Below are positions 1 to 63,424 of a DNA stretch of 63,424 bases, in pieces. Source of the DNA: a virus. The stretch lies in IMG/VR virus record IMGVR_UViG_3300013093_000002, positions 1 to 63,424 of that record. One strand, 5' to 3'. Position 1 is the first letter of the stretch. Each line of letters starts with the position of its first letter. The notes under the pieces were generated by a model. That model did not search any database. It saw only the letters and a program-made list of their open reading frames with translations, and was not told the origin of the DNA. The translations under genes were made by a program, and so were the position numbers.

Positions 1-123
1 CCATGTTTTAGGCTTAAATGTGCGTGGTTTTTGTGTTGTAAGTGCTTGATTTTAAACGAGGTTCATAGGTTCGGGGTTAGTAAACTTCCGTTATTGTCCC
101 ATGAACCAAGTTTTTGAAATGGA
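1..123. repeat. Terminal direct repeat, left copy
   Basis: The first 123 bases are identical to 63302-63424. This closes the contig into a circle of 63,301 bp. It may be the overlap left when a circular or circularly permuted genome is assembled, or a true short terminal repeat; the sequence alone cannot decide. Confidence 0.95.
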
Positions 124-448
124 CTTAGATGTGCTAAGTATATGATTTATATATATAATATATATTTAATATAATAATAGATTGATTAAAAAATAGGCAG
201 GTTCATGAGTTCATATTGACTCACAATAGCGAATGGGTTTGGTCAAAGTAAAATACACTGCGAACTCCGTTCGCACGAAGTCCATTCTCACGAAACCTAG
301 TGTCCTATGTGTTTAAACCATGAACTTATGAACCTTCGTTTAAAATCAATAACTTAGTAAAAGTAAAACATGAACTTGTTCATGAACCACATTTAGAGCT
401 TGGTCTTATACTTAGTAACTGGTTTCTAAAAACTGGTTTCACAGGGCG

Positions 449-474
449 AAAAAAAAGCCCACCGAAGTGGGCTT
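449..474 (-). terminator. Intrinsic terminator with UUCG tetraloop
   Basis: Read on the minus strand, an 8-bp stem AAGCCCAC/GTGGGCTT encloses a TTCG loop closed by C-G and is followed by a T run (A run 449-456 on plus). It lies just downstream of the leftward gene 498-1160 and would end that transcript. Confidence 0.92.
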
Positions 475-497
475 AGTTTCAAACTTGATGGACTAGG

Positions 498-1160
498 TTA
501 TGCTTTGCTATATTTAGCTATAACATCATCAAAAAGTTTCTTTAATAATACAGGGTTTTCATCATCAAACTTTTCAGACTTAGTTAAAATCTTTTCAAGG
601 TCTTTTACTAGGTCAAAGGTTGCAACCTTAGGTTCGGACTCGGTTGTATCAAAAAGTTTTTTAGCTGTATCTTGAAGTCTTTTGATAACTGTATTTACCT
701 GACCAACTACTTTATCTTTTCGACTTTGTAACATACCAGCGATAGCCTTGCCATCATCTTTACCAAAATCTAAGTCACCTCTTTTTAAGGGTTTGAAATC
801 AGTAGTTGCTAACCAATTATTACTAGCATGGACTTTGTGACCTGTATGCTTTTCATAACTAGCCTTGCTAATATAAGTCCAATTGTTTTCAACCTTAGCT
901 AAATAACACTCATTAGCTTTACCCTCATCACTTTTTGAATAAGCATCAACTACGCCACTTTTCAAGCCTTGATACATCATAACAGGCAACTTGCTAGGTG
1001 TTACCATGTAAAACTCAAGACACGCATTATAACACTTAGTTGCTAAGTCCACTTTTGTGGACTCAGTTGTAAATGCTCGTTCGCCTATTGTATAAAACTG
1101 AGCAACTGATGAACCCTCTGCTAAACTTGCAATAACTTCTTTTTTTACTGATGTAACCAT
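498..1160 (-). CDS. Hypothetical protein, leftward orphan gene
   Basis: A 220-residue protein starting at ATG 1160. I recognise no family. It is Lys-rich with a charged C-terminal third and no signal peptide or membrane segment. It forms its own transcription unit, with a sigma70-like promoter at 1218-1245 and a strong terminator at 449-474, so it is not part of the main early operon on the other side of the control region. One copy of the early-region palindrome (1046-1063) lies inside its N-terminal coding part. Both the palindrome and the iteron-like ATGAACC in its promoter suggest co-regulation with early genes. Confidence 0.75.
   Translation of the reverse strand: MVTSVKKEVIASLAEGSSVAQFYTIGERAFTTESTKVDLATKCYNACLEFYMVTPSKLPVMMYQGLKSGVVDAYSKSDEGKANECYLAKVENNWTYISKASYEKHTGHKVHASNNWLATTDFKPLKRGDLDFGKDDGKAIAGMLQSRKDKVVGQVNTVIKRLQDTAKKLFDTTESEPKVATFDLVKDLEKILTKSEKFDDENPVLLKKLFDDVIAKYSKA
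1046..1063. repeat. Early-region palindrome, copy within 498-1160 gene
   Basis: AGTCCAC-TTTT-GTGGACT is a perfect 7-bp inverted repeat with a 4-base spacer. It is the only copy on this side of the contig join and belongs to the family found at 55.6-63.2 kb. Confidence 0.75.
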
Positions 1161-1217
1161 GATATGTATTTCCTTATAAAGTTAAAAAATATGTATTGAT
1201 GTTATCTCCACAATTTA

Positions 1218-1245
1218 ATTATGAACCATGTATCTATTTTGTCAA
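1218..1245 (-). promoter_or_regulatory. Sigma70-type promoter for gene 498-1160
   Basis: On the minus strand TTGACA (1240-1245) is followed after 16 bases by CATAAT (1218-1223). An ATGAACC/GGTTCAT element at 1221-1227 overlaps the -10 box, a possible operator. Confidence 0.7.
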
Positions 1246-1421
1246 GCAAAGTGAGCATTGATGGACTATGTAACCCACCCTATACCCACCTACCCAAAAG
1301 TTTAAGAAGGAGTCCCGTTGCCCTATGCACTTAGTCTTACACAAATAGTAGGCACAAATTCAAAACCCTGAAATAAAGAAGTACCCCGGTTGCTTAAAAA
1401 ATAGGCAAATCAAAAAATATT

Positions 1422-1452
1422 TTGCGCAAAAATTTGAAAACTCTGATAGAAT
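1422..1452 (+). promoter_or_regulatory. Candidate extended -10 promoter for endonuclease VII gene
   Basis: TGATAGAAT (extended -10, hexamer 1447-1452) follows TTGCGC (1422-1427) with 19-base spacing. A strong GAGGAGG ribosome site follows at 1467-1473. Confidence 0.5.
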
Positions 1453-1477
1453 GCCTTTAATACTTTGAGGAGGTTAT

Positions 1478-1783
1478 ATGCCAACCATAGAACAGTCGTT
1501 TAGAAAAAAACGTGTTAACTTAAAATTACGATATAAAATATCCTTAGAAGACTATGAAAATATGTACCATACTCAAGAAGGCTGCTGTGCTATATGTGGT
1601 AAGCACAACAAAGATAATTTCATAGGTAAAAGACAAGTAAGCCTAGCAGTAGACCACTGCCATAACTCAAATAAAATAAGAGAACTACTATGTAGTAATT
1701 GTAATCTTGTAATTGGTAATGCTAAAGAAAGTATAGAAGTATTAGAAAAGGCTATAGAGTATTTAAAGAAACATCAGATTTAA
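1478..1783 (+). CDS. Endonuclease VII-like His-Me/HNH nuclease
   Basis: A 101-residue protein with the layout of the recombination endonuclease VII family (T4 gp49 type). A zinc pair Cys37-x2-Cys40 and Cys72-x2-Cys75 flank the core D59-H60-C61-H62, followed by an LCSNCN segment and a helical C-terminus. Family members resolve branched DNA such as Holliday junctions and clear replication forks before packaging. The start at 1478 has a strong ribosome site. It is shorter than T4 gp49, as is usual for the family outside T4-like phages. It is converging with the SprT-like gene. Confidence 0.85.
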   Translation: MPTIEQSFRKKRVNLKLRYKISLEDYENMYHTQEGCCAICGKHNKDNFIGKRQVSLAVDHCHNSNKIRELLCSNCNLVIGNAKESIEVLEKAIEYLKKHQI

Positions 1784-1788
1784 AAGTG

Positions 1789-1838
1789 TTTGCCTGGTTT
1801 TCACTCAAAACAACAAAATACAGGCAAAGAATGAAAAC
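1789..1838. terminator. Inverted-repeat structure between convergent genes
   Basis: TTTGCCTG (1789-1796) pairs with CAGGCAAA (1821-1828), and GTTTTCA (1797-1803) pairs with TGAAAAC (1832-1838). The two stems interleave, giving a pseudoknot-like or alternative-hairpin arrangement in the only gap between two converging genes. A bidirectional terminator or transcript-end stabiliser is likely. Confidence 0.5.
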
Positions 1839-2182
1839 TAAATAGCTTTAGGGTCGAAGTTATAAACCTCTGAGTAAACATCTTTAATACGTAAGAACTT
1901 AGGTCCATGTTCATCAAAGTCTTTATCTCCTCGAACGTAGAGAGCTAAGTGAACCATCTCGTGAAGTAGGGTTTGGAATATAGTTGTAAAGTGTCCGCAT
2001 GAAGCCCTACTAATATGTATTTCCATTTCAATCTCATCAAAACATCCATAAATACCTGGGTTCTTAATCACCACAAATCTAACCTTTGAAGACTTAGGCA
2101 TTTTAAGTTTATTAAAAGGCGGCAATTGACATGCCATATTATAGAGTATCTCTAAGTTCTTTGGAGTGAGCGTTGTTTTCAT
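1838..2182 (-). CDS. SprT-like zinc metallopeptidase
   Basis: A 114-residue protein with HEMVH at residues 74-78 (HExxH) and a later His92 in DEHGPKF, the third-ligand pattern of SprT-like domains. The family includes Spartan-type proteases that cut DNA-protein crosslinks. Here only the catalytic half is present, without a zinc ribbon. It is a monocistronic leftward gene with its own promoter in an otherwise rightward stretch. The start is ATG 2182. The exact substrate is unknown. Confidence 0.85.
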   Translation of the reverse strand: MKTTLTPKNLEILYNMACQLPPFNKLKMPKSSKVRFVVIKNPGIYGCFDEIEMEIHISRASCGHFTTIFQTLLHEMVHLALYVRGDKDFDEHGPKFLRIKDVYSEVYNFDPKAI

Positions 2183-2210
2183 AGGTTTTACTCTTGTGGG
2201 GGATGAATAT

Positions 2211-2219
2211 ATTATACCA
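2211..2219 (-). promoter_or_regulatory. Extended -10 promoter for SprT-like gene
   Basis: On the minus strand TGGTATAAT matches the TGnTATAAT extended -10 consensus, 28 bases upstream of the start. No good -35 box is seen. Confidence 0.6.
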
Positions 2220-2228
2220 AATTAAACA

Positions 2229-2257
2229 TTGTATGGTACTACATTATTGGTTATATT
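2229..2257 (+). promoter_or_regulatory. Candidate promoter for the rightward late genes
   Basis: TTGTAT (2229-2234), 17 bases, then TATATT (2252-2257). It is the only promoter-like sequence ahead of the terminase genes and could drive the packaging and head operon. Confidence 0.5.
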
Positions 2258-2303
2258 ATGTCAATAGCTGCAAAATTCTATTCAAAGGTGTAATCAGCGA
2301 CAC

Positions 2304-2903
2304 ATGGTAAGTAAAAAGATACAAGAAGTTCCCGAAGACGACGGATTTAATTCAGTAATCATGATGCCTGACATCGATGAGGACGTCCCTTTACCTAAAA
2401 ATGCTTCTGATGCTATGCCCGAACTAAGTGTCGATGAAGAAATTAAAATGCGAGCCAGTACTATAAAGTTAATATCAGATTTAAAAGGTGAGAATATAGA
2501 ACCTGATAAGAACGATATTAGAGAAGCAACTAGGTTAGCACAAGAGATGATAAGTAATCCTGATATAAGACCTGAGTTTGCCCACTACCCAAATGAAACG
2601 ATGGCGTTCCTAGCAGGACTCGTTGCACAAAGTAACTGTATGATTGTGAAAGACTTAGCAGAATTTAAGATGTACGTCGTTAATAATTTAGTCCGCTTGG
2701 CAGAGGGAGCTAAGAATGATAAGGATAAGATTGCTGCGTTAAAAGCGATTGGTGAAGTAGACGGTGTAGATGCGTTTAAACGTAAATCAGAAATTACACA
2801 CATATCTAAATCTATGGAAGAAGTAGAAGACAGTCTATTAAAAACATTAGCAAGTATTGAAGGCAAGATTATAGATGTAGAAGAAGTTGTTGATGAAGAA
2901 TAG
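2304..2903 (+). CDS. Putative terminase small subunit
   Basis: A 199-residue acidic protein directly upstream of the large terminase, with which it overlaps. The N-terminus (1-45) is Pro/Asp-rich and probably disordered. The centre (about 60-150) is helical. No sequence motif proves the role; it is inferred from position and size. Terminase small subunits recognise phage DNA and regulate the motor. The ribosome site before ATG 2304 is weak, so a different start cannot be ruled out. Confidence 0.6.
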   Translation: MVSKKIQEVPEDDGFNSVIMMPDIDEDVPLPKNASDAMPELSVDEEIKMRASTIKLISDLKGENIEPDKNDIREATRLAQEMISNPDIRPEFAHYPNETMAFLAGLVAQSNCMIVKDLAEFKMYVVNNLVRLAEGAKNDKDKIAALKAIGEVDGVDAFKRKSEITHISKSMEEVEDSLLKTLASIEGKIIDVEEVVDEE

Positions 2904-4428
2904 AAAGTTAACACCTGAAGATATTATTAAATTAAAGAATGCGCTTCCTCATATGACTGAGGAAATGAAACGCAAGACTGAATTAGAGTTAGCAGAGTAC
3001 GATAAGAAGTTAACACAAAAAGTAGGAAAGGTTAGGTTTTTAGATTTTGTTAAACATGTATATCCTGGTTATAAAGTTGGTGCACACCATAAGCACTTGG
3101 CTCAAATCTTTGAAGACATTGCTGCAGGCAAAAAGAAGAGAGTCATTGTTAACATTGCTCCAAGGCACGGGAAGTCTGAGCTTATATCATATCTTGCTCC
3201 TGCCTGGTTTCTGGGAAAGTACCCAGATAAGAAAATTATTATGGCGTCACATACTGCTGACCTTGCTGTTAACTTTGGACGCCGTGTGCGTAACCTTGTT
3301 GGTAGTGAGTTGTATAAAGATATATTTCCTACAGTAGAGTTACAGGCGGATAGTAAAAGTGCATCACGATGGGGGACTAATTTTAATGGCGAGTACTTTG
3401 CTATCGGTGTGGGGGGCGCTCTTGCTGGGCGCGGCGCCGATCTTTTTATTATCGATGATCCTCATTCAGAACAGGATGCGAAGCTTGGACGTCCGGATGT
3501 TTTTCTACCTGCTTATGAGTGGTTTCAGTCTGGTCCTCTTCAGCGTCTTATGCCTGGTGGAGCGATTATTGTAGTAATGACAAGATGGTCTAAGTTAGAT
3601 TTAACTGGGCAGATTGTTAATCAGATGGTAAAGAATGAAGGATCGGAAGAGTGGGAAGTAGTAGAGTTCCCAGCGATCATAGAAAATAAAGATGGTGAAG
3701 AAAAAAGTTTATGGCCTGAGTTCTGGCCACTAGAAGAATTATTAGCTAAGAAACAAGCACTTGATGTACGTTACTGGAATGCGCAGTATTTACAAAACCC
3801 TACATCAGAAGAAGGTGCACTAATTAAAAGAGAATGGTGGAACATATGGGAGAAAGATATGCCTCCTCAATGCGAGTTCACCATCATGAGTTTAGACGCA
3901 GCACAAGAAGCAAACAATAGAGCGGACTATAACGCGCTCACGACTTGGGGCGTCTTCTTTAATGAAGAGACAAATAACTATAACATTATTCTTTTAAACT
4001 CTATTAAGGAACGGTTGGAGTATCCTGAGTTAAAAGATTTAGTGATACGTGAATATAAAGATTGGGAACCTGATGCATTCATTGTGGAAAAGAAATCTAA
4101 CGGTGCTGTACTTTATCAAGAGATGCGTCGCATGGGTATACCTGTGGGTGAATTTACTCCTGGTAAAGGGCAAGACAAAATATCAAGAGTTAATGCAGTA
4201 TCAGATCTTTTCAGATCAGGAATTGTTTGGATTCCCGATAGACGATGGGCAAAAGAAGTTGTAGAAGAATGTAATGACTTTCCAAGTGGTGCTAATGATG
4301 ACTTGGTTGACTCGACAACACTAGCATTAATGCGGTTTAGACAAGGTGGGTTTATTAGATTACCAAGTGATGAACCTGAAGATATAGCAAGTTATAAAGG
4401 TAATAGGAATAGGTTGTACTTAGTATGA
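2893..4428 (+). CDS. terL: Terminase large subunit (packaging ATPase and nuclease)
   Basis: A 511-residue motor protein that pumps DNA into the prohead and cuts concatemers. The ATPase part shows a Walker A variant APRHGKSE (about residues 89-96) and Walker B DLFIIDDP (about 183-190). The C-terminal RNase H-like nuclease begins near SLDAAQE, with a later acidic pair in NDDLVDS. Two upstream in-frame TTG codons exist, but ATG 2893 gives the better N-terminus MKNRKL. It overlaps the small-subunit gene by 11 bases, so the two are probably translationally coupled. Confidence 0.95.
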   Translation: MKNRKLTPEDIIKLKNALPHMTEEMKRKTELELAEYDKKLTQKVGKVRFLDFVKHVYPGYKVGAHHKHLAQIFEDIAAGKKKRVIVNIAPRHGKSELISYLAPAWFLGKYPDKKIIMASHTADLAVNFGRRVRNLVGSELYKDIFPTVELQADSKSASRWGTNFNGEYFAIGVGGALAGRGADLFIIDDPHSEQDAKLGRPDVFLPAYEWFQSGPLQRLMPGGAIIVVMTRWSKLDLTGQIVNQMVKNEGSEEWEVVEFPAIIENKDGEEKSLWPEFWPLEELLAKKQALDVRYWNAQYLQNPTSEEGALIKREWWNIWEKDMPPQCEFTIMSLDAAQEANNRADYNALTTWGVFFNEETNNYNIILLNSIKERLEYPELKDLVIREYKDWEPDAFIVEKKSNGAVLYQEMRRMGIPVGEFTPGKGQDKISRVNAVSDLFRSGIVWIPDRRWAKEVVEECNDFPSGANDDLVDSTTLALMRFRQGGFIRLPSDEPEDIASYKGNRNRLYLV

Positions 4429-4664
4429 AACCTGAATATAGCGAAGAATTTAAATGGTGGTATGAAAGAGTATTTTTACAAAGCCCTAGTATGTGTGAAC
4501 TTAAATACGACGATGAAAAGATGTGGGAAGCTTGGAAAGAAGGATATAAGTTAGGTCGTAACAATGCTTATAAAAGAAAAGATATCCCTATTGAAATTTT
4601 TACTATACCAAAAGAAAAACATATACACGCGATGAATAAAGATAAGGATAAGGATAAAGAATGA
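4425..4664 (+). CDS. Small hypothetical protein
   Basis: A 79-residue protein whose ATG overlaps the terL stop (ATGA) and whose end overlaps the next gene, indicating coupled translation. It is rich in Trp, Tyr and Glu in the first 50 residues and ends in a low-complexity Lys/Asp run. I do not recognise it. Confidence 0.7.
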   Translation: MKPEYSEEFKWWYERVFLQSPSMCELKYDDEKMWEAWKEGYKLGRNNAYKRKDIPIEIFTIPKEKHIHAMNKDKDKDKE

Positions 4665-5293
4665 AAATCTATTTTAATAAACCTAAAGATAATTGGATAT
4701 CACCTTACACAATTATTGAGAAGATAATCTTTTGGCGTGAGATTAACTATGATGAGCCATTAGTTGAGAACATAATCAAGTATACACATCTTGACTTCTT
4801 TTGCTCAATCTTATTTGATATACGTCAGTTCTTTAATAGAGATATTCGCTACGTTAAGATTGATAAGTGGGATACATGGTCCATGGATAGCACACTCACT
4901 CGTATTATCTTACCTATGCTTAAACAACTTAAGAAGGATAAGCATGGTGCACCTCATGTAGATAACGAAGACGTGCCAGCAAACCTACGAGATAAACGTA
5001 GAGTGTTACCAAAGAACGGTGAAACAGACAAAAACTGGTTCAAACGTTGGGACCATGTGTTAAACGAGATGATATGGTCATTCACCGAACTAAACAAACC
5101 TGATTGGGCTGACCAATTCTGGACAGGTAAAATAGACCATAAATGGATTAAAAAGGATGATGGTAATTATGAATTGAAAAAAGGTCCTAAGCACACATTG
5201 AAATTTGATAAGAAAGGACATGCTAAACATTGGGCTCGTATTCAAAATGGTCTAAGACTATTTGGAAAATATTATACGGCGTTGTGGGACTAA
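4661..5293 (+). CDS. Conserved phage protein of unknown function
   Basis: A 210-residue soluble protein, Trp- and Lys-rich. A segment around WDTWSMDSTLTRIILPMLKQ (residues about 70-89) followed by KHGAPHVDNEDVP is a pattern I associate with uncharacterised marine phage proteins between terminase and portal genes; that association is from memory. No catalytic motif is evident. It overlaps its upstream neighbour by 4 bases. Confidence 0.75.
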   Translation: MKIYFNKPKDNWISPYTIIEKIIFWREINYDEPLVENIIKYTHLDFFCSILFDIRQFFNRDIRYVKIDKWDTWSMDSTLTRIILPMLKQLKKDKHGAPHVDNEDVPANLRDKRRVLPKNGETDKNWFKRWDHVLNEMIWSFTELNKPDWADQFWTGKIDHKWIKKDDGNYELKKGPKHTLKFDKKGHAKHWARIQNGLRLFGKYYTALWD

Positions 5294-5297
5294 GATA

Positions 5298-6278
5298 ATG
5301 ATTTCAATTAAAGACAATGTAATATCACGTGATAAATTAAAACTATGTCATGCATGGTTAGACAAAGCTAACTGGGTTTATGGTTGGCCATCTAATACAG
5401 ATATGCAGTTTGGACATTGGAATGTAGACATTGCTAAAACGGCTATTACAAATACAACAGAAATAAAAGATAGATTGCCACAAGCATTTAAAGAAGTATG
5501 GAAAGATTTAAATAATAAACTATATAAAGATAAAGCAACACTTATCCGCTGCTATTCTAATCGACATACATTTGGTACAGAAGGCTATATTCATACAGAT
5601 ACTAAACGTAAAGAGGATCATACTATAGTAATTTACTTAGATGATTGGAATGCAAATTGGGGTGGCGAGACAATGTTCTATGACCCACTTAAAACAGAAA
5701 TTATTAAATCAGTTATACCTAGTTATGGCAAAGTAGTTTCATTCCCAGGAACTATACCCCACAAAGCGGCAGCTATATCTAGGATATGTAGTAAAGTTAG
5801 AACGACGTTAATGTTTAAAGCAACGATAGACCCCAAAGCAATCTATGAAGCTGAAGAATTATTAACAGAGTTCTTAAAAGAAATTGGTGCTGATAAGAAG
5901 CCTCATAAGAACGGATCGTTGATGGATCACTTGATACGGGTGTTTCACATACTAAAATCTGTAGGGGCTAATGATATACTAGCGCTAGCTGGCGGTTTAC
6001 ATTCTATATATGGAACAAATGCTTACAAGACTGGGTGTTTATCATACACAAGTTGGAAAGTAGAACAAACATTTGGACCTGAAGTAGATAGATTAGTAAA
6101 ACTATTTAGTAAATTAGATAGACCCAATGCATTAGAAAATCCGGACGGTTCATTAAGCGAGTTAGACTTATTCTTAATGAGATCAATAGAGTGCGCAAAT
6201 CTATACGATCAAAGTGAACTAGACGCAGAAAAATACCCTAACTTGCATGAATTCGTGAAAATATTTAAAAAAGGATAA
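5298..6278 (+). CDS. 2-oxoglutarate/Fe(II) oxygenase fused to an HD-like (DUF6817-type) domain
   Basis: A 326-residue two-domain protein. Residues about 1-180 form a prolyl-4-hydroxylase-like fold: H99-x-D101 in YIHTD, distal His155 in GTIPHKAA and a probable 2-oxoglutarate Arg168. Residues about 195-326 contain His211 (MDHL) and LHSIYGT at 234-240, a pattern resembling DUF6817/HD-related domains. The first half would hydroxylate protein or nucleic acid using Fe(II), O2 and 2-oxoglutarate; the role of the second is unknown. ATG 5298 is preferred over an upstream in-frame ATG (5262) inside the previous gene. It sits between terminase and portal. Confidence 0.82.
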   Translation: MISIKDNVISRDKLKLCHAWLDKANWVYGWPSNTDMQFGHWNVDIAKTAITNTTEIKDRLPQAFKEVWKDLNNKLYKDKATLIRCYSNRHTFGTEGYIHTDTKRKEDHTIVIYLDDWNANWGGETMFYDPLKTEIIKSVIPSYGKVVSFPGTIPHKAAAISRICSKVRTTLMFKATIDPKAIYEAEELLTEFLKEIGADKKPHKNGSLMDHLIRVFHILKSVGANDILALAGGLHSIYGTNAYKTGCLSYTSWKVEQTFGPEVDRLVKLFSKLDRPNALENPDGSLSELDLFLMRSIECANLYDQSELDAEKYPNLHEFVKIFKKG

Positions 6279-6281
6279 CGT

Positions 6282-8852
6282 ATGGCAAATATAGATAAAG
6301 GTTTATACCAAGCACCTCAAGGTTTAGAACAATTAGCACAAGGTCAACCTGATATTGAAATCGAGGTTGTAGATCCAGAAGCAGTGCACATCGGCATTGA
6401 CGGAATGGAAATTGATATTGGACGTCAACAAGAAACGTCTGAAGACTTTAATGATAACTTAGCTGAACATCTTGACGAAGGTGTATTAGAAGAATTATCA
6501 GGTGATTTACTCGGTGAATACGAAGCAGATATCTCAGCTCGTAAAGATTGGCTAGATACTTACGTAGATGGACTTGAACTACTTGGTATGAAAGTAGAAG
6601 ATAGAACAGAACCATGGCCAGGTGCATGCAATGTGTACCATCCGTTAATGACTGAGGCATTAGTTAAATTCCAAGCAGAGACTATGATGGAAACGTTTCC
6701 AGCGGCAGGTCCTGTAAAGACAAAGATTGTAGGTAAAGATACCCCAGAAAAAGAAGATGCGGCAGAACGTGTTAAAGAAGATATGAACTATCAGTTAACC
6801 GAGAAGATGCCAGAGTACAGACCTGAACATGAACGTATGTTATGGGGACTAGGGTTAGCAGGTAATGCGTTCAAGAAAATTTATTTTGATCCATCATTGG
6901 ATCGTCAAGCAGCTGTGTTTATTCCAGCAGAAGATATCGTCGTTCCATATGGCGCGTCTAATTTAGAAACAGCAGAACGTGTAACACATAGAATGCGTAA
7001 GACTAAGAATGAGTTACGTAAACTTATGGTTGCTGGGTTCTATCGTGATATTGACTTAGGTGAACCTGCAAACGATATTGATGAAGTTGAGAAAAAGATT
7101 GCAGAGAAGATGGGATTCAATGCGTCTAACGATGACCGATACCAAATCTTAGAGATGCATGTTAACCTAGACTTAGAAGGTTTTGAAGATGTAGACAAAG
7201 ACGGACATCCAACGGGTATTGCACTACCATACGTAGTGACAATTGAAAAAGGTACAGGCGCTATATTATCTATTCGTCGTAACTGGGACCCTGAAGATGA
7301 GATGATGTTAAAACGTCAACACTTCGTCCATTATGGTTACATACCAGGTTTTGGCTTTTATTGTTTTGGTTTAATCCACTTAATCGGAGCATTTGCTAAG
7401 TCAGGTACAATGATACTTCGTCAGTTAGTAGATGCAGGTACACTAAGTAATTTACCTGGTGGTCTCAAGTCACGTGGGCTACGAATTAAAGGCGATGATA
7501 CACCTATTGCTCCAGGTGAGTTTAGGGATGTGGATGTGCCAAGTGGTTCTATCAGAGATAACATCTTACCTCTTCCATACAAAGAACCAAGTCAAGTATT
7601 AAGTATGTTAATGAACCAAATCATTGACGAAGGTAGACGGTTTGCAAGTGCAGCTGATTTACAAGTATCCGATATGTCAGCAAACTCTCCAGTAGGTACA
7701 ACACTAGCAATTCTAGAACGTACTTTAAAAGTGATGAGCGCTGTTCAAGCTCGTATTCACTATGCTATGAAACAAGAGTTTAAATTACTTGCAGGCATTA
7801 TCCGTGATTATACGCCTAGAGAATATAGCTATGATCCTGATGTAGGAGATAGAAAAGCTAAACAATCAGATTACGACTGTGTAGAAGTTATACCTGTATC
7901 TGATCCAAACGCTGCAACAATGTCACAGAAAGTAGTTCAATATCAAGCGGTCATGCAAATGGCACAAGCAAATCCACAAATCTATGATATGGTCGAACTC
8001 AATAAGCAAATGTTAGAAGTGTTGGGCGTTAAGAATATTGGTAAACTTATTCCTGCAGCGGATGAACAACTACCGCACGATCCTGTATCTGAGAACATGG
8101 CTATATTTAATTTAAAACCAGTTAAGGCATTTATATACCAAGACCATCAAGCTCATATTCAAGTGCACCAAGCTGCAATGCAAGATCCTATCATTATGCA
8201 ATCACTTGGTCAAAACCCACAGGCACAAGCAATGATGGCAGCAGCACAAGCTCATATTGCAGAACATATTGGCTTTGAATATAGAAAACAAATTGAACAA
8301 CAGTTAGGTGTAGGACTTCCAGCTCCTGATAAGAAATTATCTCCTGATGAAGAAGTTCAGTTATCTCAACTCATATCTAAAGCGGCTTCACAGTTATTAC
8401 AAAATAACCAAGCACAACAACAGCAACAACAAGCTCAGCAACAAGCTCAAGATCCGTTGATTCAAATGCAACAACAAGAACTTCAAATTAAGCAACAAGA
8501 AGTTCAAATCAAGGCTCAACAAGTTCAAGCTCAAATTCAGATGGAACAACAAAAACTCCAAACTGAAATCCAACATGAACAACAAAAAATTGAGTTAGAG
8601 AAAATGAAATTAACTTCTCAAGAGAAAATTGCTGGTGCTACATTAGGCGCTAAGGTTGTTATGGATAATAAGAAAACTGACACTCAAGTAGCTATGGACC
8701 AAGCTAAGATTAAAACTCAAATGTTACATGAAGGTATGAAGTTTGGTGCTGAGCAAGTACATAAAAATACTGAGCATCAGTTATCTTTAGCACAAATGAA
8801 ACATGAAAAGGAAATCCAAGATAGTATAAATAAACAACAACCTAAGGAGTAA
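6282..8852 (+). CDS. Portal protein
   Basis: An 856-residue protein forming the dodecameric DNA gate of the head. Order of genes (terminase, portal, scaffold, capsid) and size support the call. The core (about 80-620) contains the TEPWPGACNVYHPL segment and the helical stretch before SAADLQVSDMS. From about residue 690 the protein is a long Gln-rich coiled coil (QQQ runs, then EIQHEQQKIELEKMK), unusually large for a portal. Such C-terminal barrels project into the capsid in P22-like phages; that comparison is inference. Confidence 0.88.
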   Translation: MANIDKGLYQAPQGLEQLAQGQPDIEIEVVDPEAVHIGIDGMEIDIGRQQETSEDFNDNLAEHLDEGVLEELSGDLLGEYEADISARKDWLDTYVDGLELLGMKVEDRTEPWPGACNVYHPLMTEALVKFQAETMMETFPAAGPVKTKIVGKDTPEKEDAAERVKEDMNYQLTEKMPEYRPEHERMLWGLGLAGNAFKKIYFDPSLDRQAAVFIPAEDIVVPYGASNLETAERVTHRMRKTKNELRKLMVAGFYRDIDLGEPANDIDEVEKKIAEKMGFNASNDDRYQILEMHVNLDLEGFEDVDKDGHPTGIALPYVVTIEKGTGAILSIRRNWDPEDEMMLKRQHFVHYGYIPGFGFYCFGLIHLIGAFAKSGTMILRQLVDAGTLSNLPGGLKSRGLRIKGDDTPIAPGEFRDVDVPSGSIRDNILPLPYKEPSQVLSMLMNQIIDEGRRFASAADLQVSDMSANSPVGTTLAILERTLKVMSAVQARIHYAMKQEFKLLAGIIRDYTPREYSYDPDVGDRKAKQSDYDCVEVIPVSDPNAATMSQKVVQYQAVMQMAQANPQIYDMVELNKQMLEVLGVKNIGKLIPAADEQLPHDPVSENMAIFNLKPVKAFIYQDHQAHIQVHQAAMQDPIIMQSLGQNPQAQAMMAAAQAHIAEHIGFEYRKQIEQQLGVGLPAPDKKLSPDEEVQLSQLISKAASQLLQNNQAQQQQQQAQQQAQDPLIQMQQQELQIKQQEVQIKAQQVQAQIQMEQQKLQTEIQHEQQKIELEKMKLTSQEKIAGATLGAKVVMDNKKTDTQVAMDQAKIKTQMLHEGMKFGAEQVHKNTEHQLSLAQMKHEKEIQDSINKQQPKE

Positions 8853-8855
8853 TAA

Positions 8856-9047
8856 ATGGATCAAACGCTTCAACTATTAATGTCTCAGATAGAAGAACGA
8901 CGCAAACAGATGTTAGAAGGAATTGGGGACGGAGCTGCAAAAGATTTTGCTTCGTACCAACATGCATGTGGGTATATTCGAGGTCTACTCACTGTACAAG
9001 GGTTAATTGCAGATCTCGCACAAAGAATGGAGACATTTGATGAATGA
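8856..9047 (+). CDS. Small hypothetical protein in head operon
   Basis: A 63-residue, mostly helical protein (MDQTLQLLMSQIEERRKQML at the N-terminus). It is widely spaced in charge like a small coiled coil and is translated 3 bases after the portal gene. Function unknown; a head-assembly accessory is possible from position. Confidence 0.65.
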   Translation: MDQTLQLLMSQIEERRKQMLEGIGDGAAKDFASYQHACGYIRGLLTVQGLIADLAQRMETFDE

Positions 9048-9492
9048 TAACGTGCTTACGTTAAATCAAGGGTTAATTGGTCCAGATGGCCGACCCCTTG
9101 CAGTACCAAAGATTGATGCAGCACCAGCACCAGAAGATATACCAATTGAAGAAAGAGGTTTACAACTTCCTATTCCAAAAGGTTATAGACTTTTATGTGC
9201 TATTCCAGAAGCATCAGACTTTTTAGGAAAATCAGGTTTAATTAAATCAGAAGCTACTAAGAAGGTGGAAGAAAACTCTACTGTTGTTTTATTTGTATTA
9301 GCAGTAGGTGACATGGCTTATAAGGATGAAACAAGATTCCCTACAGGTCCATGGTGTAAAGAAGGTGACTTTATTTTGACACGTGCATATGCAGGTACAA
9401 GATTTATGATCCACGGAAGAGAATTTAGAATCATTAACGATGATACCGTTGAGGGTGTAGTTTTAGATCCTCGTGGTTACACACGCGCATAG
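9040..9492 (+). CDS. GroES-like co-chaperonin
   Basis: A 150-residue protein. Residues about 45-148 match the Cpn10 layout: a GYRLLCAIPE first strand, a KSGLI mobile-loop region, VLAVG, then KEGDFILTRAYAGTRFMIHG and a final INDDTVEGVVL strand. The N-terminal 40 residues are Pro-rich and extra to host GroES. Phage co-chaperonins (T4 gp31 is the known case) replace GroES to fold the capsid protein in GroEL, and the location ahead of scaffold and capsid fits. ATG 9040, overlapping the previous stop by 8 bases, gives a better start than 9007. Confidence 0.8.
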   Translation: MNDNVLTLNQGLIGPDGRPLAVPKIDAAPAPEDIPIEERGLQLPIPKGYRLLCAIPEASDFLGKSGLIKSEATKKVEENSTVVLFVLAVGDMAYKDETRFPTGPWCKEGDFILTRAYAGTRFMIHGREFRIINDDTVEGVVLDPRGYTRA

Positions 9493-9501
9493 GAGAAACA
9501 T

Positions 9502-10500
9502 ATGGCAGAGCAAAAAGATGGAGATATTGTATTTGAGATTCCAGAAGAATTGGAAGATAATCAAGTGCAAATCCAAGACAAAGACGAAGTCGTAAATGTT
9601 AATGTTAAGGAAAAAGCTAAAGAAGTTGATATCGAGATAGAGGATGATACGCCTCCACAAGATAGAAACCGTGAACCTTTACCTAAAGAAATTGTAGATG
9701 AGCTAGAACAAGATGACTTATCAGAATACTCTGAAAGAGTTAGAGAAAGAATGGCTCAACTTAAAAAAGGTTATCACGATGAACGTAGAATTAAAGAAGC
9801 TGCAGAACGTGAAAGAGAAGAAGCTTTACGCTTTGCTCAACAAATAGCAGCTGAGAACAAAAGACTTAAAACTACTTTAAGTTCTGGTGAAGAAACTTAT
9901 ATTAAAACTATAGCTTCTGCACTACAACAACAACTAGAAGTAGCTAAACAAGACTATCGTAATGCTTATAATGCAGGTGAAGCAGATAAGATCATTGAAG
10001 CCCAAACTAAAATGAACGATGCTCAGTTTAGATTGTCTCAGGTTGAAAATTACCAACCTAAGTTTAAAAACACTTTACACGAGGACGATCCTAGTGTATA
10101 TTCACAATCATCACAGCCTCAAGTACAAAAACCAGACCAAAGAGCCTTAAGATGGCAAGATAACAATAAATGGTTTGGATCAGATGAGGAAATGACTAGT
10201 TTAGCTTTGGGGCTGCATGAAAAACTAGTTAGGTCAGGCGTTGACCCTACATCTGATGAATATTACCGTCGTATAGATAGTACGATGCGCAAAAGATTCC
10301 CAGAATACTGGGATGACTCATCGCTGGAACAGGAAACACCTGCCCCGCGCACATCTAAACCTTCAACTGTAGTTGCTCCGGCTACGCGCTCAACCGCGCC
10401 TAAAAAAATCAAGATTACAAAAACTGCTGCTGCTTTAGCACGCAAACTTGGTATTTCGCCTGAACAATATGCTCTTGAAACTTTAAAATTGGAGAATTAA
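9502..10500 (+). CDS. Scaffolding protein
   Basis: A 332-residue, highly charged protein with an acidic N-terminus (residues 1-75), a long coiled coil (about 80-185) and a basic C-terminal end (PKKIKITKTAAALARKLG). Acidic-helical composition and a position between portal and capsid are typical of scaffolds that guide prohead assembly and then leave. No separate prohead protease is seen. Confidence 0.75.
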   Translation: MAEQKDGDIVFEIPEELEDNQVQIQDKDEVVNVNVKEKAKEVDIEIEDDTPPQDRNREPLPKEIVDELEQDDLSEYSERVRERMAQLKKGYHDERRIKEAAEREREEALRFAQQIAAENKRLKTTLSSGEETYIKTIASALQQQLEVAKQDYRNAYNAGEADKIIEAQTKMNDAQFRLSQVENYQPKFKNTLHEDDPSVYSQSSQPQVQKPDQRALRWQDNNKWFGSDEEMTSLALGLHEKLVRSGVDPTSDEYYRRIDSTMRKRFPEYWDDSSLEQETPAPRTSKPSTVVAPATRSTAPKKIKITKTAAALARKLGISPEQYALETLKLEN

Positions 10501-10501
10501 T

Positions 10502-10951
10502 ATGGAAACAACAAGATTAGACCGTGAATTAGACACTCGTAAAGAATTTCAACGAGCAGAACAATGGCAACCTACTGCAACTTTACCAGAACCAAAGAAA
10601 CAACCTGGTTGGGAATACAGATGGATTAGAACAAGCCTACTTAATCAACAAGACTCCATAAACGTCTCCAATAGTATGCGTGAAGGTTGGGAACCTGTAA
10701 AAGCAAGTGACCATCCTGAAATGAAGTTTATACCAGACCCTAATTCAAGATTTAAAGACAGTATTGAAATTGGTGGTTTGTTATTATGTAAGATCCCAGA
10801 AGAGTTTATTGCACAACGTAGAGCTTATTATGACAACATGACTAAGTCTCAAACTCAAGCCGTTGACAATAACTTCTTAAAAGAAAATGATGCTCGTATG
10901 CCTGTATTTTCAGACAAAAAAAGTACGACTTCATTTGGTAAAGGTAAGTAA
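10502..10951 (+). CDS. Conserved head-region hypothetical protein
   Basis: A 149-residue protein 2 bases after the scaffold gene. It contains WEYRWIRTSLLNQQD (about residues 37-51) and ends in a Lys/Gly tail (TTSFGKGK). It is common between scaffold and capsid genes of aquatic phages in my recollection, but without a known function. Confidence 0.7.
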   Translation: METTRLDRELDTRKEFQRAEQWQPTATLPEPKKQPGWEYRWIRTSLLNQQDSINVSNSMREGWEPVKASDHPEMKFIPDPNSRFKDSIEIGGLLLCKIPEEFIAQRRAYYDNMTKSQTQAVDNNFLKENDARMPVFSDKKSTTSFGKGK

Positions 10952-10977
10952 TTTATTAATTATTAAGGAGAAATATT

Positions 10978-11574
10978 ATGGCATCAGTTGCTGCCCCATA
11001 CGGTCTCCGTCCTGTTAACTTAATCGGTGGTCAAGTATTTGCGGGTTCTACTCGTCAAATCGCGATTGCTTCAGGATATGCGACCAACATTTTTTACGGT
11101 GACATCGTAGCTGTTAACAGCTCAGGCGTTGTTGTAAAAGTAACAACATTAGGTACTGCTGCTTCCCAATTCGGAAACGGTGTTATCGGCGTATTTTTAG
11201 GTTGTACTTATACAGATCCTAACTTAAAATACAAAGTAAACAAACAATACTGGCCTACTGGTACAGTTGCATCAGATGCACAAGCATACATTTGTGATGA
11301 TCCAGACACAGTATTCCAAGCACAAGCTAACGGTTCTGTTGCTCAAACAGCTTTAGGTAACAACATTGGTGTTGTACAAACTGCTGGTTCTACAACTACT
11401 GGTGATTCAGCTATCGCTTTAGATACAACAACAATCAATACAACTAGCACTATCGGTTTACGTATTGTTGACTTTGTGAATGGTCCATTTTCATCAGTTG
11501 GTGATGCATACACTGATGTCCTCGTTAAATTTAATTTCGGACAGCATTCATATTACAATGCTACCGGTGTATAA
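10978..11574 (+). CDS. Putative capsid decoration or minor head protein
   Basis: A 198-residue beta-rich protein starting MASVAAPYGLRPVN with Gly/Thr/Ala-rich composition and no charged clusters. It lies directly upstream of the major capsid gene with a good ribosome site (AAGGAG), the usual place of decoration proteins that cement the lattice. The assignment rests on context. Confidence 0.65.
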   Translation: MASVAAPYGLRPVNLIGGQVFAGSTRQIAIASGYATNIFYGDIVAVNSSGVVVKVTTLGTAASQFGNGVIGVFLGCTYTDPNLKYKVNKQYWPTGTVASDAQAYICDDPDTVFQAQANGSVAQTALGNNIGVVQTAGSTTTGDSAIALDTTTINTTSTIGLRIVDFVNGPFSSVGDAYTDVLVKFNFGQHSYYNATGV

Positions 11575-11586
11575 GGAGAATAACAC

Positions 11587-12498
11587 ATGGCTATTTCACG
11601 CGCTCAACTATTAAAAGAATTGCTCCCAGGACTTAACGCGCTATTCGGTCTCGAATATAAACGTTACGGCGAAGAGCACAAAGAAATCTACGAAACTGAA
11701 GCTTCAGAACGTAGCTTTGAAGAAGAAACAAAACTATCAGGTTTCTCAGCAGCACCTGTTAAAAACGAAGGCAATGCTATCGCTTATGACAATGCTCAAG
11801 AAGCTTGGACAGCTCGCTATGTTCACAACACAATCGCTTTAGGCTTCAGCTTAACTGAAGAAGCTATCGAAGATAACTTGTATGACACTTTATCTGCACG
11901 ATACACTAAAGCTCTTGCTCGTGGTATGGCATATTCAAAACAAGTATTTGCAGCTAACGTATTAAACAACGGCTTCAACACTGGCGGTAATTATAACGGT
12001 GGTGATGGTGTTTCATTATTTAATACTGCTCACCCACTTGTTTCTGGCGGTACAAACAGCAACACATCATCAACTTCAGCAGACTTAAATGAAACTTCAC
12101 TTGAGTCAGCAGTTATTCAAATCGCTGCATGGACTGATGAACGTGGTCTTTTGATCGCTGCTAAACCTCGTAAATTAGTTGTTCCACCTAACTTAATGTT
12201 CGTTGCAACTCGCTTGCTCGAAACAGAGTTAAGAGTTGGTACAGCTGATAACGATATCAATGCTATCAAGAATAATGGTTCAATCCCAGAAGGTTACACA
12301 GTTAACCACTTCTTGACAAACAACTTAGCATGGTTCTTAACAACAGATGTGCCTAATGGTCTCAAACACTTTGTTCGTACACCATTAACAACATCTATGG
12401 ATGGCGACTTCGACACAGGTAACGTACGTTACAAAGCTCGTGAACGTTATTCATTCGGTTGGTCAGATCCTCTCGGTATCTACGGTTCACAAGGATAA
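11587..12498 (+). CDS. Major capsid protein (Mu gpT-like)
   Basis: A 303-residue HK97-fold candidate. The N-terminus (ISRAQLLKELLPGLNALFGL) and the ALGFSLTEEAIEDN and FNTAHPLV segments match the gpT-like family of major head subunits. Strong ribosome site (AAGGAG) and a strong terminator right after it fit very high expression. No N-terminal delta domain is visible, consistent with a separate scaffold. Confidence 0.9.
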   Translation: MAISRAQLLKELLPGLNALFGLEYKRYGEEHKEIYETEASERSFEEETKLSGFSAAPVKNEGNAIAYDNAQEAWTARYVHNTIALGFSLTEEAIEDNLYDTLSARYTKALARGMAYSKQVFAANVLNNGFNTGGNYNGGDGVSLFNTAHPLVSGGTNSNTSSTSADLNETSLESAVIQIAAWTDERGLLIAAKPRKLVVPPNLMFVATRLLETELRVGTADNDINAIKNNGSIPEGYTVNHFLTNNLAWFLTTDVPNGLKHFVRTPLTTSMDGDFDTGNVRYKARERYSFGWSDPLGIYGSQG

Positions 12499-12513
12499 TA
12501 TCCTTGTTCTTGG

Positions 12514-12538
12514 AAAACCCAGTTTCGGCTGGGTTTTT
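12514..12538 (+). terminator. Intrinsic terminator after the major capsid gene
   Basis: A 9-bp stem AAAACCCAG/CTGGGTTTT with a 6-base loop, followed by a short T tract. It would end the head operon. Confidence 0.92.
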
Positions 12539-12587
12539 CTTTATCTAAACTTAATGATTTTCTCTATCTTATATGTATATAAATGGG

Positions 12588-12655
12588 TATAATATAAACA
12601 TATACACAATAACGTGTATACAAAATAGCAAAATATAAACATATAGGAGAATATT
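12588..12655 (+). promoter_or_regulatory. pqqA promoter with dyad operator and repeated leader
   Basis: TATAAT lies at 12588-12593 without a clear -35 box. At the expected transcription start is a perfect 7-bp dyad TATACAC-N6-GTGTATA (12601-12620). A 14-base direct repeat AATATAAACATATA flanks it (12591-12604 and 12632-12645), and an AGGAGA ribosome site follows (12645-12650). The layout looks like a private, possibly regulated promoter. Confidence 0.65.
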
Positions 12656-12727
12656 ATGTGGACAACCCCATCAGCAACTGAAATGAGATTTGGTTTTGAA
12701 GTAACTATGTACGTAATGAATAAGTAG
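12656..12727 (+). CDS. pqqA: PqqA, peptide precursor of pyrroloquinoline quinone
   Basis: A 23-residue peptide beginning MWTTP and containing FGFEVTMY. It has the length and the E-x3-Y core of PqqA, with Glu15 and Tyr19 at the same positions as in the 23-residue Klebsiella peptide. In the known pathway PqqD binds PqqA, the radical SAM enzyme PqqE cross-links Glu and Tyr, proteolysis frees the pair, and PqqB and PqqC finish PQQ, the cofactor of methanol and other dehydrogenases. No other pqq gene is in this genome, so host enzymes must process it. It has its own promoter and ribosome site and lies between two terminators after the major capsid gene. It was probably acquired from a methylotrophic host; that is inference. 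Confidence 0.9.
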   Translation: MWTTPSATEMRFGFEVTMYVMNK

Positions 12728-12746
12728 TTAATACGTGCATTTATTA

Positions 12747-12768
12747 GGGGGCCTAGCGCCCCCTTTTT
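12747..12768 (+). terminator. Intrinsic terminator after pqqA
   Basis: Stem GGGGGC/GCCCCC (12747-12752 with 12758-12763), a 5-base loop and TTTTT. With the terminator at 12514-12538 it insulates pqqA as a single-gene transcript. Confidence 0.92.
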
Positions 12769-12784
12769 ATTATATAATTATCTT

Positions 12785-12842
12785 ATTCCGGGAATTCACC
12801 GGTTTATTAGACTGTCCCGGCAGACGCATATAAGACTAATAA
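12785..12842 (+). promoter_or_regulatory. Structured leader of gene 12871, pseudoknot-like
   Basis: CCGGGA (12788-12793) can pair with TCCCGG (12815-12820), and TTATTAG (12804-12810) with CTAATAA (12836-12842). The two stems interleave as in an H-type pseudoknot. The element fills the leader between the pqqA terminator and the next gene. A regulatory role is inferred only from structure. Confidence 0.4.
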
Positions 12843-12870
12843 GCTTAACTTTATATGAAGGAAAATTATC

Positions 12871-13350
12871 ATGGCAAGAACCGTATTCACCGGCCCATTA
12901 AAAGCTGGTACAAATCGTTATCCACAATACCAAAACGTAGGTACTGCAACATTATTTCAAGATGTAGTACTTAATGTAACTTCAGGTTTAACAAGCTCAC
13001 AAACACTATACATTCCAGCAGGTTGTCAAATCTTAGAAATTATCGTTGATACTACAGTTGCATATAATGCAGGTACATCAACAACAGTTACAATAGGTAA
13101 TCTATCAACTGCAGCTCAATATGCAGGTGGCGTATCAGCACAAACTACTGGTCGTGTTTACCCAACATTTACTGCAGCTCAATTAGCTAACTTACAATCT
13201 ACAACATCAGATGTATATGGCCCAACAAATATTGCTAGCTCAGCTATTGTATGTACAGCTACTTCAGTTGGTACACAACCTACAACAGGTCAAGTATACG
13301 TATCAATCTTATACTTACAAAACGATACTAACGCAGTTACATCTAACTAA
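12871..13350 (+). CDS. Putative virion structural protein
   Basis: A 159-residue Thr/Ser/Gly/Ala-rich, beta-strand-dominated protein with almost no charge after residue 25. It begins MARTVFTGPLKAGT and includes an IPAGCQILEIIVDTT strand typical of small capsid-surface proteins. It has its own structured leader and a terminator behind, so it is probably expressed at high level. The exact place in the virion is unknown. Confidence 0.65.
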   Translation: MARTVFTGPLKAGTNRYPQYQNVGTATLFQDVVLNVTSGLTSSQTLYIPAGCQILEIIVDTTVAYNAGTSTTVTIGNLSTAAQYAGGVSAQTTGRVYPTFTAAQLANLQSTTSDVYGPTNIASSAIVCTATSVGTQPTTGQVYVSILYLQNDTNAVTSN

Positions 13351-13357
13351 TTAGTCT

Positions 13358-13380
13358 AGGGGACTTCGGTCCCCTTTCTT
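13358..13380 (+). terminator. Intrinsic terminator with UUCG tetraloop
   Basis: Stem GGGGAC/GTCCCC around TTCG (13359-13374), flanked by an A-T pair and followed by TTTCTT. It follows gene 12871-13350. Confidence 0.85.
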
Positions 13381-13399
13381 AAACACAAGGAGATTAATT

Positions 13400-13909
13400 A
13401 TGACAATGCAATATGATGTAAAAAGCTCGCATGCTTCAGGCTCAGGCCAAATGGTATTAGGTAGAGCACGTTTAAAAAACTTAATTTATTTAGGTACAGG
13501 CACTGCAGGTAGTATTGATTTATATGATACTACGACTGCTCCTGTAACAACATCTACATATGCTAGATCAGGTAATACAGTTACAGTAACTTCTACAGCT
13601 CATGGCTTAACTACAGGTCAAGTTATTGGTATTACTTATGGTGTAGCTTCAGGTAATTCTGCAGTTGCAGGTAATTATCCAGTTACAGTTACAGGCGCTA
13701 ATACATTTACTATTACAGATATTGGTTCAGGTACTATTGCAGGCGGAACTGCATGTGCTTATACAACAGGTAAATGGTTAACAAGCTATAATACAGGTAC
13801 AAACGTAACCCCTTTCCAAGTTATTTTTGCAGGTGAAGGTGTATTAGCTTTAAACGGTATCTGGGTAGTAGTATCTAATATTAACTATCAAACAATTCAG
13901 TACGGTTAG
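13400..13909 (+). CDS. Putative virion structural protein with beta domain
   Basis: A 169-residue protein. Residues about 55-115 form a module of the type TVTVTSTAHGLTTGQVIGI ... NTFTI, similar to one inside the protein at 28237-30231. Such modules are often reported as FCCH-like beta domains in phage virion proteins. The remainder is beta-rich. A head or tail surface role is inferred. Confidence 0.6.
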   Translation: MTMQYDVKSSHASGSGQMVLGRARLKNLIYLGTGTAGSIDLYDTTTAPVTTSTYARSGNTVTVTSTAHGLTTGQVIGITYGVASGNSAVAGNYPVTVTGANTFTITDIGSGTIAGGTACAYTTGKWLTSYNTGTNVTPFQVIFAGEGVLALNGIWVVVSNINYQTIQYG

Positions 13910-13917
13910 GAATAAAA

Positions 13918-14109
13918 ATGCTACATAATATGGATCAACATACAAAAACAGCAGTAGATATAGCGTCAACAGTAACCGTTTTAGGAACAGTCATGAACCT
14001 TTTACCAGCAATTGCAGCTTTATGGACTATTATATGGACTACAATTCGTATTTATGAGACAAAAACAGTGCAAGATTTGTTAAAAAAATTAAAAAAACAT
14101 GGCAACTAA
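13918..14109 (+). CDS. Small membrane protein, holin-like
   Basis: A 63-residue protein with one or two hydrophobic segments (about residues 15-47, VTVLGTVMNLLPAIAALWTI) and a Lys-rich tail (LLKKLKKHGN). That architecture fits a holin or other inner-membrane phage protein, but it is far from the lysis cassette at 26.7-28.2 kb, where another holin candidate lies. Confidence 0.55.
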   Translation: MLHNMDQHTKTAVDIASTVTVLGTVMNLLPAIAALWTIIWTTIRIYETKTVQDLLKKLKKHGN

Positions 14110-14368
14110 GAGTAAAAAAGCTGGAGTTTCATTAGCTGTAGGTCGTGGTGAGAAATTACCAGTATCAAAAGGTGCTGGACTTACTGCAAAAGGTCGTGCA
14201 AAGTATAATAAAGCGACTGGATCACACTTAAAAGCTCCTCAACCACAAGGTGGACCGCGTAAAAAGTCATTTTGTGCAAGAATGAGTGGTATGCCAGGCC
14301 CTATGAAAGATGAAAAAGGCCGTCCTACTCGAAAAGCTGCATCACTAAAACGTTGGAACTGTAAATAA
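14099..14368 (+). CDS. Basic small protein, DUF6321-like
   Basis: An 89-residue, strongly basic protein with GAGLTAKGRAKYNKATGSHL (about 25-44) and RKKSFCARMSGM (54-65), a pattern I recognise as the DUF6321 type. Function unknown. Its start overlaps the membrane protein gene by 11 bases. It heads a run of basic Gly/Lys-rich small genes that may be DNA-bound or packaged proteins. Confidence 0.65.
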   Translation: MATKSKKAGVSLAVGRGEKLPVSKGAGLTAKGRAKYNKATGSHLKAPQPQGGPRKKSFCARMSGMPGPMKDEKGRPTRKAASLKRWNCK

Positions 14369-14377
14369 AGGGTAAAT

Positions 14378-15010
14378 ATGCCAAGTGTATCTAAAAAACA
14401 ACATAATTTTATGGCTGCAATAGCTAAAAACCCTGGGTTTGCTAAAAAAGTTGGTATTAAACAGAGCGTTGGTGAGGAATTTCTCCAAGCTGACAAAGGT
14501 AAACATTTTAAAGAAGGTGGATATATGAAAAAAATTAAACTTAAAGAAACAATGGGTCCTAGAACTATGTCAGAAGACATAGAAAAAGGTTCTAATAAAC
14601 TACGTAAATTTGGCGAAGCTAAAGTACAAAAAAGAGAAGCAACAAAAGGTAGAAATCTTGGTGATACAGGTGCTACAGTTGCTGATATGCGTGGCGGTAT
14701 GAAAAAAGGCGGTAAAGTTAAAAAATATGCTGCAGGTGGTTCAATTGAAAAAACTAAAGCTGGTAAATCAACACCATCATATAAAGAAATGGGTTCAATG
14801 AATATGAAAAAAGGTGGCGAAGTAGAAACTAAATCAGAAGCTATGAAAGAAGAAAAAGAAATTAAGTCTATTAAAAAAGAACTTAAACATCACGAACACA
14901 TGAAAGCTGGTAAAGCACATCATGGTTTAAAACACGGTGGCAAAGTTAAGAAATATGCACGTGGTGGTGGCATTGAATCTAAAGGTAAAACTAAAGGACG
15001 TTTCTGCTAA
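14378..15010 (+). CDS. Lys/Gly-rich repeat protein
   Basis: A 210-residue very basic protein. The N-terminus SKKQHNFMAAIAKNPGFAKK is an ordered-looking helix. Downstream the segment MKKGG(K/E)V recurs and KKYA(A/R)GG occurs twice, and it ends SKGKTKGRFC. The same tail ends the next protein (SKGKTKGRFI). Composition resembles histone-like or DNA-condensing proteins; a packaged internal protein is possible but unproven. Confidence 0.65.
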   Translation: MPSVSKKQHNFMAAIAKNPGFAKKVGIKQSVGEEFLQADKGKHFKEGGYMKKIKLKETMGPRTMSEDIEKGSNKLRKFGEAKVQKREATKGRNLGDTGATVADMRGGMKKGGKVKKYAAGGSIEKTKAGKSTPSYKEMGSMNMKKGGEVETKSEAMKEEKEIKSIKKELKHHEHMKAGKAHHGLKHGGKVKKYARGGGIESKGKTKGRFC

Positions 15011-15012
15011 TC

Positions 15013-15318
15013 ATGGAAGCAATTAAAAAACTTACGGCTAAAATGGTAGAGGAAGCAGTTAAAAAAAGAAATCAACCAATGGGTAAACCTCCTAAAGGTG
15101 GAATGCCTTTTGAAGATGATATGGGTCCTTTGCCTGTTAAAACTGCTCCAGCTCCAACACCTAATCCAGCACCAGCTCCTGCAGTTGCTCCTGCTATGAA
15201 AAAAGGTGGTAAAGTAAAAGCTAAAGCTAAACCTAAAGCTAAAAAAATGGCTTCAGGCGGTAAAGTACGTGGCTGTGGCTGTGAATCAAAAGGTAAAACA
15301 AAAGGTAGATTTATTTAA
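15013..15318 (+). CDS. Lys/Pro/Ala-rich small protein
   Basis: A 101-residue protein with a Pro/Ala-rich centre (about 42-62) and a Lys-rich tail containing MKKGGKVKAKAKPKAKK. It shares the C-terminal SKGKTKGRF tag with its upstream neighbour, indicating duplication. Function unknown. Confidence 0.6.
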   Translation: MEAIKKLTAKMVEEAVKKRNQPMGKPPKGGMPFEDDMGPLPVKTAPAPTPNPAPAPAVAPAMKKGGKVKAKAKPKAKKMASGGKVRGCGCESKGKTKGRFI

Positions 15319-15328
15319 GGAGAAGTAT

Positions 15329-15526
15329 ATGAAAGAAATGGAACATAAAGAACCAAATATGGTACATGAACATAAACATCACGTTCACCACATGGAAAAA
15401 CATGAAGTGGATGGTCACGTACATCATCATAAACATTATTCTAAACATGCAGCTGGCCATATGGTACATCATGAACACGTTAAAAAAATGTGTGGTGGCG
15501 GTTACATGGGTAAGAAAGGTAAATAA
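15329..15526 (+). CDS. Histidine-rich small protein
   Basis: A 65-residue protein with 18 histidines (28%), arranged as HEHKHHVHH, HVHHHKH and HMVHHEH clusters, then KKMCGGGYMGKKGK. The ATG at 15329 follows an AAGGAGA ribosome site; an upstream in-frame extension lies inside the previous gene. Metal binding or pH-dependent behaviour is likely from composition alone. Confidence 0.65.
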   Translation: MKEMEHKEPNMVHEHKHHVHHMEKHEVDGHVHHHKHYSKHAAGHMVHHEHVKKMCGGGYMGKKGK

Positions 15527-15528
15527 TC

Positions 15529-15921
15529 ATGGCAAACGGTGGACAAGGCGGAATACCGTCAACATCGCAACAACCTGTACAAAATACAGCTAATTTAAGA
15601 TCACAATCAGATTTGCGTAACCAGATGTTGGGTTTACCTTTATCTCAACAACCTATGCAACATCCAGGCATGATGCAACATCCAGGTATTCCAGGTCAAC
15701 CTCAAGCAGGTAAAGGTCCAGGTCAACCACAAGTAATGCCAACGCAACAACCAGGTATACCAGGTCAATATCCAACAGCATTTGTACCTTCTGTTAATCC
15801 TATGGTAAATCCTACAAACCCAGGAATACCTTTAGCTCCAACAGGTTTAGGTCAATTACCTCCACAAGGTTTAGCTTCATTACCACCGGCAGCGGGAACA
15901 TATCCTAGTAGAACTGTATAA
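15529..15921 (+). CDS. Pro/Gln/Gly-rich disordered protein
   Basis: A 130-residue low-complexity protein with repeated QHPGM, GIPGQ and PGQPQ units and no charged core. It looks like a flexible linker or surface protein. It overlaps the next start by one base (TAATG). Confidence 0.55.
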   Translation: MANGGQGGIPSTSQQPVQNTANLRSQSDLRNQMLGLPLSQQPMQHPGMMQHPGIPGQPQAGKGPGQPQVMPTQQPGIPGQYPTAFVPSVNPMVNPTNPGIPLAPTGLGQLPPQGLASLPPAAGTYPSRTV

Positions 15922-16202
15922 TGAGACCAAGTCGTGGCATGGGAATTATGAATGAGAAAAAGATTCCTGGTAGGAAGCCTAAGGTAATAACACGTAAAGA
16001 CGATCCTAATAAGGTTGATGTATATACAGAAGGTGGCAAGGTTAACGCTGCTGGTAACTACACAAAACCTACTTTACGTAAAAAAATTGTGGCAGAAGTA
16101 AAAGCCGCGGCAGTACAAGGTACAGGTGCTGGTCAATGGTCAGCTCGTAAAGCACAATTAGTTGCTAAGAAATATAAAGCTGCAGGTGGCGGATATAAAT
16201 GA
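15921..16202 (+). CDS. DUF5872-like protein, N-terminal half
   Basis: A 93-residue basic protein. The part NYTKPTLRKKIVAEVKA ... GQWSARKAQLVAKKYKAAGGGYK (about 46-93) resembles the first half of DUF5872. The second half appears as the separate, overlapping downstream gene. Function of the family is not known to me. Confidence 0.65.
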   Translation: MRPSRGMGIMNEKKIPGRKPKVITRKDDPNKVDVYTEGGKVNAAGNYTKPTLRKKIVAEVKAAAVQGTGAGQWSARKAQLVAKKYKAAGGGYK

Positions 16203-16450
16203 GTGCTTTAGCTAAGTCACAACGCTCTTTAAAAGCATGGGGTGACCAAAAGTGGAGAACTAAGTCAGGTAAAAAGTCTAGTGAAACAGGCGAAAGATAC
16301 TTACCAGAAAAAGCAATCAAAGCTTTAAGTCCTCAAGAATATGCTGCAACAACAAAAGCAAAACGTGCAGGTAAAGCTAAAGGTAAACAGTTTGTAGCTC
16401 AACCAAAAAGTATTAAACAAAAAGTAAAACCTTATAGAAAGGTATCATAA
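16199..16450 (+). CDS. DUF5872-like protein, C-terminal half
   Basis: An 83-residue basic protein with SQRSLKAWGDQKWRTKSGK (about 7-25), RYLPEKAIKALS and KGKQFVAQP, which resemble the second half of DUF5872. Its ATG overlaps the stop of the preceding gene (ATGA), so both halves are made together in equal amounts. Confidence 0.65.
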   Translation: MSALAKSQRSLKAWGDQKWRTKSGKKSSETGERYLPEKAIKALSPQEYAATTKAKRAGKAKGKQFVAQPKSIKQKVKPYRKVS

Positions 16451-16451
16451 C

Positions 16452-16631
16452 ATGGCAGAAAAGTGGATTCAAAAAGCAATTAAAAAACCAGGTGCATTAA
16501 AGTCAGAACTTGGTGTTAAAAAAGGTGAAAAGATTCCTGCTAAGAAGTTAGCAGCAGCTGCAAAGAAACCAGGTAAACTTGGTCAACGTGCACGTCTAGC
16601 TGAAACTTTAAAAGGACTTAAGAAAAAATAA
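16452..16631 (+). CDS. Small basic protein
   Basis: A 59-residue Lys/Ala-rich protein starting MAEKWIQKAIKKPGALKSEL, with IPAKKLAAAAKKPGKLGQRA later. Its stop overlaps the next ATG (TAATG). It fits the surrounding set of small basic proteins that may be packaged with DNA. Function unknown. Confidence 0.7.
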   Translation: MAEKWIQKAIKKPGALKSELGVKKGEKIPAKKLAAAAKKPGKLGQRARLAETLKGLKKK

Positions 16632-17566
16632 TGTCAGTAGCTAATCCATCACCAAGTGGTACCTCGTCATTTAATCCTGACGTAAATTATATTGTAGAAG
16701 ACGCATTTGAACGATGCGGACATGAATTACGTACAGGTTATGATTTAAGAACTGCAAGACGTAGTTTAAACTTACTTACTATTGAGTGGGCAAATCGTGG
16801 TATTAATCTTTGGACAATTGAAGAAGGTTATATTCCGTTAGTACCAGGTCAAATACAATATCCATTACCTACTGATACGATTGATTTACTTGATATGGTG
16901 ACACGTACAGGCACAGGACAAAATCAACAAGATATTAATATTAACCGTATTAGTGAATCAACATACTCAACAATACCTAATAAAAATGCTAATGGACGTC
17001 CTATTCAAGTTTGGATTCAAAGACTTTCTGGATTAACTTATCCTACAACAGCTACATTAAGTACAACAATTGGTGCTACAGATACATTAATTACAGTGTC
17101 GAATGCATCAAACTTAGCTTATGGTGGTTATATTCAGTTAGATTCTGAAATCATAAATTACCAAGGTATTATTGGAAACCAGTTACAAAACTGTGTTAGA
17201 GGTCAAGCTAATACAATAGCTGCTGGTCATACAGCGGGCGCTGCAGTTTCTGTACCACAATTACCTAATATATCTGTATGGCCAACTCCAGACGCAGCTA
17301 CAACATATACATTTGTATATTGGAGATTAAGACGTATTAATGACGCAGGTCAAGGTTATGATACACAAGATGTACCATTTAGATTTATACCAGCTATGGT
17401 TGCAGGATTAGCTTCATATTTAAGTATTAAGTTACCTAATGTAGATCCTTTAAGAATACAATATTTAAAACAAGAATATGAACAAGCATTCCAATTAGCA
17501 GCAGACGAGGATAGAGAAAAGGCAAGTGTTAGATTTGTGCCTCGTGAAATGTTTTATCACGGATAA
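16631..17566 (+). CDS. Head-tail connector or adaptor-like protein
   Basis: A 311-residue protein. The helical N-terminus with RTGYDLRTARRSLNLLTIEW (about 35-54) and the beta segment PGQIQYPLPTDTIDLL match the style of podovirus adaptor proteins that sit under the portal. An inserted beta module (about 143-200, LITVSNASNLAYGGYIQLDS ... IINYQG) resembles domains used repeatedly in virion proteins. Confidence in a connector role comes from these features and position. Confidence 0.65.
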   Translation: MSVANPSPSGTSSFNPDVNYIVEDAFERCGHELRTGYDLRTARRSLNLLTIEWANRGINLWTIEEGYIPLVPGQIQYPLPTDTIDLLDMVTRTGTGQNQQDININRISESTYSTIPNKNANGRPIQVWIQRLSGLTYPTTATLSTTIGATDTLITVSNASNLAYGGYIQLDSEIINYQGIIGNQLQNCVRGQANTIAAGHTAGAAVSVPQLPNISVWPTPDAATTYTFVYWRLRRINDAGQGYDTQDVPFRFIPAMVAGLASYLSIKLPNVDPLRIQYLKQEYEQAFQLAADEDREKASVRFVPREMFYHG

Positions 17567-17570
17567 TTAA

Positions 17571-17948
17571 ATGCCAACCAAGTATTCTAGTGGTAAGTTT
17601 GCAATTGCCCAGTGTGATCGTTGTGGCTTTAGATATAAGCTAAAACAACTAAAGCAGTTGGTAATTAAGACAAAAAATGTTAATATACTGGTATGTCCAG
17701 AATGCTGGGAACCAGATCAACCGCAGTTAAGTTTAGGTTTATACCCAGTTAACGATGCGCAAGCAGTAAGAAATCCACGTCCTGATTTAGGTTATTATGC
17801 ATCAGGTACAGGCGGTGATGGTGGTAGTAGAGTTATAGAATATGGATGGAACCCTGTTGGTGGAGCAAGAGCTAATGATTCAGGCTTAACTCCTAATAAT
17901 TTAGTTTCAATAGGTAACGTTGGATCAGTAACAGTATCATATACATAG
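17571..17948 (+). CDS. Zinc-ribbon structural-region protein
   Basis: A 125-residue protein with CDRCGFRYKLKQL near the N-terminus and CPEC about 25 residues later, a four-Cys zinc ribbon. The C-terminal 70 residues are Gly/Asn/Pro-rich and probably extended. It lies between two adaptor candidates, so a small virion or assembly protein is likely. Confidence 0.65.
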   Translation: MPTKYSSGKFAIAQCDRCGFRYKLKQLKQLVIKTKNVNILVCPECWEPDQPQLSLGLYPVNDAQAVRNPRPDLGYYASGTGGDGGSRVIEYGWNPVGGARANDSGLTPNNLVSIGNVGSVTVSYT

Positions 17949-17958
17949 GAGAAGTAAA

Positions 17959-18153
17959 ATGGGATTTAAATCAGGTGCTCAAGGCATTAATCAAAAAGGT
18001 AAAACTAAAGGTACTAACTTAGGCGATGACGGCGCTAAATTAGGTATCGAAGGTGGTAAAGGTTCTAAAGGTGCTACAACAGTTAAGTCTATCGACATGA
18101 AAAAGTATGGACGTAATGTAGCTCGTGCAATGAATCAAAAGAAAGGTAAATAA
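17959..18153 (+). CDS. Small Gly/Lys-rich protein
   Basis: A 64-residue protein with GINQKGKTKGTNLGDDGAK, related in style to the SKGKTKGRF tails at 14.9 and 15.3 kb. Good ribosome site (AGGAGA). Function unknown. Confidence 0.6.
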   Translation: MGFKSGAQGINQKGKTKGTNLGDDGAKLGIEGGKGSKGATTVKSIDMKKYGRNVARAMNQKKGK

Positions 18154-18154
18154 T

Positions 18155-18424
18155 ATGGCTAAAGAAGTTCCAGCAACAAGCGTAGATAGCCCAGCAATTA
18201 CATTAGGTAACGCTAAAAACAATAAGGATGCACAAGAATATAGCATGAAGTTTTTCTCTGCTGACGAAGCTAATCCGATTGGTAAATATACACAACCTAA
18301 AGAATATACAGTCGACTTATCTAATAATGGTTACCCACAAACTGATGTAAAAGAAGATGGTGTAGAGTTTCGTGGAGCAGGTGCTGCAACTAAAGCACGT
18401 AAATCTAGGGGTCCATTAGTTTAG
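18155..18424 (+). CDS. Hypothetical small protein
   Basis: An 89-residue soluble protein with KEVPATSVDSPAITLGNAKN at the N-terminus and a basic end (ATKARKSRGPLV). It starts 1 base after the previous stop. I do not recognise it. Confidence 0.6.
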   Translation: MAKEVPATSVDSPAITLGNAKNNKDAQEYSMKFFSADEANPIGKYTQPKEYTVDLSNNGYPQTDVKEDGVEFRGAGAATKARKSRGPLV

Positions 18425-18585
18425 TGGTTAAAAGTCCTTGCGTAGGAGTGTGTCGTCTATATGATGATATATGTGCAGGGTGTAATAGAACGGTAGATGA
18501 AGTTGTTGAATGGTACAACATGTCTGATGAAGATAAACAAAAGGTTATAGATAGAATAAATGAACTACGCACAACTAGTAACTGA
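18424..18585 (+). CDS. DUF1289-family Cys-rich small protein
   Basis: A 53-residue protein starting at GTG 18424, which overlaps the previous TAG by one base. SPCVGVCRL, then CAGCNRTVDEVVEW and MSDEDKQKVIDRI reproduce the DUF1289 pattern of four cysteines (6, 10, 17, 20) followed by an acidic helix. Such proteins probably bind a metal. It overlaps the next gene by 26 bases in another frame. Cellular DUF1289 proteins are common in Proteobacteria; its role in a phage is unknown. Confidence 0.8.
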   Translation: MVKSPCVGVCRLYDDICAGCNRTVDEVVEWYNMSDEDKQKVIDRINELRTTSN

Positions 18586-19195
18586 GATTCAGGATTATAC
18601 CGAGAATACGTTTCAAACCGTAGATATAAACACATTTATACAACAAGCTGAACAACGTATATATAATACGGTTCAGTTACCAGCACTACGTAAAAATGTA
18701 ACAGGTAATTGCACTGCAGGTAATAAATACTTAGATACACCTACAGACTGGTTATCTACATTTAGTATAGCTATTATTAACTCTAATAATGAATATTTAT
18801 ATTTGTTAAATAAAGATGTTAACTTTATAAGAGAGTCCTATAAAGATACGGATAGTACATTTTATGGTGAACCTGAATATTATGCTGTATTTGATAATAA
18901 TTCATTTATATTGGGACCAACGCCAGATCAGAACTATGCAGTAGAGTTACATTATTTTTATTATCCTACTTCTATTGTGACAGCAGGTACATCATGGTTA
19001 GGTAATAATTTTGATTCAGTATTATTATATGGTTCACTACTAGAGGCTTACACTTATATGAAGGGTGAAGCAGATGTTATTGCAGAGTATCAGAAGCGTT
19101 ATGATGAAGCATTAGCATTATTGAAACAACTTGGTGATGGTAAAAATAGACAAGATTCTTATAGAAGTGGCCAAGTTAGAGATGCAGTTAGATAA
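18560..19195 (+). CDS. SU10/P22-type head-tail adaptor
   Basis: A 211-residue protein. The N-terminal helical part (NYAQLVTEIQDYTENTFQTV, INTFIQQAEQRIYN) and the later YGSLLEAYTYMKGEADVIAEY helices match the phage adaptor family that docks onto the portal in short-tailed phages. Trp and Tyr in the middle beta segment fit the family. Confidence 0.75.
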   Translation: MNYAQLVTEIQDYTENTFQTVDINTFIQQAEQRIYNTVQLPALRKNVTGNCTAGNKYLDTPTDWLSTFSIAIINSNNEYLYLLNKDVNFIRESYKDTDSTFYGEPEYYAVFDNNSFILGPTPDQNYAVELHYFYYPTSIVTAGTSWLGNNFDSVLLYGSLLEAYTYMKGEADVIAEYQKRYDEALALLKQLGDGKNRQDSYRSGQVRDAVR

Positions 19196-19620
19196 TGGCT
19201 ATTTACCAAACACAATGTACTATATTTAAGTATAACTTACTTGCTGGGTTAGAAGACTTTAATCCTCCTAGTTCTTATACTTATAAAATTGCTTTATATA
19301 CCTCAAATGCTAGTTTAAGTAGTGCAACAACTGCCTATAGTACTACAAACGAAATAACAGGTACAGGATATACAGTAGGGGGTTTAGTTTTAACTCCATC
19401 TATAGCACTTGATAATACAGCTAACGCTGCATATGTAACGTTTAATAATGTAACTTGGAATCCTGCGAATTTTAGTACAGCAGGTGCTTTGATATATAAT
19501 AGCACTACAGGAGCAGCAGTTGCAGTATTAAACTTTGGGCAAACAATAAATGCAGTAAATACTTTTACAATAACATTCCCAACGGCTAGTGCATCATCTG
19601 CTGTTATAAGAATTAATTAA
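19195..19620 (+). CDS. Tail-region structural protein
   Basis: A 141-residue beta-rich protein starting MAIYQTQCTIFKYNLLAGLE with an AGALIYNSTTGAAVAVLNFG segment common in phage tail or fibre-associated proteins. Its start overlaps the adaptor stop by one base (TAATG). The role is inferred from context. Confidence 0.6.
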   Translation: MAIYQTQCTIFKYNLLAGLEDFNPPSSYTYKIALYTSNASLSSATTAYSTTNEITGTGYTVGGLVLTPSIALDNTANAAYVTFNNVTWNPANFSTAGALIYNSTTGAAVAVLNFGQTINAVNTFTITFPTASASSAVIRIN

Positions 19621-19629
19621 GGAGATAAT

Positions 19630-20241
19630 ATGATTAAAGAAACACAAGGTTCAGGCGATTTTGCAATCGCTACATTAAATACAAGCGGAATTACTAGTGA
19701 AGAATTTGGTCTTCATGGTCACTACCACGTTTTATGTCATGATAAAGATGGCAATTTAAAATGGGAAGAACATTTTGATAACCAAGTAGTTCAAATTGGT
19801 AAACAGCTTATGATGGATACTCTTTTAAGAGGTTCAGCTTATACAGTTGTAGGTCCATTCTTAGGTTTAGTATCAGGATCAAGTAATACATTTTCACCTA
19901 CCGATACAATGACTTCACATGCTGGTTGGACAGAGTTTATTAACTATACAGTAGGCGGATCAGCAGTTAGAGGTACAGCAGTATTTGCAGCTTCTACAGG
20001 TAATAATAATACTACACCAGGTTCTAACGTAGTAACTTCATCAGCTACTGCAATTACATATACAATTACAGGTGCTGGTGGTACAGTTGGTGGATGCTTT
20101 ATTGTAACAGGTACAGGTGCAGTAAGTACTCAATCTTCTACAGCAGGTACATTATATAGTGCTGGTGCGTTTGGTACAGCTAAGACTACAACCGCAGGCG
20201 ATACAGTCGCAGTAACATACTCTACTACAGCAACTAGCTAA
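19630..20241 (+). CDS. Tail-region structural protein
   Basis: A 203-residue protein. The N-terminus contains GHYHVLCHDKDGNLKWEEHF and NQVVQIGKQLMMDTLLRGSA, seen in many uncharacterised phage tail-region proteins; the remainder is Thr/Gly/Ser-rich beta structure. Function unknown. Confidence 0.6.
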   Translation: MIKETQGSGDFAIATLNTSGITSEEFGLHGHYHVLCHDKDGNLKWEEHFDNQVVQIGKQLMMDTLLRGSAYTVVGPFLGLVSGSSNTFSPTDTMTSHAGWTEFINYTVGGSAVRGTAVFAASTGNNNTTPGSNVVTSSATAITYTITGAGGTVGGCFIVTGTGAVSTQSSTAGTLYSAGAFGTAKTTTAGDTVAVTYSTTATS

Positions 20242-20250
20242 GGAGCTTAA

Positions 20251-21156
20251 ATGGCTCTTCAGTTATTTGATAGAGTTCAAGTAACAGCTACAGCAAATAC
20301 TACAGTTAGTTTTACACTGGGTACTGCCGTAGCTGGATATCAGTCATTCTCTGTAATGACAAACGGTAATACTACTTACTATGGTTCTTCTGATGGAACG
20401 AACTGGGAAGTTGGTATTGGTACTTATTCGTCTACAGGACCTACATTAACTCGTACCACAATATTATCTTCAAGTAATGCAGGAGCAGCAGTTACTTTTA
20501 CTGGAACTCCTAATGTATGGATTGACTATCCTTCGTCACAATCTGTTTATCTAAATAATAACGTTGTTTCTGTTCCTACTTATGTAGCTACTCAAACAGT
20601 ATCAGGTTCTAGTTCAACTGGAGCCTATTCCTACGGTACTTTAAATGGCTCTGATACAGGAGTTATGGCATCATTTCAAACAAGTATTGCAGGTTATGGT
20701 TATGTAGCTATACAAAATACCAGCTCAAATTCAGCGGCAACAACAGACTTTACTTTATATAATGATACTGCTTCATTAGGTAGGTATTTTGACATTGGTA
20801 TTAATTCAACTACATATACAGGAACAGGTAACTTTTCTCTTGCGAATGCTAGTTATATATACTCATATGGCGGTGATTTATCAATAGGTACCTATACATC
20901 AAACGCTATCCACTTTATTATTAATAACGGTGCTACTGATGCTTTAACCATATCTACAGCAGGCAATGTTACCACACCTAACGTTTTGACAGGCGCTGAA
21001 GTTGTAGCTTCAAATGGATTAATTTTAAATAACAAAACAGTATCTAATTCTTATACAATTCCTACTGGGTATAATGCAATTGCTGTAGGCCCTGTTACTG
21101 TGGCTTCCGGTGCGGCTGTAACTATACCATCAGGATCACGCTGGGTAGTATTATAA
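20251..21156 (+). CDS. Tail fibre-like protein
   Basis: A 301-residue Thr/Ser/Asn-rich protein. The first 100 residues resemble phage proteins with FDRVQVTATANTTVSFTLG and GPTLTRTTILSSSNAG. The end, SGAAVTIPSGSRWVVL, is the same C-terminal module as in the protein at 22644-23606 (TVTIPSGSRWLVL). A fibre or adhesin subunit is likely. Confidence 0.65.
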   Translation: MALQLFDRVQVTATANTTVSFTLGTAVAGYQSFSVMTNGNTTYYGSSDGTNWEVGIGTYSSTGPTLTRTTILSSSNAGAAVTFTGTPNVWIDYPSSQSVYLNNNVVSVPTYVATQTVSGSSSTGAYSYGTLNGSDTGVMASFQTSIAGYGYVAIQNTSSNSAATTDFTLYNDTASLGRYFDIGINSTTYTGTGNFSLANASYIYSYGGDLSIGTYTSNAIHFIINNGATDALTISTAGNVTTPNVLTGAEVVASNGLILNNKTVSNSYTIPTGYNAIAVGPVTVASGAAVTIPSGSRWVVL

Positions 21157-21157
21157 G

Positions 21158-22606
21158 ATGTTTGGGTTAAGTCCACTATCATCAAAGCCTTTCGTTGCTT
21201 TAGGTACTAATAGTTATGCATTTACTAGAACAGAAAACGTAACATTAGCTGATGCAAGTACTCAAGTTTTTGCGGCACTACAATCTATATCAGAAAACGT
21301 AACCTTAGCTGATAGTAATTCTCAAGTATTTAATGCACTACAATCTATAACAGAAAACGTAACCTTAGCTGATAGTAATTCTCAAGTATTTAATGCACTA
21401 CAATCTATAACAGAAAACGTAACTTTAAACGATACACCAAGTATTGCAGCACAATTTATAGTAAGTGATACAGAGAACTTAACTTTAAATGATTCAAGTA
21501 CCCAAGTATTTAATGCGTTACAATCTATAACAGAAAATGCATTATTTAATGACACACCTACAATATCAGCTCAATTTGCAGTTGCATTTACTGATAATAC
21601 CGGAGTTACAGATGTTATAACTATTACTGCTCAGTTTATTGTAAGTGATACAGAAAATGTAAGTCTAAATGACTCAAGTACGCAAACATATAATTTCTTA
21701 GTTTCAATTAGTGAAAACGTAGTTTTATTTGATATTAATTCTGAGTTATCTACATTTATAGAAACACTATCAGAACCTATGACTTTAGCTGATTTTAGCA
21801 TTCAGTTATCTACATTCTTAGAGTCATTAAGTGAAAACGTGGTATTAAATGATACAAATTCAACAACATTTAATTTCCCACAAAGCTTTACTGATAATGT
21901 AATTTTAAATGATGTTAATTCTATAACTGCTAACTTCCCACAAAGCTTTACTGATAATACAACTTTAGCTGATACTGAATCTATTAATGCTAACTTCCCA
22001 CAATCAAGAACAGAGAATGTAACTTTAGCTGATAGTAGTACGCAACAATCTAACTTTAATCAATCGGCTACTGAAAATAGTAATTTAAATGATTCAAGCA
22101 CACAACAGTCTAATTTCTTACAATCTATTACTGAAAACTTTACAGTAGCTGAGTTAGAGTCGATTGTAGGTAATTTTGTAACAAGTATTGCTGAAGCTTT
22201 AACGCTTAACGATATAGAAACTATTACTACTGCCTTTATATTTACAATTACTGAAAATAGCCAATATGCTGATAGTTCAGCGGCCTCAAAACAAATACTA
22301 TATTCAATACTAGAAAACATAAATGTAGCGGACACAAATAGTATTAGAGCTCAGTTCATAGTATCTATACTTGAAAATGTTAAGTTATTAGATTTTGCAG
22401 TAACACACGGTTGGATAAGAATTGATGATTCACAAATACCTAATTGGTCTACTATAAATGATTCACAAACACCGAATTGGACTATGATTAATAGTGCACA
22501 AACACCTAACTGGACTATAATTAATGATTCACAAGGATCAGGTTGGACTGTAATTAACGTGTCACAGAGCCCAAATTGGACAATTATCAATGATTTACAA
22601 CCCTAA
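21158..22606 (+). CDS. Repeat-rich fibre or adhesin protein
   Basis: A 482-residue protein made almost entirely of repeats. Residues about 22-410 are degenerate copies of a 20-residue unit of the type ENVTLADSNSQVFNALQSIT. Residues 424-478 are five copies of an 11-residue unit, consensus DSQTPNWTxIN. Two of the long units are identical at DNA level. The regular beta pattern suggests an elongated fibre, and the DSQTPNW region a tip or carbohydrate-binding surface. Repeat number probably varies between strains. Confidence 0.65.
   Translation: MFGLSPLSSKPFVALGTNSYAFTRTENVTLADASTQVFAALQSISENVTLADSNSQVFNALQSITENVTLADSNSQVFNALQSITENVTLNDTPSIAAQFIVSDTENLTLNDSSTQVFNALQSITENALFNDTPTISAQFAVAFTDNTGVTDVITITAQFIVSDTENVSLNDSSTQTYNFLVSISENVVLFDINSELSTFIETLSEPMTLADFSIQLSTFLESLSENVVLNDTNSTTFNFPQSFTDNVILNDVNSITANFPQSFTDNTTLADTESINANFPQSRTENVTLADSSTQQSNFNQSATENSNLNDSSTQQSNFLQSITENFTVAELESIVGNFVTSIAEALTLNDIETITTAFIFTITENSQYADSSAASKQILYSILENINVADTNSIRAQFIVSILENVKLLDFAVTHGWIRIDDSQIPNWSTINDSQTPNWTMINSAQTPNWTIINDSQGSGWTVINVSQSPNWTIINDLQP
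21301..21420 (+). repeat. Perfect 60-bp tandem duplication
   Basis: 21301-21360 and 21361-21420 are identical. The phase matches the 20-codon unit of the host gene, showing recent repeat expansion. Confidence 0.95.
22427..22591 (+). repeat. Five 33-bp tandem repeats
   Basis: Five units of 33 bases each encode DSQxPNWTxIN. They are degenerate at the third codon position, so they are older than the perfect 60-bp duplication upstream. Confidence 0.9.
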
Positions 22607-22609
22607 TTA

Positions 22610-22618
22610 TGATACAAT
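22610..22618 (+). promoter_or_regulatory. Possible extended -10 promoter for fibre genes
   Basis: TGATACAAT fits TGn plus a -10 box with one deviation. It lies in the only real gap (38 bases) between fibre genes. No -35 box is seen. Confidence 0.3.
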
Positions 22619-22643
22619 ATAAATAACTAGATTAAGGATTTTT

Positions 22644-23606
22644 ATGGCATCTACCTATTCAACCAGTTTACGACTTAACCTTATGGGTACCGGCGATCAG
22701 TCAGGTACTTGGGGTACAACTACAAACGTAAATTTAGGTACTTTATTAGAGCAAGGTATTACAGGTGTAGCCACTATATCCATAGCGGGTTTAACTTCAT
22801 ATCCTTTAACTGCTAACAATGGAGCTACAGACCAATCAAGAAACGCCGCTATTATTTTTACAGGAACTTTAACAGGTAACTGTACTATATTAACTCCGAC
22901 AGGCGCTTCAAAACTATATATTATAGCTAATACTACATCAGGCGGATATAGTTTAGTGATGCAAGTAAATGGTAGTTCAGGTGCTACTATAACAATACCT
23001 AATGGCAAAACTGTCATGGTGTATACAGACGCTACTAACTTCTATCAAGGTCCTGACTATGTAGGTCCTTTAGGTACGATGTCTACACAAAATGCTAGCT
23101 CAGTAGCTATTACTGGTGGTACAATAGCAGGTACAACAATATCAACATCATCTGTATCAACATCAAGTTTAACAGGTACAGGGGGTACAATTGATAATAC
23201 GCCTATTGGAGGTACAACAGCAGCTGCAGGTTCATTTACAACTTTGGGTGCAACAGGCGCTGTAACTTTTGGTAATAGTACACTTAATATACCAACAACT
23301 TTTACTTTAAATAGTACGGGCGCAGTTGTTTTACCTAAAGGTACTACGGCTCAAGAACCAACTGGCGTTGCTGGTATGATTAGGTTTAATAGCCAAACAG
23401 GTAACTTTGAAGGTTATAACGGATTAGTATGGGGTTCTATTGGTGGTGGTGCTTCAGCTAATGGTGCCGTATACGAAAATACACAGATTATTAGCAATAA
23501 TTATACAATGACTACAGGTAACAATGGCGAATCTGTAGGACCAATAACAGTTAATTCAGGCATTACAGTTACCATACCAAGCGGATCACGCTGGTTGGTT
23601 TTATAG
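22644..23606 (+). CDS. Tail fibre protein
   Basis: A 320-residue protein. It starts with STYSTSLRLNLMGTGDQSGT, a segment common to the N-termini of phage fibre proteins, and continues into Thr/Gly-rich beta repeats, then VAGMIRFNSQTGNFEGYNG, a pattern of fibre shafts. The end shares the TIPSGSRW module with 20251-21156. A receptor-binding apparatus component is likely. Confidence 0.75.
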   Translation: MASTYSTSLRLNLMGTGDQSGTWGTTTNVNLGTLLEQGITGVATISIAGLTSYPLTANNGATDQSRNAAIIFTGTLTGNCTILTPTGASKLYIIANTTSGGYSLVMQVNGSSGATITIPNGKTVMVYTDATNFYQGPDYVGPLGTMSTQNASSVAITGGTIAGTTISTSSVSTSSLTGTGGTIDNTPIGGTTAAAGSFTTLGATGAVTFGNSTLNIPTTFTLNSTGAVVLPKGTTAQEPTGVAGMIRFNSQTGNFEGYNGLVWGSIGGGASANGAVYENTQIISNNYTMTTGNNGESVGPITVNSGITVTIPSGSRWLVL

Positions 23607-23615
23607 GAGATATAG

Positions 23616-24386
23616 ATGGCAAATTTAATTACAGGTGTAACCTCAGGTACTGGTGGCTTATCAACCACTGCTGATAATTCAGGGCAAATAGCTTTACAAA
23701 CTAATAATGGTACTACAGCATTAACATTAGATAACTCACAAAACGCTACCTTTGCTGCTAACATCTCAACCCCAACTGGTACAGTAACAGCATCTAGCTT
23801 TATTGGTAACGGTGCATCATTAACTGGTATTGCTGGTGGTTTTTCTAACATGACAGTATTTACCTCTCCAGGAACTTTCACAACTCCATCTAGTACAACT
23901 AAAATTAAAGTGACTGTTGTGGGTGGTGGTGGAGGTTCAGGCGGAAATACTAATCCATCAGTAGGTGGAACTGGTGGAACTTCATCATTTAGCACATTAG
24001 CTTCAGCAACAGGTGGTAGTGGGGGTAATCCTAGTGTTGGACAAGCTTCTGGTAATGGTGGAGCAGGAACAGCAGGTACATTACAAATAAAAGGAAGTGC
24101 AGGCGGTATTGCTTCAAACTATGCTCCTGGCGAAACTGCATCTATTGGAGGACCTTCTTATTTAGGTGGTGGTGGTTCAGGAAATACTCCAGGAGCAGGC
24201 GGTAATTATGGAGGTGGAGCTGGCAGTCCTTATGCTGCTGGTAGTGGAGGTGGAGGCGGTGCAGCTATTTATGTTGGACCTGTAACTGCTTCAACACCTT
24301 ATGCGGTGACAGTTGGCTCTAGTGGAACTGCTGGAAATCCAACTGCTTTTGCTGGTGGAATTGGTGTTGTAATCGTAGAATACTAA
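23616..24386 (+). CDS. Polyglycine-type adhesin, copy 1
   Basis: A 256-residue protein. The first 75 residues are fibre-like (ANLITGVTSGTGGLSTTADN). Then a module FSNMTVFTSPGTFTTP leads into KVTVVGGGGGSGG and about 130 residues of Gly-rich loops ending GIGVVIVEY. Polyglycine sandwiches of this kind form the variable receptor-binding tips of some T-even phages. Two relatives follow (24405, 25493). Confidence 0.7.
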   Translation: MANLITGVTSGTGGLSTTADNSGQIALQTNNGTTALTLDNSQNATFAANISTPTGTVTASSFIGNGASLTGIAGGFSNMTVFTSPGTFTTPSSTTKIKVTVVGGGGGSGGNTNPSVGGTGGTSSFSTLASATGGSGGNPSVGQASGNGGAGTAGTLQIKGSAGGIASNYAPGETASIGGPSYLGGGGSGNTPGAGGNYGGGAGSPYAAGSGGGGGAAIYVGPVTASTPYAVTVGSSGTAGNPTAFAGGIGVVIVEY

Positions 24387-24404
24387 TTAAAGGAATTATA
24401 GAAT

Positions 24405-25166
24405 ATGTCAAACATTCAAATAGCAGGCGATACCTCTGGATCAGTAACATTACAAGCTCCCGCTACGGCAGGGTCTACCACACTTACTTTACCTGCAACA
24501 TCAGGCACAGTATTAACAAGTGCAAGTTCAATTGCTACATCACAATTAGGTACAGGACCAGCTACATCATCTACTTATTTAAGAGGTGATTCTACATGGG
24601 CTACAGCAGGAGGCGGTCAAATACAAACACAATTATTTACTTCGCCTGGTACATTTACTACACCTTCATCTGTTACTCAAGTAAGAGTGACTGTAATTGG
24701 TGGTGGTGGTGGTGGTATATATGCCTCTACTGCTCCAGGTGATGGAGGCTATGGAGGTTTAGCATCTGCAATTTGTCCTGTAACAGCAGGAGTTCCTATA
24801 TCTGTTACTATAGGTTCTGGAGGTACTGGAGGTAATGGTGCTGGAGGACAAACATCAGGTGCAACTTCTTCTTTTGGTTCATTAGTTTCTGCTACTGGGG
24901 GAGGTACTTCTGGAGGTGCTGGTAGTGCAGGATCACCAGGATCAGGAACAGTAACAACAGGAACAGCAATTAAAACAGGTAATATGTCACCAGGAAATTT
25001 TAGTCAAATACAAGGAAGTAATAAAAATCCTACAGGACCTGCAGCTGTATCATATTCAACATCTATTGCATATATTGCTGGTGGTAGCGGTGCTTACAGC
25101 ACCGTTCCCTATGCTTTTGGCGGAGGTGGTATAGGTGGAGCTGTTGTAGTAGAATTTGTAGGTTAA
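24405..25166 (+). CDS. Polyglycine-type adhesin, copy 2
   Basis: A 253-residue protein built like its neighbour: a fibre-shaft start (GSTTLTLPATSGTVLTSAS), a LFTSPGTFTTPSSVTQVRVT strand, then Gly-rich loops ending VVVEFVG. The first part is unrelated to copy 1, so the Gly-rich head has been joined to a different stalk. Confidence 0.7.
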   Translation: MSNIQIAGDTSGSVTLQAPATAGSTTLTLPATSGTVLTSASSIATSQLGTGPATSSTYLRGDSTWATAGGGQIQTQLFTSPGTFTTPSSVTQVRVTVIGGGGGGIYASTAPGDGGYGGLASAICPVTAGVPISVTIGSGGTGGNGAGGQTSGATSSFGSLVSATGGGTSGGAGSAGSPGSGTVTTGTAIKTGNMSPGNFSQIQGSNKNPTGPAAVSYSTSIAYIAGGSGAYSTVPYAFGGGGIGGAVVVEFVG

Positions 25167-25195
25167 TATTTAATTTAACAGAAAGGAAATAAAAC

Positions 25196-25480
25196 ATGGC
25201 AAATAACGCATTAGTAAGTCCTAACGAACCAAGAGAATCTGGTTATCGTGTGGCTCAGGTAGAACCTGATGGTCAAACATTTGAGGTAGGTGCTCCATTA
25301 GAGTGGATTCCTTGCCCAGATAACATTGTAGCAGATCAATTCTGGTATGACCCAGTAGCAAAAGCATTCAACGCAATGCCGGAACCTACTCCTGTACCAG
25401 CACCTGCTACACCAACAGCAGCAGAACTTGCAGCTCAGTTAGCAGCACTACAAGCTCAAATCGCAGCTTTACCTAAATAA
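25196..25480 (+). CDS. Small tail-associated protein
   Basis: A 94-residue protein. A first part (GYRVAQVEPDGQTFEVGAP, then WIPCPD and DQFWYDP) and an Ala/Gln-rich C-terminal helix (ELAAQLAALQAQIAAL) resemble small proteins encoded beside phage tail fibres that assist fibre assembly. The role is inferred. Confidence 0.6.
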   Translation: MANNALVSPNEPRESGYRVAQVEPDGQTFEVGAPLEWIPCPDNIVADQFWYDPVAKAFNAMPEPTPVPAPATPTAAELAAQLAALQAQIAALPK

Positions 25481-25492
25481 TAGGAGTATAAA

Positions 25493-26287
25493 ATGTCTTT
25501 AACACTTGACGGTACCCTTGGGGAAACCTTACCTACCTGGACTACGGCAACACGCCCAGCATCCCCAACAACTGGTTTAACTGGTTACAACACTACACTT
25601 AACATTAGGGAAGTGTGGAATGGTTCTGCATGGACTGCGGATAGCTTACCAGCCGCAGGTACTTCAGGTAATGTATTAAAGTCTGATGGTACTAATTGGA
25701 CTTCAGGTGCGGCAGCAGCAGGTGGGTTCTCTAACATGACAGTATTCACTTCACCCGGTACTTTTACAACCCCTGCTACAACCACACAAATTAAAGTGAC
25801 TGTTGTGGGTGGCGGTGGTAGTGGTGGATCAGGGTCTTTGCCATCAGGTAATGCCGGTGACGGAGGCGGCGGCGGTGGCGGCGCTATTTATGTAGGTCCA
25901 GTAAGTGCTTCGACTCCTTATGCGGTAACTGTGGGAACTGCTGGTAATACCTCTTCTTTTGGTGCTTTAGCATCTGCTACTGGCGGCTCTGGTGGAGGAT
26001 CAGGAGGTCCATCTCTTCCCTCAAATGGTGCTGGTGGAGCAGGGGGAGCTGGTTCTGCTGGAACATTACAATTTGCTGGTGGAGGAGGAAATGGTGGAGG
26101 TACCAGTACTAGTGCTTTCGGAGGCGCAGGTGGAAGTTCATTATTTGGTGGTGGTGCTGCATCTATTAATGGAGGTGGTGCTGGAAATGCAGGTAGAGCT
26201 TATGGCGGCGGCGGTGGCGGTGGAGGTGCTGTAGGACCTGGTAGTGGTGGTTCAGGTGCTGCAGGTGTAGTAGTCGTAGAATACTAA
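25493..26287 (+). CDS. Polyglycine-type adhesin, copy 3
   Basis: A 264-residue protein. Its stalk (TATRPASPTTGLTGYNTTLN, fibre-tail type) differs from copies 1 and 2, but GFSNMTVFTSPGTFTTPATT and KVTVVGGGG match copy 1 closely, also at DNA level. The Gly-rich tip is different in its loops, and it ends AAGVVVVEY. The three copies look like a cassette for receptor switching. Confidence 0.7.
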   Translation: MSLTLDGTLGETLPTWTTATRPASPTTGLTGYNTTLNIREVWNGSAWTADSLPAAGTSGNVLKSDGTNWTSGAAAAGGFSNMTVFTSPGTFTTPATTTQIKVTVVGGGGSGGSGSLPSGNAGDGGGGGGGAIYVGPVSASTPYAVTVGTAGNTSSFGALASATGGSGGGSGGPSLPSNGAGGAGGAGSAGTLQFAGGGGNGGGTSTSAFGGAGGSSLFGGGAASINGGGAGNAGRAYGGGGGGGGAVGPGSGGSGAAGVVVVEY

Positions 26288-26296
26288 TTCTCAAAA

Positions 26297-26740
26297 ATGA
26301 AAAACTTAATACTTGCTTTACTTTGCTTTGTAACATACGCAATAAGTGGAGAATTACCAAATCCAAAAATAACACCAGGTTACATGCGTGATGTATCTGT
26401 AACAGAGCTTTGTACTACATCAACTTCATTAGTGCGTAATGTGCCAGAGTCATTAAAAAAAGATGTGTTTAGTAATTATGGTTTAAAAGGTAATGATAGA
26501 TCAGTATGTAAAGAAGGTTATGAAATAGACCACTTAGTTAGCTTAGAGTTGGGTGGTGCAAACGATATTAAAAACTTATGGCCACAAAGCTATTGTGGGT
26601 CACCTTATAATGCACATATTAAAGATAAGTTAGAAAACGAATTACATCGAAGAGTATGCAAAAATGAAATAACTTTAAAAGCAGCTCAAGATTGTATTAG
26701 TAGTAATTGGACTTTATGTTATACACAAACTTTTAAATAG
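26297..26740 (+). CDS. Secreted HNH-type nuclease
   Basis: A 147-residue protein with a clear signal peptide (MKNLILALLCFVTYAISG) and an HNH core: EIDHLVSLELGG (77-88) with D78-H79, then NDIKNLWPQ with the distal Asn. Six cysteines in the mature part fit disulfide bonds in the periplasm. This type is usual for bacterial periplasmic or extracellular HNH proteins. It lies between adhesins and lysis genes, so it probably acts on DNA in the envelope, at entry or at exit. Confidence 0.75.
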   Translation: MKNLILALLCFVTYAISGELPNPKITPGYMRDVSVTELCTTSTSLVRNVPESLKKDVFSNYGLKGNDRSVCKEGYEIDHLVSLELGGANDIKNLWPQSYCGSPYNAHIKDKLENELHRRVCKNEITLKAAQDCISSNWTLCYTQTFK

Positions 26741-26749
26741 GAGAAAAAT

Positions 26750-26956
26750 ATGAAACAAAAACTTAATGAACTTAAAGACTTTTTGATTGTAGTATTACTA
26801 TTTGTATTTAGAGTTTTAATCAGATGGTCAGAAGCTTTACTTGATGAAGCTCATACTGTTGTATATGCATTAGATGTTTTAATTAATAACGAATTAGTAA
26901 AAGAAGAAGCAGTTGTTAAGGTAGATCAATCAGCATCAACACCGCCAGCTGCCTGA
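26750..26956 (+). CDS. Small membrane protein of the lysis region
   Basis: A 68-residue protein with one hydrophobic segment (FLIVVLLFVFRVLIRW, about 12-27) and a charged, Pro/Ala-rich tail. It precedes the spanins by 21 bases and may be a holin, antiholin or other lysis accessory. Confidence 0.6.
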   Translation: MKQKLNELKDFLIVVLLFVFRVLIRWSEALLDEAHTVVYALDVLINNELVKEEAVVKVDQSASTPPAA

Positions 26957-26977
26957 ATCCTAATAGGAGTTATTTCA

Positions 26978-27391
26978 TTGGGATTGTTTAGTTTTAACTG
27001 GCTATTAAGTATTTTACCAACATGGTTACCTTTGTTGGTTATGGCTATAGGAATTGCATTATTTATATTTGAATGTGTAGTTGGGTTTTTTAGTACAACC
27101 GCTGAAGGACCTAGATTTATACTTAAATGTTTAGCATTAGTTATATTTGCGTATGGTGCTTATATTAAAGGTAGACAAGATGTATTAGTTGAATATAAAC
27201 ATGCAATAGATAAAATTAAAGTAGCTCAAAATGTAGCTACATCTAAGATTAAAGTAACGTATGATAAACAAATTAAAACAATTAGAGCTAAAAATGAAGC
27301 CCTTAAAAGTCAAATTAATAATAAAGATAATGCTAATTGTGAGCTTCCTGAGTCTTTTATCAGGTTGCACAACGACGCAGCTAAGGACTGA
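26978..27391 (+). CDS. Inner-membrane spanin (Rz-like)
   Basis: A 137-residue protein with two N-terminal hydrophobic stretches (about 8-60) and a coiled-coil C-terminal part (KHAIDKIKVAQN ... KNEALKSQI). It starts at TTG 26978, 8 bases after AGGAG. It partly overlaps the lipoprotein gene in another frame, as Rz/Rz1 pairs do. Spanins fuse inner and outer membranes in the last step of lysis, which implies a Gram-negative host. Confidence 0.7.
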   Translation: MGLFSFNWLLSILPTWLPLLVMAIGIALFIFECVVGFFSTTAEGPRFILKCLALVIFAYGAYIKGRQDVLVEYKHAIDKIKVAQNVATSKIKVTYDKQIKTIRAKNEALKSQINNKDNANCELPESFIRLHNDAAKD

Positions 27392-27572
27392 TTTCCCTAC
27401 ACCTCCAGGGGAATTAATGTTATTACCTCCTAAGTTAAATACGTTGCCCGATAAAGCACCATTAGATAAAGCTGAACAGACTATTGTAGATAATTACACT
27501 ACATATCATGAAGTTTCACAACAATTAATAGACTTAGAAAACTGGATCAAAGAACAAAGTAAAATAAAATGA
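27294..27572 (+). CDS. Outer-membrane spanin lipoprotein (Rz1-like)
   Basis: A 92-residue protein starting at ATG 27294: MKPLKVKL, a hydrophobic stretch, then the lipobox LLSGC followed by TTT. The mature part is Pro-rich (DFPTPPGELMLLPPKLNTLP), as usual for o-spanins. It overlaps the Rz-like gene by 98 bases in the +1 frame. An earlier ATG (27261) would add 11 residues before the signal sequence and is less likely. Confidence 0.8.
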   Translation: MKPLKVKLIIKIMLIVSFLSLLSGCTTTQLRTDFPTPPGELMLLPPKLNTLPDKAPLDKAEQTIVDNYTTYHEVSQQLIDLENWIKEQSKIK

Positions 27573-27802
27573 TACCAAATTTAAAACATTTAGTGACTGG
27601 AAAAGATAATGAAACACATGATATTGCTAGATGGTCTTGGCTTGTTACAACACTTGTTGTGATTGCGGGAGCTTTATATGACGCTTATATTGGTAATATG
27701 TTTAATATTAAAGATTTCGCTCAGTCTATTGGAGTAATTGCTGGTGCTCATGGTGCGGCAGTTATGATGAAAAAGGATACAGAACCTAATGAAAGCAAGT
27801 GA
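27569..27802 (+). CDS. Putative holin
   Basis: A 77-residue protein with two hydrophobic segments (WLVTTLVVIAGALYDAYIG at about 24-42 and FAQSIGVIAGAHGAAVMM at about 50-67) and charged ends. Its ATG overlaps the o-spanin stop and its end overlaps the endolysin start by 14 bases, so it is the tightly coupled holin of the cassette. Holins set the time of lysis. Confidence 0.7.
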   Translation: MIPNLKHLVTGKDNETHDIARWSWLVTTLVVIAGALYDAYIGNMFNIKDFAQSIGVIAGAHGAAVMMKKDTEPNESK

Positions 27803-28235
27803 AAATGCTGTTAATCTTATTAAACGCTTTGAAGGTTGCCGTTTTAGTCCTTATCGTGACGCTGGCGGTCTTTGGACTATTGGTTATGGTCATCTTATCG
27901 GGGATGGGAAATCGCTTCCTGCAAACATTAATAGAAATTTCACAGAAGAAGAAATAAATGCTTTACTTATTGAGGACGTTGCTAGGTTTGAACGAGGACT
28001 CAATATGTGTCTTGTTGTGCCTGTTACCCAAAATCAGTTTGATGCTTGTATTAGTTGGGTGTTTAATTTGGGGCTTGCAGAATTCAAAAAATATATAGCA
28101 CCATGTATTAATGGTGGTGATGACCCAGAAGAAATTGTTGCAGAAATGGTTAAGTTCCATTTTGTAGGAAAGACTAGCTTAAAAGGTCTTGTAGATAGAC
28201 GAGAAGCTGAAAAAGAACTATTTTTAAAAGACTAA
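27789..28235 (+). CDS. Endolysin, T4-type lysozyme (GH24)
   Basis: A 148-residue muramidase cutting the glycan strand of peptidoglycan. The triad Glu15, Asp24, Thr30 has exactly the T4 lysozyme spacing (E-8-D-5-T) in RFEGCRFSPYRDAGGLWTIG. No signal peptide is seen, so it needs the holin. Confidence 0.93.
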   Translation: MKASENAVNLIKRFEGCRFSPYRDAGGLWTIGYGHLIGDGKSLPANINRNFTEEEINALLIEDVARFERGLNMCLVVPVTQNQFDACISWVFNLGLAEFKKYIAPCINGGDDPEEIVAEMVKFHFVGKTSLKGLVDRREAEKELFLKD

Positions 28236-28236
28236 T

Positions 28237-30231
28237 ATGCCATTACAAAAACTTATATTAAATCCAGGAATTGTTAGAGATACAACTGATCTTGCTAATA
28301 AAGGCGGATGGTATGATGGTCAACTTATTCGGTTTAGAAATGGATTTCCTGAAAAGTTTGGTGGCTGGCAAGTTCAATCACAACAACAATATATTGGTTC
28401 CGCTAGAACTATTTATACTTATACTACAACTGATGGTAATGCATTAGCAGGCATAGGTACAAATCAAAAGATTTATGTAGGTGCAGGTACTAATATATAT
28501 GACATCACGCCTATCCGTGTAACTTATACCCATTCAACAACGCCCACAACAGATAACTGCTTTACTACATCTTCTTCGTCTAACGTTGTTACTGTAACTT
28601 TAGTAGGACATGGTGCAGTTAATGGGGACTCAGTTACATTTAGTGGTGTTACAGGAACTATAGGTGGTGTTGCTGCAAGCTATTTTAATACTCAGTTCCA
28701 AGTCTTTAATGTCACGGGTAATACATTTCAAATTACTATAGGTACAAGTGCCGCTTCAGGTGCTACAGGTGGTGGTACAGCAATCACTGCAGTATTTCAA
28801 ATTAATTCAGGTTACGCACTAAATACAGCAGGTTATGGCTGGGGTGTAGGAAGTTGGGGTCGAAACGGTTGGGGTACAGGGGCTACAACACCTATCTATT
28901 ATCCAGCTCGCTTTGTCTTTATGCAAAACTTTGGTAATGACATGATATTTAATACTACCTACGACTCAATCAATAATGCTGGCGGTATCATATATTATTG
29001 GACCTATAATAGTTCTTTCTCAAACGTAGCTATACCGTTACAATCTACAACAGGTGCTATAGCCGTACCACAAAATGTAACTCGTATATTATTTAGTTCA
29101 ACCACAGGATTCTTAATTGCATTTGGATGTACGGCGTATGACCCAACCCAAAGCTCAAATAATTATCTAGGTGCTTATAATCCACTTCTTATTCGTTGGT
29201 CTAATGTCGATCCAACTTATGGCCCACAACCAGGTGTATGGCAACCTACAGCTACTAACTTAGCAGGTGATTTACAAGTTCAAGCAGGTTCTAAAATTGT
29301 AACTGCAATTAATACCAAACAGGAAATTCTTGTATTCACTAATATATCTTTAAACTCTATGCAGTTTTTAGGTACACAACTTGTATTTGGTATATCTGAA
29401 CTATCACATAATATATCTATTATGGGTCCTAATGCCGTGACTGCAATTAATAATACAGTTTATTGGATGGGACGAGATAGGTTCTATGTTTATAACGGTG
29501 TGGTTAATACATTACCTTGCCCAATTAGAAAATATATATTTGATAGTAATGTTTCAACAGGCGTTAACTACACTCAATCTTCTATTATCTTTGCAGGTGT
29601 TAATAATAAGTTTAATGAGATTATTTGGTTCTACGCATCAAATGCTTCTACAACAGGCGAAATAGATACCTATGTAATTTATAACTTCCAAGATCAGATT
29701 TGGTACTATGGTAATTTAAGCAGAACAACTTGGATTGATGCAGGAGATTATTCATACCCACTAGCAGCTTCAAACGGATGGATATATACTCATGAAAATG
29801 GTACTGATGATGGTCAACCATTAGGTACATCTCCAAACCCAATTACTTCTTATATTACTTCATCTGACATTGATATTAATGAGGGCGACAAGTTTAGCTT
29901 AATACGTCGAGTTATTCCTGACGTTGACTTTACTGGGTCTGAACCTTCTAACCCTGTGACTGGAGCTCCATTATCACCTAATATTAATATTACAGTGGGC
30001 GTACGTAATTTCCCTGGTGCTGTTGCCGCTACAACAAATGCTGAAGGCGTAGCTACTGTACAAAATATAACTACTACAACAAGTGCTACTATTAGCCCTT
30101 ATACAAATCAAGTCTTTATTCGTGCACGTGGTCGTCAAATGTACTTTACTATAGGATCTAATACTTTAGGTACTCAATGGCAAATAGGTGCATTTAGATT
30201 TGATGCAAGAGAAGACGGAAGAAGGAACTAA
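28237..30231 (+). CDS. Tail nozzle-like structural protein
   Basis: A 664-residue protein. The N-terminus (NPGIVRDTTDLANKGGWYDG, then FRNGFPEKFGGW) is typical of large tail-hub proteins of short-tailed aquatic phages, and the rest is rich in beta and Trp/Tyr, consistent with a propeller-like fold. A FCCH-like beta module is inserted at about residues 107-190. It starts one base after the endolysin stop. The nozzle role is inferred from size, style and the presence of adaptors. Confidence 0.65.
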   Translation: MPLQKLILNPGIVRDTTDLANKGGWYDGQLIRFRNGFPEKFGGWQVQSQQQYIGSARTIYTYTTTDGNALAGIGTNQKIYVGAGTNIYDITPIRVTYTHSTTPTTDNCFTTSSSSNVVTVTLVGHGAVNGDSVTFSGVTGTIGGVAASYFNTQFQVFNVTGNTFQITIGTSAASGATGGGTAITAVFQINSGYALNTAGYGWGVGSWGRNGWGTGATTPIYYPARFVFMQNFGNDMIFNTTYDSINNAGGIIYYWTYNSSFSNVAIPLQSTTGAIAVPQNVTRILFSSTTGFLIAFGCTAYDPTQSSNNYLGAYNPLLIRWSNVDPTYGPQPGVWQPTATNLAGDLQVQAGSKIVTAINTKQEILVFTNISLNSMQFLGTQLVFGISELSHNISIMGPNAVTAINNTVYWMGRDRFYVYNGVVNTLPCPIRKYIFDSNVSTGVNYTQSSIIFAGVNNKFNEIIWFYASNASTTGEIDTYVIYNFQDQIWYYGNLSRTTWIDAGDYSYPLAASNGWIYTHENGTDDGQPLGTSPNPITSYITSSDIDINEGDKFSLIRRVIPDVDFTGSEPSNPVTGAPLSPNINITVGVRNFPGAVAATTNAEGVATVQNITTTTSATISPYTNQVFIRARGRQMYFTIGSNTLGTQWQIGAFRFDAREDGRRN

Positions 30232-30233
30232 CA

Positions 30234-30458
30234 ATGACAACTTCAACCCAAGCCAATCAGATTATAAGTGCTCCGCTTACTACAACAAAAGCACCAGCAT
30301 TGCCTATTGCTCCTTTAACTTATGATTCACCTTATCAAAATCAAAATAATAACTCATTACGTATTTATTTTAATCAAATTGATTTATTTAACGTAGATAC
30401 TATACAACAAGTAAATAGTCTTAATACTTTAAACTGGTTAGGTACAGGTGGATTTTAA
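30234..30458 (+). CDS. Small tail-region protein
   Basis: A 74-residue Thr/Asn/Pro-rich, uncharged protein (STQANQIISAPLTTTKAPAL). It lies between the nozzle candidate and a beta-rich structural protein with no real gap. Function unknown. Confidence 0.55.
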   Translation: MTTSTQANQIISAPLTTTKAPALPIAPLTYDSPYQNQNNNSLRIYFNQIDLFNVDTIQQVNSLNTLNWLGTGGF

Positions 30459-30797
30459 ATGTCAAACTATCAAAACATAATCGGTAATCAACTAGCTCAA
30501 GCAGCTATTACAGGAACTTTAGCTACAGTATATACTGTGCCCGCTAATACTAGAACCTATGTAAAAGACATTAATATATGTAATACTACTGGAACAGCTA
30601 TCACAGTTAATATACATTTAGTACCTAGTGGTGGTACGGCTGGAACTGGAAATGCCTTATTATATGGGTATTCTGTAGCTGCTAATTCTATATATCACTG
30701 GACAGGTACTCAAATTATGTTAACCGCTGGATTTATATCGGTAAGTGCTTCTACAACAGGTGCTACAGTTACTATTTCGGGTGGTGAGGCAACATAG
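30459..30797 (+). CDS. Small beta-rich virion protein
   Basis: A 112-residue protein, Thr/Ala/Gly-rich. A VYTVPANTRTYVKDINICNT segment and TAITVNIHLVP give the pattern of small jelly-roll-like phage surface proteins. No catalytic feature is seen. Confidence 0.6.
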   Translation: MSNYQNIIGNQLAQAAITGTLATVYTVPANTRTYVKDINICNTTGTAITVNIHLVPSGGTAGTGNALLYGYSVAANSIYHWTGTQIMLTAGFISVSASTTGATVTISGGEAT

Positions 30798-30801
30798 TAT
30801 A

Positions 30802-30810
30802 TGGTACAAT
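30802..30810 (+). promoter_or_regulatory. Possible extended -10 promoter for ejection-protein genes
   Basis: TGGTACAAT lies in the short gap before 30833. It resembles the element at 22610. No -35 box is seen. Confidence 0.3.
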
Positions 30811-30832
30811 TAAGCAAATTTAAGGACTTTCT

Positions 30833-32122
30833 ATGATTCATTCTCAAGCATCAGGTTTAGCATCTTTAGGTCGCAATGGCGATACTATGATTATGCACGT
30901 TAGTCCAAGCGAAGTCGCTGGATTACAAGCTTTAGCTAAATCTCAAGGAACCTCTTTAACAGTTAACCCACATACAGGTATGCCAGAAGCCTTCAGTTTA
31001 GGTGGTTTTTTTAGCTCATTATTGCCATTAGCTGCCGGTATTATGTTAGGACCCGCTGGATTTGGCGTATTTGATAGTGCTTTAACTACAGGTTTAGCAG
31101 TGGGTGCAGGTACAGCTTTAGCTACAGGTAATCCTGTTTCAGGTCTTATGGCAGGTTTAGGTGGTGCAGGTGGTTATGATATCAGTGGTGCTTTAAATAA
31201 TACATTAAGTGGACTTGGTGGTGCATCAACGATGGCTGCTCCAGTAGCTAATAATATTGGATCTACAGTAGGATATGTAGAAAACCCTATAACCGGCGCT
31301 TCAGAACTTGCTTCTAGCTCAGGAGCTCCTGGTATTACTACTTCTGATTTCATAAATGCATCTAATGGTGTTGGTTCACAAGGTATTCAATTATCACAAG
31401 ATGCTTTAAATGCAGGGGCTAATACTGCAGCAGATTCTAGTATGTTATCTAAAGCTACTAATTTTGGATCTGACTTTGCATCTAATTTAGCAAAACAAAC
31501 AGGTTCTTCTTCACCAACTATGGCATTAGGTAAAAGTTTAGGATTACCTTTAGTTGGCGCTTTATATAGTGGTGGAGCTTTCACACCTAATACTAATTTA
31601 GGTACAAACCCAGCTGAAGCATATAATCCTAACTTTAGACTTAATTTAAAAAATCAACAACCAGGTCAAATACCTTTAATATTAAATCAAAATAATCCTG
31701 GTGGTTTAGGTCAAAATATACAGTTAGGTAACTATCAAACTCCATATGTAGGTGGTCCTATTGATCCTAACGCAGGTTATGGTTATGCTGCAGGTGGTGT
31801 TGCTGAACTTAGTGGACTTAAAAATGATACTGGATTAACTGGGTTATTTAGATCTATCAGTGCTAAATCAGGTGGATACCTTGATGGACCTGGTGATGGT
31901 ATGAGTGACTCTATTCATGCAACTATTGATAATAAACAACCTGCAAGATTAGCTGATGGTGAATTTGTAATTCCAGCTGATGTAGTTTCTCATTTAGGTA
32001 ACGGATCATCAAAAGCAGGTTCACAAAGATTATATTCTATGTTAGATAAAGTACGTAAAGCTCGTACAGGACATACTAAACAAGGTCACGAAATTAACGC
32101 AGAGAAATACTTACCTGCATGA
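30833..32122 (+). CDS. Internal or tail virion protein, Gly-rich
   Basis: A 429-residue protein. The start (VSPSEVAGLQALAKSQGTSL, NPHTGMPEAF) and a hydrophobic Gly/Ala region (about 58-140) could insert into membranes. The C-terminal 100 residues contain GYAAGGVAEL, GDGMSDSIHATID and LADGEFVIPADVVSHLG, conserved in many phage proteins beside ejection proteins in my recollection. Its stop overlaps the next ATG. Confidence 0.6.
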   Translation: MIHSQASGLASLGRNGDTMIMHVSPSEVAGLQALAKSQGTSLTVNPHTGMPEAFSLGGFFSSLLPLAAGIMLGPAGFGVFDSALTTGLAVGAGTALATGNPVSGLMAGLGGAGGYDISGALNNTLSGLGGASTMAAPVANNIGSTVGYVENPITGASELASSSGAPGITTSDFINASNGVGSQGIQLSQDALNAGANTAADSSMLSKATNFGSDFASNLAKQTGSSSPTMALGKSLGLPLVGALYSGGAFTPNTNLGTNPAEAYNPNFRLNLKNQQPGQIPLILNQNNPGGLGQNIQLGNYQTPYVGGPIDPNAGYGYAAGGVAELSGLKNDTGLTGLFRSISAKSGGYLDGPGDGMSDSIHATIDNKQPARLADGEFVIPADVVSHLGNGSSKAGSQRLYSMLDKVRKARTGHTKQGHEINAEKYLPA

Positions 32123-32529
32123 AACAAATACAAATAGTTGACCCTAATCATGTTTATGCGATGTGGGATACACTAAAACCGTTTTTTGAAAAATCTGAAA
32201 TGTATGGCGCAGGAGATTCAACTGCTGACCAAATGAAAGTAAGTTTAGCTCGTAATTATCAAATTTTATTTGTAGTTACAGAAGATTCAAAAGTTATTGG
32301 AGCATTTGCAGTAGAATTAATAAACTATTCTAATCATAGAGTAGCACATACAGTAGCAATGGGTGGTCGAGGTTTATTTGATAAAGATACAGTAAGTCAA
32401 TATGAAACTTGGGCTAGATCACAAGGTGTCACAAAAATTAGAGCTTGGGCTAAAGATGCACAGGCAAGATTATATCGAATGAAACTAGGACTTGAAAAGT
32501 CTATGAATGTTGTGGAGAAGCTTTTATGA
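32119..32529 (+). CDS. GNAT-like acetyltransferase-fold protein
   Basis: A 136-residue protein. QILFVVTEDSKVIGAFAVEL, then VAMGGRG and WARSQGVTKIRAWAKDAQAR ... LYRMKLGLEKS follow the strand-helix order of GNAT domains. Similar proteins occur beside internal virion genes in T7-like phages (gp13 region), where activity is not proven. Overlaps both neighbours by 4 bases. Confidence 0.6.
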   Translation: MKQIQIVDPNHVYAMWDTLKPFFEKSEMYGAGDSTADQMKVSLARNYQILFVVTEDSKVIGAFAVELINYSNHRVAHTVAMGGRGLFDKDTVSQYETWARSQGVTKIRAWAKDAQARLYRMKLGLEKSMNVVEKLL

Positions 32530-33626
32530 AAATGATTAACTTATTTAACTGGGTACAAAACCTTGTTGGATTCTTTACCTTTTGGAGTGATGGCGGTGGT
32601 GGTGGTGGTTCTACTACACAAACTTCATACTCTACTAACTTACCCCAATATGCACAACCATATTATGAACAACTATTAAACTCTGTTGGTAACCAAGTAT
32701 TTACTACAGATTCATCAGGTAATGTTACAGGTGTTCAACCAGGTACAAATTTACCACAACAACAAGTAGCTCAATTTAATCCATTACAACAACAAGCTCA
32801 AACAGAAGCAGCTAATTTAACTACACCTGCTCAATTCCAACAAGCAACTCAAGGACTTCAAAATAGTCAAAACTTAGGTAATGCTATAGCTGGTGCTGGT
32901 ATTAATCAAGCATTAAGTTACGATCCGTCACAAATTACTGCACAACAATGGAATAATCAAACAGCTCAACAATACATGAGCCCATATTTAATGCAGTCAT
33001 TGTTACCACAATTACAATACCAACAACAAGTATATGGTGAACAAAACGCAGGTAATGCAGCACAATCTATAGGACAAGGTACATTTAGTGGTTCTAGAGA
33101 AGCATTACAACAAGCACAAAACCAACAAAACCAAAATATGAACCTAGCTAATATTCTAGGTCAAGGTTTAAATACAGGTTATCAAAATGCTCAGACTGCA
33201 TTTAATGCTCAGAACCAAGCTAACTTAGCAGCTCAACAAGCAACAGCTCAAGGTCAACAATATGCAGCTAATTTAGGTGCACAGTTAGGTCAAGCTGGAT
33301 TACAAACAGGTGAAACTGCAGCTCAAGGTATTGGTGCTTTAGGTACTGCTCAAAATCAAGCTAACTTGGCTAATCTTGGTGCGCAAACTGCAGCAGGTCA
33401 ACAACAGCAACAATTGGCTCAACAAAACCTCAATACTGCTTACCAAAATGCAATGGCTCAGTATTACTACCCACAACAACAATTACAATACTACAGTGAC
33501 ATTCTTCGTGGTAATGCTAATGCATTAGGTTCTTCACAAGTTCAATACGCACCAGCACCATCTATGGCATCTCAAGTTGCAGGTTTAGGTTTAGGTGCAT
33601 TAGGCTTAGCTAAAGCTACAAGTTAA
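32526..33626 (+). CDS. Gln-rich putative ejection protein
   Basis: A 366-residue protein with one hydrophobic N-terminal segment (LFNWVQNLVGFFTFW), a GGGGGG linker and then about 280 residues of Gln/Ala/Asn-rich helix. This composition resembles small internal virion proteins of podoviruses (the T7 gp14 position). It probably enters the host envelope with the DNA. Confidence 0.6.
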   Translation: MKMINLFNWVQNLVGFFTFWSDGGGGGGSTTQTSYSTNLPQYAQPYYEQLLNSVGNQVFTTDSSGNVTGVQPGTNLPQQQVAQFNPLQQQAQTEAANLTTPAQFQQATQGLQNSQNLGNAIAGAGINQALSYDPSQITAQQWNNQTAQQYMSPYLMQSLLPQLQYQQQVYGEQNAGNAAQSIGQGTFSGSREALQQAQNQQNQNMNLANILGQGLNTGYQNAQTAFNAQNQANLAAQQATAQGQQYAANLGAQLGQAGLQTGETAAQGIGALGTAQNQANLANLGAQTAAGQQQQQLAQQNLNTAYQNAMAQYYYPQQQLQYYSDILRGNANALGSSQVQYAPAPSMASQVAGLGLGALGLAKATS

Positions 33627-33639
33627 TAAGGAAAACAAT

Positions 33640-35247
33640 ATGTATAGTCCGTTAAATGCAGCAGGTATATCACCAACGATTCCAGCTTCTAAAGATCAAC
33701 TTATTAGAGTAATGCAAGATCCAAACTATGCAGCTGCCGTAGGTATACCACAATATAAAGCTATGGTTATGTTGCAAGAGATGAATAAAAAAGCTCCTGC
33801 TCAACCTCAAACACAAACAGTAGCTCAACAACTTGTAGCTCAAGCTGAACCACATCCACAACAAGCTGGTCTATCACAACTACCTGTTGGTGACCATATG
33901 TTCCAAGAAAAAAACTATGCAGGAGGCGGCATTATTGCATTTACTCCTGGCGGTGGTGTTGGGGATGACGGTATGACTGATGCACAACGTAAAGCTGATG
34001 AAGCTTATCAAGAGTGGTTAAAAACTGCTGGTCCAGATTTCCCTAAACCTAATTATGATTACCCTAATTCTGTATTAAATGAATTTGGTATTCCTACTCC
34101 TAAAAAAGATGACAGTAAATTAGTATTAGGTATGCCTGGTCCTACTGCCAATATACAAAAAAATCAATTAAGCTCTATGGGTATTGATCCTAATGCTACG
34201 AATGGATTAAATTGGCAATCACAAATAAAGCCGCCAGCTCCAGCTGCTAATCCAACACCAGCCCCAACAGGTAACTTTAGTGATTATTTAAAATCTCCTG
34301 TAAGTAATGTAGCTCCTACTGGAAATAACCCTAATGTATCCCTTGCAGCAAATGCAGCAGCAGGTGCAGAACCATCTCTTGATCCAATGTCAATTATGAA
34401 TGCATCTGTAAATAGATTTGGTAAGCAGATTGATGAAAAAGGTATTAGATCCTTATATGATAATGCAAAAGTAGATTCTAAAGATATAGCTAAGAATACT
34501 GTAAATATGTTTAATGATTTAGTAGGACCTGATGAATCTACAGATAAGCTTACTGAAAAATTAAATAAAATGGCTGATAAAACTAAACATGATGAAGATA
34601 CAGCTCCATGGATGGCATTAGCTCAAGCAGGTTTTGCAATGGCTGCAGGTAAATCTAGATTTGCATTACAAAATATTGCTGAAGGTGGTACCGCAGGTCT
34701 TAAAGCATACAATGATGCTAAAGAGAAAAATGAAGCCGCTGAGTTACAACAACTTAATATTCAAAACCAACTTAATAAAGCCCAACGTGCTGAAAGGATT
34801 TCTGCTGTTACTATGGGCATTAATAGCCAACAACATATCGATGATTTAAATCATGCAACTGAATTGGCTAAGATTAATGCTGGTATTCAAATACAAAAAG
34901 ATAATAGTGATACCCTTATCAAAGCTGCAGAAACTGGTCCTAAATCTGCATATTATCTTGGCGAAGCTTATAAAGCTAAAAAAGAAGGCGATTATTATGG
35001 GTCTGGCGCTAAATTAGAAGGTAAAGGCGCGTTAACTGAAGATCAAATAGCCAAAGAATATGCATCATATCAATCTAAATTAGGATATAAAAATTATCCT
35101 CCTAATATGCCTTTAAGTCAATTTGCTGCAAAATTAAGAAGTGAATTTAGTGGTAATCAAGCTGATATTCCTACAGCTCCTACAGGTGGTAGTTTTGTTA
35201 CTGATTCAAAAACAGGTGAAGTTCATTACGTTCCAGCTACTAAATAA
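33640..35247 (+). CDS. Putative internal virion protein
   Basis: A 535-residue protein. A Pro/Gln-rich N-terminal third carries NYAGGGIIAF (about 89-98), and the C-terminal half is helical (ELQQLNIQNQLNKAQRAERI). It lies between the Gln-rich protein and the giant protein, the place of a middle ejection protein. Confidence 0.55.
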   Translation: MYSPLNAAGISPTIPASKDQLIRVMQDPNYAAAVGIPQYKAMVMLQEMNKKAPAQPQTQTVAQQLVAQAEPHPQQAGLSQLPVGDHMFQEKNYAGGGIIAFTPGGGVGDDGMTDAQRKADEAYQEWLKTAGPDFPKPNYDYPNSVLNEFGIPTPKKDDSKLVLGMPGPTANIQKNQLSSMGIDPNATNGLNWQSQIKPPAPAANPTPAPTGNFSDYLKSPVSNVAPTGNNPNVSLAANAAAGAEPSLDPMSIMNASVNRFGKQIDEKGIRSLYDNAKVDSKDIAKNTVNMFNDLVGPDESTDKLTEKLNKMADKTKHDEDTAPWMALAQAGFAMAAGKSRFALQNIAEGGTAGLKAYNDAKEKNEAAELQQLNIQNQLNKAQRAERISAVTMGINSQQHIDDLNHATELAKINAGIQIQKDNSDTLIKAAETGPKSAYYLGEAYKAKKEGDYYGSGAKLEGKGALTEDQIAKEYASYQSKLGYKNYPPNMPLSQFAAKLRSEFSGNQADIPTAPTGGSFVTDSKTGEVHYVPATK

Positions 35248-35249
35248 TT

Positions 35250-38200
35250 ATGCCTAAAATAAACGTACAGGGTTATGGACCTGTAAACTTTCCGGACGAT
35301 ATGTCCCAAGAACAGATTGCTAATGTAATCGAAAACGAATATATCCCACATATGAAACAGCATATCGCTAAGGAAGGTTTTATTCCTGGCGTTAAAGCTG
35401 GTTTACAATCAGGGTTAGGTAATGTAGAAACATTCTTAGGTGAGAATCTAGGTATGCCTTCATTATCTGAAGCTGGTAAACAAAATAAAGCAGAAGCTGC
35501 TACTAAGTATGAAGAACCTTATGCTGGTGAAACTGCCGCTGCATTTCAACGTGGTATTTTACCTGGTGTTGGCACTGCTATATCAAATGTAACAGGTCCT
35601 GTTGGTAATATCTTAGGTACATTTGGTCCTACTGCATTAACAGGTGTTGCTGCTGCTCCTTTACTTCCTGAAGAACTTGCTGGTCTAACTCTAAGCACAG
35701 CTACTCGACGTGCAATTGGTACTACTGTAGCTAACGGGTTTGAAGAAGCTGGTCAAAATATTGATAAACAAAAAGATTTACATCCCGATCAAAAAGTAAA
35801 CTTACTCGCTGCTGATTTAACAGGTCTTATTCAAGGTGCTATTGATACTATTGGTGTGCCTGGACTAGGTAAATTAAGTAATAAATTAGCTCCTCAATTA
35901 GAAAACCAAGCTACTAAATTATCTAAACAAATCGTAGATGGTGAAATAACACACGCAGAAGCTGCTAAAAGCTTATCAAGTAAATGGACTGAATATCTAG
36001 GTTCTACTGCGTCTAACTTTGCTTCAGGTGCTGGTATGATGACTGCAGACGAAGCATTACGTCGTGCACAAGCTGGCGAAGATGTAACAAGTCCTGAAGC
36101 CTTAGAATCTTATAAACATGATATTGGTAGCGCATTATTAATGTCACCTGTATTTGGTGCATATCACGTTCTTACAGGTAGTGGTCGTGGTGAAGCTAAT
36201 AGAAAACTAGATGAAGCCCAAGCTACTAAAACTGCAAAAGACCAAGCTATTGCTGATGCTCAAGCTAAACGTGAGATGGATATTAAAACTGGGGTTATGC
36301 AACAACAACCTATGTTTACTGAAGAGCAAGCACCAAGTCCAGCAGGTCCACCAGCCCCAGAAGCACAAGGTCCATCAACGCTTACACAAGCAGAACCCGA
36401 TCAAATAAATAAAGTTGAGCAATTACAAAAACAACAAGAAGCTGAAGCTGCGGGTCAACAATCTTTATTTGATGAAAAAGGTAAACCTACTCCTGAAATA
36501 GAACAAGAGCAAGCTAAGAGTCGTGTTCAACAAAATCAAGAAAAAGTTAATACATTGTTAGCTACGCCAGAAGGCACTAAGCAAGTAATTGATAATATCA
36601 AGGATTATTTCTTTGACTATACAAAAGCTGACCAAAACAAAATTAGAACTCAGTTACAACAACGCATGAAAGCGTTTACTTTAAAAGACGAAGATGTGCT
36701 AAGTCAAAAACAAAAAGAATATGAACAACTATTCTCTGTTATCGAGCCTGTACCTGAACACGAATTAACTTCACAAAAATTACAAGAAGCAGGCATCAAA
36801 GGTTCTCTTGCAGCGCAATTAAAAGATAAGAGTTTGAAAGACCCGGCGGTATATAATAAAGTTGCAGATGTAGCTAATGATTTAAAAAATACAAATGCAT
36901 CTGCAGCAGCTAAACTATTAGATGGTATTCAAGCACCAGAAGGAGTAAAAAATGTTAAAAGAACTAAGTCCGCAACAGCTGGAGAAAGCGATGCAGTATC
37001 TCTCAAATCCGAAGATGAAACTGACACCGGAACTAGCAGAGATATCAAATCTACAATGGGTTTCAATCGAGTTGATAATGGTAGAGCTCTTGAAGGAGCA
37101 AAAGATGTCAACGCTGCATTAAAAGAAGCTAAGATATATGAAACTAAAGATGAAAGCGGTCAAGAGTATTTAGGTCTTGGTGAGAAGAAAGAAGAAGTAG
37201 CTAAAGAAGAAAAAGCTGCTAAGACTCCTGAAGAAATTAAACAAGCAGAGCTTGATCGTAAAGCCTTATTAGAAAGAGAACAAAAACTATCTAAGAAACT
37301 TCATAAAGCTGGTGAAGAAGCTTCTGATATCTACGCTTCACAAAAAGAAGGTGAAGAAAATAAAAACCTAGATTTATCTACTACAACTCCTGCAGAATTA
37401 ACTGAAGGTTCAACATTCCAAAGAAAATTCAAGAATGCAAAAACACTAGGTGATGCATTAAAAACTCTCAAGAAGATGCCTATTAGTAAAGGTCAACAAG
37501 CCCTTGCTAATTTATTACTCAATACCAAAAATATTTCAGACGTAGCATTTGAAACAGCTAAACATCCACAACCTAAAGATATACGCAAAAAAGGTCCTAA
37601 GACTTACATCGGAGAATTTACTGGTGAAAAGCGTACTATGGGAGAAGAAGCCTCTAAAAAACTAATCAACTATGAGAAGTTTACAGGTGAATATGACTCT
37701 TCCGAAAATAAAGCTAGACTTTATCAATCAGGTAATGCTGAGAGTTTATTACATGAAGGCATTCACGCCGCTACTGCACACGAAATAGATAAACATATTG
37801 ACCATGTACCTGACCCAAGAGGTGCTGCATACGGTGTAACTCCAGTTGCAAAACCTAACTCAGTTATAGGTAAACGTTGGGTAAGAATGTTTAACGCCGC
37901 AAAAGAAGCAGCTAAGAATAGAAATGAAGATTACTATGGTCTAGATGACATACATGAATTCGTAGCAGAAGCTCTTAACCCACATGATAATAAATTTAGA
38001 CAACTATTAAAGAATACAGCACCTACTTCAAAAGCTAAACCAAGAGGTAGACTACCATCACTATTTACTGAATTTATTCAGAACATAATGGACTTATTAG
38101 GTGTTCCACAAAAATATGAAAGTCTATTCCACGAAATATTAGATCATAGTTCTGAACTATTCAAAGGTCCTGATCTATCAATAGATAAAGATGTAGCTAA

Positions 38201-40973
38201 ATTACAAGCTGCTATTGAGGGTAAACCAGCAACTTATGTTGACGCAGGTAAAGGTTTACTACAAAAAGTTAAACACTTCTCTATTATTACAGACTCTCCA
38301 GGACGTGAGCATGATGTAGAAGAATTATTATCATCACCTAATGCCATACTAGATAAACTTCCTGAGTTTGATAATACATTTAAAGATAAAGCACTAAATT
38401 GGTATTCTAAAGCAACAGAAGGCATGCGTAAGTATTGGTTAGGTGCATTAGAATTATCTAAATTACATATGTTGTATGGTAAAGAACTACCTTCTATTAA
38501 AACATTAGAAACAGCAGTTAAAGATAGAAATCATTTCCACGTAATAGAAAGAAAGCATATAGATAATCTTGCTAATAAAGGCATTATTGCTATCCAGAAA
38601 TATTCTAAACCTATTGTAGATAAATTTAATAATACTATACATGAATTATCTCGCTTAGATATTGATCCTAGAGACCCTAAAAATAAAGACCATGAGTTAG
38701 TAAAATCATTTAATTCTTTACCAGAAGAACTAAAATCTTTAGCTAAAGATATTGTTAATAGTTATGAAGATTATAGAAATAAATATGTAGACTTTGTAGC
38801 TAATGCAGTGCCAAGCAAGTCTATGCAGATTAGGAAAAAGTTTGAGTCCTCTCAAAAACCGTTTTATGTACCGTTATTACGTAGAGGTCAATACTGGTTG
38901 CAATATATGAATCCTAATGGTGAAATGACTTCTATTGCTAAAGATTCTCCTAGAGAAATAAATATGATTAAGGATGCCTTAGTAAAACAAGGTATGAATC
39001 CTAAAGATATTAAACTCTATTCTAAATTACAAGATATTAGTCATAGAACTGCGCCTCCATCAGGTTTTGTAGCCGACGTATTAAAGATTATGAAAGAAGG
39101 TGGTGCAACTGAGAAGTCAATGGATGATATGTACCATACCTATTTATCATTATTCCCAACAGAATCTATTAGACAATCATTTAATCAAAGACGTGGTGAC
39201 TTAGGATATATTCAAGATTTAGTTCAAGGCTATGCAAGGACAGCTCCTAAGATGGCTAGTCAATTAGCTAATTTAAAATATGCCCCAGAAATTGATAAAG
39301 CTTATTCTAATTTAAAAGAAGATTTTATTAAAAGTGGTGAGAATAAAGTAGCTTCAGATGTTATGCATGAACTTATGGAAAGACGTAAATTCATTGATAA
39401 TCCATCTGCTGAATGGTGGGCTTATCGTGCAAGCCAAGCTAACTTCTTAATGAGTATTGCAGGTAACATATCATCTGCATTAGTGAATACTACAGCTGTT
39501 CCTATGGTAGCTTTACAACATATTGCCGTAGATAAAAATGGTAATTATAATTATACTAGAGCTAGTGAGGCTATTGCTAAAGCTACTAAGATGTTCTTCC
39601 AAGGCGGATATGATGATAGCAAAGAGTATTTAGGTAAAATATATAGAATTAGGACATTTGGTGTTAATGACAAGTTATCTCCTGAATATAAAGATTTGCA
39701 TGATAAATTATTAAAAAGCGGTGTATTAACCTATAGTATTGGTCGAGAATTACATAGTATGGCTGAAGCACCATCTGACAAATACCAACTTTGGAAAGAT
39801 AAAGCTAATACATTATTAGGCCTTACATTTGAAGGTACAGAAAGATTTAATAGAGAAGTAACTGCATTAGCAGCATATGATGTTGCTCGTCAAGACGGAT
39901 ATACTCATGAGCAAGCTATACAAAAAGCTATTGACCTTACAGCTAGAGTTCATACGGAAGCTATACCAGAAGCAGGTCCACGTTGGTTACAGGGTCAAGG
40001 TGCTATTGGTGGACTACAAAAAATTGCATTAACATTTAAACGCTTTACATTAGCACAGATTCTTAATATGGGTATGTTGTCTAGAGATATGTTTAAAGAT
40101 GCTAAAACTGCTGATGAACTTATGGCTAAAAAGATTGCAGTTAAACAATTATTAGGTATCTTAGGTGCTACTTATATGTTTGCAGGATTACAAGGATTAC
40201 CTGGTTATGGTCTAGTAAACGCAGCAGCAAACTTCTTTGGTAGCGATTCTGATGAACCGTTTGATCTTGATGAATATATTAGAAATGCTTATGGTGATAT
40301 TGGCTTAACAGGTCCAATCAATGCAGCTACAGGTATTGATATAGCTTCTAGAACTGGTTTCAATGGAGCATTGTGGAGAGAAGATAAGAAACGTTTAGCT
40401 GATGTAGGTTATGTTGCATATGCTATGGAAAACCTAATGGGTCCTACTTTCTCTAATTTAGAGAATATGGAAAAAGGTGTTAAGCAAATGACAGAAGGTC
40501 AGTATGAACGCGGTCTAGAAAAGATGGTACCTTCTCCAGTAAGAAATGTTATGAAAGCTTTTAGGTTCTCTGCTGAAGGTGCGTTAAATCCTAATGGTGC
40601 TCCAGTAATTGATAACGTAAGTGATTGGAATAAGTTTATGCAAGTATTTGGCTTTAGTGATGCAGAACTTACAGAACAATATGCTAGATCAAGTGCTATG
40701 AAATCAATGGAGAAAACTATCTTAGATAGAAGGAAAGCATTATTAGATTCAATGTTCCTAGCATTAAGTAATGGTGATGAAAGTGCTCAAACTAGTGTAA
40801 CAGAATTAATTAGTAAGTTTAATGAGAAACACCCAGAGATTGCTATTACTGCTCAAACAATACAGTCATCTTATAAAAATAGAGAACGTGCAATTAATGA
40901 AAGTGTAGGCGGTGTACACTTTAATAGAAAACTATTACCTGAACTTCAAGAGATGTATAAAGAAGAAGAGTAA
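35250..40973 (+). CDS. Giant virion protein with zincin motif (polyvalent/ejection type)
   Basis: A 1907-residue protein, the largest here. The first 300 residues contain Gly/Ala-rich segments. About 330-720 is disordered and charged. HEGIH at residues 835-839 (HExxH) in ESLLHEGIHAATAHEID suggests a zinc peptidase domain. The last 600 residues are helical and similar to large polyvalent proteins (LQGQGAIGGLQKIALTFKRF, LMSIAGNISSALVNTT). It closes the structural operon after smaller ejection-like proteins, the position of T7 gp16. Likely ejected into the host; catalysis is unproven. Confidence 0.65.
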   Translation: MPKINVQGYGPVNFPDDMSQEQIANVIENEYIPHMKQHIAKEGFIPGVKAGLQSGLGNVETFLGENLGMPSLSEAGKQNKAEAATKYEEPYAGETAAAFQRGILPGVGTAISNVTGPVGNILGTFGPTALTGVAAAPLLPEELAGLTLSTATRRAIGTTVANGFEEAGQNIDKQKDLHPDQKVNLLAADLTGLIQGAIDTIGVPGLGKLSNKLAPQLENQATKLSKQIVDGEITHAEAAKSLSSKWTEYLGSTASNFASGAGMMTADEALRRAQAGEDVTSPEALESYKHDIGSALLMSPVFGAYHVLTGSGRGEANRKLDEAQATKTAKDQAIADAQAKREMDIKTGVMQQQPMFTEEQAPSPAGPPAPEAQGPSTLTQAEPDQINKVEQLQKQQEAEAAGQQSLFDEKGKPTPEIEQEQAKSRVQQNQEKVNTLLATPEGTKQVIDNIKDYFFDYTKADQNKIRTQLQQRMKAFTLKDEDVLSQKQKEYEQLFSVIEPVPEHELTSQKLQEAGIKGSLAAQLKDKSLKDPAVYNKVADVANDLKNTNASAAAKLLDGIQAPEGVKNVKRTKSATAGESDAVSLKSEDETDTGTSRDIKSTMGFNRVDNGRALEGAKDVNAALKEAKIYETKDESGQEYLGLGEKKEEVAKEEKAAKTPEEIKQAELDRKALLEREQKLSKKLHKAGEEASDIYASQKEGEENKNLDLSTTTPAELTEGSTFQRKFKNAKTLGDALKTLKKMPISKGQQALANLLLNTKNISDVAFETAKHPQPKDIRKKGPKTYIGEFTGEKRTMGEEASKKLINYEKFTGEYDSSENKARLYQSGNAESLLHEGIHAATAHEIDKHIDHVPDPRGAAYGVTPVAKPNSVIGKRWVRMFNAAKEAAKNRNEDYYGLDDIHEFVAEALNPHDNKFRQLLKNTAPTSKAKPRGRLPSLFTEFIQNIMDLLGVPQKYESLFHEILDHSSELFKGPDLSIDKDVAKLQAAIEGKPATYVDAGKGLLQKVKHFSIITDSPGREHDVEELLSSPNAILDKLPEFDNTFKDKALNWYSKATEGMRKYWLGALELSKLHMLYGKELPSIKTLETAVKDRNHFHVIERKHIDNLANKGIIAIQKYSKPIVDKFNNTIHELSRLDIDPRDPKNKDHELVKSFNSLPEELKSLAKDIVNSYEDYRNKYVDFVANAVPSKSMQIRKKFESSQKPFYVPLLRRGQYWLQYMNPNGEMTSIAKDSPREINMIKDALVKQGMNPKDIKLYSKLQDISHRTAPPSGFVADVLKIMKEGGATEKSMDDMYHTYLSLFPTESIRQSFNQRRGDLGYIQDLVQGYARTAPKMASQLANLKYAPEIDKAYSNLKEDFIKSGENKVASDVMHELMERRKFIDNPSAEWWAYRASQANFLMSIAGNISSALVNTTAVPMVALQHIAVDKNGNYNYTRASEAIAKATKMFFQGGYDDSKEYLGKIYRIRTFGVNDKLSPEYKDLHDKLLKSGVLTYSIGRELHSMAEAPSDKYQLWKDKANTLLGLTFEGTERFNREVTALAAYDVARQDGYTHEQAIQKAIDLTARVHTEAIPEAGPRWLQGQGAIGGLQKIALTFKRFTLAQILNMGMLSRDMFKDAKTADELMAKKIAVKQLLGILGATYMFAGLQGLPGYGLVNAAANFFGSDSDEPFDLDEYIRNAYGDIGLTGPINAATGIDIASRTGFNGALWREDKKRLADVGYVAYAMENLMGPTFSNLENMEKGVKQMTEGQYERGLEKMVPSPVRNVMKAFRFSAEGALNPNGAPVIDNVSDWNKFMQVFGFSDAELTEQYARSSAMKSMEKTILDRRKALLDSMFLALSNGDESAQTSVTELISKFNEKHPEIAITAQTIQSSYKNRERAINESVGGVHFNRKLLPELQEMYKEEE

Positions 40974-41147
40974 TTATTTAACTCGCCAAACTCTTACGCC
41001 TAAGCACCCTTCTTTCATACATACAAAACATTTAACTCTTATCTCTGCACGTTTAGCCCCTGTTTCTACGGCATAAATTAATGGTGCAGTTTTGAGAGTG
41101 GGGACAAAGAAGCTATCCCCGACACTCATACCCTCAAATGGAAACAC
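40974..41147 (-). CDS. Small conserved phage protein (GMSVGDSFFVP type)
   Basis: A frame open on the minus strand ending in TAA at 40974-40976. From GTG 41147 it gives 57 residues with FPFEGMSVGDSFFVPTL, a Cys pair (CFVCMKEGC) and GVRVWRV at the end, a pattern seen in small phage proteins. An inner ATG at 41129 is the alternative start. It follows the primase-helicase, and its stop abuts the stop of the giant virion gene with no base between. Confidence 0.65.
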   Translation of the reverse strand: MFPFEGMSVGDSFFVPTLKTAPLIYAVETGAKRAEIRVKCFVCMKEGCLGVRVWRVK

Positions 41148-41160
41148 CCATTCTATTTCA

Positions 41161-44037
41161 TCATGCAGTTTCAGATGCGATTCCTTTTAGCGTGTCGCCA
41201 GAGAACTTATCGCTAGGGAATACATAGGCTTCAACATTAACTTGAGCTGTAGCATCTTTCCAACCAGCACCCATCTTCTTACGCTTCTCTATAACTTCAA
41301 TACCTTTTTGTTTCATCTTGTAGACAAACTCTCTTGTGCTTACTTGTCTATCAATTAAGAACTTTCTAAATTCAGGTTTTGATATATAGATCAACTTGCT
41401 TGCGGCTTCTACACGAATAACTAATGATGTTCTAGGTTCCATGCAATGTTTGTTATCTTCGTTAAATGCAAGAATACCTGTTTGATTTAAGTTAATAAAC
41501 TCACCAATGATAGACTCATAATCCACGCTATTAACCTTAACTACATTATCTCTAATATTAATCATTTCATGTACAATGTGGTTATAAACTCTATCTAAGT
41601 CGTAGTTTACAATACCTTCTTTAACTGCTATTTCTCCCGCAGTCATGGCAGCTGCAATTAAATTCTCATAGAACCGATAAGCTGTATCTTCACCAAAGTC
41701 CTTTTTGAATCTAATTATCCAGTTATTCATCATGGCAGATATATCAGCATAGTGGTATCCAAATAATACTTTAATAAAATCAGGACCAGCCCAACCATAG
41801 TTATATCTAAATATATCAAATATCTCTTTACCTAACTGAGCATCTGATTTAAATACTTTAGGTTTTCTAACACTAAACTCAATAAGTCTTGCTACTTCAC
41901 CATTAGGGTCTTTCTTAATAGTAGTTAACTTATCATATAATGAATGGTTAGATGTAAAGATTGCAATCAATGATGCTGACATCTCATGGTCTCTTTCCGC
42001 ATTTACAGATGCCTGCATACGTATTTTAGATTTACCTTGTGATATCTTATGAATTAACTGTGATAAGTCTTTAGGTAATATGTTACCTACTTCATCTAAT
42101 CCGAATGGTAAGTTATGTAATCCAAGATAGCGTCCAGTCATACCGTTAGCCGTAGCTTCTAATACTGATAGGTCTTTAGGATTACCCCATACTGATAGTG
42201 ATGAATATAACGCACCTGTCTTAGCTGCACCTGATTCACCTGTTAAAGATATAGTTACACCTGATGTAGAAGTCTGATCCATAAGTACTGAACCAAAACC
42301 ACATAGTAATGTAAATGCATGTAACTCTAATCCTTCCATATTTAATTTGTTAGCTGACTCTTTCCATGCTTCGTATGTTCCAAGCTGTGTCAAATGTTTT
42401 GCAATACCCTTACATAGAGGCGATGTAGGTGAAGATAATATTCTGCCATCTTTTGTTATCTCTCTATCTCCTACTACAAACGCATCATGGTCAGGTGTCC
42501 AACCCATTTGCATACGCATAATTTCAGCCGATTGTTTTGCTACTAAATACTTACCCCAATTTATAATATAACTCACTAAATGTCCTCCTTGTTTTGTTGT
42601 AGGGTCATAATATATCCCTACGCTTGATATGATTTCTTTAAATTTTTCTGTTGCATAAACATGTTTCATTGGTAATATAAACTCTCTATCAGCATCGTTA
42701 GGAAGTATTGCAACCATTAATAAACATTCACCATCAACCGTACTAAAGATTCGTTTAACAGGCCATAGGTCATATGGCGATACTAAGACTGGTGGTTTTG
42801 CTGGTAATGGGTTGCCATCATCGTCAAACGTTGTTGGTGGTTGGTAGTATATACCGCCATTGACTCCGTATTTATAAGGTTCTAGCTCTTTAGGTAACCC
42901 AGTTAATTTACGTCTAACAGGTGCAAATCCTGATGTGCTAGGTATTATTTCGTTATTAGTTTGATGCTCTACATAAGGTGCTAGTTTAAATACTTTACCT
43001 AAAGCTAACGGGTTTGTTATCTTACCCCTGCTAGGACACTTATCACATATACCAGGATTAACATTATTAAATGTTTCGCATGAATGTGGTTTACCTTGTG
43101 TAGCCTGTGCCTTTTTAATAGTAGCTTCTCTATTGTAGCCAGGGTGTTCATCTGACATCTTATGAATAGCTTCTTCACCATCAATACAATGTTGAGCTAT
43201 AGATAATCCTGAATACCAAATAGGTTCTGATAAAGTTTTAGCATTCTCTAATATATATTTAATCTGACCGCAACCATCAGTTCTACCTTCTTCTAAACTT
43301 TTGAGTGCAAGTATTTCAAACTTAGCTTCAAAGTTATCAGTCTTATACATTGTCTTTTCTTCATCTGTTAAACCCTTTTGAGCTTGTTGAAGTATAGACT
43401 CTAATGATTGATTGACTTCTATTTCACCTAAGAATTGTTTAAACTCATCAAAGTTATATACAGGTAATTCTTCTTGACGGTATACATATGTTCTACTAGG
43501 TGGGTCTGATTTATAATTAAATGTATCAGGTGCTCGTAAGATACGAGCTACGTCCGCAGTAACTACTGGGTCAATCTTTAAGTTATTATCTAAGCAATAG
43601 TTTTTAAACTTCTCAGCATAAGGCTTCCACTCATGTATAGGAATATCTTTATCAAACATCCAGTATGCATGAATCCCATTACCTGAATCAATTACAACAG
43701 GTGGAGGAAGTTGTGCTTTCTTTATAAATACGTCTAATTCAATAAGCGCATCTGATTTAGATTTATATTCTTTTGATTCACCCACATCTAGGTCTAAAAA
43801 GAATGACCTCGCAAATATAGCATCATCTGCTTTACGGCTATGTCCGTTGAATGAACTTAATGCTACAAAGATATTAACCTTGTTCTTTGCTAATTGGTTA
43901 ATAGTATCTTCAATATCGTCAAGTGATTCTACAAACTTATGTCTTGTTCTTTTATCGCCTGTTGGTTCTATTGTAGCAATACAATAAACACCTTGTGATG
44001 GTAGTGCTTTTTTATAAAATTCTTTTATCACATCCAT
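41161..44037 (-). CDS. Primase-helicase with AEP-like and DUF927-like parts
   Basis: A 958-residue replication protein. The N-terminal part has FFLDLDVGE (DLD at 82-84) and SGNGIHAYW (118-126), the archaeo-eukaryotic primase style. A Cys cluster (CETFNNVNPGICDKCPSRG) follows near 310. The C-terminal part, with GESGAAKT near residue 600, and the FTSN segment resemble DUF927-type helicases. It would prime and unwind for the family A polymerase encoded upstream. It overlaps the regulator gene by 10 bases. Confidence 0.85.
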   Translation of the reverse strand: MDVIKEFYKKALPSQGVYCIATIEPTGDKRTRHKFVESLDDIEDTINQLAKNKVNIFVALSSFNGHSRKADDAIFARSFFLDLDVGESKEYKSKSDALIELDVFIKKAQLPPPVVIDSGNGIHAYWMFDKDIPIHEWKPYAEKFKNYCLDNNLKIDPVVTADVARILRAPDTFNYKSDPPSRTYVYRQEELPVYNFDEFKQFLGEIEVNQSLESILQQAQKGLTDEEKTMYKTDNFEAKFEILALKSLEEGRTDGCGQIKYILENAKTLSEPIWYSGLSIAQHCIDGEEAIHKMSDEHPGYNREATIKKAQATQGKPHSCETFNNVNPGICDKCPSRGKITNPLALGKVFKLAPYVEHQTNNEIIPSTSGFAPVRRKLTGLPKELEPYKYGVNGGIYYQPPTTFDDDGNPLPAKPPVLVSPYDLWPVKRIFSTVDGECLLMVAILPNDADREFILPMKHVYATEKFKEIISSVGIYYDPTTKQGGHLVSYIINWGKYLVAKQSAEIMRMQMGWTPDHDAFVVGDREITKDGRILSSPTSPLCKGIAKHLTQLGTYEAWKESANKLNMEGLELHAFTLLCGFGSVLMDQTSTSGVTISLTGESGAAKTGALYSSLSVWGNPKDLSVLEATANGMTGRYLGLHNLPFGLDEVGNILPKDLSQLIHKISQGKSKIRMQASVNAERDHEMSASLIAIFTSNHSLYDKLTTIKKDPNGEVARLIEFSVRKPKVFKSDAQLGKEIFDIFRYNYGWAGPDFIKVLFGYHYADISAMMNNWIIRFKKDFGEDTAYRFYENLIAAAMTAGEIAVKEGIVNYDLDRVYNHIVHEMINIRDNVVKVNSVDYESIIGEFINLNQTGILAFNEDNKHCMEPRTSLVIRVEAASKLIYISKPEFRKFLIDRQVSTREFVYKMKQKGIEVIEKRKKMGAGWKDATAQVNVEAYVFPSDKFSGDTLKGIASETA

Positions 44038-44330
44038 ATCCCATCTAAATATTCTTTTGCCTGTTTTAAAGTTTGGGCGGGCAATTCACCAGTATCTAAA
44101 CTTTTTTCAATTTCAGATATTAAACCTTTTATTTGTTCTCTATGAGCAGGTCTTATTTTCCCGCCTCTAAACCAACTATATACACTTCTTGTATCTACTC
44201 CAAATTTATCTGCAACATAAAGTGAAGGAAGGTTAGCCTTAACACATAACTTGGCTAACCTTACCCCTACCGACCTAGACTCTGTCTTTGTTAAAGAGAT
44301 TAGGAACTGTTCACTATATGGTCTTGCCAT
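44028..44330 (-). CDS. Helix-turn-helix DNA-binding protein
   Basis: A 100-residue protein. Residues about 30-58 (LPSLYVADKFGVDTRSVYSW) form a helix-turn-helix. The remainder is helical and charged. It may be the regulator acting on early operators, or a replication protein. It is translationally coupled to both neighbours. Confidence 0.7.
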   Translation of the reverse strand: MARPYSEQFLISLTKTESRSVGVRLAKLCVKANLPSLYVADKFGVDTRSVYSWFRGGKIRPAHREQIKGLISEIEKSLDTGELPAQTLKQAKEYLDGIWM

Positions 44331-45232
44331 TAAGTTTTAGTAGACCACTTCTTAACAATATCACTAACATCATTTACCTTTTGTGTAGGTGCTGAGTTAG
44401 CATTTTGTAATACAGGTTCTTCAATAGCTACATCAGTTACAGGTTGTGCTGTCTGTGCTTGCGTTACAGTAGCTGTTACCACAGGTTGTGCAGGTGTAAA
44501 CTCTTCGCCTTCTTCACTACCTTGATATACAGTTAACTTAACTGCTTGTTCCGCCGCAGGAGATTTAGCTTGACGTTGTAGAATTTCCATTTCATCTACA
44601 GATACTGCCGCTGCGGGAGAGAATAATAACTTAGGCGATTCTGATTTAGTATCAAACTGCATCTTAGTTACAACTCTACCTGCACTAATATTATTATTAG
44701 CAAGCATTTGAATGTATGGTCTGAATGGCCATTTACCTGTTTCTTCTTTACCGAAACATGACTTAGCTGGTATAACTAACTGCATAACGTCACCACTTGG
44801 GTCATTAGGTAATACAACTGCTGTTCTCCATGATAGACGGCAAGCTGCGCCTGTGCCTGTAGCCCCTGAGCCTTTAGCACTAAACTGACATGTTTCACAT
44901 GCTGATGATTGTGGTGTCTTTACTTCTTTATCAGGTGTTCTTGAATCTGATGACCAGCATGTAGGAACAGTCTTTTCACCTTCTTTATAGTTAGCAGAAT
45001 AAAACATTCTAGATGCGTTATGTGCCATCTTTACAAAGATAACATTCATATATCTATCTTCAATAGCACTAACTTCTTTACCACCTACATACTTACGGAA
45101 TACACCGCCTTTGATTGAGATTCTCTTAGTAGCATTTTGCGAATTACCTGCAACGGCTCTAGTATCATCGTCAAGTCCTGTTTGAATAATCTGAGGATTA
45201 TTCTGTAAAATATTCATTAACTCATTACTCAT
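44330..45232 (-). CDS. Putative single-stranded DNA-binding or replication protein
   Basis: A 300-residue protein. Residues about 35-180 are beta-rich with a Cys motif (CWSSDSRTPDK ... SACETCQFSAKG). The last 60 residues are Pro/Gln/Thr-rich and end SDIVKKWSTKT. Similar proteins lie next to phage replication genes. Ordered core plus flexible tail fits an SSB-like protein, but no decisive motif is seen. Confidence 0.5.
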   Translation of the reverse strand: MSNELMNILQNNPQIIQTGLDDDTRAVAGNSQNATKRISIKGGVFRKYVGGKEVSAIEDRYMNVIFVKMAHNASRMFYSANYKEGEKTVPTCWSSDSRTPDKEVKTPQSSACETCQFSAKGSGATGTGAACRLSWRTAVVLPNDPSGDVMQLVIPAKSCFGKEETGKWPFRPYIQMLANNNISAGRVVTKMQFDTKSESPKLLFSPAAAVSVDEMEILQRQAKSPAAEQAVKLTVYQGSEEGEEFTPAQPVVTATVTQAQTAQPVTDVAIEEPVLQNANSAPTQKVNDVSDIVKKWSTKT

Positions 45233-45246
45233 ATACTTCTCCTTGA

Positions 45247-45654
45247 TTAAGTTTTAGTAGGCTTTTTAACAGTAATAGTAAACTTTCTCATAGTACTAAT
45301 TCCTGGTGGTAAGCCTTCTTCTTTGCGACTATTAACAAACTCTTTAAAATTGCCTTGATGTATGCGTTGTTGCAATAACTCTATGGCTTGATTCTCCATA
45401 ATAAACTCTTTAAAGTTATTCCAATCTCCACACACATAATCTTCTTTTAAAGATTTAACTATCGTTCCGCTTTCAGTACGAATACTTTCCGCTTGTATTT
45501 CATTGCAAGCACTTAATAGCACTTGTTCTAACGCATCTAACTCCAATACTAATTCAGCATCTCTTGCTTCAAAGTCCCGTGTTATCTTTTCACGTTCACT
45601 TCTTATTGTCAAGTATGTCTGAACTAGTTCGTCTAGTTTTAGGTCTCCCGACAT
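45247..45654 (-). CDS. Conserved coiled-coil phage protein
   Basis: A 135-residue protein. The helical N-terminal part (LVQTYLTIRSEREKITRDFE) is followed by CGDWNNFKEFIMENQAIELL and QRIHQGNFKEFV near the end. It is a recurrent but uncharacterised phage protein in my recollection. Overlaps the upstream gene by 59 bases in another frame. Confidence 0.7.
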   Translation of the reverse strand: MSGDLKLDELVQTYLTIRSEREKITRDFEARDAELVLELDALEQVLLSACNEIQAESIRTESGTIVKSLKEDYVCGDWNNFKEFIMENQAIELLQQRIHQGNFKEFVNSRKEEGLPPGISTMRKFTITVKKPTKT

Positions 45655-46057
45655 TTTTAGTTCCCCTTTTCTTTATTATTCTTCCTGATTTAGTTCTTGC
45701 TACACCTTCTATTCGTTTCCTACCACGTTTCTTTTTAGGTGCCATAGGTTCTCTGCCTAATTTAATTAACGCATCAAACTTAACTTCACCTAATTCGTTT
45801 TTAATTACTTTTTCTAGTGTATCATCATGTATTCCTAAAAGCAACATAGCGATTTGTTTTGTAGGAGTATCCTCATAAAATAACCATTTCACCGCAGCTT
45901 TCTTTTCTTCTTTGTTTTTTGAATACACCATATCACTAATAGCTGACGCAAATATATTAATCATAAGTTTACCCTCTGGAGTGAAGGCATACCTAGACCA
46001 ATTCATTTTTATATTGAATAGGCTTTCTTTCTTAGCAGTATTTCTTTTACGAGGCAT
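45596..46057 (-). CDS. Basic protein with AT-hook-like tail
   Basis: A 153-residue protein. The first 105 residues are helical. The last 50 are Lys/Arg-rich with KKKRGRKRIEG and KNVGRPKTRR, like AT-hook DNA-binding motifs. It may bind AT-rich phage DNA. Its start overlaps the helicase stop by 11 bases. Confidence 0.6.
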   Translation of the reverse strand: MPRKRNTAKKESLFNIKMNWSRYAFTPEGKLMINIFASAISDMVYSKNKEEKKAAVKWLFYEDTPTKQIAMLLLGIHDDTLEKVIKNELGEVKFDALIKLGREPMAPKKKRGRKRIEGVARTKSGRIIKKRGTKNVGRPKTRRTSSDILDNKK

Positions 46058-47615
46058 CTATTTCTTCTTTATATAAGTCAACGAGTTTAGTGTGTAAGTC
46101 AATCTTACCTTGCAACATCTTATACATCTTACGTTCAATATCTGAACCTTGTAAATGAACGACTGTCATTTTATGTTGTTGTCCATATCTATCCATACGG
46201 GCTATACATTGTAAATAAGTTTCTACACCCATAACTGGAGACCAGAATACTACAACATTTGCTCTAGTCAGCGTCACTCCGTGCGAAGCTGATTGTGGTT
46301 GAATAATTAAAACTCTAGGTTCATCCATTGTTTGAAACCTACTAATGATGCTTGCTCTGTCTGTTGCTGATACTGCACCGTTAATAATTTCATTAGATAT
46401 ATTATTCTTTGATAAGTGTTTAGATACCAATTCAATCGTATGTTTATAAGGCACAAACACAATAACTTTCTGTTCAGTTTCATCAATAACTTCATCTAAC
46501 GCTGATAGACGCGGTGACACATCAAACTGAACTACTTCTTTTGTATCGGTATATACTGCACCACCTGATATCTGTAATAGTTTATTTAAGTTGGCTGCTG
46601 CATTTACTGCCGTAATCTGTTCACCCGCAGCTTGAATTAGCATTTCATTCTTTAGGGCTTTGTAATACTTTTCAACTTGAGGTGTCAATGGTATATCTCT
46701 TGTTTGATACATGACATCAGGTAAATCTAAGCATTCATCTTTTGAAAACCTAATAGCAGGTTGTAGAGCTTTGAACACATCGTCTTTCGCTGATGTGCGA
46801 GGTATCCACTTAAATCTAGATTGTTGAAACATAACCTTATCACGCCAAGCTGCTGAAAATTTAGGCACTCTTTGTGGACTTACTAACTTAGCTAGACCAT
46901 ATGCATCAACAGGTGATTGCGATGCGGGAGTTCCTGTAAGCATCCAAAGACGAGTCTCAGGTCTTAATATTTTAGCTAGGGTTTTCCAACGAGCCGTACT
47001 TGGTGTTTTATAAGCGTTAGCTTCATCAATAACAATTAAATCAAACTTAGATGATTCAATAGCTTCACGAACTACACCTACACCATCGTAGTTAATAATA
47101 ACTATTTCATATTCACCCTTAATAATCTTTTCTCTTTTATCTGCCGTTCCATGTGCAACCCCGATAGTTCTATGCATAGCTGTATTAAATACATCAGCCT
47201 GCCAAGCAGAATACATAATAGATAACGGACATATAATTAAAACGCGTTTAACTTCTTTCTGTGTCATTAGATAATCTATAGCCCAAATGACTGATGATGT
47301 TTTGCCTGTGCCTGCTTCGTTAAAACAAAAGGCTCTTTGATGTATGCTTAAAAATTCAGCAGTTGTTCGTTGATGTGCGAAGGGTTTATACAATCCTGGC
47401 CAATTATAATCTCGTACAATAGGCGAAGGTAAGTTCTTACGGAATGCAATTAACTGATTAAGGCGTGTCATTTCTTGGACACCCCAATAGACCATGACTT
47501 CTGCTAGGTTGCCTTTACGTTCAACAACTTCGCTTTTCTCAATGTTATCTGTAATGTGCGGAACAATATGTTCAGGCACAGTTAATTTAATAGCCGTGTT
47601 TTGTATAATTTCCAT
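46047..47615 (-). CDS. SNF2-like superfamily 2 helicase
   Basis: A 522-residue ATPase. Motifs in order: HQRTTAEFL (Q-motif region, about 81), Walker A NEAGTGKT (99-106), DEAN (197-200, in place of DEAH), LTGTP (227-231), and ARMDRYGQ (motif VI, about 480). It would remodel replication or recombination intermediates. The start at 47615 lies six bases from a -10 box and has no ribosome site, so the mRNA may be leaderless. Confidence 0.9.
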   Translation of the reverse strand: MEIIQNTAIKLTVPEHIVPHITDNIEKSEVVERKGNLAEVMVYWGVQEMTRLNQLIAFRKNLPSPIVRDYNWPGLYKPFAHQRTTAEFLSIHQRAFCFNEAGTGKTSSVIWAIDYLMTQKEVKRVLIICPLSIMYSAWQADVFNTAMHRTIGVAHGTADKREKIIKGEYEIVIINYDGVGVVREAIESSKFDLIVIDEANAYKTPSTARWKTLAKILRPETRLWMLTGTPASQSPVDAYGLAKLVSPQRVPKFSAAWRDKVMFQQSRFKWIPRTSAKDDVFKALQPAIRFSKDECLDLPDVMYQTRDIPLTPQVEKYYKALKNEMLIQAAGEQITAVNAAANLNKLLQISGGAVYTDTKEVVQFDVSPRLSALDEVIDETEQKVIVFVPYKHTIELVSKHLSKNNISNEIINGAVSATDRASIISRFQTMDEPRVLIIQPQSASHGVTLTRANVVVFWSPVMGVETYLQCIARMDRYGQQHKMTVVHLQGSDIERKMYKMLQGKIDLHTKLVDLYKEEIDAS

Positions 47616-47620
47616 ATAGC

Positions 47621-47649
47621 TATTCTAGACTAACTAGAATAAATGTCAA
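47621..47649 (-). promoter_or_regulatory. Promoter and dyad operator of the SNF2 helicase gene
   Basis: On the minus strand TTGACA (47644-47649) is followed after 16 bases by TAGAAT (47622-47627) and after 6 more by the ATG. A perfect 8-bp dyad TATTCTAG-ACTAA-CTAGAATA (47621-47641) fills the spacer and the -10 box, an ideal place for a repressor. Confidence 0.75.
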
Positions 47650-47982
47650 CTATTTTTTCTTTGGTTTGGAAGTTTTTTTACGTTCTTTCGTGCTTATTTC
47701 TGACACTAAGTTTCCTTTAGAGTCACGCTTGAAAGACCTATTTGCGGAAGCACTTTGAATGAAGACACCGTTCTTGTTAGAACCGCCTTTATCTAATGCC
47801 TTTTTATGAGCTACATCTTTTCCTTCTCTTGCATCTGCCTTGCCGTTATTATTACGGTCAGGTAATTTTTTATCTAAAGCACGTCTAGCACGTTGTCTTT
47901 CTGCACGACGAGGTTCTTCATCGCGAGCAAGCTGTTGCTGATATTCTTTCTTATATGGACGTGGTTTATTTACGTAAGGCAT
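47650..47982 (-). CDS. Basic HNH-related protein, probably catalytically altered
   Basis: A 110-residue, very basic protein. PYVNKPRPYKKEY at the start and GKDVAHKKALDKGG at about 54-67 are like small phage HNH proteins, which normally have an Asp-His pair where this one has Ala-His. The nuclease role is therefore doubtful. A -10 box lies six bases before ATG 47982, suggesting a leaderless mRNA. Confidence 0.6.
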   Translation of the reverse strand: MPYVNKPRPYKKEYQQQLARDEEPRRAERQRARRALDKKLPDRNNNGKADAREGKDVAHKKALDKGGSNKNGVFIQSASANRSFKRDSKGNLVSEISTKERKKTSKPKKK

Positions 47983-47988
47983 GTGCGT

Positions 47989-48018
47989 ATTATACCTTAT
48001 TCTTTATGAAACTCACAA
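47989..48018 (-). promoter_or_regulatory. Promoter placing ATG 47982 at the transcript start
   Basis: TATAAT (47989-47994) on the minus strand, 18 bases after TTGTGA (48013-48018). The ATG follows the -10 box after exactly six bases, as at 47615. Confidence 0.65.
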
Positions 48019-48653
48019 TCTTTTACTGGACAATATTTACATAGAGGGGAAGGGTTTGCTATCCAAGTGTTTGTATCATATGAGTTATCTAGCCTTGCTA
48101 GCGGTTGTTCAAACTGTTTCCATGAGGCTTCTATACCAGACCTATGATACTCTTCGGGTAAGAAACTATTCTTCATTAGGAACAATAAACCTGCCTTAAT
48201 TTTAATCACTTGTGGGAAGTGAGCATATGTCATCAAAGCCATAAGCCTTAATTGTTTAGGGTCAGGGTATCTATTGCTTCCTGTTTTATAGTCTATGATG
48301 AAAGCGGTATCACCATCCACAATGAGCAAGTCCACAATTCCGCGAACCCAACGATTATCAGCATCGAAAGCACAAGGCGTTTTATCACGCGTAAGAGCCA
48401 TTTCATATTCACAGTATTTGTCTCCTGGTATTTTAATTAATTCATCGACAACATCTTTAAAGCGTTCATAATTTTTAGCTAGTTCAATCTTATCTCTTAC
48501 ATAATCTTCTAATGCCTTATGAACTTCTTTACCATATATAGTCTGAGGTGTATCTTGAAATACATAGTTCTTAGCTACTTTTAATTCATAATACTTCTTA
48601 GGACATTTTGTATATTCACTTAAGGCAGAATAAGACCATGTATAGTTAGCCAT
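47997..48653 (-). CDS. Cas4/RecB-like PD-(D/E)XK nuclease
   Basis: A 218-residue nuclease. WSYSALSEYTKCPKKYYEL carries the N-terminal Cys17. VRGIVDLL (Asp108) and IIDYKTG (Asp121, Lys123) are the active site, and QLRLMAL follows. CKYCPVKDC at the C-terminus completes four cysteines for an iron-sulfur cluster. Exonucleases of this type act in DNA replication and recombination. Confidence 0.9.
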   Translation of the reverse strand: MANYTWSYSALSEYTKCPKKYYELKVAKNYVFQDTPQTIYGKEVHKALEDYVRDKIELAKNYERFKDVVDELIKIPGDKYCEYEMALTRDKTPCAFDADNRWVRGIVDLLIVDGDTAFIIDYKTGSNRYPDPKQLRLMALMTYAHFPQVIKIKAGLLFLMKNSFLPEEYHRSGIEASWKQFEQPLARLDNSYDTNTWIANPSPLCKYCPVKDCEFHKE

Positions 48654-48667
48654 TTATAATCCTTATG

Positions 48668-49822
48668 TTATTTAAAATATGGTCCGACCATCCATGTAAC
48701 TACAGTATATCTTTGACCTTTAGTGACAGGCTCTACGCCATGCACCATGAATGATGGGAATACTATAATATCACCTTTCTCTTGTGGCGGATATATCTTA
48801 TCATGGCTATTCATTATATAAAACTTACCACCTTCAAAGTCATCATTAAGAATAGCTAGTGCAGTAAGTTTTCTTGTTTCTGTTCCGTGCATATGAAAGG
48901 TATCTACATGAGCTTCATACTTACCACCTACACCATACATTAAAAACTCTGTTTGATTTGAGTGAGTAATATCATATTTCCAGTACTGATGATTTATATT
49001 TAAAGCACATGATGTAAGTGTTGCACCAATGCCTTGGTTCATTGGAAGTGGTAGTCTTAATACATTTCTGATATTTAAATTAATATTTTTTTCTAAATCT
49101 CTACCCTCACCTATAAATGGTTGTTCTTTTTCTACCTCTGGCTTAGAATATTCTTCAATCAACTTATCACAAAAACCATCTGATATTGCTTTCTTCATTA
49201 CATAGGCTACATCTAAATGTGGTGTTTGATTGTTAGGCTCAACTACTGTTTTGCTTATCCCTAAAGATTCTCTCTTATCATACTTCCATTCTGCATGCGG
49301 TCCATCTTGGTCTACATAATGTAAGAATACTTGTGCCTGCCATTTACCTTCTGTATATTTTTCACGCCAATGATATTTATCACATCCACGATAAGCAACT
49401 GCATCGCCTATATTCATTTTAATTTCAGAGCCACCTGACTTATCTTCATTGTCGCCCATATAGATAGCCCATACATCACCTTCAAAACCTAATGTTAAAG
49501 TAGCCGATATTTCACAAGCTGGTCTGTCTCTATGAATAGCAAGTTCTTCACCCTGAGTATCGTATAATCTAGCATATGAATAAGTGGGAAATAGTTTAAG
49601 CCCTAAAGCCTTTTCAAAGTAAGGTGTGCAATAATCTAATAGTTTATCAAAAGCTTCTGCACCATGTACTGCTTGCGATAAAGGACATTGTGGGTCTTTA
49701 GTAGTTTTCTTTTCTTCTACTAATCTTTTAAGTTCAGTAACTAATTCTTCACATGAATGCTTAGGTAAGAAATCTTTTAATAATACATATCCACTATCTT
49801 TAAATTGTTGTGCTGTATTCAT
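48668..49822 (-). CDS. Tandem 2-oxoglutarate/Fe(II) oxygenase
   Basis: A 384-residue protein with two dioxygenase halves. The first (about 1-175) has H97-x-D99 (AIHRDRP) and a distal His151 (YHWREK). The second (about 200-384) has H305-x-D307 (YEAHVDTF), His361 (MVHGVEP) and Arg371 (GQRYTVVTW), a complete prolyl-hydroxylase-type site. The substrate is unknown; a protein or a modified base is possible. Confidence 0.85.
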   Translation of the reverse strand: MNTAQQFKDSGYVLLKDFLPKHSCEELVTELKRLVEEKKTTKDPQCPLSQAVHGAEAFDKLLDYCTPYFEKALGLKLFPTYSYARLYDTQGEELAIHRDRPACEISATLTLGFEGDVWAIYMGDNEDKSGGSEIKMNIGDAVAYRGCDKYHWREKYTEGKWQAQVFLHYVDQDGPHAEWKYDKRESLGISKTVVEPNNQTPHLDVAYVMKKAISDGFCDKLIEEYSKPEVEKEQPFIGEGRDLEKNINLNIRNVLRLPLPMNQGIGATLTSCALNINHQYWKYDITHSNQTEFLMYGVGGKYEAHVDTFHMHGTETRKLTALAILNDDFEGGKFYIMNSHDKIYPPQEKGDIIVFPSFMVHGVEPVTKGQRYTVVTWMVGPYFK

Positions 49823-50085
49823 TATTCACTCTCTTTCTTTTGGACTTCGCCTGTTGATTTATTAAGTTCGTATTCATAGTGTAACCCTTCATTACCATTC
49901 TGTCCTACTACATCAATCCTTGAAGGTTCAGGTCTTAATATTTTATGTGGTGTTTCTTTTGGTAATGGGTCTACTGTTTTTTGTTTACCAAATATTAAAT
50001 CCCAATTCTTTTCAAACATTTCACTATTAGGTTTAGATTGTATCCAATCTCCTGTTATATCATTACGTGCGGTATTCTTACTCAT
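49822..50085 (-). CDS. Small hypothetical protein between oxygenases
   Basis: An 87-residue charged protein with DWIQSKPNSEMFEKNWDLIF at about 12-31. It overlaps both oxygenase genes slightly, so the three are co-translated. It may assist them. No known motif. Confidence 0.65.
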   Translation of the reverse strand: MSKNTARNDITGDWIQSKPNSEMFEKNWDLIFGKQKTVDPLPKETPHKILRPEPSRIDVVGQNGNEGLHYEYELNKSTGEVQKKESE

Positions 50086-50575
50086 AGTTAGCCATCACTT
50101 CCTTTAATAAGTCTTCATAAGTTAATTCATCTTTATCTTTAGTAAATTCAACACTCATTAAGTATCTAGTCGTTTCAAAATTATACACCGTATGAGGTAC
50201 TTGGGTATTAAATAAATAATAAGTGTTAGGTTTATATTTTAACTCTTCTATTTTAAATACGTATTGATCTGAATCAACTTTAAATAAACAAGCGTTTCTT
50301 TGAGTGGGAGGAGTCAGTAACATATTAATACCGACACCGCGTCTAGTATCTGTGTGCCAATCATAGCAAACGTATGGGTCTAGCTTGAGTATGCCGGCTA
50401 CAAAACTATAACGATGAGATAACCATACAAAGAATTCATCTTGAAATATAATCTCTGGCGGAATACGCTTAGCATCAAAATTATAATAGGGTGTCCAGTC
50501 TGATGGACTAAAAGCAAAGTCTTGTAAGTCCTTGTATATACTAGACTTTTTACTTATTTCATAATAGGGTTTCAT
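50078..50575 (-). CDS. 2-oxoglutarate/Fe(II) oxygenase, small
   Basis: A 165-residue protein with H74-x-D76 in DWHTDTRRG, distal His128 in VPHTVYNF and Arg137. The pattern resembles aspartyl/asparaginyl hydroxylase-type enzymes. ATG 50575 overlaps the polymerase stop (TAATG); a TTG six bases further up is less likely. Confidence 0.8.
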   Translation of the reverse strand: MKPYYEISKKSSIYKDLQDFAFSPSDWTPYYNFDAKRIPPEIIFQDEFFVWLSHRYSFVAGILKLDPYVCYDWHTDTRRGVGINMLLTPPTQRNACLFKVDSDQYVFKIEELKYKPNTYYLFNTQVPHTVYNFETTRYLMSVEFTKDKDELTYEDLLKEVMANYE

Positions 50576-52443
50576 TAGCATTCACCATAACTTGCACCGT
50601 GATGTGTTTCACATGCCACAGGTAGTCCTTTAGCCCAGTCAGGTGGTGTTGACATTACATCTGTAATATATCTTACTGCATTATCAACATCATCATCTTT
50701 AGCCACACAAACTACTGCATCATGCACTGTTAATACTGGTTTATATTTCTCATTGATACTTATCATCTGTTCACCTACAATAATTCTAGCTAATGCCTGC
50801 ACGACGTTCTCGACGACAGACCCACCCCATATAGATGTAAACCCATTTCTAGCACGATATACAAACTTACTCTTAGACTCTGATGTATCCCATGTAAGAC
50901 CTGGATAATAAATATATAAGCCATTGGGTAGCTTAATTCCTTTTTCTGTGACTTGTAATACATTATGTTTACCGATGTAATACGGTTCTTTACCTTGTTT
51001 CCATGAAGCTAAGTCTTGTAAAGCATCGTCACACTCACGCCACAATTCAATAACTTTATCATTAACTTCTCTATAAACTCTGACAAGCCTTTGACATTCA
51101 TCATCTGATAAGTTAGCGTTAGGTGGTTGAGTCTTTAGTGTATGTTGTAGCTTAGCCCACCCTGTGCCATAGCCTAGTCCTAATGTGCAAGTCTTACCTA
51201 CGAACCTTTCAACTGTATCTTTCTTAGTTATGGGTCGTTCATAAACTTTACTTGCAAACTCAGAATAAACATCTCGACCATCTTTATACCATTGGACTAT
51301 GTCATCTTGTCCTGCAAGCCATACTAAGACACGAGCTTCAATCTGCGAAGAGTCACAGTTAATAATCTTATGACCCATAGGTGGAACAATAGCATTCTTT
51401 AATGCTTTCTTTTTCTTATCTCGTGCAGGTAAGTTTTGGAAGTTAACCTTATCTAAGCCTGACCATCTGCCTGTATGTGCGCCGTAATACTTTAATGGAA
51501 TAGGTAGCTTACCCTTATTGCGTTTACCTATATCTATAAATCTCTCTATCCTTGACTCTTCAAGTGTAGACTTAGTGCCTAGTCTTACTCGACATAGTTC
51601 TTGTATAAATACATCTTCACTCTCAGATAATGCAATAAATCCTACATCATTCTTAGCTAAAGCATAAGTATCTTTGCCTGTAGTCGGACTTACTTTCATA
51701 GGTGGCTCTATGCCTAGCTCTATAAGTAACTCAGCAAATTGTTTATTAGATGCTAACTTAGCACGGACTTCTTCTGTAGTTTTACAGTCTAACCGTATCA
51801 TCAGTCCTGTAAGTAATTCAGCTTTTAAGTTCTTAACTTCTTCTAATCGTTCTACAAGTAAAGCATCGTCTACTTCAAGTGTAGGCTCGGTATACATGCG
51901 AAGAGTTATATCAATAAGTTTAACTTCATTCTCATTAAACTGTGGTGCTAAGACTTGGAATAGTTTATAGGTTAAGTCAACGTCATTTTTACAATAACCA
52001 CCGTATCTATCTAACTCAGCAGGCGTAAAGTTTTCTAGTCGCTTACCTTTAGCATCTATAACTTCTGTGCCTTTTGTGCCTAAATTATATCTTTCTACAA
52101 GTGTAGCTAACGAACCGCCCGCATTAGTGCCGTGTATAGCCCTAGCCATGCAGAGAGTATCGAAATACATAGAAGGAACAATCCCAAAACTAAAAGATAA
52201 AATACCACCGTCAAACAACATGTTATGACAGAGTAAGGCAGAGTTAGGAATGTCATAAGAGTCGAGTATAGTTTTAATTTCTTGATGCGTTCCAGTATGC
52301 CATTTAGTTTCTTCATCATTTACTTTAACTCCTACTCCAATTACTTGAAATTGTGGTGACCTTATATACTCTTCAGTAGTAAGGCTTGATAAGGTAAAAC
52401 CTACATCATAGTAAGTTTCAAAGTCTAAGGTTATGAGTTTCAT
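50575..52443 (-). CDS. DNA polymerase, family A, with 3'-5' exonuclease domain
   Basis: A 622-residue polymerase. The N-terminus begins MKLITLDFETYYD, with D7 and E9 as exonuclease motif I. Palm motif A CDSSQIEAR lies near residue 361, and motif C TVHDAVV near 568. It is the replicative enzyme. An upstream in-frame extension of 13 residues is unlikely because the ATG at 52443 begins exactly at the conserved strand. Confidence 0.95.
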   Translation of the reverse strand: MKLITLDFETYYDVGFTLSSLTTEEYIRSPQFQVIGVGVKVNDEETKWHTGTHQEIKTILDSYDIPNSALLCHNMLFDGGILSFSFGIVPSMYFDTLCMARAIHGTNAGGSLATLVERYNLGTKGTEVIDAKGKRLENFTPAELDRYGGYCKNDVDLTYKLFQVLAPQFNENEVKLIDITLRMYTEPTLEVDDALLVERLEEVKNLKAELLTGLMIRLDCKTTEEVRAKLASNKQFAELLIELGIEPPMKVSPTTGKDTYALAKNDVGFIALSESEDVFIQELCRVRLGTKSTLEESRIERFIDIGKRNKGKLPIPLKYYGAHTGRWSGLDKVNFQNLPARDKKKKALKNAIVPPMGHKIINCDSSQIEARVLVWLAGQDDIVQWYKDGRDVYSEFASKVYERPITKKDTVERFVGKTCTLGLGYGTGWAKLQHTLKTQPPNANLSDDECQRLVRVYREVNDKVIELWRECDDALQDLASWKQGKEPYYIGKHNVLQVTEKGIKLPNGLYIYYPGLTWDTSESKSKFVYRARNGFTSIWGGSVVENVVQALARIIVGEQMISINEKYKPVLTVHDAVVCVAKDDDVDNAVRYITDVMSTPPDWAKGLPVACETHHGASYGEC

Positions 52444-52659
52444 TAGTTGCTTTCTAATTTTAATTTGCGCTATCTTATGCAAACGACAGATAGCGGGTGC
52501 CGTATTTTGTCTTTAACTATGGTTATCAAGCACAGTTAACCTACTTGCATTATAGGACGTTGGTGGGCTACTCACGGTTTATATAAATGCAAAAATACCG
52601 TCTAAATAATTTAACATACATATAAAAGTGCTTTCGCCCTTTGCGTTTACTGCAAATTC
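52444..52659 (-). promoter_or_regulatory. Leader of the DNA polymerase gene: -10 box and hairpin
   Basis: The 216-base gap has no gene. On the minus strand a TATAAT (52549-52554) without a good -35 box is followed by an 8-bp dyad CGCTATCT-N12-AGATAGCG (52468-52495), 25 bases before the start codon. It may form a leader hairpin or operator. Confidence 0.45.
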
Positions 52660-52863
52660 TTATTTGTCTTTTGCGTGTCGTGCAAATTCATCACGACATA
52701 TTACCGAACACCAACGACGAGTATCCTTAACAGGTTCATCACACCATATACATTTACCTGTTGTGTTAACAGGTGTTTTAGCTTTATTATGGGCATTGGT
52801 GACTGCCGTATCAATCATTTGTTGTAGATATTCGTTAGCGACATCTACTTCGTCGTTCATCAT
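52660..52863 (-). CDS. Small zinc-finger protein
   Basis: A 67-residue protein. A helical first half is followed by CIWCDEPVKDTRRWCSVIC (38-56), a four-Cys finger of the type found in short phage and DksA-like proteins. The start may be either of two adjacent ATGs. Function unknown. Confidence 0.7.
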   Translation of the reverse strand: MMNDEVDVANEYLQQMIDTAVTNAHNKAKTPVNTTGKCIWCDEPVKDTRRWCSVICRDEFARHAKDK

Positions 52864-53099
52864 GCAGTTGCTCTTTCTATTGGTTTACTATACATTGTGA
52901 AACTTCTACGCCATGCTTTACCTCTTGGTTCAGGTGTAGGAAGTTTAACTAATCCTTGTTTTTCTAAATCTCTAATTCTACTTTCATTACCTAATGTATT
53001 TAGTATAACTTTGTATCTGCCTGCATTAGGAAACTTAGTCATATATTCTAACGCACTATTAATAATTTCTTGGTCAGTAAATCGTTTATAAGCTCTCAA
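52860..53099 (-). CDS. Small hypothetical protein, winged-helix-like
   Basis: A 79-residue protein. SALEYMTKFPNAGRYKVI, then SRIRDLEKQGLVKLPTP looks like a winged-helix recognition region. TTG 53099 is favoured over GTG 53108 because the AGGAGA site is correctly placed nine bases before it. Possibly DNA-binding. Confidence 0.6.
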   Translation of the reverse strand: MRAYKRFTDQEIINSALEYMTKFPNAGRYKVILNTLGNESRIRDLEKQGLVKLPTPEPRGKAWRRSFTMYSKPIERATA

Positions 53100-53281
53100 A
53101 ATAAACACTCTCCTACTAATTCATATAAATTTTCTTTGACAACTATCGGTTTATCTAGTTTTATTACTATAACATCTTTATTATTTTCTGTAAACCATTT
53201 CGCTTCTTTTTGACTCCATCTATACTTTCTAATAATTTCTCCATCATCATCTAAAGTAGCATGAGTAAAAGGTAAAGACAT
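53096..53281 (-). CDS. Small hypothetical protein
   Basis: A 61-residue protein (MSLPFTHATLDDDGEIIRKY) with Trp-rich centre and a beta-type end. It follows a terminator-like hairpin. I do not recognise it. Confidence 0.6.
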   Translation of the reverse strand: MSLPFTHATLDDDGEIIRKYRWSQKEAKWFTENNKDVIVIKLDKPIVVKENLYELVGECLF

Positions 53282-53289
53282 TTAATCAA

Positions 53290-53327
53290 TCCCCCAAAAA
53301 AATAAAGCATAGCCACGATGACTATGC
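53290..53327 (-). terminator. Terminator or attenuator in the early operon
   Basis: On the minus strand the stem GCATAG/CTATGC (53322-53327 with 53307-53312) is followed by TTTATTTTTTT. Downstream early genes continue with no obvious new promoter, so read-through or partial termination is expected. Confidence 0.7.
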
Positions 53328-53347
53328 CGTCTATAACAGGTTGTGTC

Positions 53348-53533
53348 CTATTCAATAGGTGTTCGTCGAATAATTTCTTTTGCAATCTTGGCACGTTTTT
53401 TACCACCTTCTTTAAACTTATCTAACATTTCGTATAAGACTTTAATGGACAATGCCTTAAGTCTATCTTTGCCTGTCTTAGTTTTAAATGGATTGGCATG
53501 TCGTTTGCTTTTATGAACTTGTTGTGTTGCCAT
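53348..53533 (-). CDS. Small basic protein
   Basis: A 61-residue Lys/Arg-rich protein (HKSKRHANPFKTKTGKDRLK). Helical C-terminus. Overlaps its upstream neighbour by one base. Nucleic-acid binding is possible from charge only. Confidence 0.6.
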   Translation of the reverse strand: MATQQVHKSKRHANPFKTKTGKDRLKALSIKVLYEMLDKFKEGGKKRAKIAKEIIRRTPIE

Positions 53534-53769
53534 TATAATCCTCCAAATGCTTCTGCTAATTTTTTACTACTATATTTATTCTCTTTGTTATACTCTTGAG
53601 ATTGAGCTTCGTTTTTATACATGGGTGTAATAACTATATGATGCACATCTTTTAAATTAGAAAAATACTTTAAGTCGTCAGGTAGAAAAGTCCATACATG
53701 TCTAGCCCTTAAATTATTATTTGTGTCATATTCTTTATATTCCCAAGCATCAGGTTTAGTTGCTTGCAT
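53533..53769 (-). CDS. Small hypothetical protein
   Basis: A 78-residue soluble protein with WEYKEYDTNNNLRARHVWTF and a Lys-rich end. Overlaps the SleB-like gene by 14 bases. Function unknown. Confidence 0.6.
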   Translation of the reverse strand: MQATKPDAWEYKEYDTNNNLRARHVWTFLPDDLKYFSNLKDVHHIVITPMYKNEAQSQEYNKENKYSSKKLAEAFGGL

Positions 53770-54145
53770 ATTTAGTCGCCTCTTGTTTATAAAATATTAT
53801 ATGAGACCATTGTATAGCTTGTTGCAATTTCCACCATGACTTAGGCTTAGATATACTTGTATCATGGAACGATGTAGCACCATAACTATAATCAGGTTCT
53901 AGCTTGTGCATTATACGCCATGCGAGCTGATAATAGTAAGGATTTATTTCATTCGGTTCGGGTGGCTTTACTTTTCCATACCAACTGAACTGAGATGGTC
54001 GTTTCATTTCATAGCAAACATTCTTTGGATTAAAGTCTGCTCGTCTCATCAATACATATCCTACGGCAATTTGGGCTTGTTGTGGTTCTATGCTACTTTC
54101 CATAAATATGGTTGTGGCTAGACACGCCAATGCTTGGTCTATCAT
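53756..54145 (-). CDS. SleB/CwlJ-like cell-wall hydrolase
   Basis: A 129-residue protein. LACLATTIFMESSIEPQQAQ, with Glu16 in the family position, then VGYVLMRRAD, CYEMKRPSQFSWYG and ATSFHDTSI reproduce the Hydrolase_2 pattern of SleB enzymes, which cut peptidoglycan. There is no signal peptide. It is encoded among early genes, 26 kb away from the lysis cassette. Confidence 0.8.
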   Translation of the reverse strand: MIDQALACLATTIFMESSIEPQQAQIAVGYVLMRRADFNPKNVCYEMKRPSQFSWYGKVKPPEPNEINPYYYQLAWRIMHKLEPDYSYGATSFHDTSISKPKSWWKLQQAIQWSHIIFYKQEATKYASN

Positions 54146-54159
54146 AATGACCCTCCTTA

Positions 54160-54177
54160 AAAACTGAAACCAGTTTT
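54160..54177 (-). terminator. Hairpin before the SleB-like gene
   Basis: AAAACTG-AAAC-CAGTTTT forms a 7-bp hairpin. On the minus strand it is followed by one more T and then directly by the AAGGAGGG ribosome site, so it could attenuate transcription or cover translation start. Confidence 0.45.
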
Positions 54178-54184
54178 ATTTAGA

Positions 54185-54445
54185 TTATTTTTTTGATTTT
54201 AGATATTCTTGAATGTCTCTAGCATACCATTCTATTTTGCCTGCTTCTTGAATAGGGTCGTCTTTGTCACCTAAACGACTAGCATATGCTATAAGAGTGC
54301 CTTTGATATAACCACAATATTCCTCTGTGGTTAGTTTTGCTTTGATGTAATCTGATGTTTCTATGCCACCTTTTGTGTAGTGAGATGGGCTATTTACCAT
54401 ATCAGATGTTATGGGTTTTGCTCCTGCGCCTTGTGTTTCTGTCAT
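54185..54445 (-). CDS. DUF3310-family protein
   Basis: An 86-residue protein. VNSPSHYTKGGIETSDYI, then YIKGTLIAYASRLGDKDD and AGKIEWYARDI follow the DUF3310 pattern. It is frequent in phages near nucleotide and replication genes, where it is sometimes described as a nucleotide-kinase-like protein. Stop overlap with its upstream neighbour suggests coupling. Confidence 0.85.
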   Translation of the reverse strand: MTETQGAGAKPITSDMVNSPSHYTKGGIETSDYIKAKLTTEEYCGYIKGTLIAYASRLGDKDDPIQEAGKIEWYARDIQEYLKSKK

Positions 54446-54729
54446 TATAGTCCTTTCATTAGGGTTATAAGTTCTTCTATATTACTCTCATTTACCACGA
54501 TTGCCAAGCCTTTATTATTGTTTATTAGGTTGATGTTGTGTTTTTGCAACTCAGTAAGTTTGTTATTACCTGCCTTACATTCTATCCCTATAAACTTTCC
54601 CTTATGACATACAACGATGTCAGGCACACCACTACTGCCATATCCACCTGTCTGTGGGAAAAAATAATAACATCCGACAATATCTAAAATTCTTTTAACT
54701 TGTTTCTTTACTTTGGCTTCGGGTGTCAT
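54445..54729 (-). CDS. VRR-NUC domain nuclease
   Basis: A 94-residue single-domain enzyme. VPDIVV (Asp37) and IGIECKAG (Glu50, Lys52) followed by LTELQKHN (Gln62) form the PD-(D/E)XK site of the VRR-NUC family, often Holliday junction resolving. It may share the role of the endonuclease VII-like gene at 1478. Confidence 0.85.
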   Translation of the reverse strand: MTPEAKVKKQVKRILDIVGCYYFFPQTGGYGSSGVPDIVVCHKGKFIGIECKAGNNKLTELQKHNINLINNNKGLAIVVNESNIEELITLMKGL

Positions 54730-54912
54730 TTATATATTTCTTTCTATAAACTCTTTCATATCAATTATTTGTTTCCGTAAGGCTTCAACTTCATATCGCA
54801 TTGGTCTTAGCTGTCTATTAATTATTTCTATTCTTATAGACTCATGTAATTCTTCTAAATCAATTAATGGTATTCTTTTTAAATCAAAATAATGCTTAGA
54901 CCCCTCCATCAT
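54730..54912 (-). CDS. Small coiled-coil protein
   Basis: A 60-residue helical protein (LEELHESIRIEIINRQLRPM). Two ATGs in a row at the start. It overlaps the upstream gene by 17 bases. Function unknown. Confidence 0.55.
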   Translation of the reverse strand: MMEGSKHYFDLKRIPLIDLEELHESIRIEIINRQLRPMRYEVEALRKQIIDMKEFIERNI

Positions 54913-55132
54913 TTTTCTCCTCTGCTTTATCTAAAGCCTCGTTATAGTTTGCTATCTGTGTTGATGCAAAGTGAATACCTCTGATGATGCCCAATCTAAA
55001 TGCATAGTAAAACATCTTGGCATCTTTCTCAGACCTTACACCTTTAGTATCATCTACATATTTATAATAATTAGGGACGGCTACTTCAATGATATCCTGT
55101 TCAAGTTTTTGTTTCTGTTCTTCTTGGTTCAT
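54896..55132 (-). CDS. Small hypothetical protein
   Basis: A 78-residue protein with an acidic N-terminal helix and YAFRLGIIRGIHFASTQIAN in the middle. No family recognised. Overlaps both neighbours. Confidence 0.6.
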   Translation of the reverse strand: MNQEEQKQKLEQDIIEVAVPNYYKYVDDTKGVRSEKDAKMFYYAFRLGIIRGIHFASTQIANYNEALDKAEEKNDGGV

Positions 55133-55286
55133 ATATTCTACTTACTCCTTCAAAGATACCTAATAAATCATTAGGCTTAAAATCATTCTTGTTAAATGAG
55201 AATGGTGACTTTCTACCATTAGCGTGCTTGATATACCCTGTGACTACAATTTGTTCTACGATAATTTGTTTCTCTTTAGTTACCAT
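55101..55286 (-). CDS. Small hypothetical protein
   Basis: A 61-residue protein, beta-type N-terminus (KQIIVEQIVVTGYIKHANGR) and basic tail. Overlaps neighbours by 32 and 11 bases. Function unknown. Confidence 0.55.
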   Translation of the reverse strand: MVTKEKQIIVEQIVVTGYIKHANGRKSPFSFNKNDFKPNDLLGIFEGVSRIYEPRRTETKT

Positions 55287-55632
55287 CTTTTACACCTTTT
55301 AGTTCGTTGAGTTGCTCTTCATCTAAGATAACTATATAGAATGACTTTGATGCTCGCCAACCTATATACTCCATATTTTTAACAGGACAATTATACATTT
55401 GAAATTCAAACAAATCTCTATCCTCTGCTACTTTGTCAGGCGATGATGCCTTTGCAAATGTAAGTTTAGCTTTAATATAATTAGGCAAAGTGTGTTCGTT
55501 AAATATTCTACGATGTCCTCTGCCTACAAACACATTATACTCATCACTTACATACACAGGAACTTTGTATAAGATTTCTGTCCTAGAAGTTTCTATGGGT
55601 TCTATAACTTCTATTATAAGATTTTGAAACAT
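55276..55632 (-). CDS. Hypothetical protein downstream of a palindrome
   Basis: A 118-residue protein. A GRGHRRIFNEHTLPNYIKAK segment near residue 40. No known motif. Its start codon lies 16 bases from the palindrome at 55648-55666. Confidence 0.65.
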   Translation of the reverse strand: MFQNLIIEVIEPIETSRTEILYKVPVYVSDEYNVFVGRGHRRIFNEHTLPNYIKAKLTFAKASSPDKVAEDRDLFEFQMYNCPVKNMEYIGWRASKSFYIVILDEEQLNELKGVKDGN

Positions 55633-55647
55633 ACATTCCTTTGGTTG

Positions 55648-55666
55648 AGTCTACATGATGTAGACT
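55648..55666. repeat. Early-region palindrome
   Basis: AGTCTAC-N5-GTAGACT (8-bp arms AGTCTACA/TGTAGACT with TGA between). It lies in the leader of gene 55276-55632 and its last base is part of the stop codon of the upstream gene. Confidence 0.85.
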
Positions 55667-56688
55667 TATTGTAATTGAACTAAGATATTTCCTTTGGTGT
55701 CACGAACTTCTATACCCCATCTAGAGTCGGGATAGTTTTTATCAAAGTCCCAGTATTTTACTTTAGTAAATGTATTATGTAAAGTCTTGAGCCTATCACT
55801 AAATTTCTTTTTAAAGAATTGAAAATATATTATTGGTTTATATCTTGAAGGGTTATTATTACTAGCTATCCAATACATATCATGAATACCGAACCCAATC
55901 ATATATAAATAACTTGCCGATACATAATCAGTTTGCCATAACTCATCAGCTTTATTTAATATAACTTCACTATGATAATTATCTGCATTATCATTAGATA
56001 CATACTCATTAAATACATCTCTAACAGTATCAGCAAAGGATTCATTGTCCAATGTATGCATAAATGATTTAATTATATTAAGTCTTTCTTTCTCAGTTTT
56101 CATGACTACATTAGACTTAGCTCTATCTACATAGGGTATATCTATTGAATACCTTGATGACTCATGCAATTCAAATGTATCTATATTATATCTAAAGCCT
56201 TTGAATACAGGTATTTTAAGATTATGCACATAAGACTTGATAATATTGCCACCAGCTCTAGATGATTTCATGGCAAATACTCTATGAGGTAAGTATTGAC
56301 TCCATATCATATTTGAACCTTGATGCAAACTATTATGAGTTAGCTCTGCCGTATTATCATCTCTAACGATAAATATTGGTTTTTTATCATGGTTCCATAT
56401 AGAGTAATAAGGTATGTTAGCCATGTTTTTCCATCGGTATCCTAAGGCTGAATGATATTTATCAAACTTTTCAGGGTCATGTTCTTTCATCTGTTCAGCT
56501 TCATATGGGTCAAGATAATCTTCTACGAACCCACCCCAATAGTAAAGATGATATTCAATCTTACCATCAACTTCTACGACTTTAAAGTATTTATGTCTAT
56601 GAGTTCTACTAGCATACGGATACTCATCAGTATTCCGATAAGGTTTTGTGTTTGCTACTATTTCTTGTAAGGTTTTATAGCTTATCAT
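55666..56688 (-). CDS. Hypothetical protein in the MoxR/VWA operon
   Basis: A 340-residue protein, Tyr/Trp/Asn-rich. HRHKYFKVVEVDGKIEYHLY near the start and SRAGGNIIKSYVHNLKIPVF in the middle. No fold recognised. It directly follows the VWA gene, so it may be a substrate adapter or effector of that system. Confidence 0.65.
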   Translation of the reverse strand: MISYKTLQEIVANTKPYRNTDEYPYASRTHRHKYFKVVEVDGKIEYHLYYWGGFVEDYLDPYEAEQMKEHDPEKFDKYHSALGYRWKNMANIPYYSIWNHDKKPIFIVRDDNTAELTHNSLHQGSNMIWSQYLPHRVFAMKSSRAGGNIIKSYVHNLKIPVFKGFRYNIDTFELHESSRYSIDIPYVDRAKSNVVMKTEKERLNIIKSFMHTLDNESFADTVRDVFNEYVSNDNADNYHSEVILNKADELWQTDYVSASYLYMIGFGIHDMYWIASNNNPSRYKPIIYFQFFKKKFSDRLKTLHNTFTKVKYWDFDKNYPDSRWGIEVRDTKGNILVQLQ

Positions 56689-57900
56689 TTAGTCTTCCTT
56701 TCTAATAACTTTACCATAGGTTGTAGGGAAATTACTTCGTTGCGTTATTAACCACAATGTCGGTGATGTGATGTTCCATTTAATATCATCTTCAACATAG
56801 CCGTCGGTAAATACAATGACTGCCTCAGTTTGTATCTTATGTTTATTTATATATTCACTCACACTTGATACATGAGTTCCACCACCACCTTCGGGTTTTA
56901 GTAATGACGCAATAGCATTGTATTGACTAGGTTCAAACACTTGCATCGAATGGACTTCGGTATCCCACCATAACACACGAACTTTTGATGGACTACTTAC
57001 TTCACAAATCGTCACCAGTTCCGTTGCAAACTCTGTAAGCTCTACGCTACCTATTGAACCTGATGTATCAATCGCTACAATTAATTCACCCATACTCTCG
57101 TTCTCAATAGATGGCATATAAATATCATTGACCATAAGTCTTTTGTTAAACCTTCGCCAAGTATATTCATCACTACCACGAGTCGCACTAGATATGAACT
57201 CACGCAATACCTCACGCCAATTAACTTTTGGTGTAAGTAAGTCTTGTATGGTTCTTGGTATCTTAGCACCGAGCCTGCCTGCCAATAGACTACCTTGCCT
57301 TATTGCATTGTCTATCTTACTTGCTTGCTCTGCTACTTGTTCAGGTGACATTGTTTGTGCGTTCTCAAAGTCGTGGTCATCTAATGTTTTCATATCTGAT
57401 ACATCGGGCTGACCATTACCATTGAGTCCACTACCTGTAGACTCACCCTTAGATTTCTTATCTTGTTGCTCTTTCTGTTTTTGTTTAAGATAGTTATATA
57501 CTTCACGCACAGACCAATTATGAAACTTTGCATCATACAATGCATCATCGGGCAACTTAACTATGTTAGGGTTAAGTTGCTTAATAACATCGTTCACAAC
57601 ATAGTCGGCGGCGACATTAACTAAGTGAGGCTCTGCCTTAAACTCTTTGGTAAATCGTTGTATGTGTTTGAATGCGACATGAAGGTTCTCATGCATCACT
57701 AAGCCACATAACTCTTGGTCGGTTAGACCTTCAATAAACTTTCTACCATACTTCTTATTGACGCCGTCGGTGTATGCAGTAATATCTTTATCCTCAACAC
57801 TACTCTTACCCATAAGGATAACACCCGAATACAATGCCGTGTCAGTATAGTTGAGCAAGGCAACATGAGCCTTCTTTAACCTCATCTCTTGACTAGCCAT
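56689..57900 (-). CDS. Metallopeptidase-VWA protein (DUF2201-like), MoxR partner
   Basis: A 403-residue protein. HENLH at 70-74 is an HExxH zinc site within the N-terminal domain, a Lys/Gly/Ser-rich linker lies at about 138-165, and residues about 270-403 form a VWA-like domain with MIDAS residues DTSGS (278-282) and a TDG later. Such proteins pair with MoxR AAA ATPases, which use ATP to remodel a target that the VWA part binds. Encoded just downstream of the ATPase, with a palindrome between them. Confidence 0.85.
   Translation of the reverse strand: MASQEMRLKKAHVALLNYTDTALYSGVILMGKSSVEDKDITAYTDGVNKKYGRKFIEGLTDQELCGLVMHENLHVAFKHIQRFTKEFKAEPHLVNVAADYVVNDVIKQLNPNIVKLPDDALYDAKFHNWSVREVYNYLKQKQKEQQDKKSKGESTGSGLNGNGQPDVSDMKTLDDHDFENAQTMSPEQVAEQASKIDNAIRQGSLLAGRLGAKIPRTIQDLLTPKVNWREVLREFISSATRGSDEYTWRRFNKRLMVNDIYMPSIENESMGELIVAIDTSGSIGSVELTEFATELVTICEVSSPSKVRVLWWDTEVHSMQVFEPSQYNAIASLLKPEGGGGTHVSSVSEYINKHKIQTEAVIVFTDGYVEDDIKWNITSPTLWLITQRSNFPTTYGKVIRKED
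57425..57443. repeat. Early-region palindrome, variant in the VWA gene
   Basis: AGTCCAC-N5-GTAGACT, one mismatch. It falls in the codons of the linker region of the VWA protein, where sequence constraint is low. Confidence 0.7.
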
Positions 57901-57912
57901 ATTTCCTCCTTG

Positions 57913-57930
57913 AGTCTACAAGTGTAGACT
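57913..57930. repeat. Early-region palindrome
   Basis: AGTCTAC-N4-GTAGACT between the ATPase stop and the VWA gene start, 13 bases from the latter. Confidence 0.85.
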
Positions 57931-57935
57931 TGTTA

Positions 57936-59009
57936 TTAAAATAACTCATGGTTCTCTGATGCCCACTTCGTAATCTCTAGATTACTACGAGCTAGCTTTC
58001 TAGTCTTATCACTACGGATAATCATAGTAAAGAATATCGCTTGTATCTCAGAGCTATCAATACGCTTAACAAACTTCATGAATGATGATAGTTCATCTTG
58101 AGTCTTGAGTCTATCTGTCGCTTGGAACATTAACATGAGTTGACCTGCCATATCCTCTGGAATATTAATATCCATTGGGTTCTCAATAATCTTGTCAAAC
58201 TCTGGTAATTGCTTATCAAGTTTAAGGAACGCACTCATATCTGCACTTGCACTCGCACCGATAGTCCCTGCCAATGCACACATCGTCGCATTATCACCAA
58301 TGACATCTTGGTTATCTACAATGACTGACGCTTTAGCTAATGAACGAGGGCTACAGAAAGATAGCACAGGCTTACTAGGATTAAAGATATATGGGTTATC
58401 CTCTTGACCTACATCAAGATAACTATTCAATGCTCTTGGGAACATATACACCCATGCTCTAATCAACGGATTGATATTGTTATTGCCTGCCCACTTGAGC
58501 CATGTATCCACATCGGGCTTTTGCATTTTCAATATACACACACGATTGCCTGCATGAGCTAACATCGTATCACCTACACCATCACTTGCATTGTTACTTG
58601 TGCCGAACACGATTGAGCCTTGTGGTAACTCTACATCACCGACACATCTCTCTAGCATTAACCTAGTAAAGATAACTTGTAATAACTTCGGTGACTTCAT
58701 GAACTCGTCTAGTAAGATAACCTTAGGCTTTGGACTATCTAGTTTAAACAAATTACCGACATAGCTCTCTAGTGTTTTGCTTTCGTGGTTCGGAATAGTC
58801 ATAGATATATCTGACATATCTTTCACAGGGCAATCTACATAGATATAATCATAGCTATCACCTAAGTCTTGCTCAATCATTTTGAGTAATGATGTCTTAC
58901 CACAACCTGGCTCTGATTGAATGATTGGTGTTAATTCTTTACCGATAGTTGGAATTATTTTTCTTAACTCGTCTATCGTTACACTTGCTACATTACTTAT
59001 TGTCGCCAT
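57936..59009 (-). CDS. MoxR-type AAA+ ATPase
   Basis: A 357-residue ATPase. Walker A SEPGCGKT (32-39), Walker B VILLDEF (97-103), and a sensor-like GTSNNASDG near 137. The size and the VWA partner downstream indicate the MoxR/CbbQ group. Expected to form a ring that works with the VWA metallopeptidase on an unknown target. Confidence 0.9.
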   Translation of the reverse strand: MATISNVASVTIDELRKIIPTIGKELTPIIQSEPGCGKTSLLKMIEQDLGDSYDYIYVDCPVKDMSDISMTIPNHESKTLESYVGNLFKLDSPKPKVILLDEFMKSPKLLQVIFTRLMLERCVGDVELPQGSIVFGTSNNASDGVGDTMLAHAGNRVCILKMQKPDVDTWLKWAGNNNINPLIRAWVYMFPRALNSYLDVGQEDNPYIFNPSKPVLSFCSPRSLAKASVIVDNQDVIGDNATMCALAGTIGASASADMSAFLKLDKQLPEFDKIIENPMDINIPEDMAGQLMLMFQATDRLKTQDELSSFMKFVKRIDSSEIQAIFFTMIIRSDKTRKLARSNLEITKWASENHELF

Positions 59010-59187
59010 GTTTATCTCCTCTAGTTTGTTTTAAAATACTTTCTGCCGTTGCTTGTATAATTTTACTTCTATCTCGTTCTGACATTCGTTTTAATTCTCT
59101 TTGCATACGAAGATGATGGACAATCTCAATGGTCTTGGCACAAAGAAACCCACACCCAAACCCTACTGCTAATGCTAGATACTGCAT
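58993..59187 (-). CDS. Small membrane-anchored protein
   Basis: A 64-residue protein with one N-terminal hydrophobic segment (YLALAVGFGCGFLCA) and a basic helical tail. It overlaps the ATPase start by 17 bases. It may tie the MoxR system to the inner membrane. Confidence 0.65.
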   Translation of the reverse strand: MQYLALAVGFGCGFLCAKTIEIVHHLRMQRELKRMSERDRSKIIQATAESILKQTRGDKHGDNK

Positions 59188-59197
59188 ATGCTACTCC

Positions 59198-60118
59198 TTA
59201 TAGTTTAAATTTATTTAAGATACCTTCTACATCTGACTTCACTTTCTCACGAACTGCATCACTCTCTCGTAAGACTTCTGAGTCTACACCTTGTAGACTA
59301 TACTCCAACTTGTTGACTGCGTCGCTAAGCCGTTTAGTCATCTCATTGTCTACGGGTTTAAATGCTTTAAATGTGTTACATAACTCTTTAGCTTTTTCGA
59401 TTGTGGTATCATATATTTTGCGTTTCTTCGTTTTAGTTTCGCCTGTGACGGCGTCGGTAGTTTCTGACACTCCACAGCAATAGCTGATACTTTCCATAAC
59501 TTCTGTAATCCGTTCCACTTGGTCTTGAATGACATGATTGATAATCCCTTCTGCTTGCTTTTCGTATTGTTGTTTTAAATCATCAGCGATATCGTTAGAG
59601 ATACTGCATCGCCAATCATGACTCGGCACTTCACTTACATATAACTTGATACCGAACTTGCTACGGACTTCATTGACATCGGGATAATCATGCCTATTAA
59701 ACATATCGCCTTGCTTAAATGCCATGTTACCTACGATTGTAGAATAGTTGTTTACAAAACTATCAAGTAACCTATTGAACTCTACCTCATGCTCAGTATA
59801 TTCTTGTTTGAACTTGGTGAGATTAACTACGGGTAATAAGTCTTGAGAGTTGTTCCACCTAAATGTGCTACGCTTCAACCAATTATATATAGTCTGACGA
59901 TAATTAGATAAACGCTTGTGGAATTGGTCATCAGCTAAAAGGTTCTTCACAAATCTGCCTGCACTTGCGTCGGCTTTCTTGAGACTAGTTACCTCGTCTG
60001 ATATACCTCTGTCTTGCTTTGTTGCTGACCACACATTCACATCAACGGACACCAATACTGCCGATGTCGCTAAAGAAATGATATGGTTCGGTTGTTCCAT
60101 TTCAAATGATAGTTCCAT
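59198..60118 (-). CDS. DUF3150-like coiled-coil protein, MoxR partner
   Basis: A 306-residue protein. SAVLVSVDVNVWSATKQDR (about 19-37) resembles the start of DUF3150, a family I associate with MoxR/CobT-like gene sets. Then helices and a C-terminal charged coiled coil (KLEYSLQGVDSEVLRESDAV). It leads the operon that has its own strong promoter at 60200-60228. Confidence 0.65.
   Translation of the reverse strand: MELSFEMEQPNHIISLATSAVLVSVDVNVWSATKQDRGISDEVTSLKKADASAGRFVKNLLADDQFHKRLSNYRQTIYNWLKRSTFRWNNSQDLLPVVNLTKFKQEYTEHEVEFNRLLDSFVNNYSTIVGNMAFKQGDMFNRHDYPDVNEVRSKFGIKLYVSEVPSHDWRCSISNDIADDLKQQYEKQAEGIINHVIQDQVERITEVMESISYCCGVSETTDAVTGETKTKKRKIYDTTIEKAKELCNTFKAFKPVDNEMTKRLSDAVNKLEYSLQGVDSEVLRESDAVREKVKSDVEGILNKFKL
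59281..59299. repeat. Early-region palindrome inside the DUF3150-like gene
   Basis: AGTCTAC-N5-GTAGACT (8-bp arms), in the C-terminal codons of gene 59198-60118. Confidence 0.8.
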
Positions 60119-60137
60119 ACTGCTCTCCTAGTTAATG

Positions 60138-60156
60138 AGTCTACACCATGTAGACT
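60138..60156. repeat. Early-region palindrome in leader of the MoxR operon
   Basis: AGTCTAC-N5-GTAGACT, 20 bases before ATG 60118 and about 40 bases downstream of the predicted transcription start. Confidence 0.85.
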
Positions 60157-60199
60157 CTACATAAATGCTATACACACTTTTCCCATCGTCTAATATATA

Positions 60200-60228
60200 A
60201 TTATACCATAGATTACAAAAAAAGTCAA
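60200..60228 (-). promoter_or_regulatory. Strong sigma70 promoter for the MoxR operon
   Basis: On the minus strand TTGACT (60223-60228), 17 bases, TATAAT (60200-60205). It is an 11/12 match to consensus with ideal spacing. Confidence 0.88.
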
Positions 60229-60239
60229 TAGCCCCCTAC

Positions 60240-60689
60240 TTAAACATTAAACTCAAAACTTCTATTTATATTCATTAAACTATACCCATCATCACCACCA
60301 TACTCTTCTTCAAAGTCATTTATCTCTTCACCAATTCTTATCTTGGCATATGATATGGGAAGGCTAATTAAGTCCTCTGTATTGTCATACATATCTGAAT
60401 ACTCTTGTGCTAATACTATTAAAGACTCATGACACTTAACATCATCAAACGAGTCATACCATTTCACATCATAGGCACTATACTTTATAAAGCACTCACC
60501 TTGATTGATAGTTAGTAAGTCCCAATCACTTTCTTCAAAGCAATCTTTTGTATCCTCTCTTGACTTGGCATCAGCTAAGAATACATTGAATAAACCTTCT
60601 TTAGTGACTCGTTTATCTATTGGTGTGTCATCTTTATACTTAGGCTCATGAAATTGGATAACATAGCCTACATCTGAACGATAGCCCAT
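60240..60689 (-). CDS. Conserved phage protein (MGYRSDVGYVI type)
   Basis: A 149-residue acidic protein. The start MGYRSDVGYVIQF and WYDSFDDVKCHESL in the middle are recurrent in unrelated phages in my recollection. Function not known. Confidence 0.75.
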   Translation of the reverse strand: MGYRSDVGYVIQFHEPKYKDDTPIDKRVTKEGLFNVFLADAKSREDTKDCFEESDWDLLTINQGECFIKYSAYDVKWYDSFDDVKCHESLIVLAQEYSDMYDNTEDLISLPISYAKIRIGEEINDFEEEYGGDDGYSLMNINRSFEFNV

Positions 60690-60690
60690 T

Positions 60691-61005
60691 TTAAATATCC
60701 TTTGGTGTAATTAGTTTCTCGGCATACGCTATGGCATCTTGTATGGCTTGGTCTTCAAATAATTCCTTAGGCGATACATATGTCTCAGCATGAACAGGTT
60801 CACTCGGTAAAGTTCCTAGTTCCAGTCTGATTGCGTGAAGTAGTTCCCTTGCTAATTCATAACGACCACGCACACCACTATCGTCATTGTAATCATCTAA
60901 ACCAGTTCCATTGATGCTCTCAGCGTCATACTTTAATTCACGACGCAAACTTGTTATAACTTTGTTAAGTATGCGTTCATACTTTGATGTTACTCTTTTA
61001 TTCAT
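60691..61005 (-). CDS. Hypothetical protein
   Basis: A 104-residue helical protein with SKYERILNKVITSLRRELKY at the start and an acidic middle. A palindrome lies 15 bases ahead of its start. Function unknown. Confidence 0.65.
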   Translation of the reverse strand: MNKRVTSKYERILNKVITSLRRELKYDAESINGTGLDDYNDDSGVRGRYELARELLHAIRLELGTLPSEPVHAETYVSPKELFEDQAIQDAIAYAEKLITPKDI

Positions 61006-61019
61006 AATTTTCTCCGTTG

Positions 61020-61038
61020 AGTCTACAATGCGTAGACT
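61020..61038. repeat. Early-region palindrome
   Basis: AGTCTAC-N5-GTAGACT in the leader of gene 60691-61005. Confidence 0.85.
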
Positions 61039-61040
61039 TA

Positions 61041-61247
61041 TTAAAATGCACTATTGATAACTCTTTGTGCTACTCGTTTCTTTAGCTTAGGGGTTGATAG
61101 CTTAGAATACATATCATGATAATTCCAATACTCCCTTTGAGTAGCTTTCTCGTTGTCTTTAATTCTGCCGTCGATAGTATAGTCATAGCCATGTGATGCT
61201 TTTTTAGCTAACCATTCAATCGCCTCAGCTCTGTTAAACTTAGTCAT
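61041..61247 (-). CDS. Small hypothetical protein
   Basis: A 68-residue protein (MTKFNRAEAIEWLAKKASHG). ATG 61247 is preferred to the GTG directly upstream because GGAGG lies at a normal distance. Overlaps the next gene up by 8 bases. Confidence 0.6.
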   Translation of the reverse strand: MTKFNRAEAIEWLAKKASHGYDYTIDGRIKDNEKATQREYWNYHDMYSKLSTPKLKKRVAQRVINSAF

Positions 61248-61533
61248 CACACTTACCTCCGATACAAGTTTTATCCAAGATTTCGTTTTCCAAATCCTCC
61301 ATGATAGCTTGACTTTCTAATAACATTACTTTCATGTTGATATTTTCAAACGCATTAGGGAACGCTTCAATGACAAGACTTCTAACCATCATGCCTCTGT
61401 CTTTTAGGTTTTCACCTATCTGAGCTTTGACATAATCTTCGGGAACGACTTGCCACTCTTCTAACTCTTTAAGTCTACTTTCGTGGACTCCAACTTCTAC
61501 AACTGCGATGAACTTCTTAAACTGACTGCTCAT
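61240..61533 (-). CDS. Hypothetical protein
   Basis: A 97-residue helical protein (SRLKELEEWQVVPEDYVKAQ) ending in CIGGKCDD. A palindrome variant lies in codons about 15-20. Function unknown. Confidence 0.6.
   Translation of the reverse strand: MSSQFKKFIAVVEVGVHESRLKELEEWQVVPEDYVKAQIGENLKDRGMMVRSLVIEAFPNAFENINMKVMLLESQAIMEDLENEILDKTCIGGKCDD
61472..61489. repeat. Early-region palindrome, variant
   Basis: AGTCTAC-N4-GTGGACT, one G-T-type mismatch, within gene 61240-61533. Confidence 0.7.
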
Positions 61534-61640
61534 GATATTACTCCTTGTAGTTTAAATACGATTTCTGTGAATACGCAACCAAATACAAAAGCCATGATGT
61601 GCGTAGTTATAATTAGCATTACTTTATCTTTGTTACTCAT
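61530..61640 (-). CDS. Very small membrane protein
   Basis: A 36-residue protein (MSNKDKVMLIITTHIMAFVF) that is nearly all one membrane segment. Its stop overlaps the next ATG (ATGA) and its start overlaps the end of the gene before it, so it fits the tight early operon. Confidence 0.6.
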   Translation of the reverse strand: MSNKDKVMLIITTHIMAFVFGCVFTEIVFKLQGVIS

Positions 61641-61764
61641 ATGTTGCCTCACCTTCCATTGAATAGTATTCATCTTCAAGTTTATTTCTTTTAGCTTCAA
61701 GTTCCTCAATTTCTACATCTAATTTTATTAACTCTTGTCTTAGCTTTTCTTTTTTGTTACTCAT
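61633..61764 (-). CDS. Very small coiled-coil protein
   Basis: A 43-residue protein starting MSNKKEKLRQELIKLDVEIE, charged heptad-like helix, then SMEGEATYE. Good AGGAG site. Its first residues resemble those of the membrane peptide that follows. Confidence 0.6.
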   Translation of the reverse strand: MSNKKEKLRQELIKLDVEIEELEAKRNKLEDEYYSMEGEATYE

Positions 61765-61967
61765 TTTGTTTCTCCTTTTACTTTTCGCATGACTGCAAAT
61801 GCGACTTGTTCTCTTAAAAACTTATCACTATAATTCTGATACTTAACTTTCCCAAACCAGTTCTCTATGCCTGCCTCTATGTTTTCTTGTATGCGTAGAG
61901 TTTCAACCATAGCCTCTCGTTCTTTTTTAGGTATGTAAGTTTTGCCTTCTTTACTTAGTTCTCTCAC
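61761..61967 (-). CDS. Small hypothetical protein
   Basis: A 68-residue protein starting at GTG 61967 after a GGAGG site. Helical and basic (TYIPKKEREAMVETLRIQEN). An out-of-frame ATG nearby leads to an immediate stop. Function unknown. Confidence 0.6.
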   Translation of the reverse strand: MRELSKEGKTYIPKKEREAMVETLRIQENIEAGIENWFGKVKYQNYSDKFLREQVAFAVMRKVKGETK

Positions 61968-61983
61968 TTCATATTCCTCCCCT

Positions 61984-62349
61984 TTAAAATTTTGGTGTAG
62001 TCCAACCTGAGTCTACACTATGTGGACTCAAGACCTTATCCATACAATACCCAACGATACCATAGTCTGCAATAGAAATCAATTCGTTCGTGTCTACCCA
62101 TTTAGATACATGGTCTGGTCGAGCTTGGCTTTGTTGCCTTGATGTGCTTGGTGAATACTTATCTTTATTACCTATCCACATACAAGCCACGCTATCCCAA
62201 ACATACATAGGAAAATGATAGCCATAACTATAAACTACATAGTTCTTGCCGACACCACAATTAAACCATTCACCAAACATATTACTTGCTTTAAATGGTT
62301 CTAACGCTTTAATGCTTTCAATCGCTTTTTTGTTTGATGTTCTCGTCAT
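61984..62349 (-). CDS. Hypothetical protein
   Basis: A 121-residue protein with NKKAIESIKALEPFKASNMF and VWDSVACMWIGNKDKYSP. No family recognised. A palindrome variant occupies its last codons, ahead of the next gene. Confidence 0.6.
   Translation of the reverse strand: MTRTSNKKAIESIKALEPFKASNMFGEWFNCGVGKNYVVYSYGYHFPMYVWDSVACMWIGNKDKYSPSTSRQQSQARPDHVSKWVDTNELISIADYGIVGYCMDKVLSPHSVDSGWTTPKF
62010..62028. repeat. Early-region palindrome, variant
   Basis: AGTCTAC-N5-GTGGACT, one mismatch, 43 bases before the GTG start at 61967. Confidence 0.72.
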
Positions 62350-62561
62350 TTAACTAGCCCTCCTTTATTGTTAAGACCTTTTAAGTCTGCTTGATTAGTG
62401 ATAACCATGTAATTACTTTTGTGCATTGGTGCTATGGTATGTTTCTTTTGCTTAGCTATCTCGTCACCACATTGTAAACAGGTGTTATAGCCTAAGTCCC
62501 ACCGAGCTTGTAATACATGACTGAAACACTTAACGCATAGATTGTTATACTCATTAGCCAT
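62346..62561 (-). CDS. Small zinc-ribbon protein
   Basis: A 71-residue protein with CVKC (9-12) and CLQC (28-31), a zinc ribbon, then a basic tail. Overlaps both neighbours by a few bases. Possible regulator or nucleic-acid binder. Confidence 0.65.
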   Translation of the reverse strand: MANEYNNLCVKCFSHVLQARWDLGYNTCLQCGDEIAKQKKHTIAPMHKSNYMVITNQADLKGLNNKGGLVK

Positions 62562-62766
62562 GACTATTCCCTTCTGCTTGTTGAAATGCTTTTTCTATCC
62601 TAAGTTGGTTGAGTAAATCGTGCAATTCGGCTATGGGCTTTTTCCACCTACGCTTGATATGCCATGCGAGTCTCTTACCTTCTTTGGTATTGGTATGAAC
62701 AAAAAACGCCTCTTTCCATATATCGTTTAAAACTTTGTTCCTTTCAATAGCGTCTTTCAATGCCAT
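62554..62766 (-). CDS. Small hypothetical protein
   Basis: A 70-residue basic protein (MALKDAIERNKVLNDIWKEA). ATG 62766 is chosen because AGAGGG precedes it; a longer reading from 62859 would run through the palindrome and into the previous gene. Confidence 0.6.
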   Translation of the reverse strand: MALKDAIERNKVLNDIWKEAFFVHTNTKEGKRLAWHIKRRWKKPIAELHDLLNQLRIEKAFQQAEGNSHG

Positions 62767-62780
62767 AACTTTACCCTCTG

Positions 62781-62799
62781 AGTCTACTCGTTGTAGACT
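62781..62799. repeat. Early-region palindrome
   Basis: AGTCTAC-N5-GTAGACT, 15 bases ahead of ATG 62766. Confidence 0.82.
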
Positions 62800-62816
62800 T
62801 GAAACGCCATCACTAC

Positions 62817-63161
62817 TCACTTCAACCACCATGCGATAACAAACCCTACACAAACCCACACAAGAGCTTCAATAAATTTATCCATGAATGTCTTATCTCC
62901 CTTAAAAGATTCTAAACCAATACTATTCCTTATTTTCTTTTCTTCTGCCTGCCTTTGTTTAGCCCAATCATTTAAGCGATAATTGCGTCTGACTAATGCT
63001 TTGCGTCGTAGGTCTGCATAATTGTGGTTAGCTTCATTTAGTTTTTGGACTAGCTTGATGTTTTGATTAACATAAGCCACAGACTTTCTAACCTTGTCTA
63101 CTTCTTTCTTTTGTTCATCATCTAACAAGTGACCATAGCCACCATATTTTTTATCTTGCAT
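62817..63161 (-). CDS. C-terminally membrane-anchored coiled-coil protein
   Basis: A 114-residue protein, first gene of the early operon. Lys-rich coiled coil (about 15-85) and a C-terminal hydrophobic segment (FIEALVWVCVGFVIAWWLK). A tail-anchored early protein could act at the inner membrane soon after infection. Confidence 0.68.
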   Translation of the reverse strand: MQDKKYGGYGHLLDDEQKKEVDKVRKSVAYVNQNIKLVQKLNEANHNYADLRRKALVRRNYRLNDWAKQRQAEEKKIRNSIGLESFKGDKTFMDKFIEALVWVCVGFVIAWWLK

Positions 63162-63191
63162 TTTACTATCTCCAATTAGTTTAAAAATATA

Positions 63192-63210
63192 AGTCTACAA
63201 AGTGTAGACT
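63192..63210. repeat. Early-region palindrome in the first leader
   Basis: AGTCTAC-N5-GTAGACT, 31 bases before ATG 63161 and about 35-50 bases downstream of the predicted start of the main early transcript. Confidence 0.85.
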
Positions 63211-63249
63211 CAACATACATCAATGGACAAAGCTCTGCCCATTATTAAC

Positions 63250-63278
63250 ATTATACCCTAGTTTAAGCCTTTTGTCAA
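63250..63278 (-). promoter_or_regulatory. Perfect sigma70 promoter of the early operon
   Basis: On the minus strand TTGACA (63273-63278), 17 bases, TATAAT (63250-63255): a 12/12 consensus match. It would drive the main leftward early operon. Confidence 0.93.
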
Positions 63279-63301
63279 GCGTCGTGTAAGATATTCTCTA
63301 A

Positions 63302-63424
63302 CCATGTTTTAGGCTTAAATGTGCGTGGTTTTTGTGTTGTAAGTGCTTGATTTTAAACGAGGTTCATAGGTTCGGGGTTAGTAAACTTCCGTTATTGTCC
63401 CATGAACCAAGTTTTTGAAATGGA
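63302..63424. repeat. Terminal direct repeat, right copy
   Basis: Identical to 1-123. It shows that the contig is complete and circular or terminally redundant. Confidence 0.95.

What the first reader, a model, noticed from the sequence alone, without database searches (positions are those of the whole stretch)
60..388. Iteron-like ATGAACC repeats in the control region
Five exact heptamers in both orientations plus four shorter copies occur within about 330 bases, with another at 1221-1227 over a promoter. Chance would give well under one. One pair forms the palindrome GTTCATGAAC (378-387). Beside them are an AT-only tract and a hairpin. This fits a replication origin or the operator of a regulator acting on both flanking leftward promoters.
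Basis: partly seen in the sequence, partly recalled or inferred. Interest (0 to 1): 0.7.

Follow-up and report, generated by a model that had tools for sequence, protein, structure and literature searches.

The report
Iteron-type phage replication origin
The repeats look like the replication origin of an uncultivated bacterial virus; its relatives keep the same layout but have changed the repeat letters many times, which points to fast-changing recognition between origin and replication proteins.

Summary
In detail: five ATGAACC heptamers and four further ATGAAC hexamers lie at 60-388, the densest cluster of any 6-mer in the genome. The hairpin at 455-474 is the terminator of ORF 498-1160. The record is circular-mapping with a 123-bp end repeat, so copies 60 and 101 recur at 63361 and 63402. 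In relatives the region keeps its layout while the repeat sequence changes. The layout is an AT-only tract, a repeat pair, a spacer (pair-to-pair 116-130 bp), an inverted pair, then an IHF-consensus site. Repeats seen include ATGAACC, TGGAACA, GAGAACA, TTGAACA, CCGAACA, TGTAACA, TATAACA, AATTACA. The replication operon encodes a PrimPol-DUF927 helicase whose predicted C-terminal winged helix best matches SaPIbov1 Rep, an iteron-binding initiator, and a Cro/C1-type HTH protein. HTH divergence tracks the repeat best of the proteins tested. One HTH residue separates repeats ending in A from those ending in C/T but does not explain the 5' bases. Best reading: an iteron-type origin, about 0.75. Function, and which protein binds, are inferred. 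New variant of a known kind.

The parts
1..123 (.). end repeat, identical to 63302-63424; marks circular joining of the record
   Evidence: exact match
39..51 (-). IHF-consensus site (WATCAANNNNTTR) left of the AT tract
   Evidence: consensus recalled
60..66 (-). outer-left repeat ATGAACC (duplicated at 63361-63367)
101..107 (+). outer-left repeat ATGAACC (duplicated at 63402-63408)
145..179 (.). 35-bp A/T-only tract, presumed unwinding element
175..187 (-). second IHF-consensus match at the edge of the AT tract
200..206 (-). left core pair, repeat 1 (ATGAACC)
209..214 (-). left core pair, repeat 2 (ATGAAC)
215..319 (.). spacer between the core pairs; length and a CACTGC core conserved in relatives
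320..325 (+). right core pair, repeat 1 (ATGAAC)
328..334 (+). right core pair, repeat 2 (ATGAACC)
344..356 (+). IHF-consensus site AATCAATAACTTA; such a site starts 22-34 bp from the right core pair in 24 of 29 arrays
370..375 (+). outer-right repeat ATGAAC
378..388 (.). overlapping inverted repeats GTTCATGAACC (378-383 -, 382-388 +)
455..474 (-). intrinsic terminator of ORF 498-1160, not part of the origin
498..1160 (-). 220-aa protein, no known family; its promoter carries a repeat
1218..1245 (-). promoter TTGACA-16-CATAAT of ORF 498-1160; repeat 1221-1227 overlaps its -10 box
63250..63278 (-). perfect sigma70-type promoter TTGACA-17-TATAAT of the leftward replication operon
44028..44330 (-). 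100-aa Cro/C1-type HTH protein, candidate reader of the repeats; its end overlaps the helicase start
41161..44037 (-). PrimPol-DUF927 helicase with C-terminal winged helix (SaPIbov1 Rep-like), candidate initiator

Best explanation
Positions about 39-388 are the replication origin of this tailed phage. Short repeats (iterons) on both sides of an AT-only tract are bound by proteins of the phage's own replication operon. These are the primase-helicase, acting like SaPIbov1 Rep through its C-terminal winged helix, and/or the small Cro/C1 HTH protein encoded in an overlapping gene. Host IHF (or a phage analogue) bends the DNA beside the core pair, the AT tract melts, and the helicase loads. Shown: the anatomy, its conservation, turnover of the repeat sequence, family and predicted fold of the two proteins, and co-variation of HTH with repeat. 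Inferred: protein binding, IHF binding, melting, origin function, and which protein reads which base. A repeat in the promoter of ORF 498-1160 suggests the same protein also regulates that gene.
For: (1) Layout: a strict search for two 7-mers plus two inverted 7-mers at fixed spacing (at most 1 mismatch each) hits 22 of 81 sources (80 terminase loci and the window; 2 of the 22, L034 and L043, are AT-rich chance hits) and 0 of 81 Markov shuffles. In 29 hand-placed arrays, pair-to-pair distance is 116-130 bp (mean 120.3, sd 3.0), an A/T-only run of 18 bp or more lies within 110 bp left in 25 of 29, and an IHF consensus lies within 70 bp right in 24 of 29 against 0.24 expected. (2) The repeat sequence differs between relatives but is largely uniform within each, as for a site read by a changing binding protein. 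(3) Of 34 relative contigs with both terL and a helicase match, 32 show an array (G031 by eye); the other two begin under 1.3 kb upstream of terL. (4) Helicase: DUF927 (PF06048, 4.4e-23); profile matches to Cch 5dgk_A (1.7e-10) and the pathogenicity-island protein 8tch_A (1.9e-10); C-terminal model best match SaPIbov1 Rep (8tch_A), Z 9.3 over 99 residues at 2.7 A. SaPI Rep reads iterons with its C-terminal domain (PMC7581432, passages). (5) HTH: found in 87 of 90 helicase loci, the other 3 being cut 5'; best tracker of repeat type. (6) The array lies beside the start of the replication operon, at the cumulative skew minimum.
Against: No replication or binding data. GC skew is confounded with gene direction. 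The array is about 19 kb from the helicase gene, whereas SaPI origins lie directly downstream of rep. HTH does not explain the 5' bases: G040 and G041 have identical HTH but GGAACT- versus GTGAACT-type repeats; G007, G025 and G039 share the recognition helix with TGG-, GAG- and TGTAACA. Winged-helix tracking is weak (r 0.18, p 0.018) and no better than helicase residues 1-120 or the SSB-like protein. A phage with related terL but no detectable DUF927 helicase or HTH (023Pt_psg01, 39 of 60 kb examined) also has a short-repeat array upstream of terL. Clade D arrays (TATAACA, AATTACA) lack the inverted right pair. 5 of 29 arrays lack the IHF match.
Confidence: 0.75

Rival explanations
1. Transcriptional control region only: the HTH protein is a regulator (as ORF56 is for the pRN1 primase-helicase operon) and the repeats are its operators, with IHF looping between the two sides.
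For: HTH is Cro/C1-type like phage repressors and tracks the repeat best. A repeat overlaps the -10 box of the ORF 498-1160 promoter. In pRN1 the small protein co-transcribed with the primase-helicase is a transcriptional repressor and copy-number control protein (PMC4234260, abstract and passages).
Against: No repeat overlaps the strong operon promoter (nearest 83 bp away). Ten or so copies and a conserved A/T-only tract are more than an operator needs. A sigma70-like promoter there is not general in relatives (minus-strand score 11 or more in 3 of 28, 10 or more in 13 of 28).
Confidence: 0.15
2. Packaging-initiation (pac/cos) site: short repeats on both sides of a spacer with IHF, bound by the small terminase subunit, as in phage P1 pac or lambda cosB (both recalled).
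For: Two-sided repeats plus an IHF consensus resemble P1 pac; the arrays lie about 1.7-4.6 kb upstream of terL in the 24 sources. 023Pt_psg01, with related terL, also has an array there.
Against: The presumed small subunit (gene abutting terL, window 2304-2903) is all but identical in L086 (CATGAAC) and L044/L052 (CCGAACA) and tracks repeats less well than HTH. Its identity as TerS is weak (PHROG TerS hit E 9e-4 in one relative). An A/T-only tract is not a pac feature as far as I recall.
Confidence: 0.07
3. Site for another process (partition, superinfection exclusion, recombination) with an unidentified binding protein.
For: The 5' repeat bases are not explained by HTH or, clearly, by the winged helix.
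Against: No further conserved DNA-binding protein was found, though only five proteins were tested for covariation over the 29 genomes.
Confidence: 0.03

Closest known systems
SaPIbov1 origin and Rep (DUF927 initiator helicase; SCCmec Cch)
   Same: DUF927 helicase with a C-terminal winged helix; origin made of short repeats (PMC7581432 passages).
   Different: Here the helicase is fused to a primase-like N-terminus, works beside a separate HTH protein, and the array is about 19 kb from the helicase gene, next to the operon start.
Iteron origins of plasmids and lambda ori
   Same: Repeats beside an AT-rich tract (lambda/Stx passages in PMC7466680); host DNA-bending protein in several plasmids (recalled).
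   Different: 7-bp repeats on both sides in opposite orientation around a fixed-length spacer; no relative of lambda O was seen among the window proteins scanned, and plasmid Rep families were not looked for one by one.
PLE RepA_N / ori modules of Vibrio cholerae satellites
   Same: DNA-binding part of the initiator covaries with the origin repeats (PMC8263062 passages).
   Different: PLE has two module classes; here many repeat types over one fixed layout, with unrelated proteins.
pRN1 orf56/orf904 replicon
   Same: Small DNA-binding protein gene in an operon with a primase-helicase (PMC4234260 passages).
   Different: That paper says no AT-rich, iteron-bearing origin could be identified on pRN1; ORF56 acts as repressor.

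Membership tests
Iteron-type replication origin | cluster of short, near-identical repeats | tested here: met
   in relatives
Iteron-type replication origin | adjacent A/T-rich unwinding element | tested here: met
   145-179 here; A/T-only run of 18 bp or more in 25 of 29 arrays; unwinding itself not tested
Iteron-type replication origin | cognate initiator binds the repeats | tested here: inconclusive
   HTH covaries, winged helix weakly; no binding data
Iteron-type replication origin | drives replication | not testable with these tools
   needs reads or a plasmid assay
SaPIbov1 Rep / Cch DUF927 initiator helicases | DUF927 helicase core | tested here: met
   PF06048 4.4e-23; 5dgk_A and 8tch_A
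SaPIbov1 Rep / Cch DUF927 initiator helicases | C-terminal winged-helix DNA-binding domain | tested here: met
   model pLDDT 85; 8tch_A Z 9.3, 5dgk_A Z 8.2
SaPIbov1 Rep / Cch DUF927 initiator helicases | origin directly downstream of the helicase gene | tested here: not met
   no ATGAAC between 40510 and 43145; array about 19 kb away
Cro/C1-type HTH proteins | HTH_3-like domain and fold | tested here: met
   HTH_3 in 25 of 39 members at E 0.05, best 6.7e-8; the window member itself matches only HTH_17 below its cut-off; folds
P1-type pac site | repeats bound by the small terminase subunit | tested here: inconclusive
   presumed TerS near-identical across repeat types, but its identity as TerS is unproven

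The most novel reading that the evidence does not exclude
A two-protein origin code: the HTH protein reads the 3' part of each iteron (residue 57 sets A versus C/T at the last base) while the helicase winged helix reads the fast-changing 5' triplet. Lytic phages repeatedly switch origin specificity while keeping one fixed architecture, perhaps to escape interference by co-infecting phages, satellites or origin-directed nucleases.
Probability: 0.2. Interest if true: 0.75.

Novelty: new variant of a known kind. Interest (0 to 1): 0.55.

Why it matters
It predicts the origin and its initiator system for a phage group with no close isolate (best full-length helicase match in 50,697 phage records is 25% identical). 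The many repeat types over one layout form a natural experiment on how initiator-origin recognition evolves, and HTH residue 57 against the last repeat base is directly testable.

Tried and rejected
Hairpin as origin element: it is a terminator. Spacer as a conserved structure: only L044 folds beyond shuffles (z -4.19) of 10 spacers folded. HTH was first dismissed because its recognition helix is the same across several repeat types; the matrix tests brought it back. Its link to the 5' bases still fails, and the G040/G041 pair (identical HTH, different repeats) stands against it. The residue-57 pattern was seen by eye and then tested, so it is post hoc; P 0.0003 for two or more perfect columns in 4,000 structured label draws is uncorrected for the choice of base and dichotomy. 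Hold-out: of 13 further stretches fetched only G031 gave a readable array (GAGAACA/GGGAACA by eye; residue N, A expected: agrees). G033/G032 carry GGTTTCC tandem repeats of another kind and were not counted. Helicase as reader: sliding windows mostly not significant; winged-helix residuals for same-type pairs are positive (G000-G051 +17, G001-G007 +15; sd 5.3) but weak overall. Helicase residue 780 separates G from T at repeat position 3 in all 29, but the T group is G039 plus clade D only. Promoter left of the array: not general. Arrays in phages sharing only the helicase (stretches of Rollin and RHph_TM3_14A): none found. Prophage or host relatives: two MAG contigs, no array in the fetched stretch of L454. 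Rfam and tRNA: none. Rows dropped: G005, G014, G017, G027, G031, G046 from the 29-genome set (no array, partial protein, or duplicate); G043 lacks HTH and SSB-like; G002 dropped; G002, G059, G060. TERL could be tested at only 67 columns.

Full report
WHAT IS THERE. The window is a virus record of 63,424 bases whose first 123 bases recur exactly at its end, so it maps as a 63,301-bp circle. Structural genes run rightward from terL (2887-4428); a replication operon runs leftward from 63161 to 41161 and encodes MoxR- and VWA-like proteins, DNA polymerase A, exonuclease, SNF2 helicase, a protein I call SSB-like (44330-45232, a label by position only), an HTH protein and a primase-helicase. Between the operon start and the terminator of ORF 498-1160 (455-474) lies the region in question.

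THE OBSERVATION. All listed copies are exact and in place: 5 heptamers and 4 further hexamers in 60-388, against 0.04 and 0.20 expected. ATGAAC is the densest of all 6-mers in any 330-bp stretch of the genome. An A/T-only tract (145-179) sits between left-hand copies at 60 and 101 and a close pair at 200/209. An inverted close pair at 320/328 follows a spacer, then an IHF-consensus site at 344-356 (consensus recalled), then more copies.

RELATIVES. A scan with terL gave 595 relatives, of which 80 loci were kept. Their upstream regions hold equally dense repeats of other sequence: TGGAACA, GGGAACA, TAGAACA, TTGAACA, CCGAACA, GGACACA, TATAACA, TGTAACA and others, later GAGAACA, GTGAACT, AATTACA. 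Most fit NN[G/T]AAC[A/C/T]. A strict geometric search finds the two-pair layout in 22 of 81 sources (2 of them spurious) and 0 of 81 shuffles; many loci do not reach the region. In 29 arrays whose core pairs I placed by hand, spacing is 116-130 bp, 25 have an A/T-only run of 18 bp or more on the left, and 24 have an IHF consensus on the right, where 0.24 was expected. This set of 29 arrays is not the same as the 29 genomes used below: it leaves out clade D. Clade D (TATAACA/AATTACA) shares the repeats and several IHF-like matches, but not the inverted right pair. Of 34 relative contigs carrying terL and a helicase match, 32 have an array; the other two start too close to terL.

WHICH PROTEIN. 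The primase-helicase carries DUF927 and matches SCCmec Cch and a pathogenicity-island Rep by sequence (1.7e-10, 1.9e-10). Its C-terminal 169 residues are predicted to hold a winged helix whose best match among 988 chains aligned is SaPIbov1 Rep (Z 9.3). PMC7581432 (passages) states that SaPI Rep recognises an iteron origin with its C-terminal domain; PMC5862659 (passages) proposes the same role for winged helices of related primase-helicases. Overlapping the helicase start is a Cro/C1-type HTH gene, present in 87 of 90 helicase loci, the other three being cut 5'. In 29 genomes with both array and helicase, HTH distance tracks repeat difference after allowing for helicase distance (partial r 0.40, n 27; 0.50 without clade D, n 19; permutation floor 0.003), more than the TerS-like, SSB-like and TerL proteins or the helicase windows. 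A second form of the test agrees (HTH 0.41, p 0.0005; winged helix 0.18, p 0.018; helicase 1-120 0.21, p 0.0125; TerS-like 0.26, p 0.01; SSB-like 0.23, p 0.02). HTH residue 57, in the loop after the recognition helix, is Q/K/N wherever the repeat ends in A and G/S wherever it ends in C or T, over 28 genomes; residue 20 also separates the two. No column does so among 900 helicase, 262 SSB-like, 177 TerS-like and 67 TerL columns. Against this, the 5' bases change with the same HTH helix, and once with an identical HTH (G040/G041).

ALTERNATIVES. Packaging site: the gene abutting terL is nearly identical in genomes with different repeats, though its TerS identity is only weakly supported. Operator only: one promoter is overlapped by a repeat, but the operon promoter is not. 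GC skew flips at the array but tracks transcription.

KNOWN OR NEW. Iteron origins and DUF927 initiators are known. In PLE satellites the RepA_N domain covaries with the origin, and an origin-directed nuclease may drive the change (PMC8263062, passages). My searches of the held library (listings, plus passages of six papers) showed no description of this phage group's origin or of such repeat turnover over a fixed layout; most subscription papers are not held. I file it as a new variant of a known kind.

Noticed in passing
55649-55665, 59282-59298, 60139-60155, 61021-61037, 62782-62798, 63193-63209: Exact palindrome GTCTAC-N5-GTAGAC six times (one mismatch at 57426 and 62011), all in the leftward operon, several 15-35 nt upstream of start codons; operator or RNA hairpin.
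   Followed up: partly
498-1160: ORF next to the array is only 73-75% identical in L012 and L009 although flanking DNA is 98-99% identical; hypervariable.
   Followed up: no
L198:13575-13796 (phage 023Pt_psg01): Array of TGGCACA (7 copies) upstream of terL in a phage with AEP primase and UvrD-type helicase and no DUF927 helicase or HTH found in 39 of 60 kb.
   Followed up: partly
L199:19253-19700 (phage DSL-LC04): Dense GTGGCCC/GTGGGCC-like repeats directly upstream of terL.
   Followed up: no
278-300 and arrays of relatives: A second short motif of form ACNNAGT (ACGAAGT, ACCTAGT, ACCAAGT, ACAAAGT) recurs near the arrays.
   Followed up: no
L441:11179-11260: Tandem 12-bp repeats AGGTTTCCATTT inside the operon of relative G033, mirrored in G032.
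   Followed up: no
L044:1721-1825: Spacer of this one array forms a strong DNA hairpin (z -4.19), not shared by the other nine folded.
   Followed up: partly
G004:17678-17944: HTH gene of the GGACACA-type genome is interrupted by a TAA and its open frame lacks the C-terminal part.
   Followed up: no
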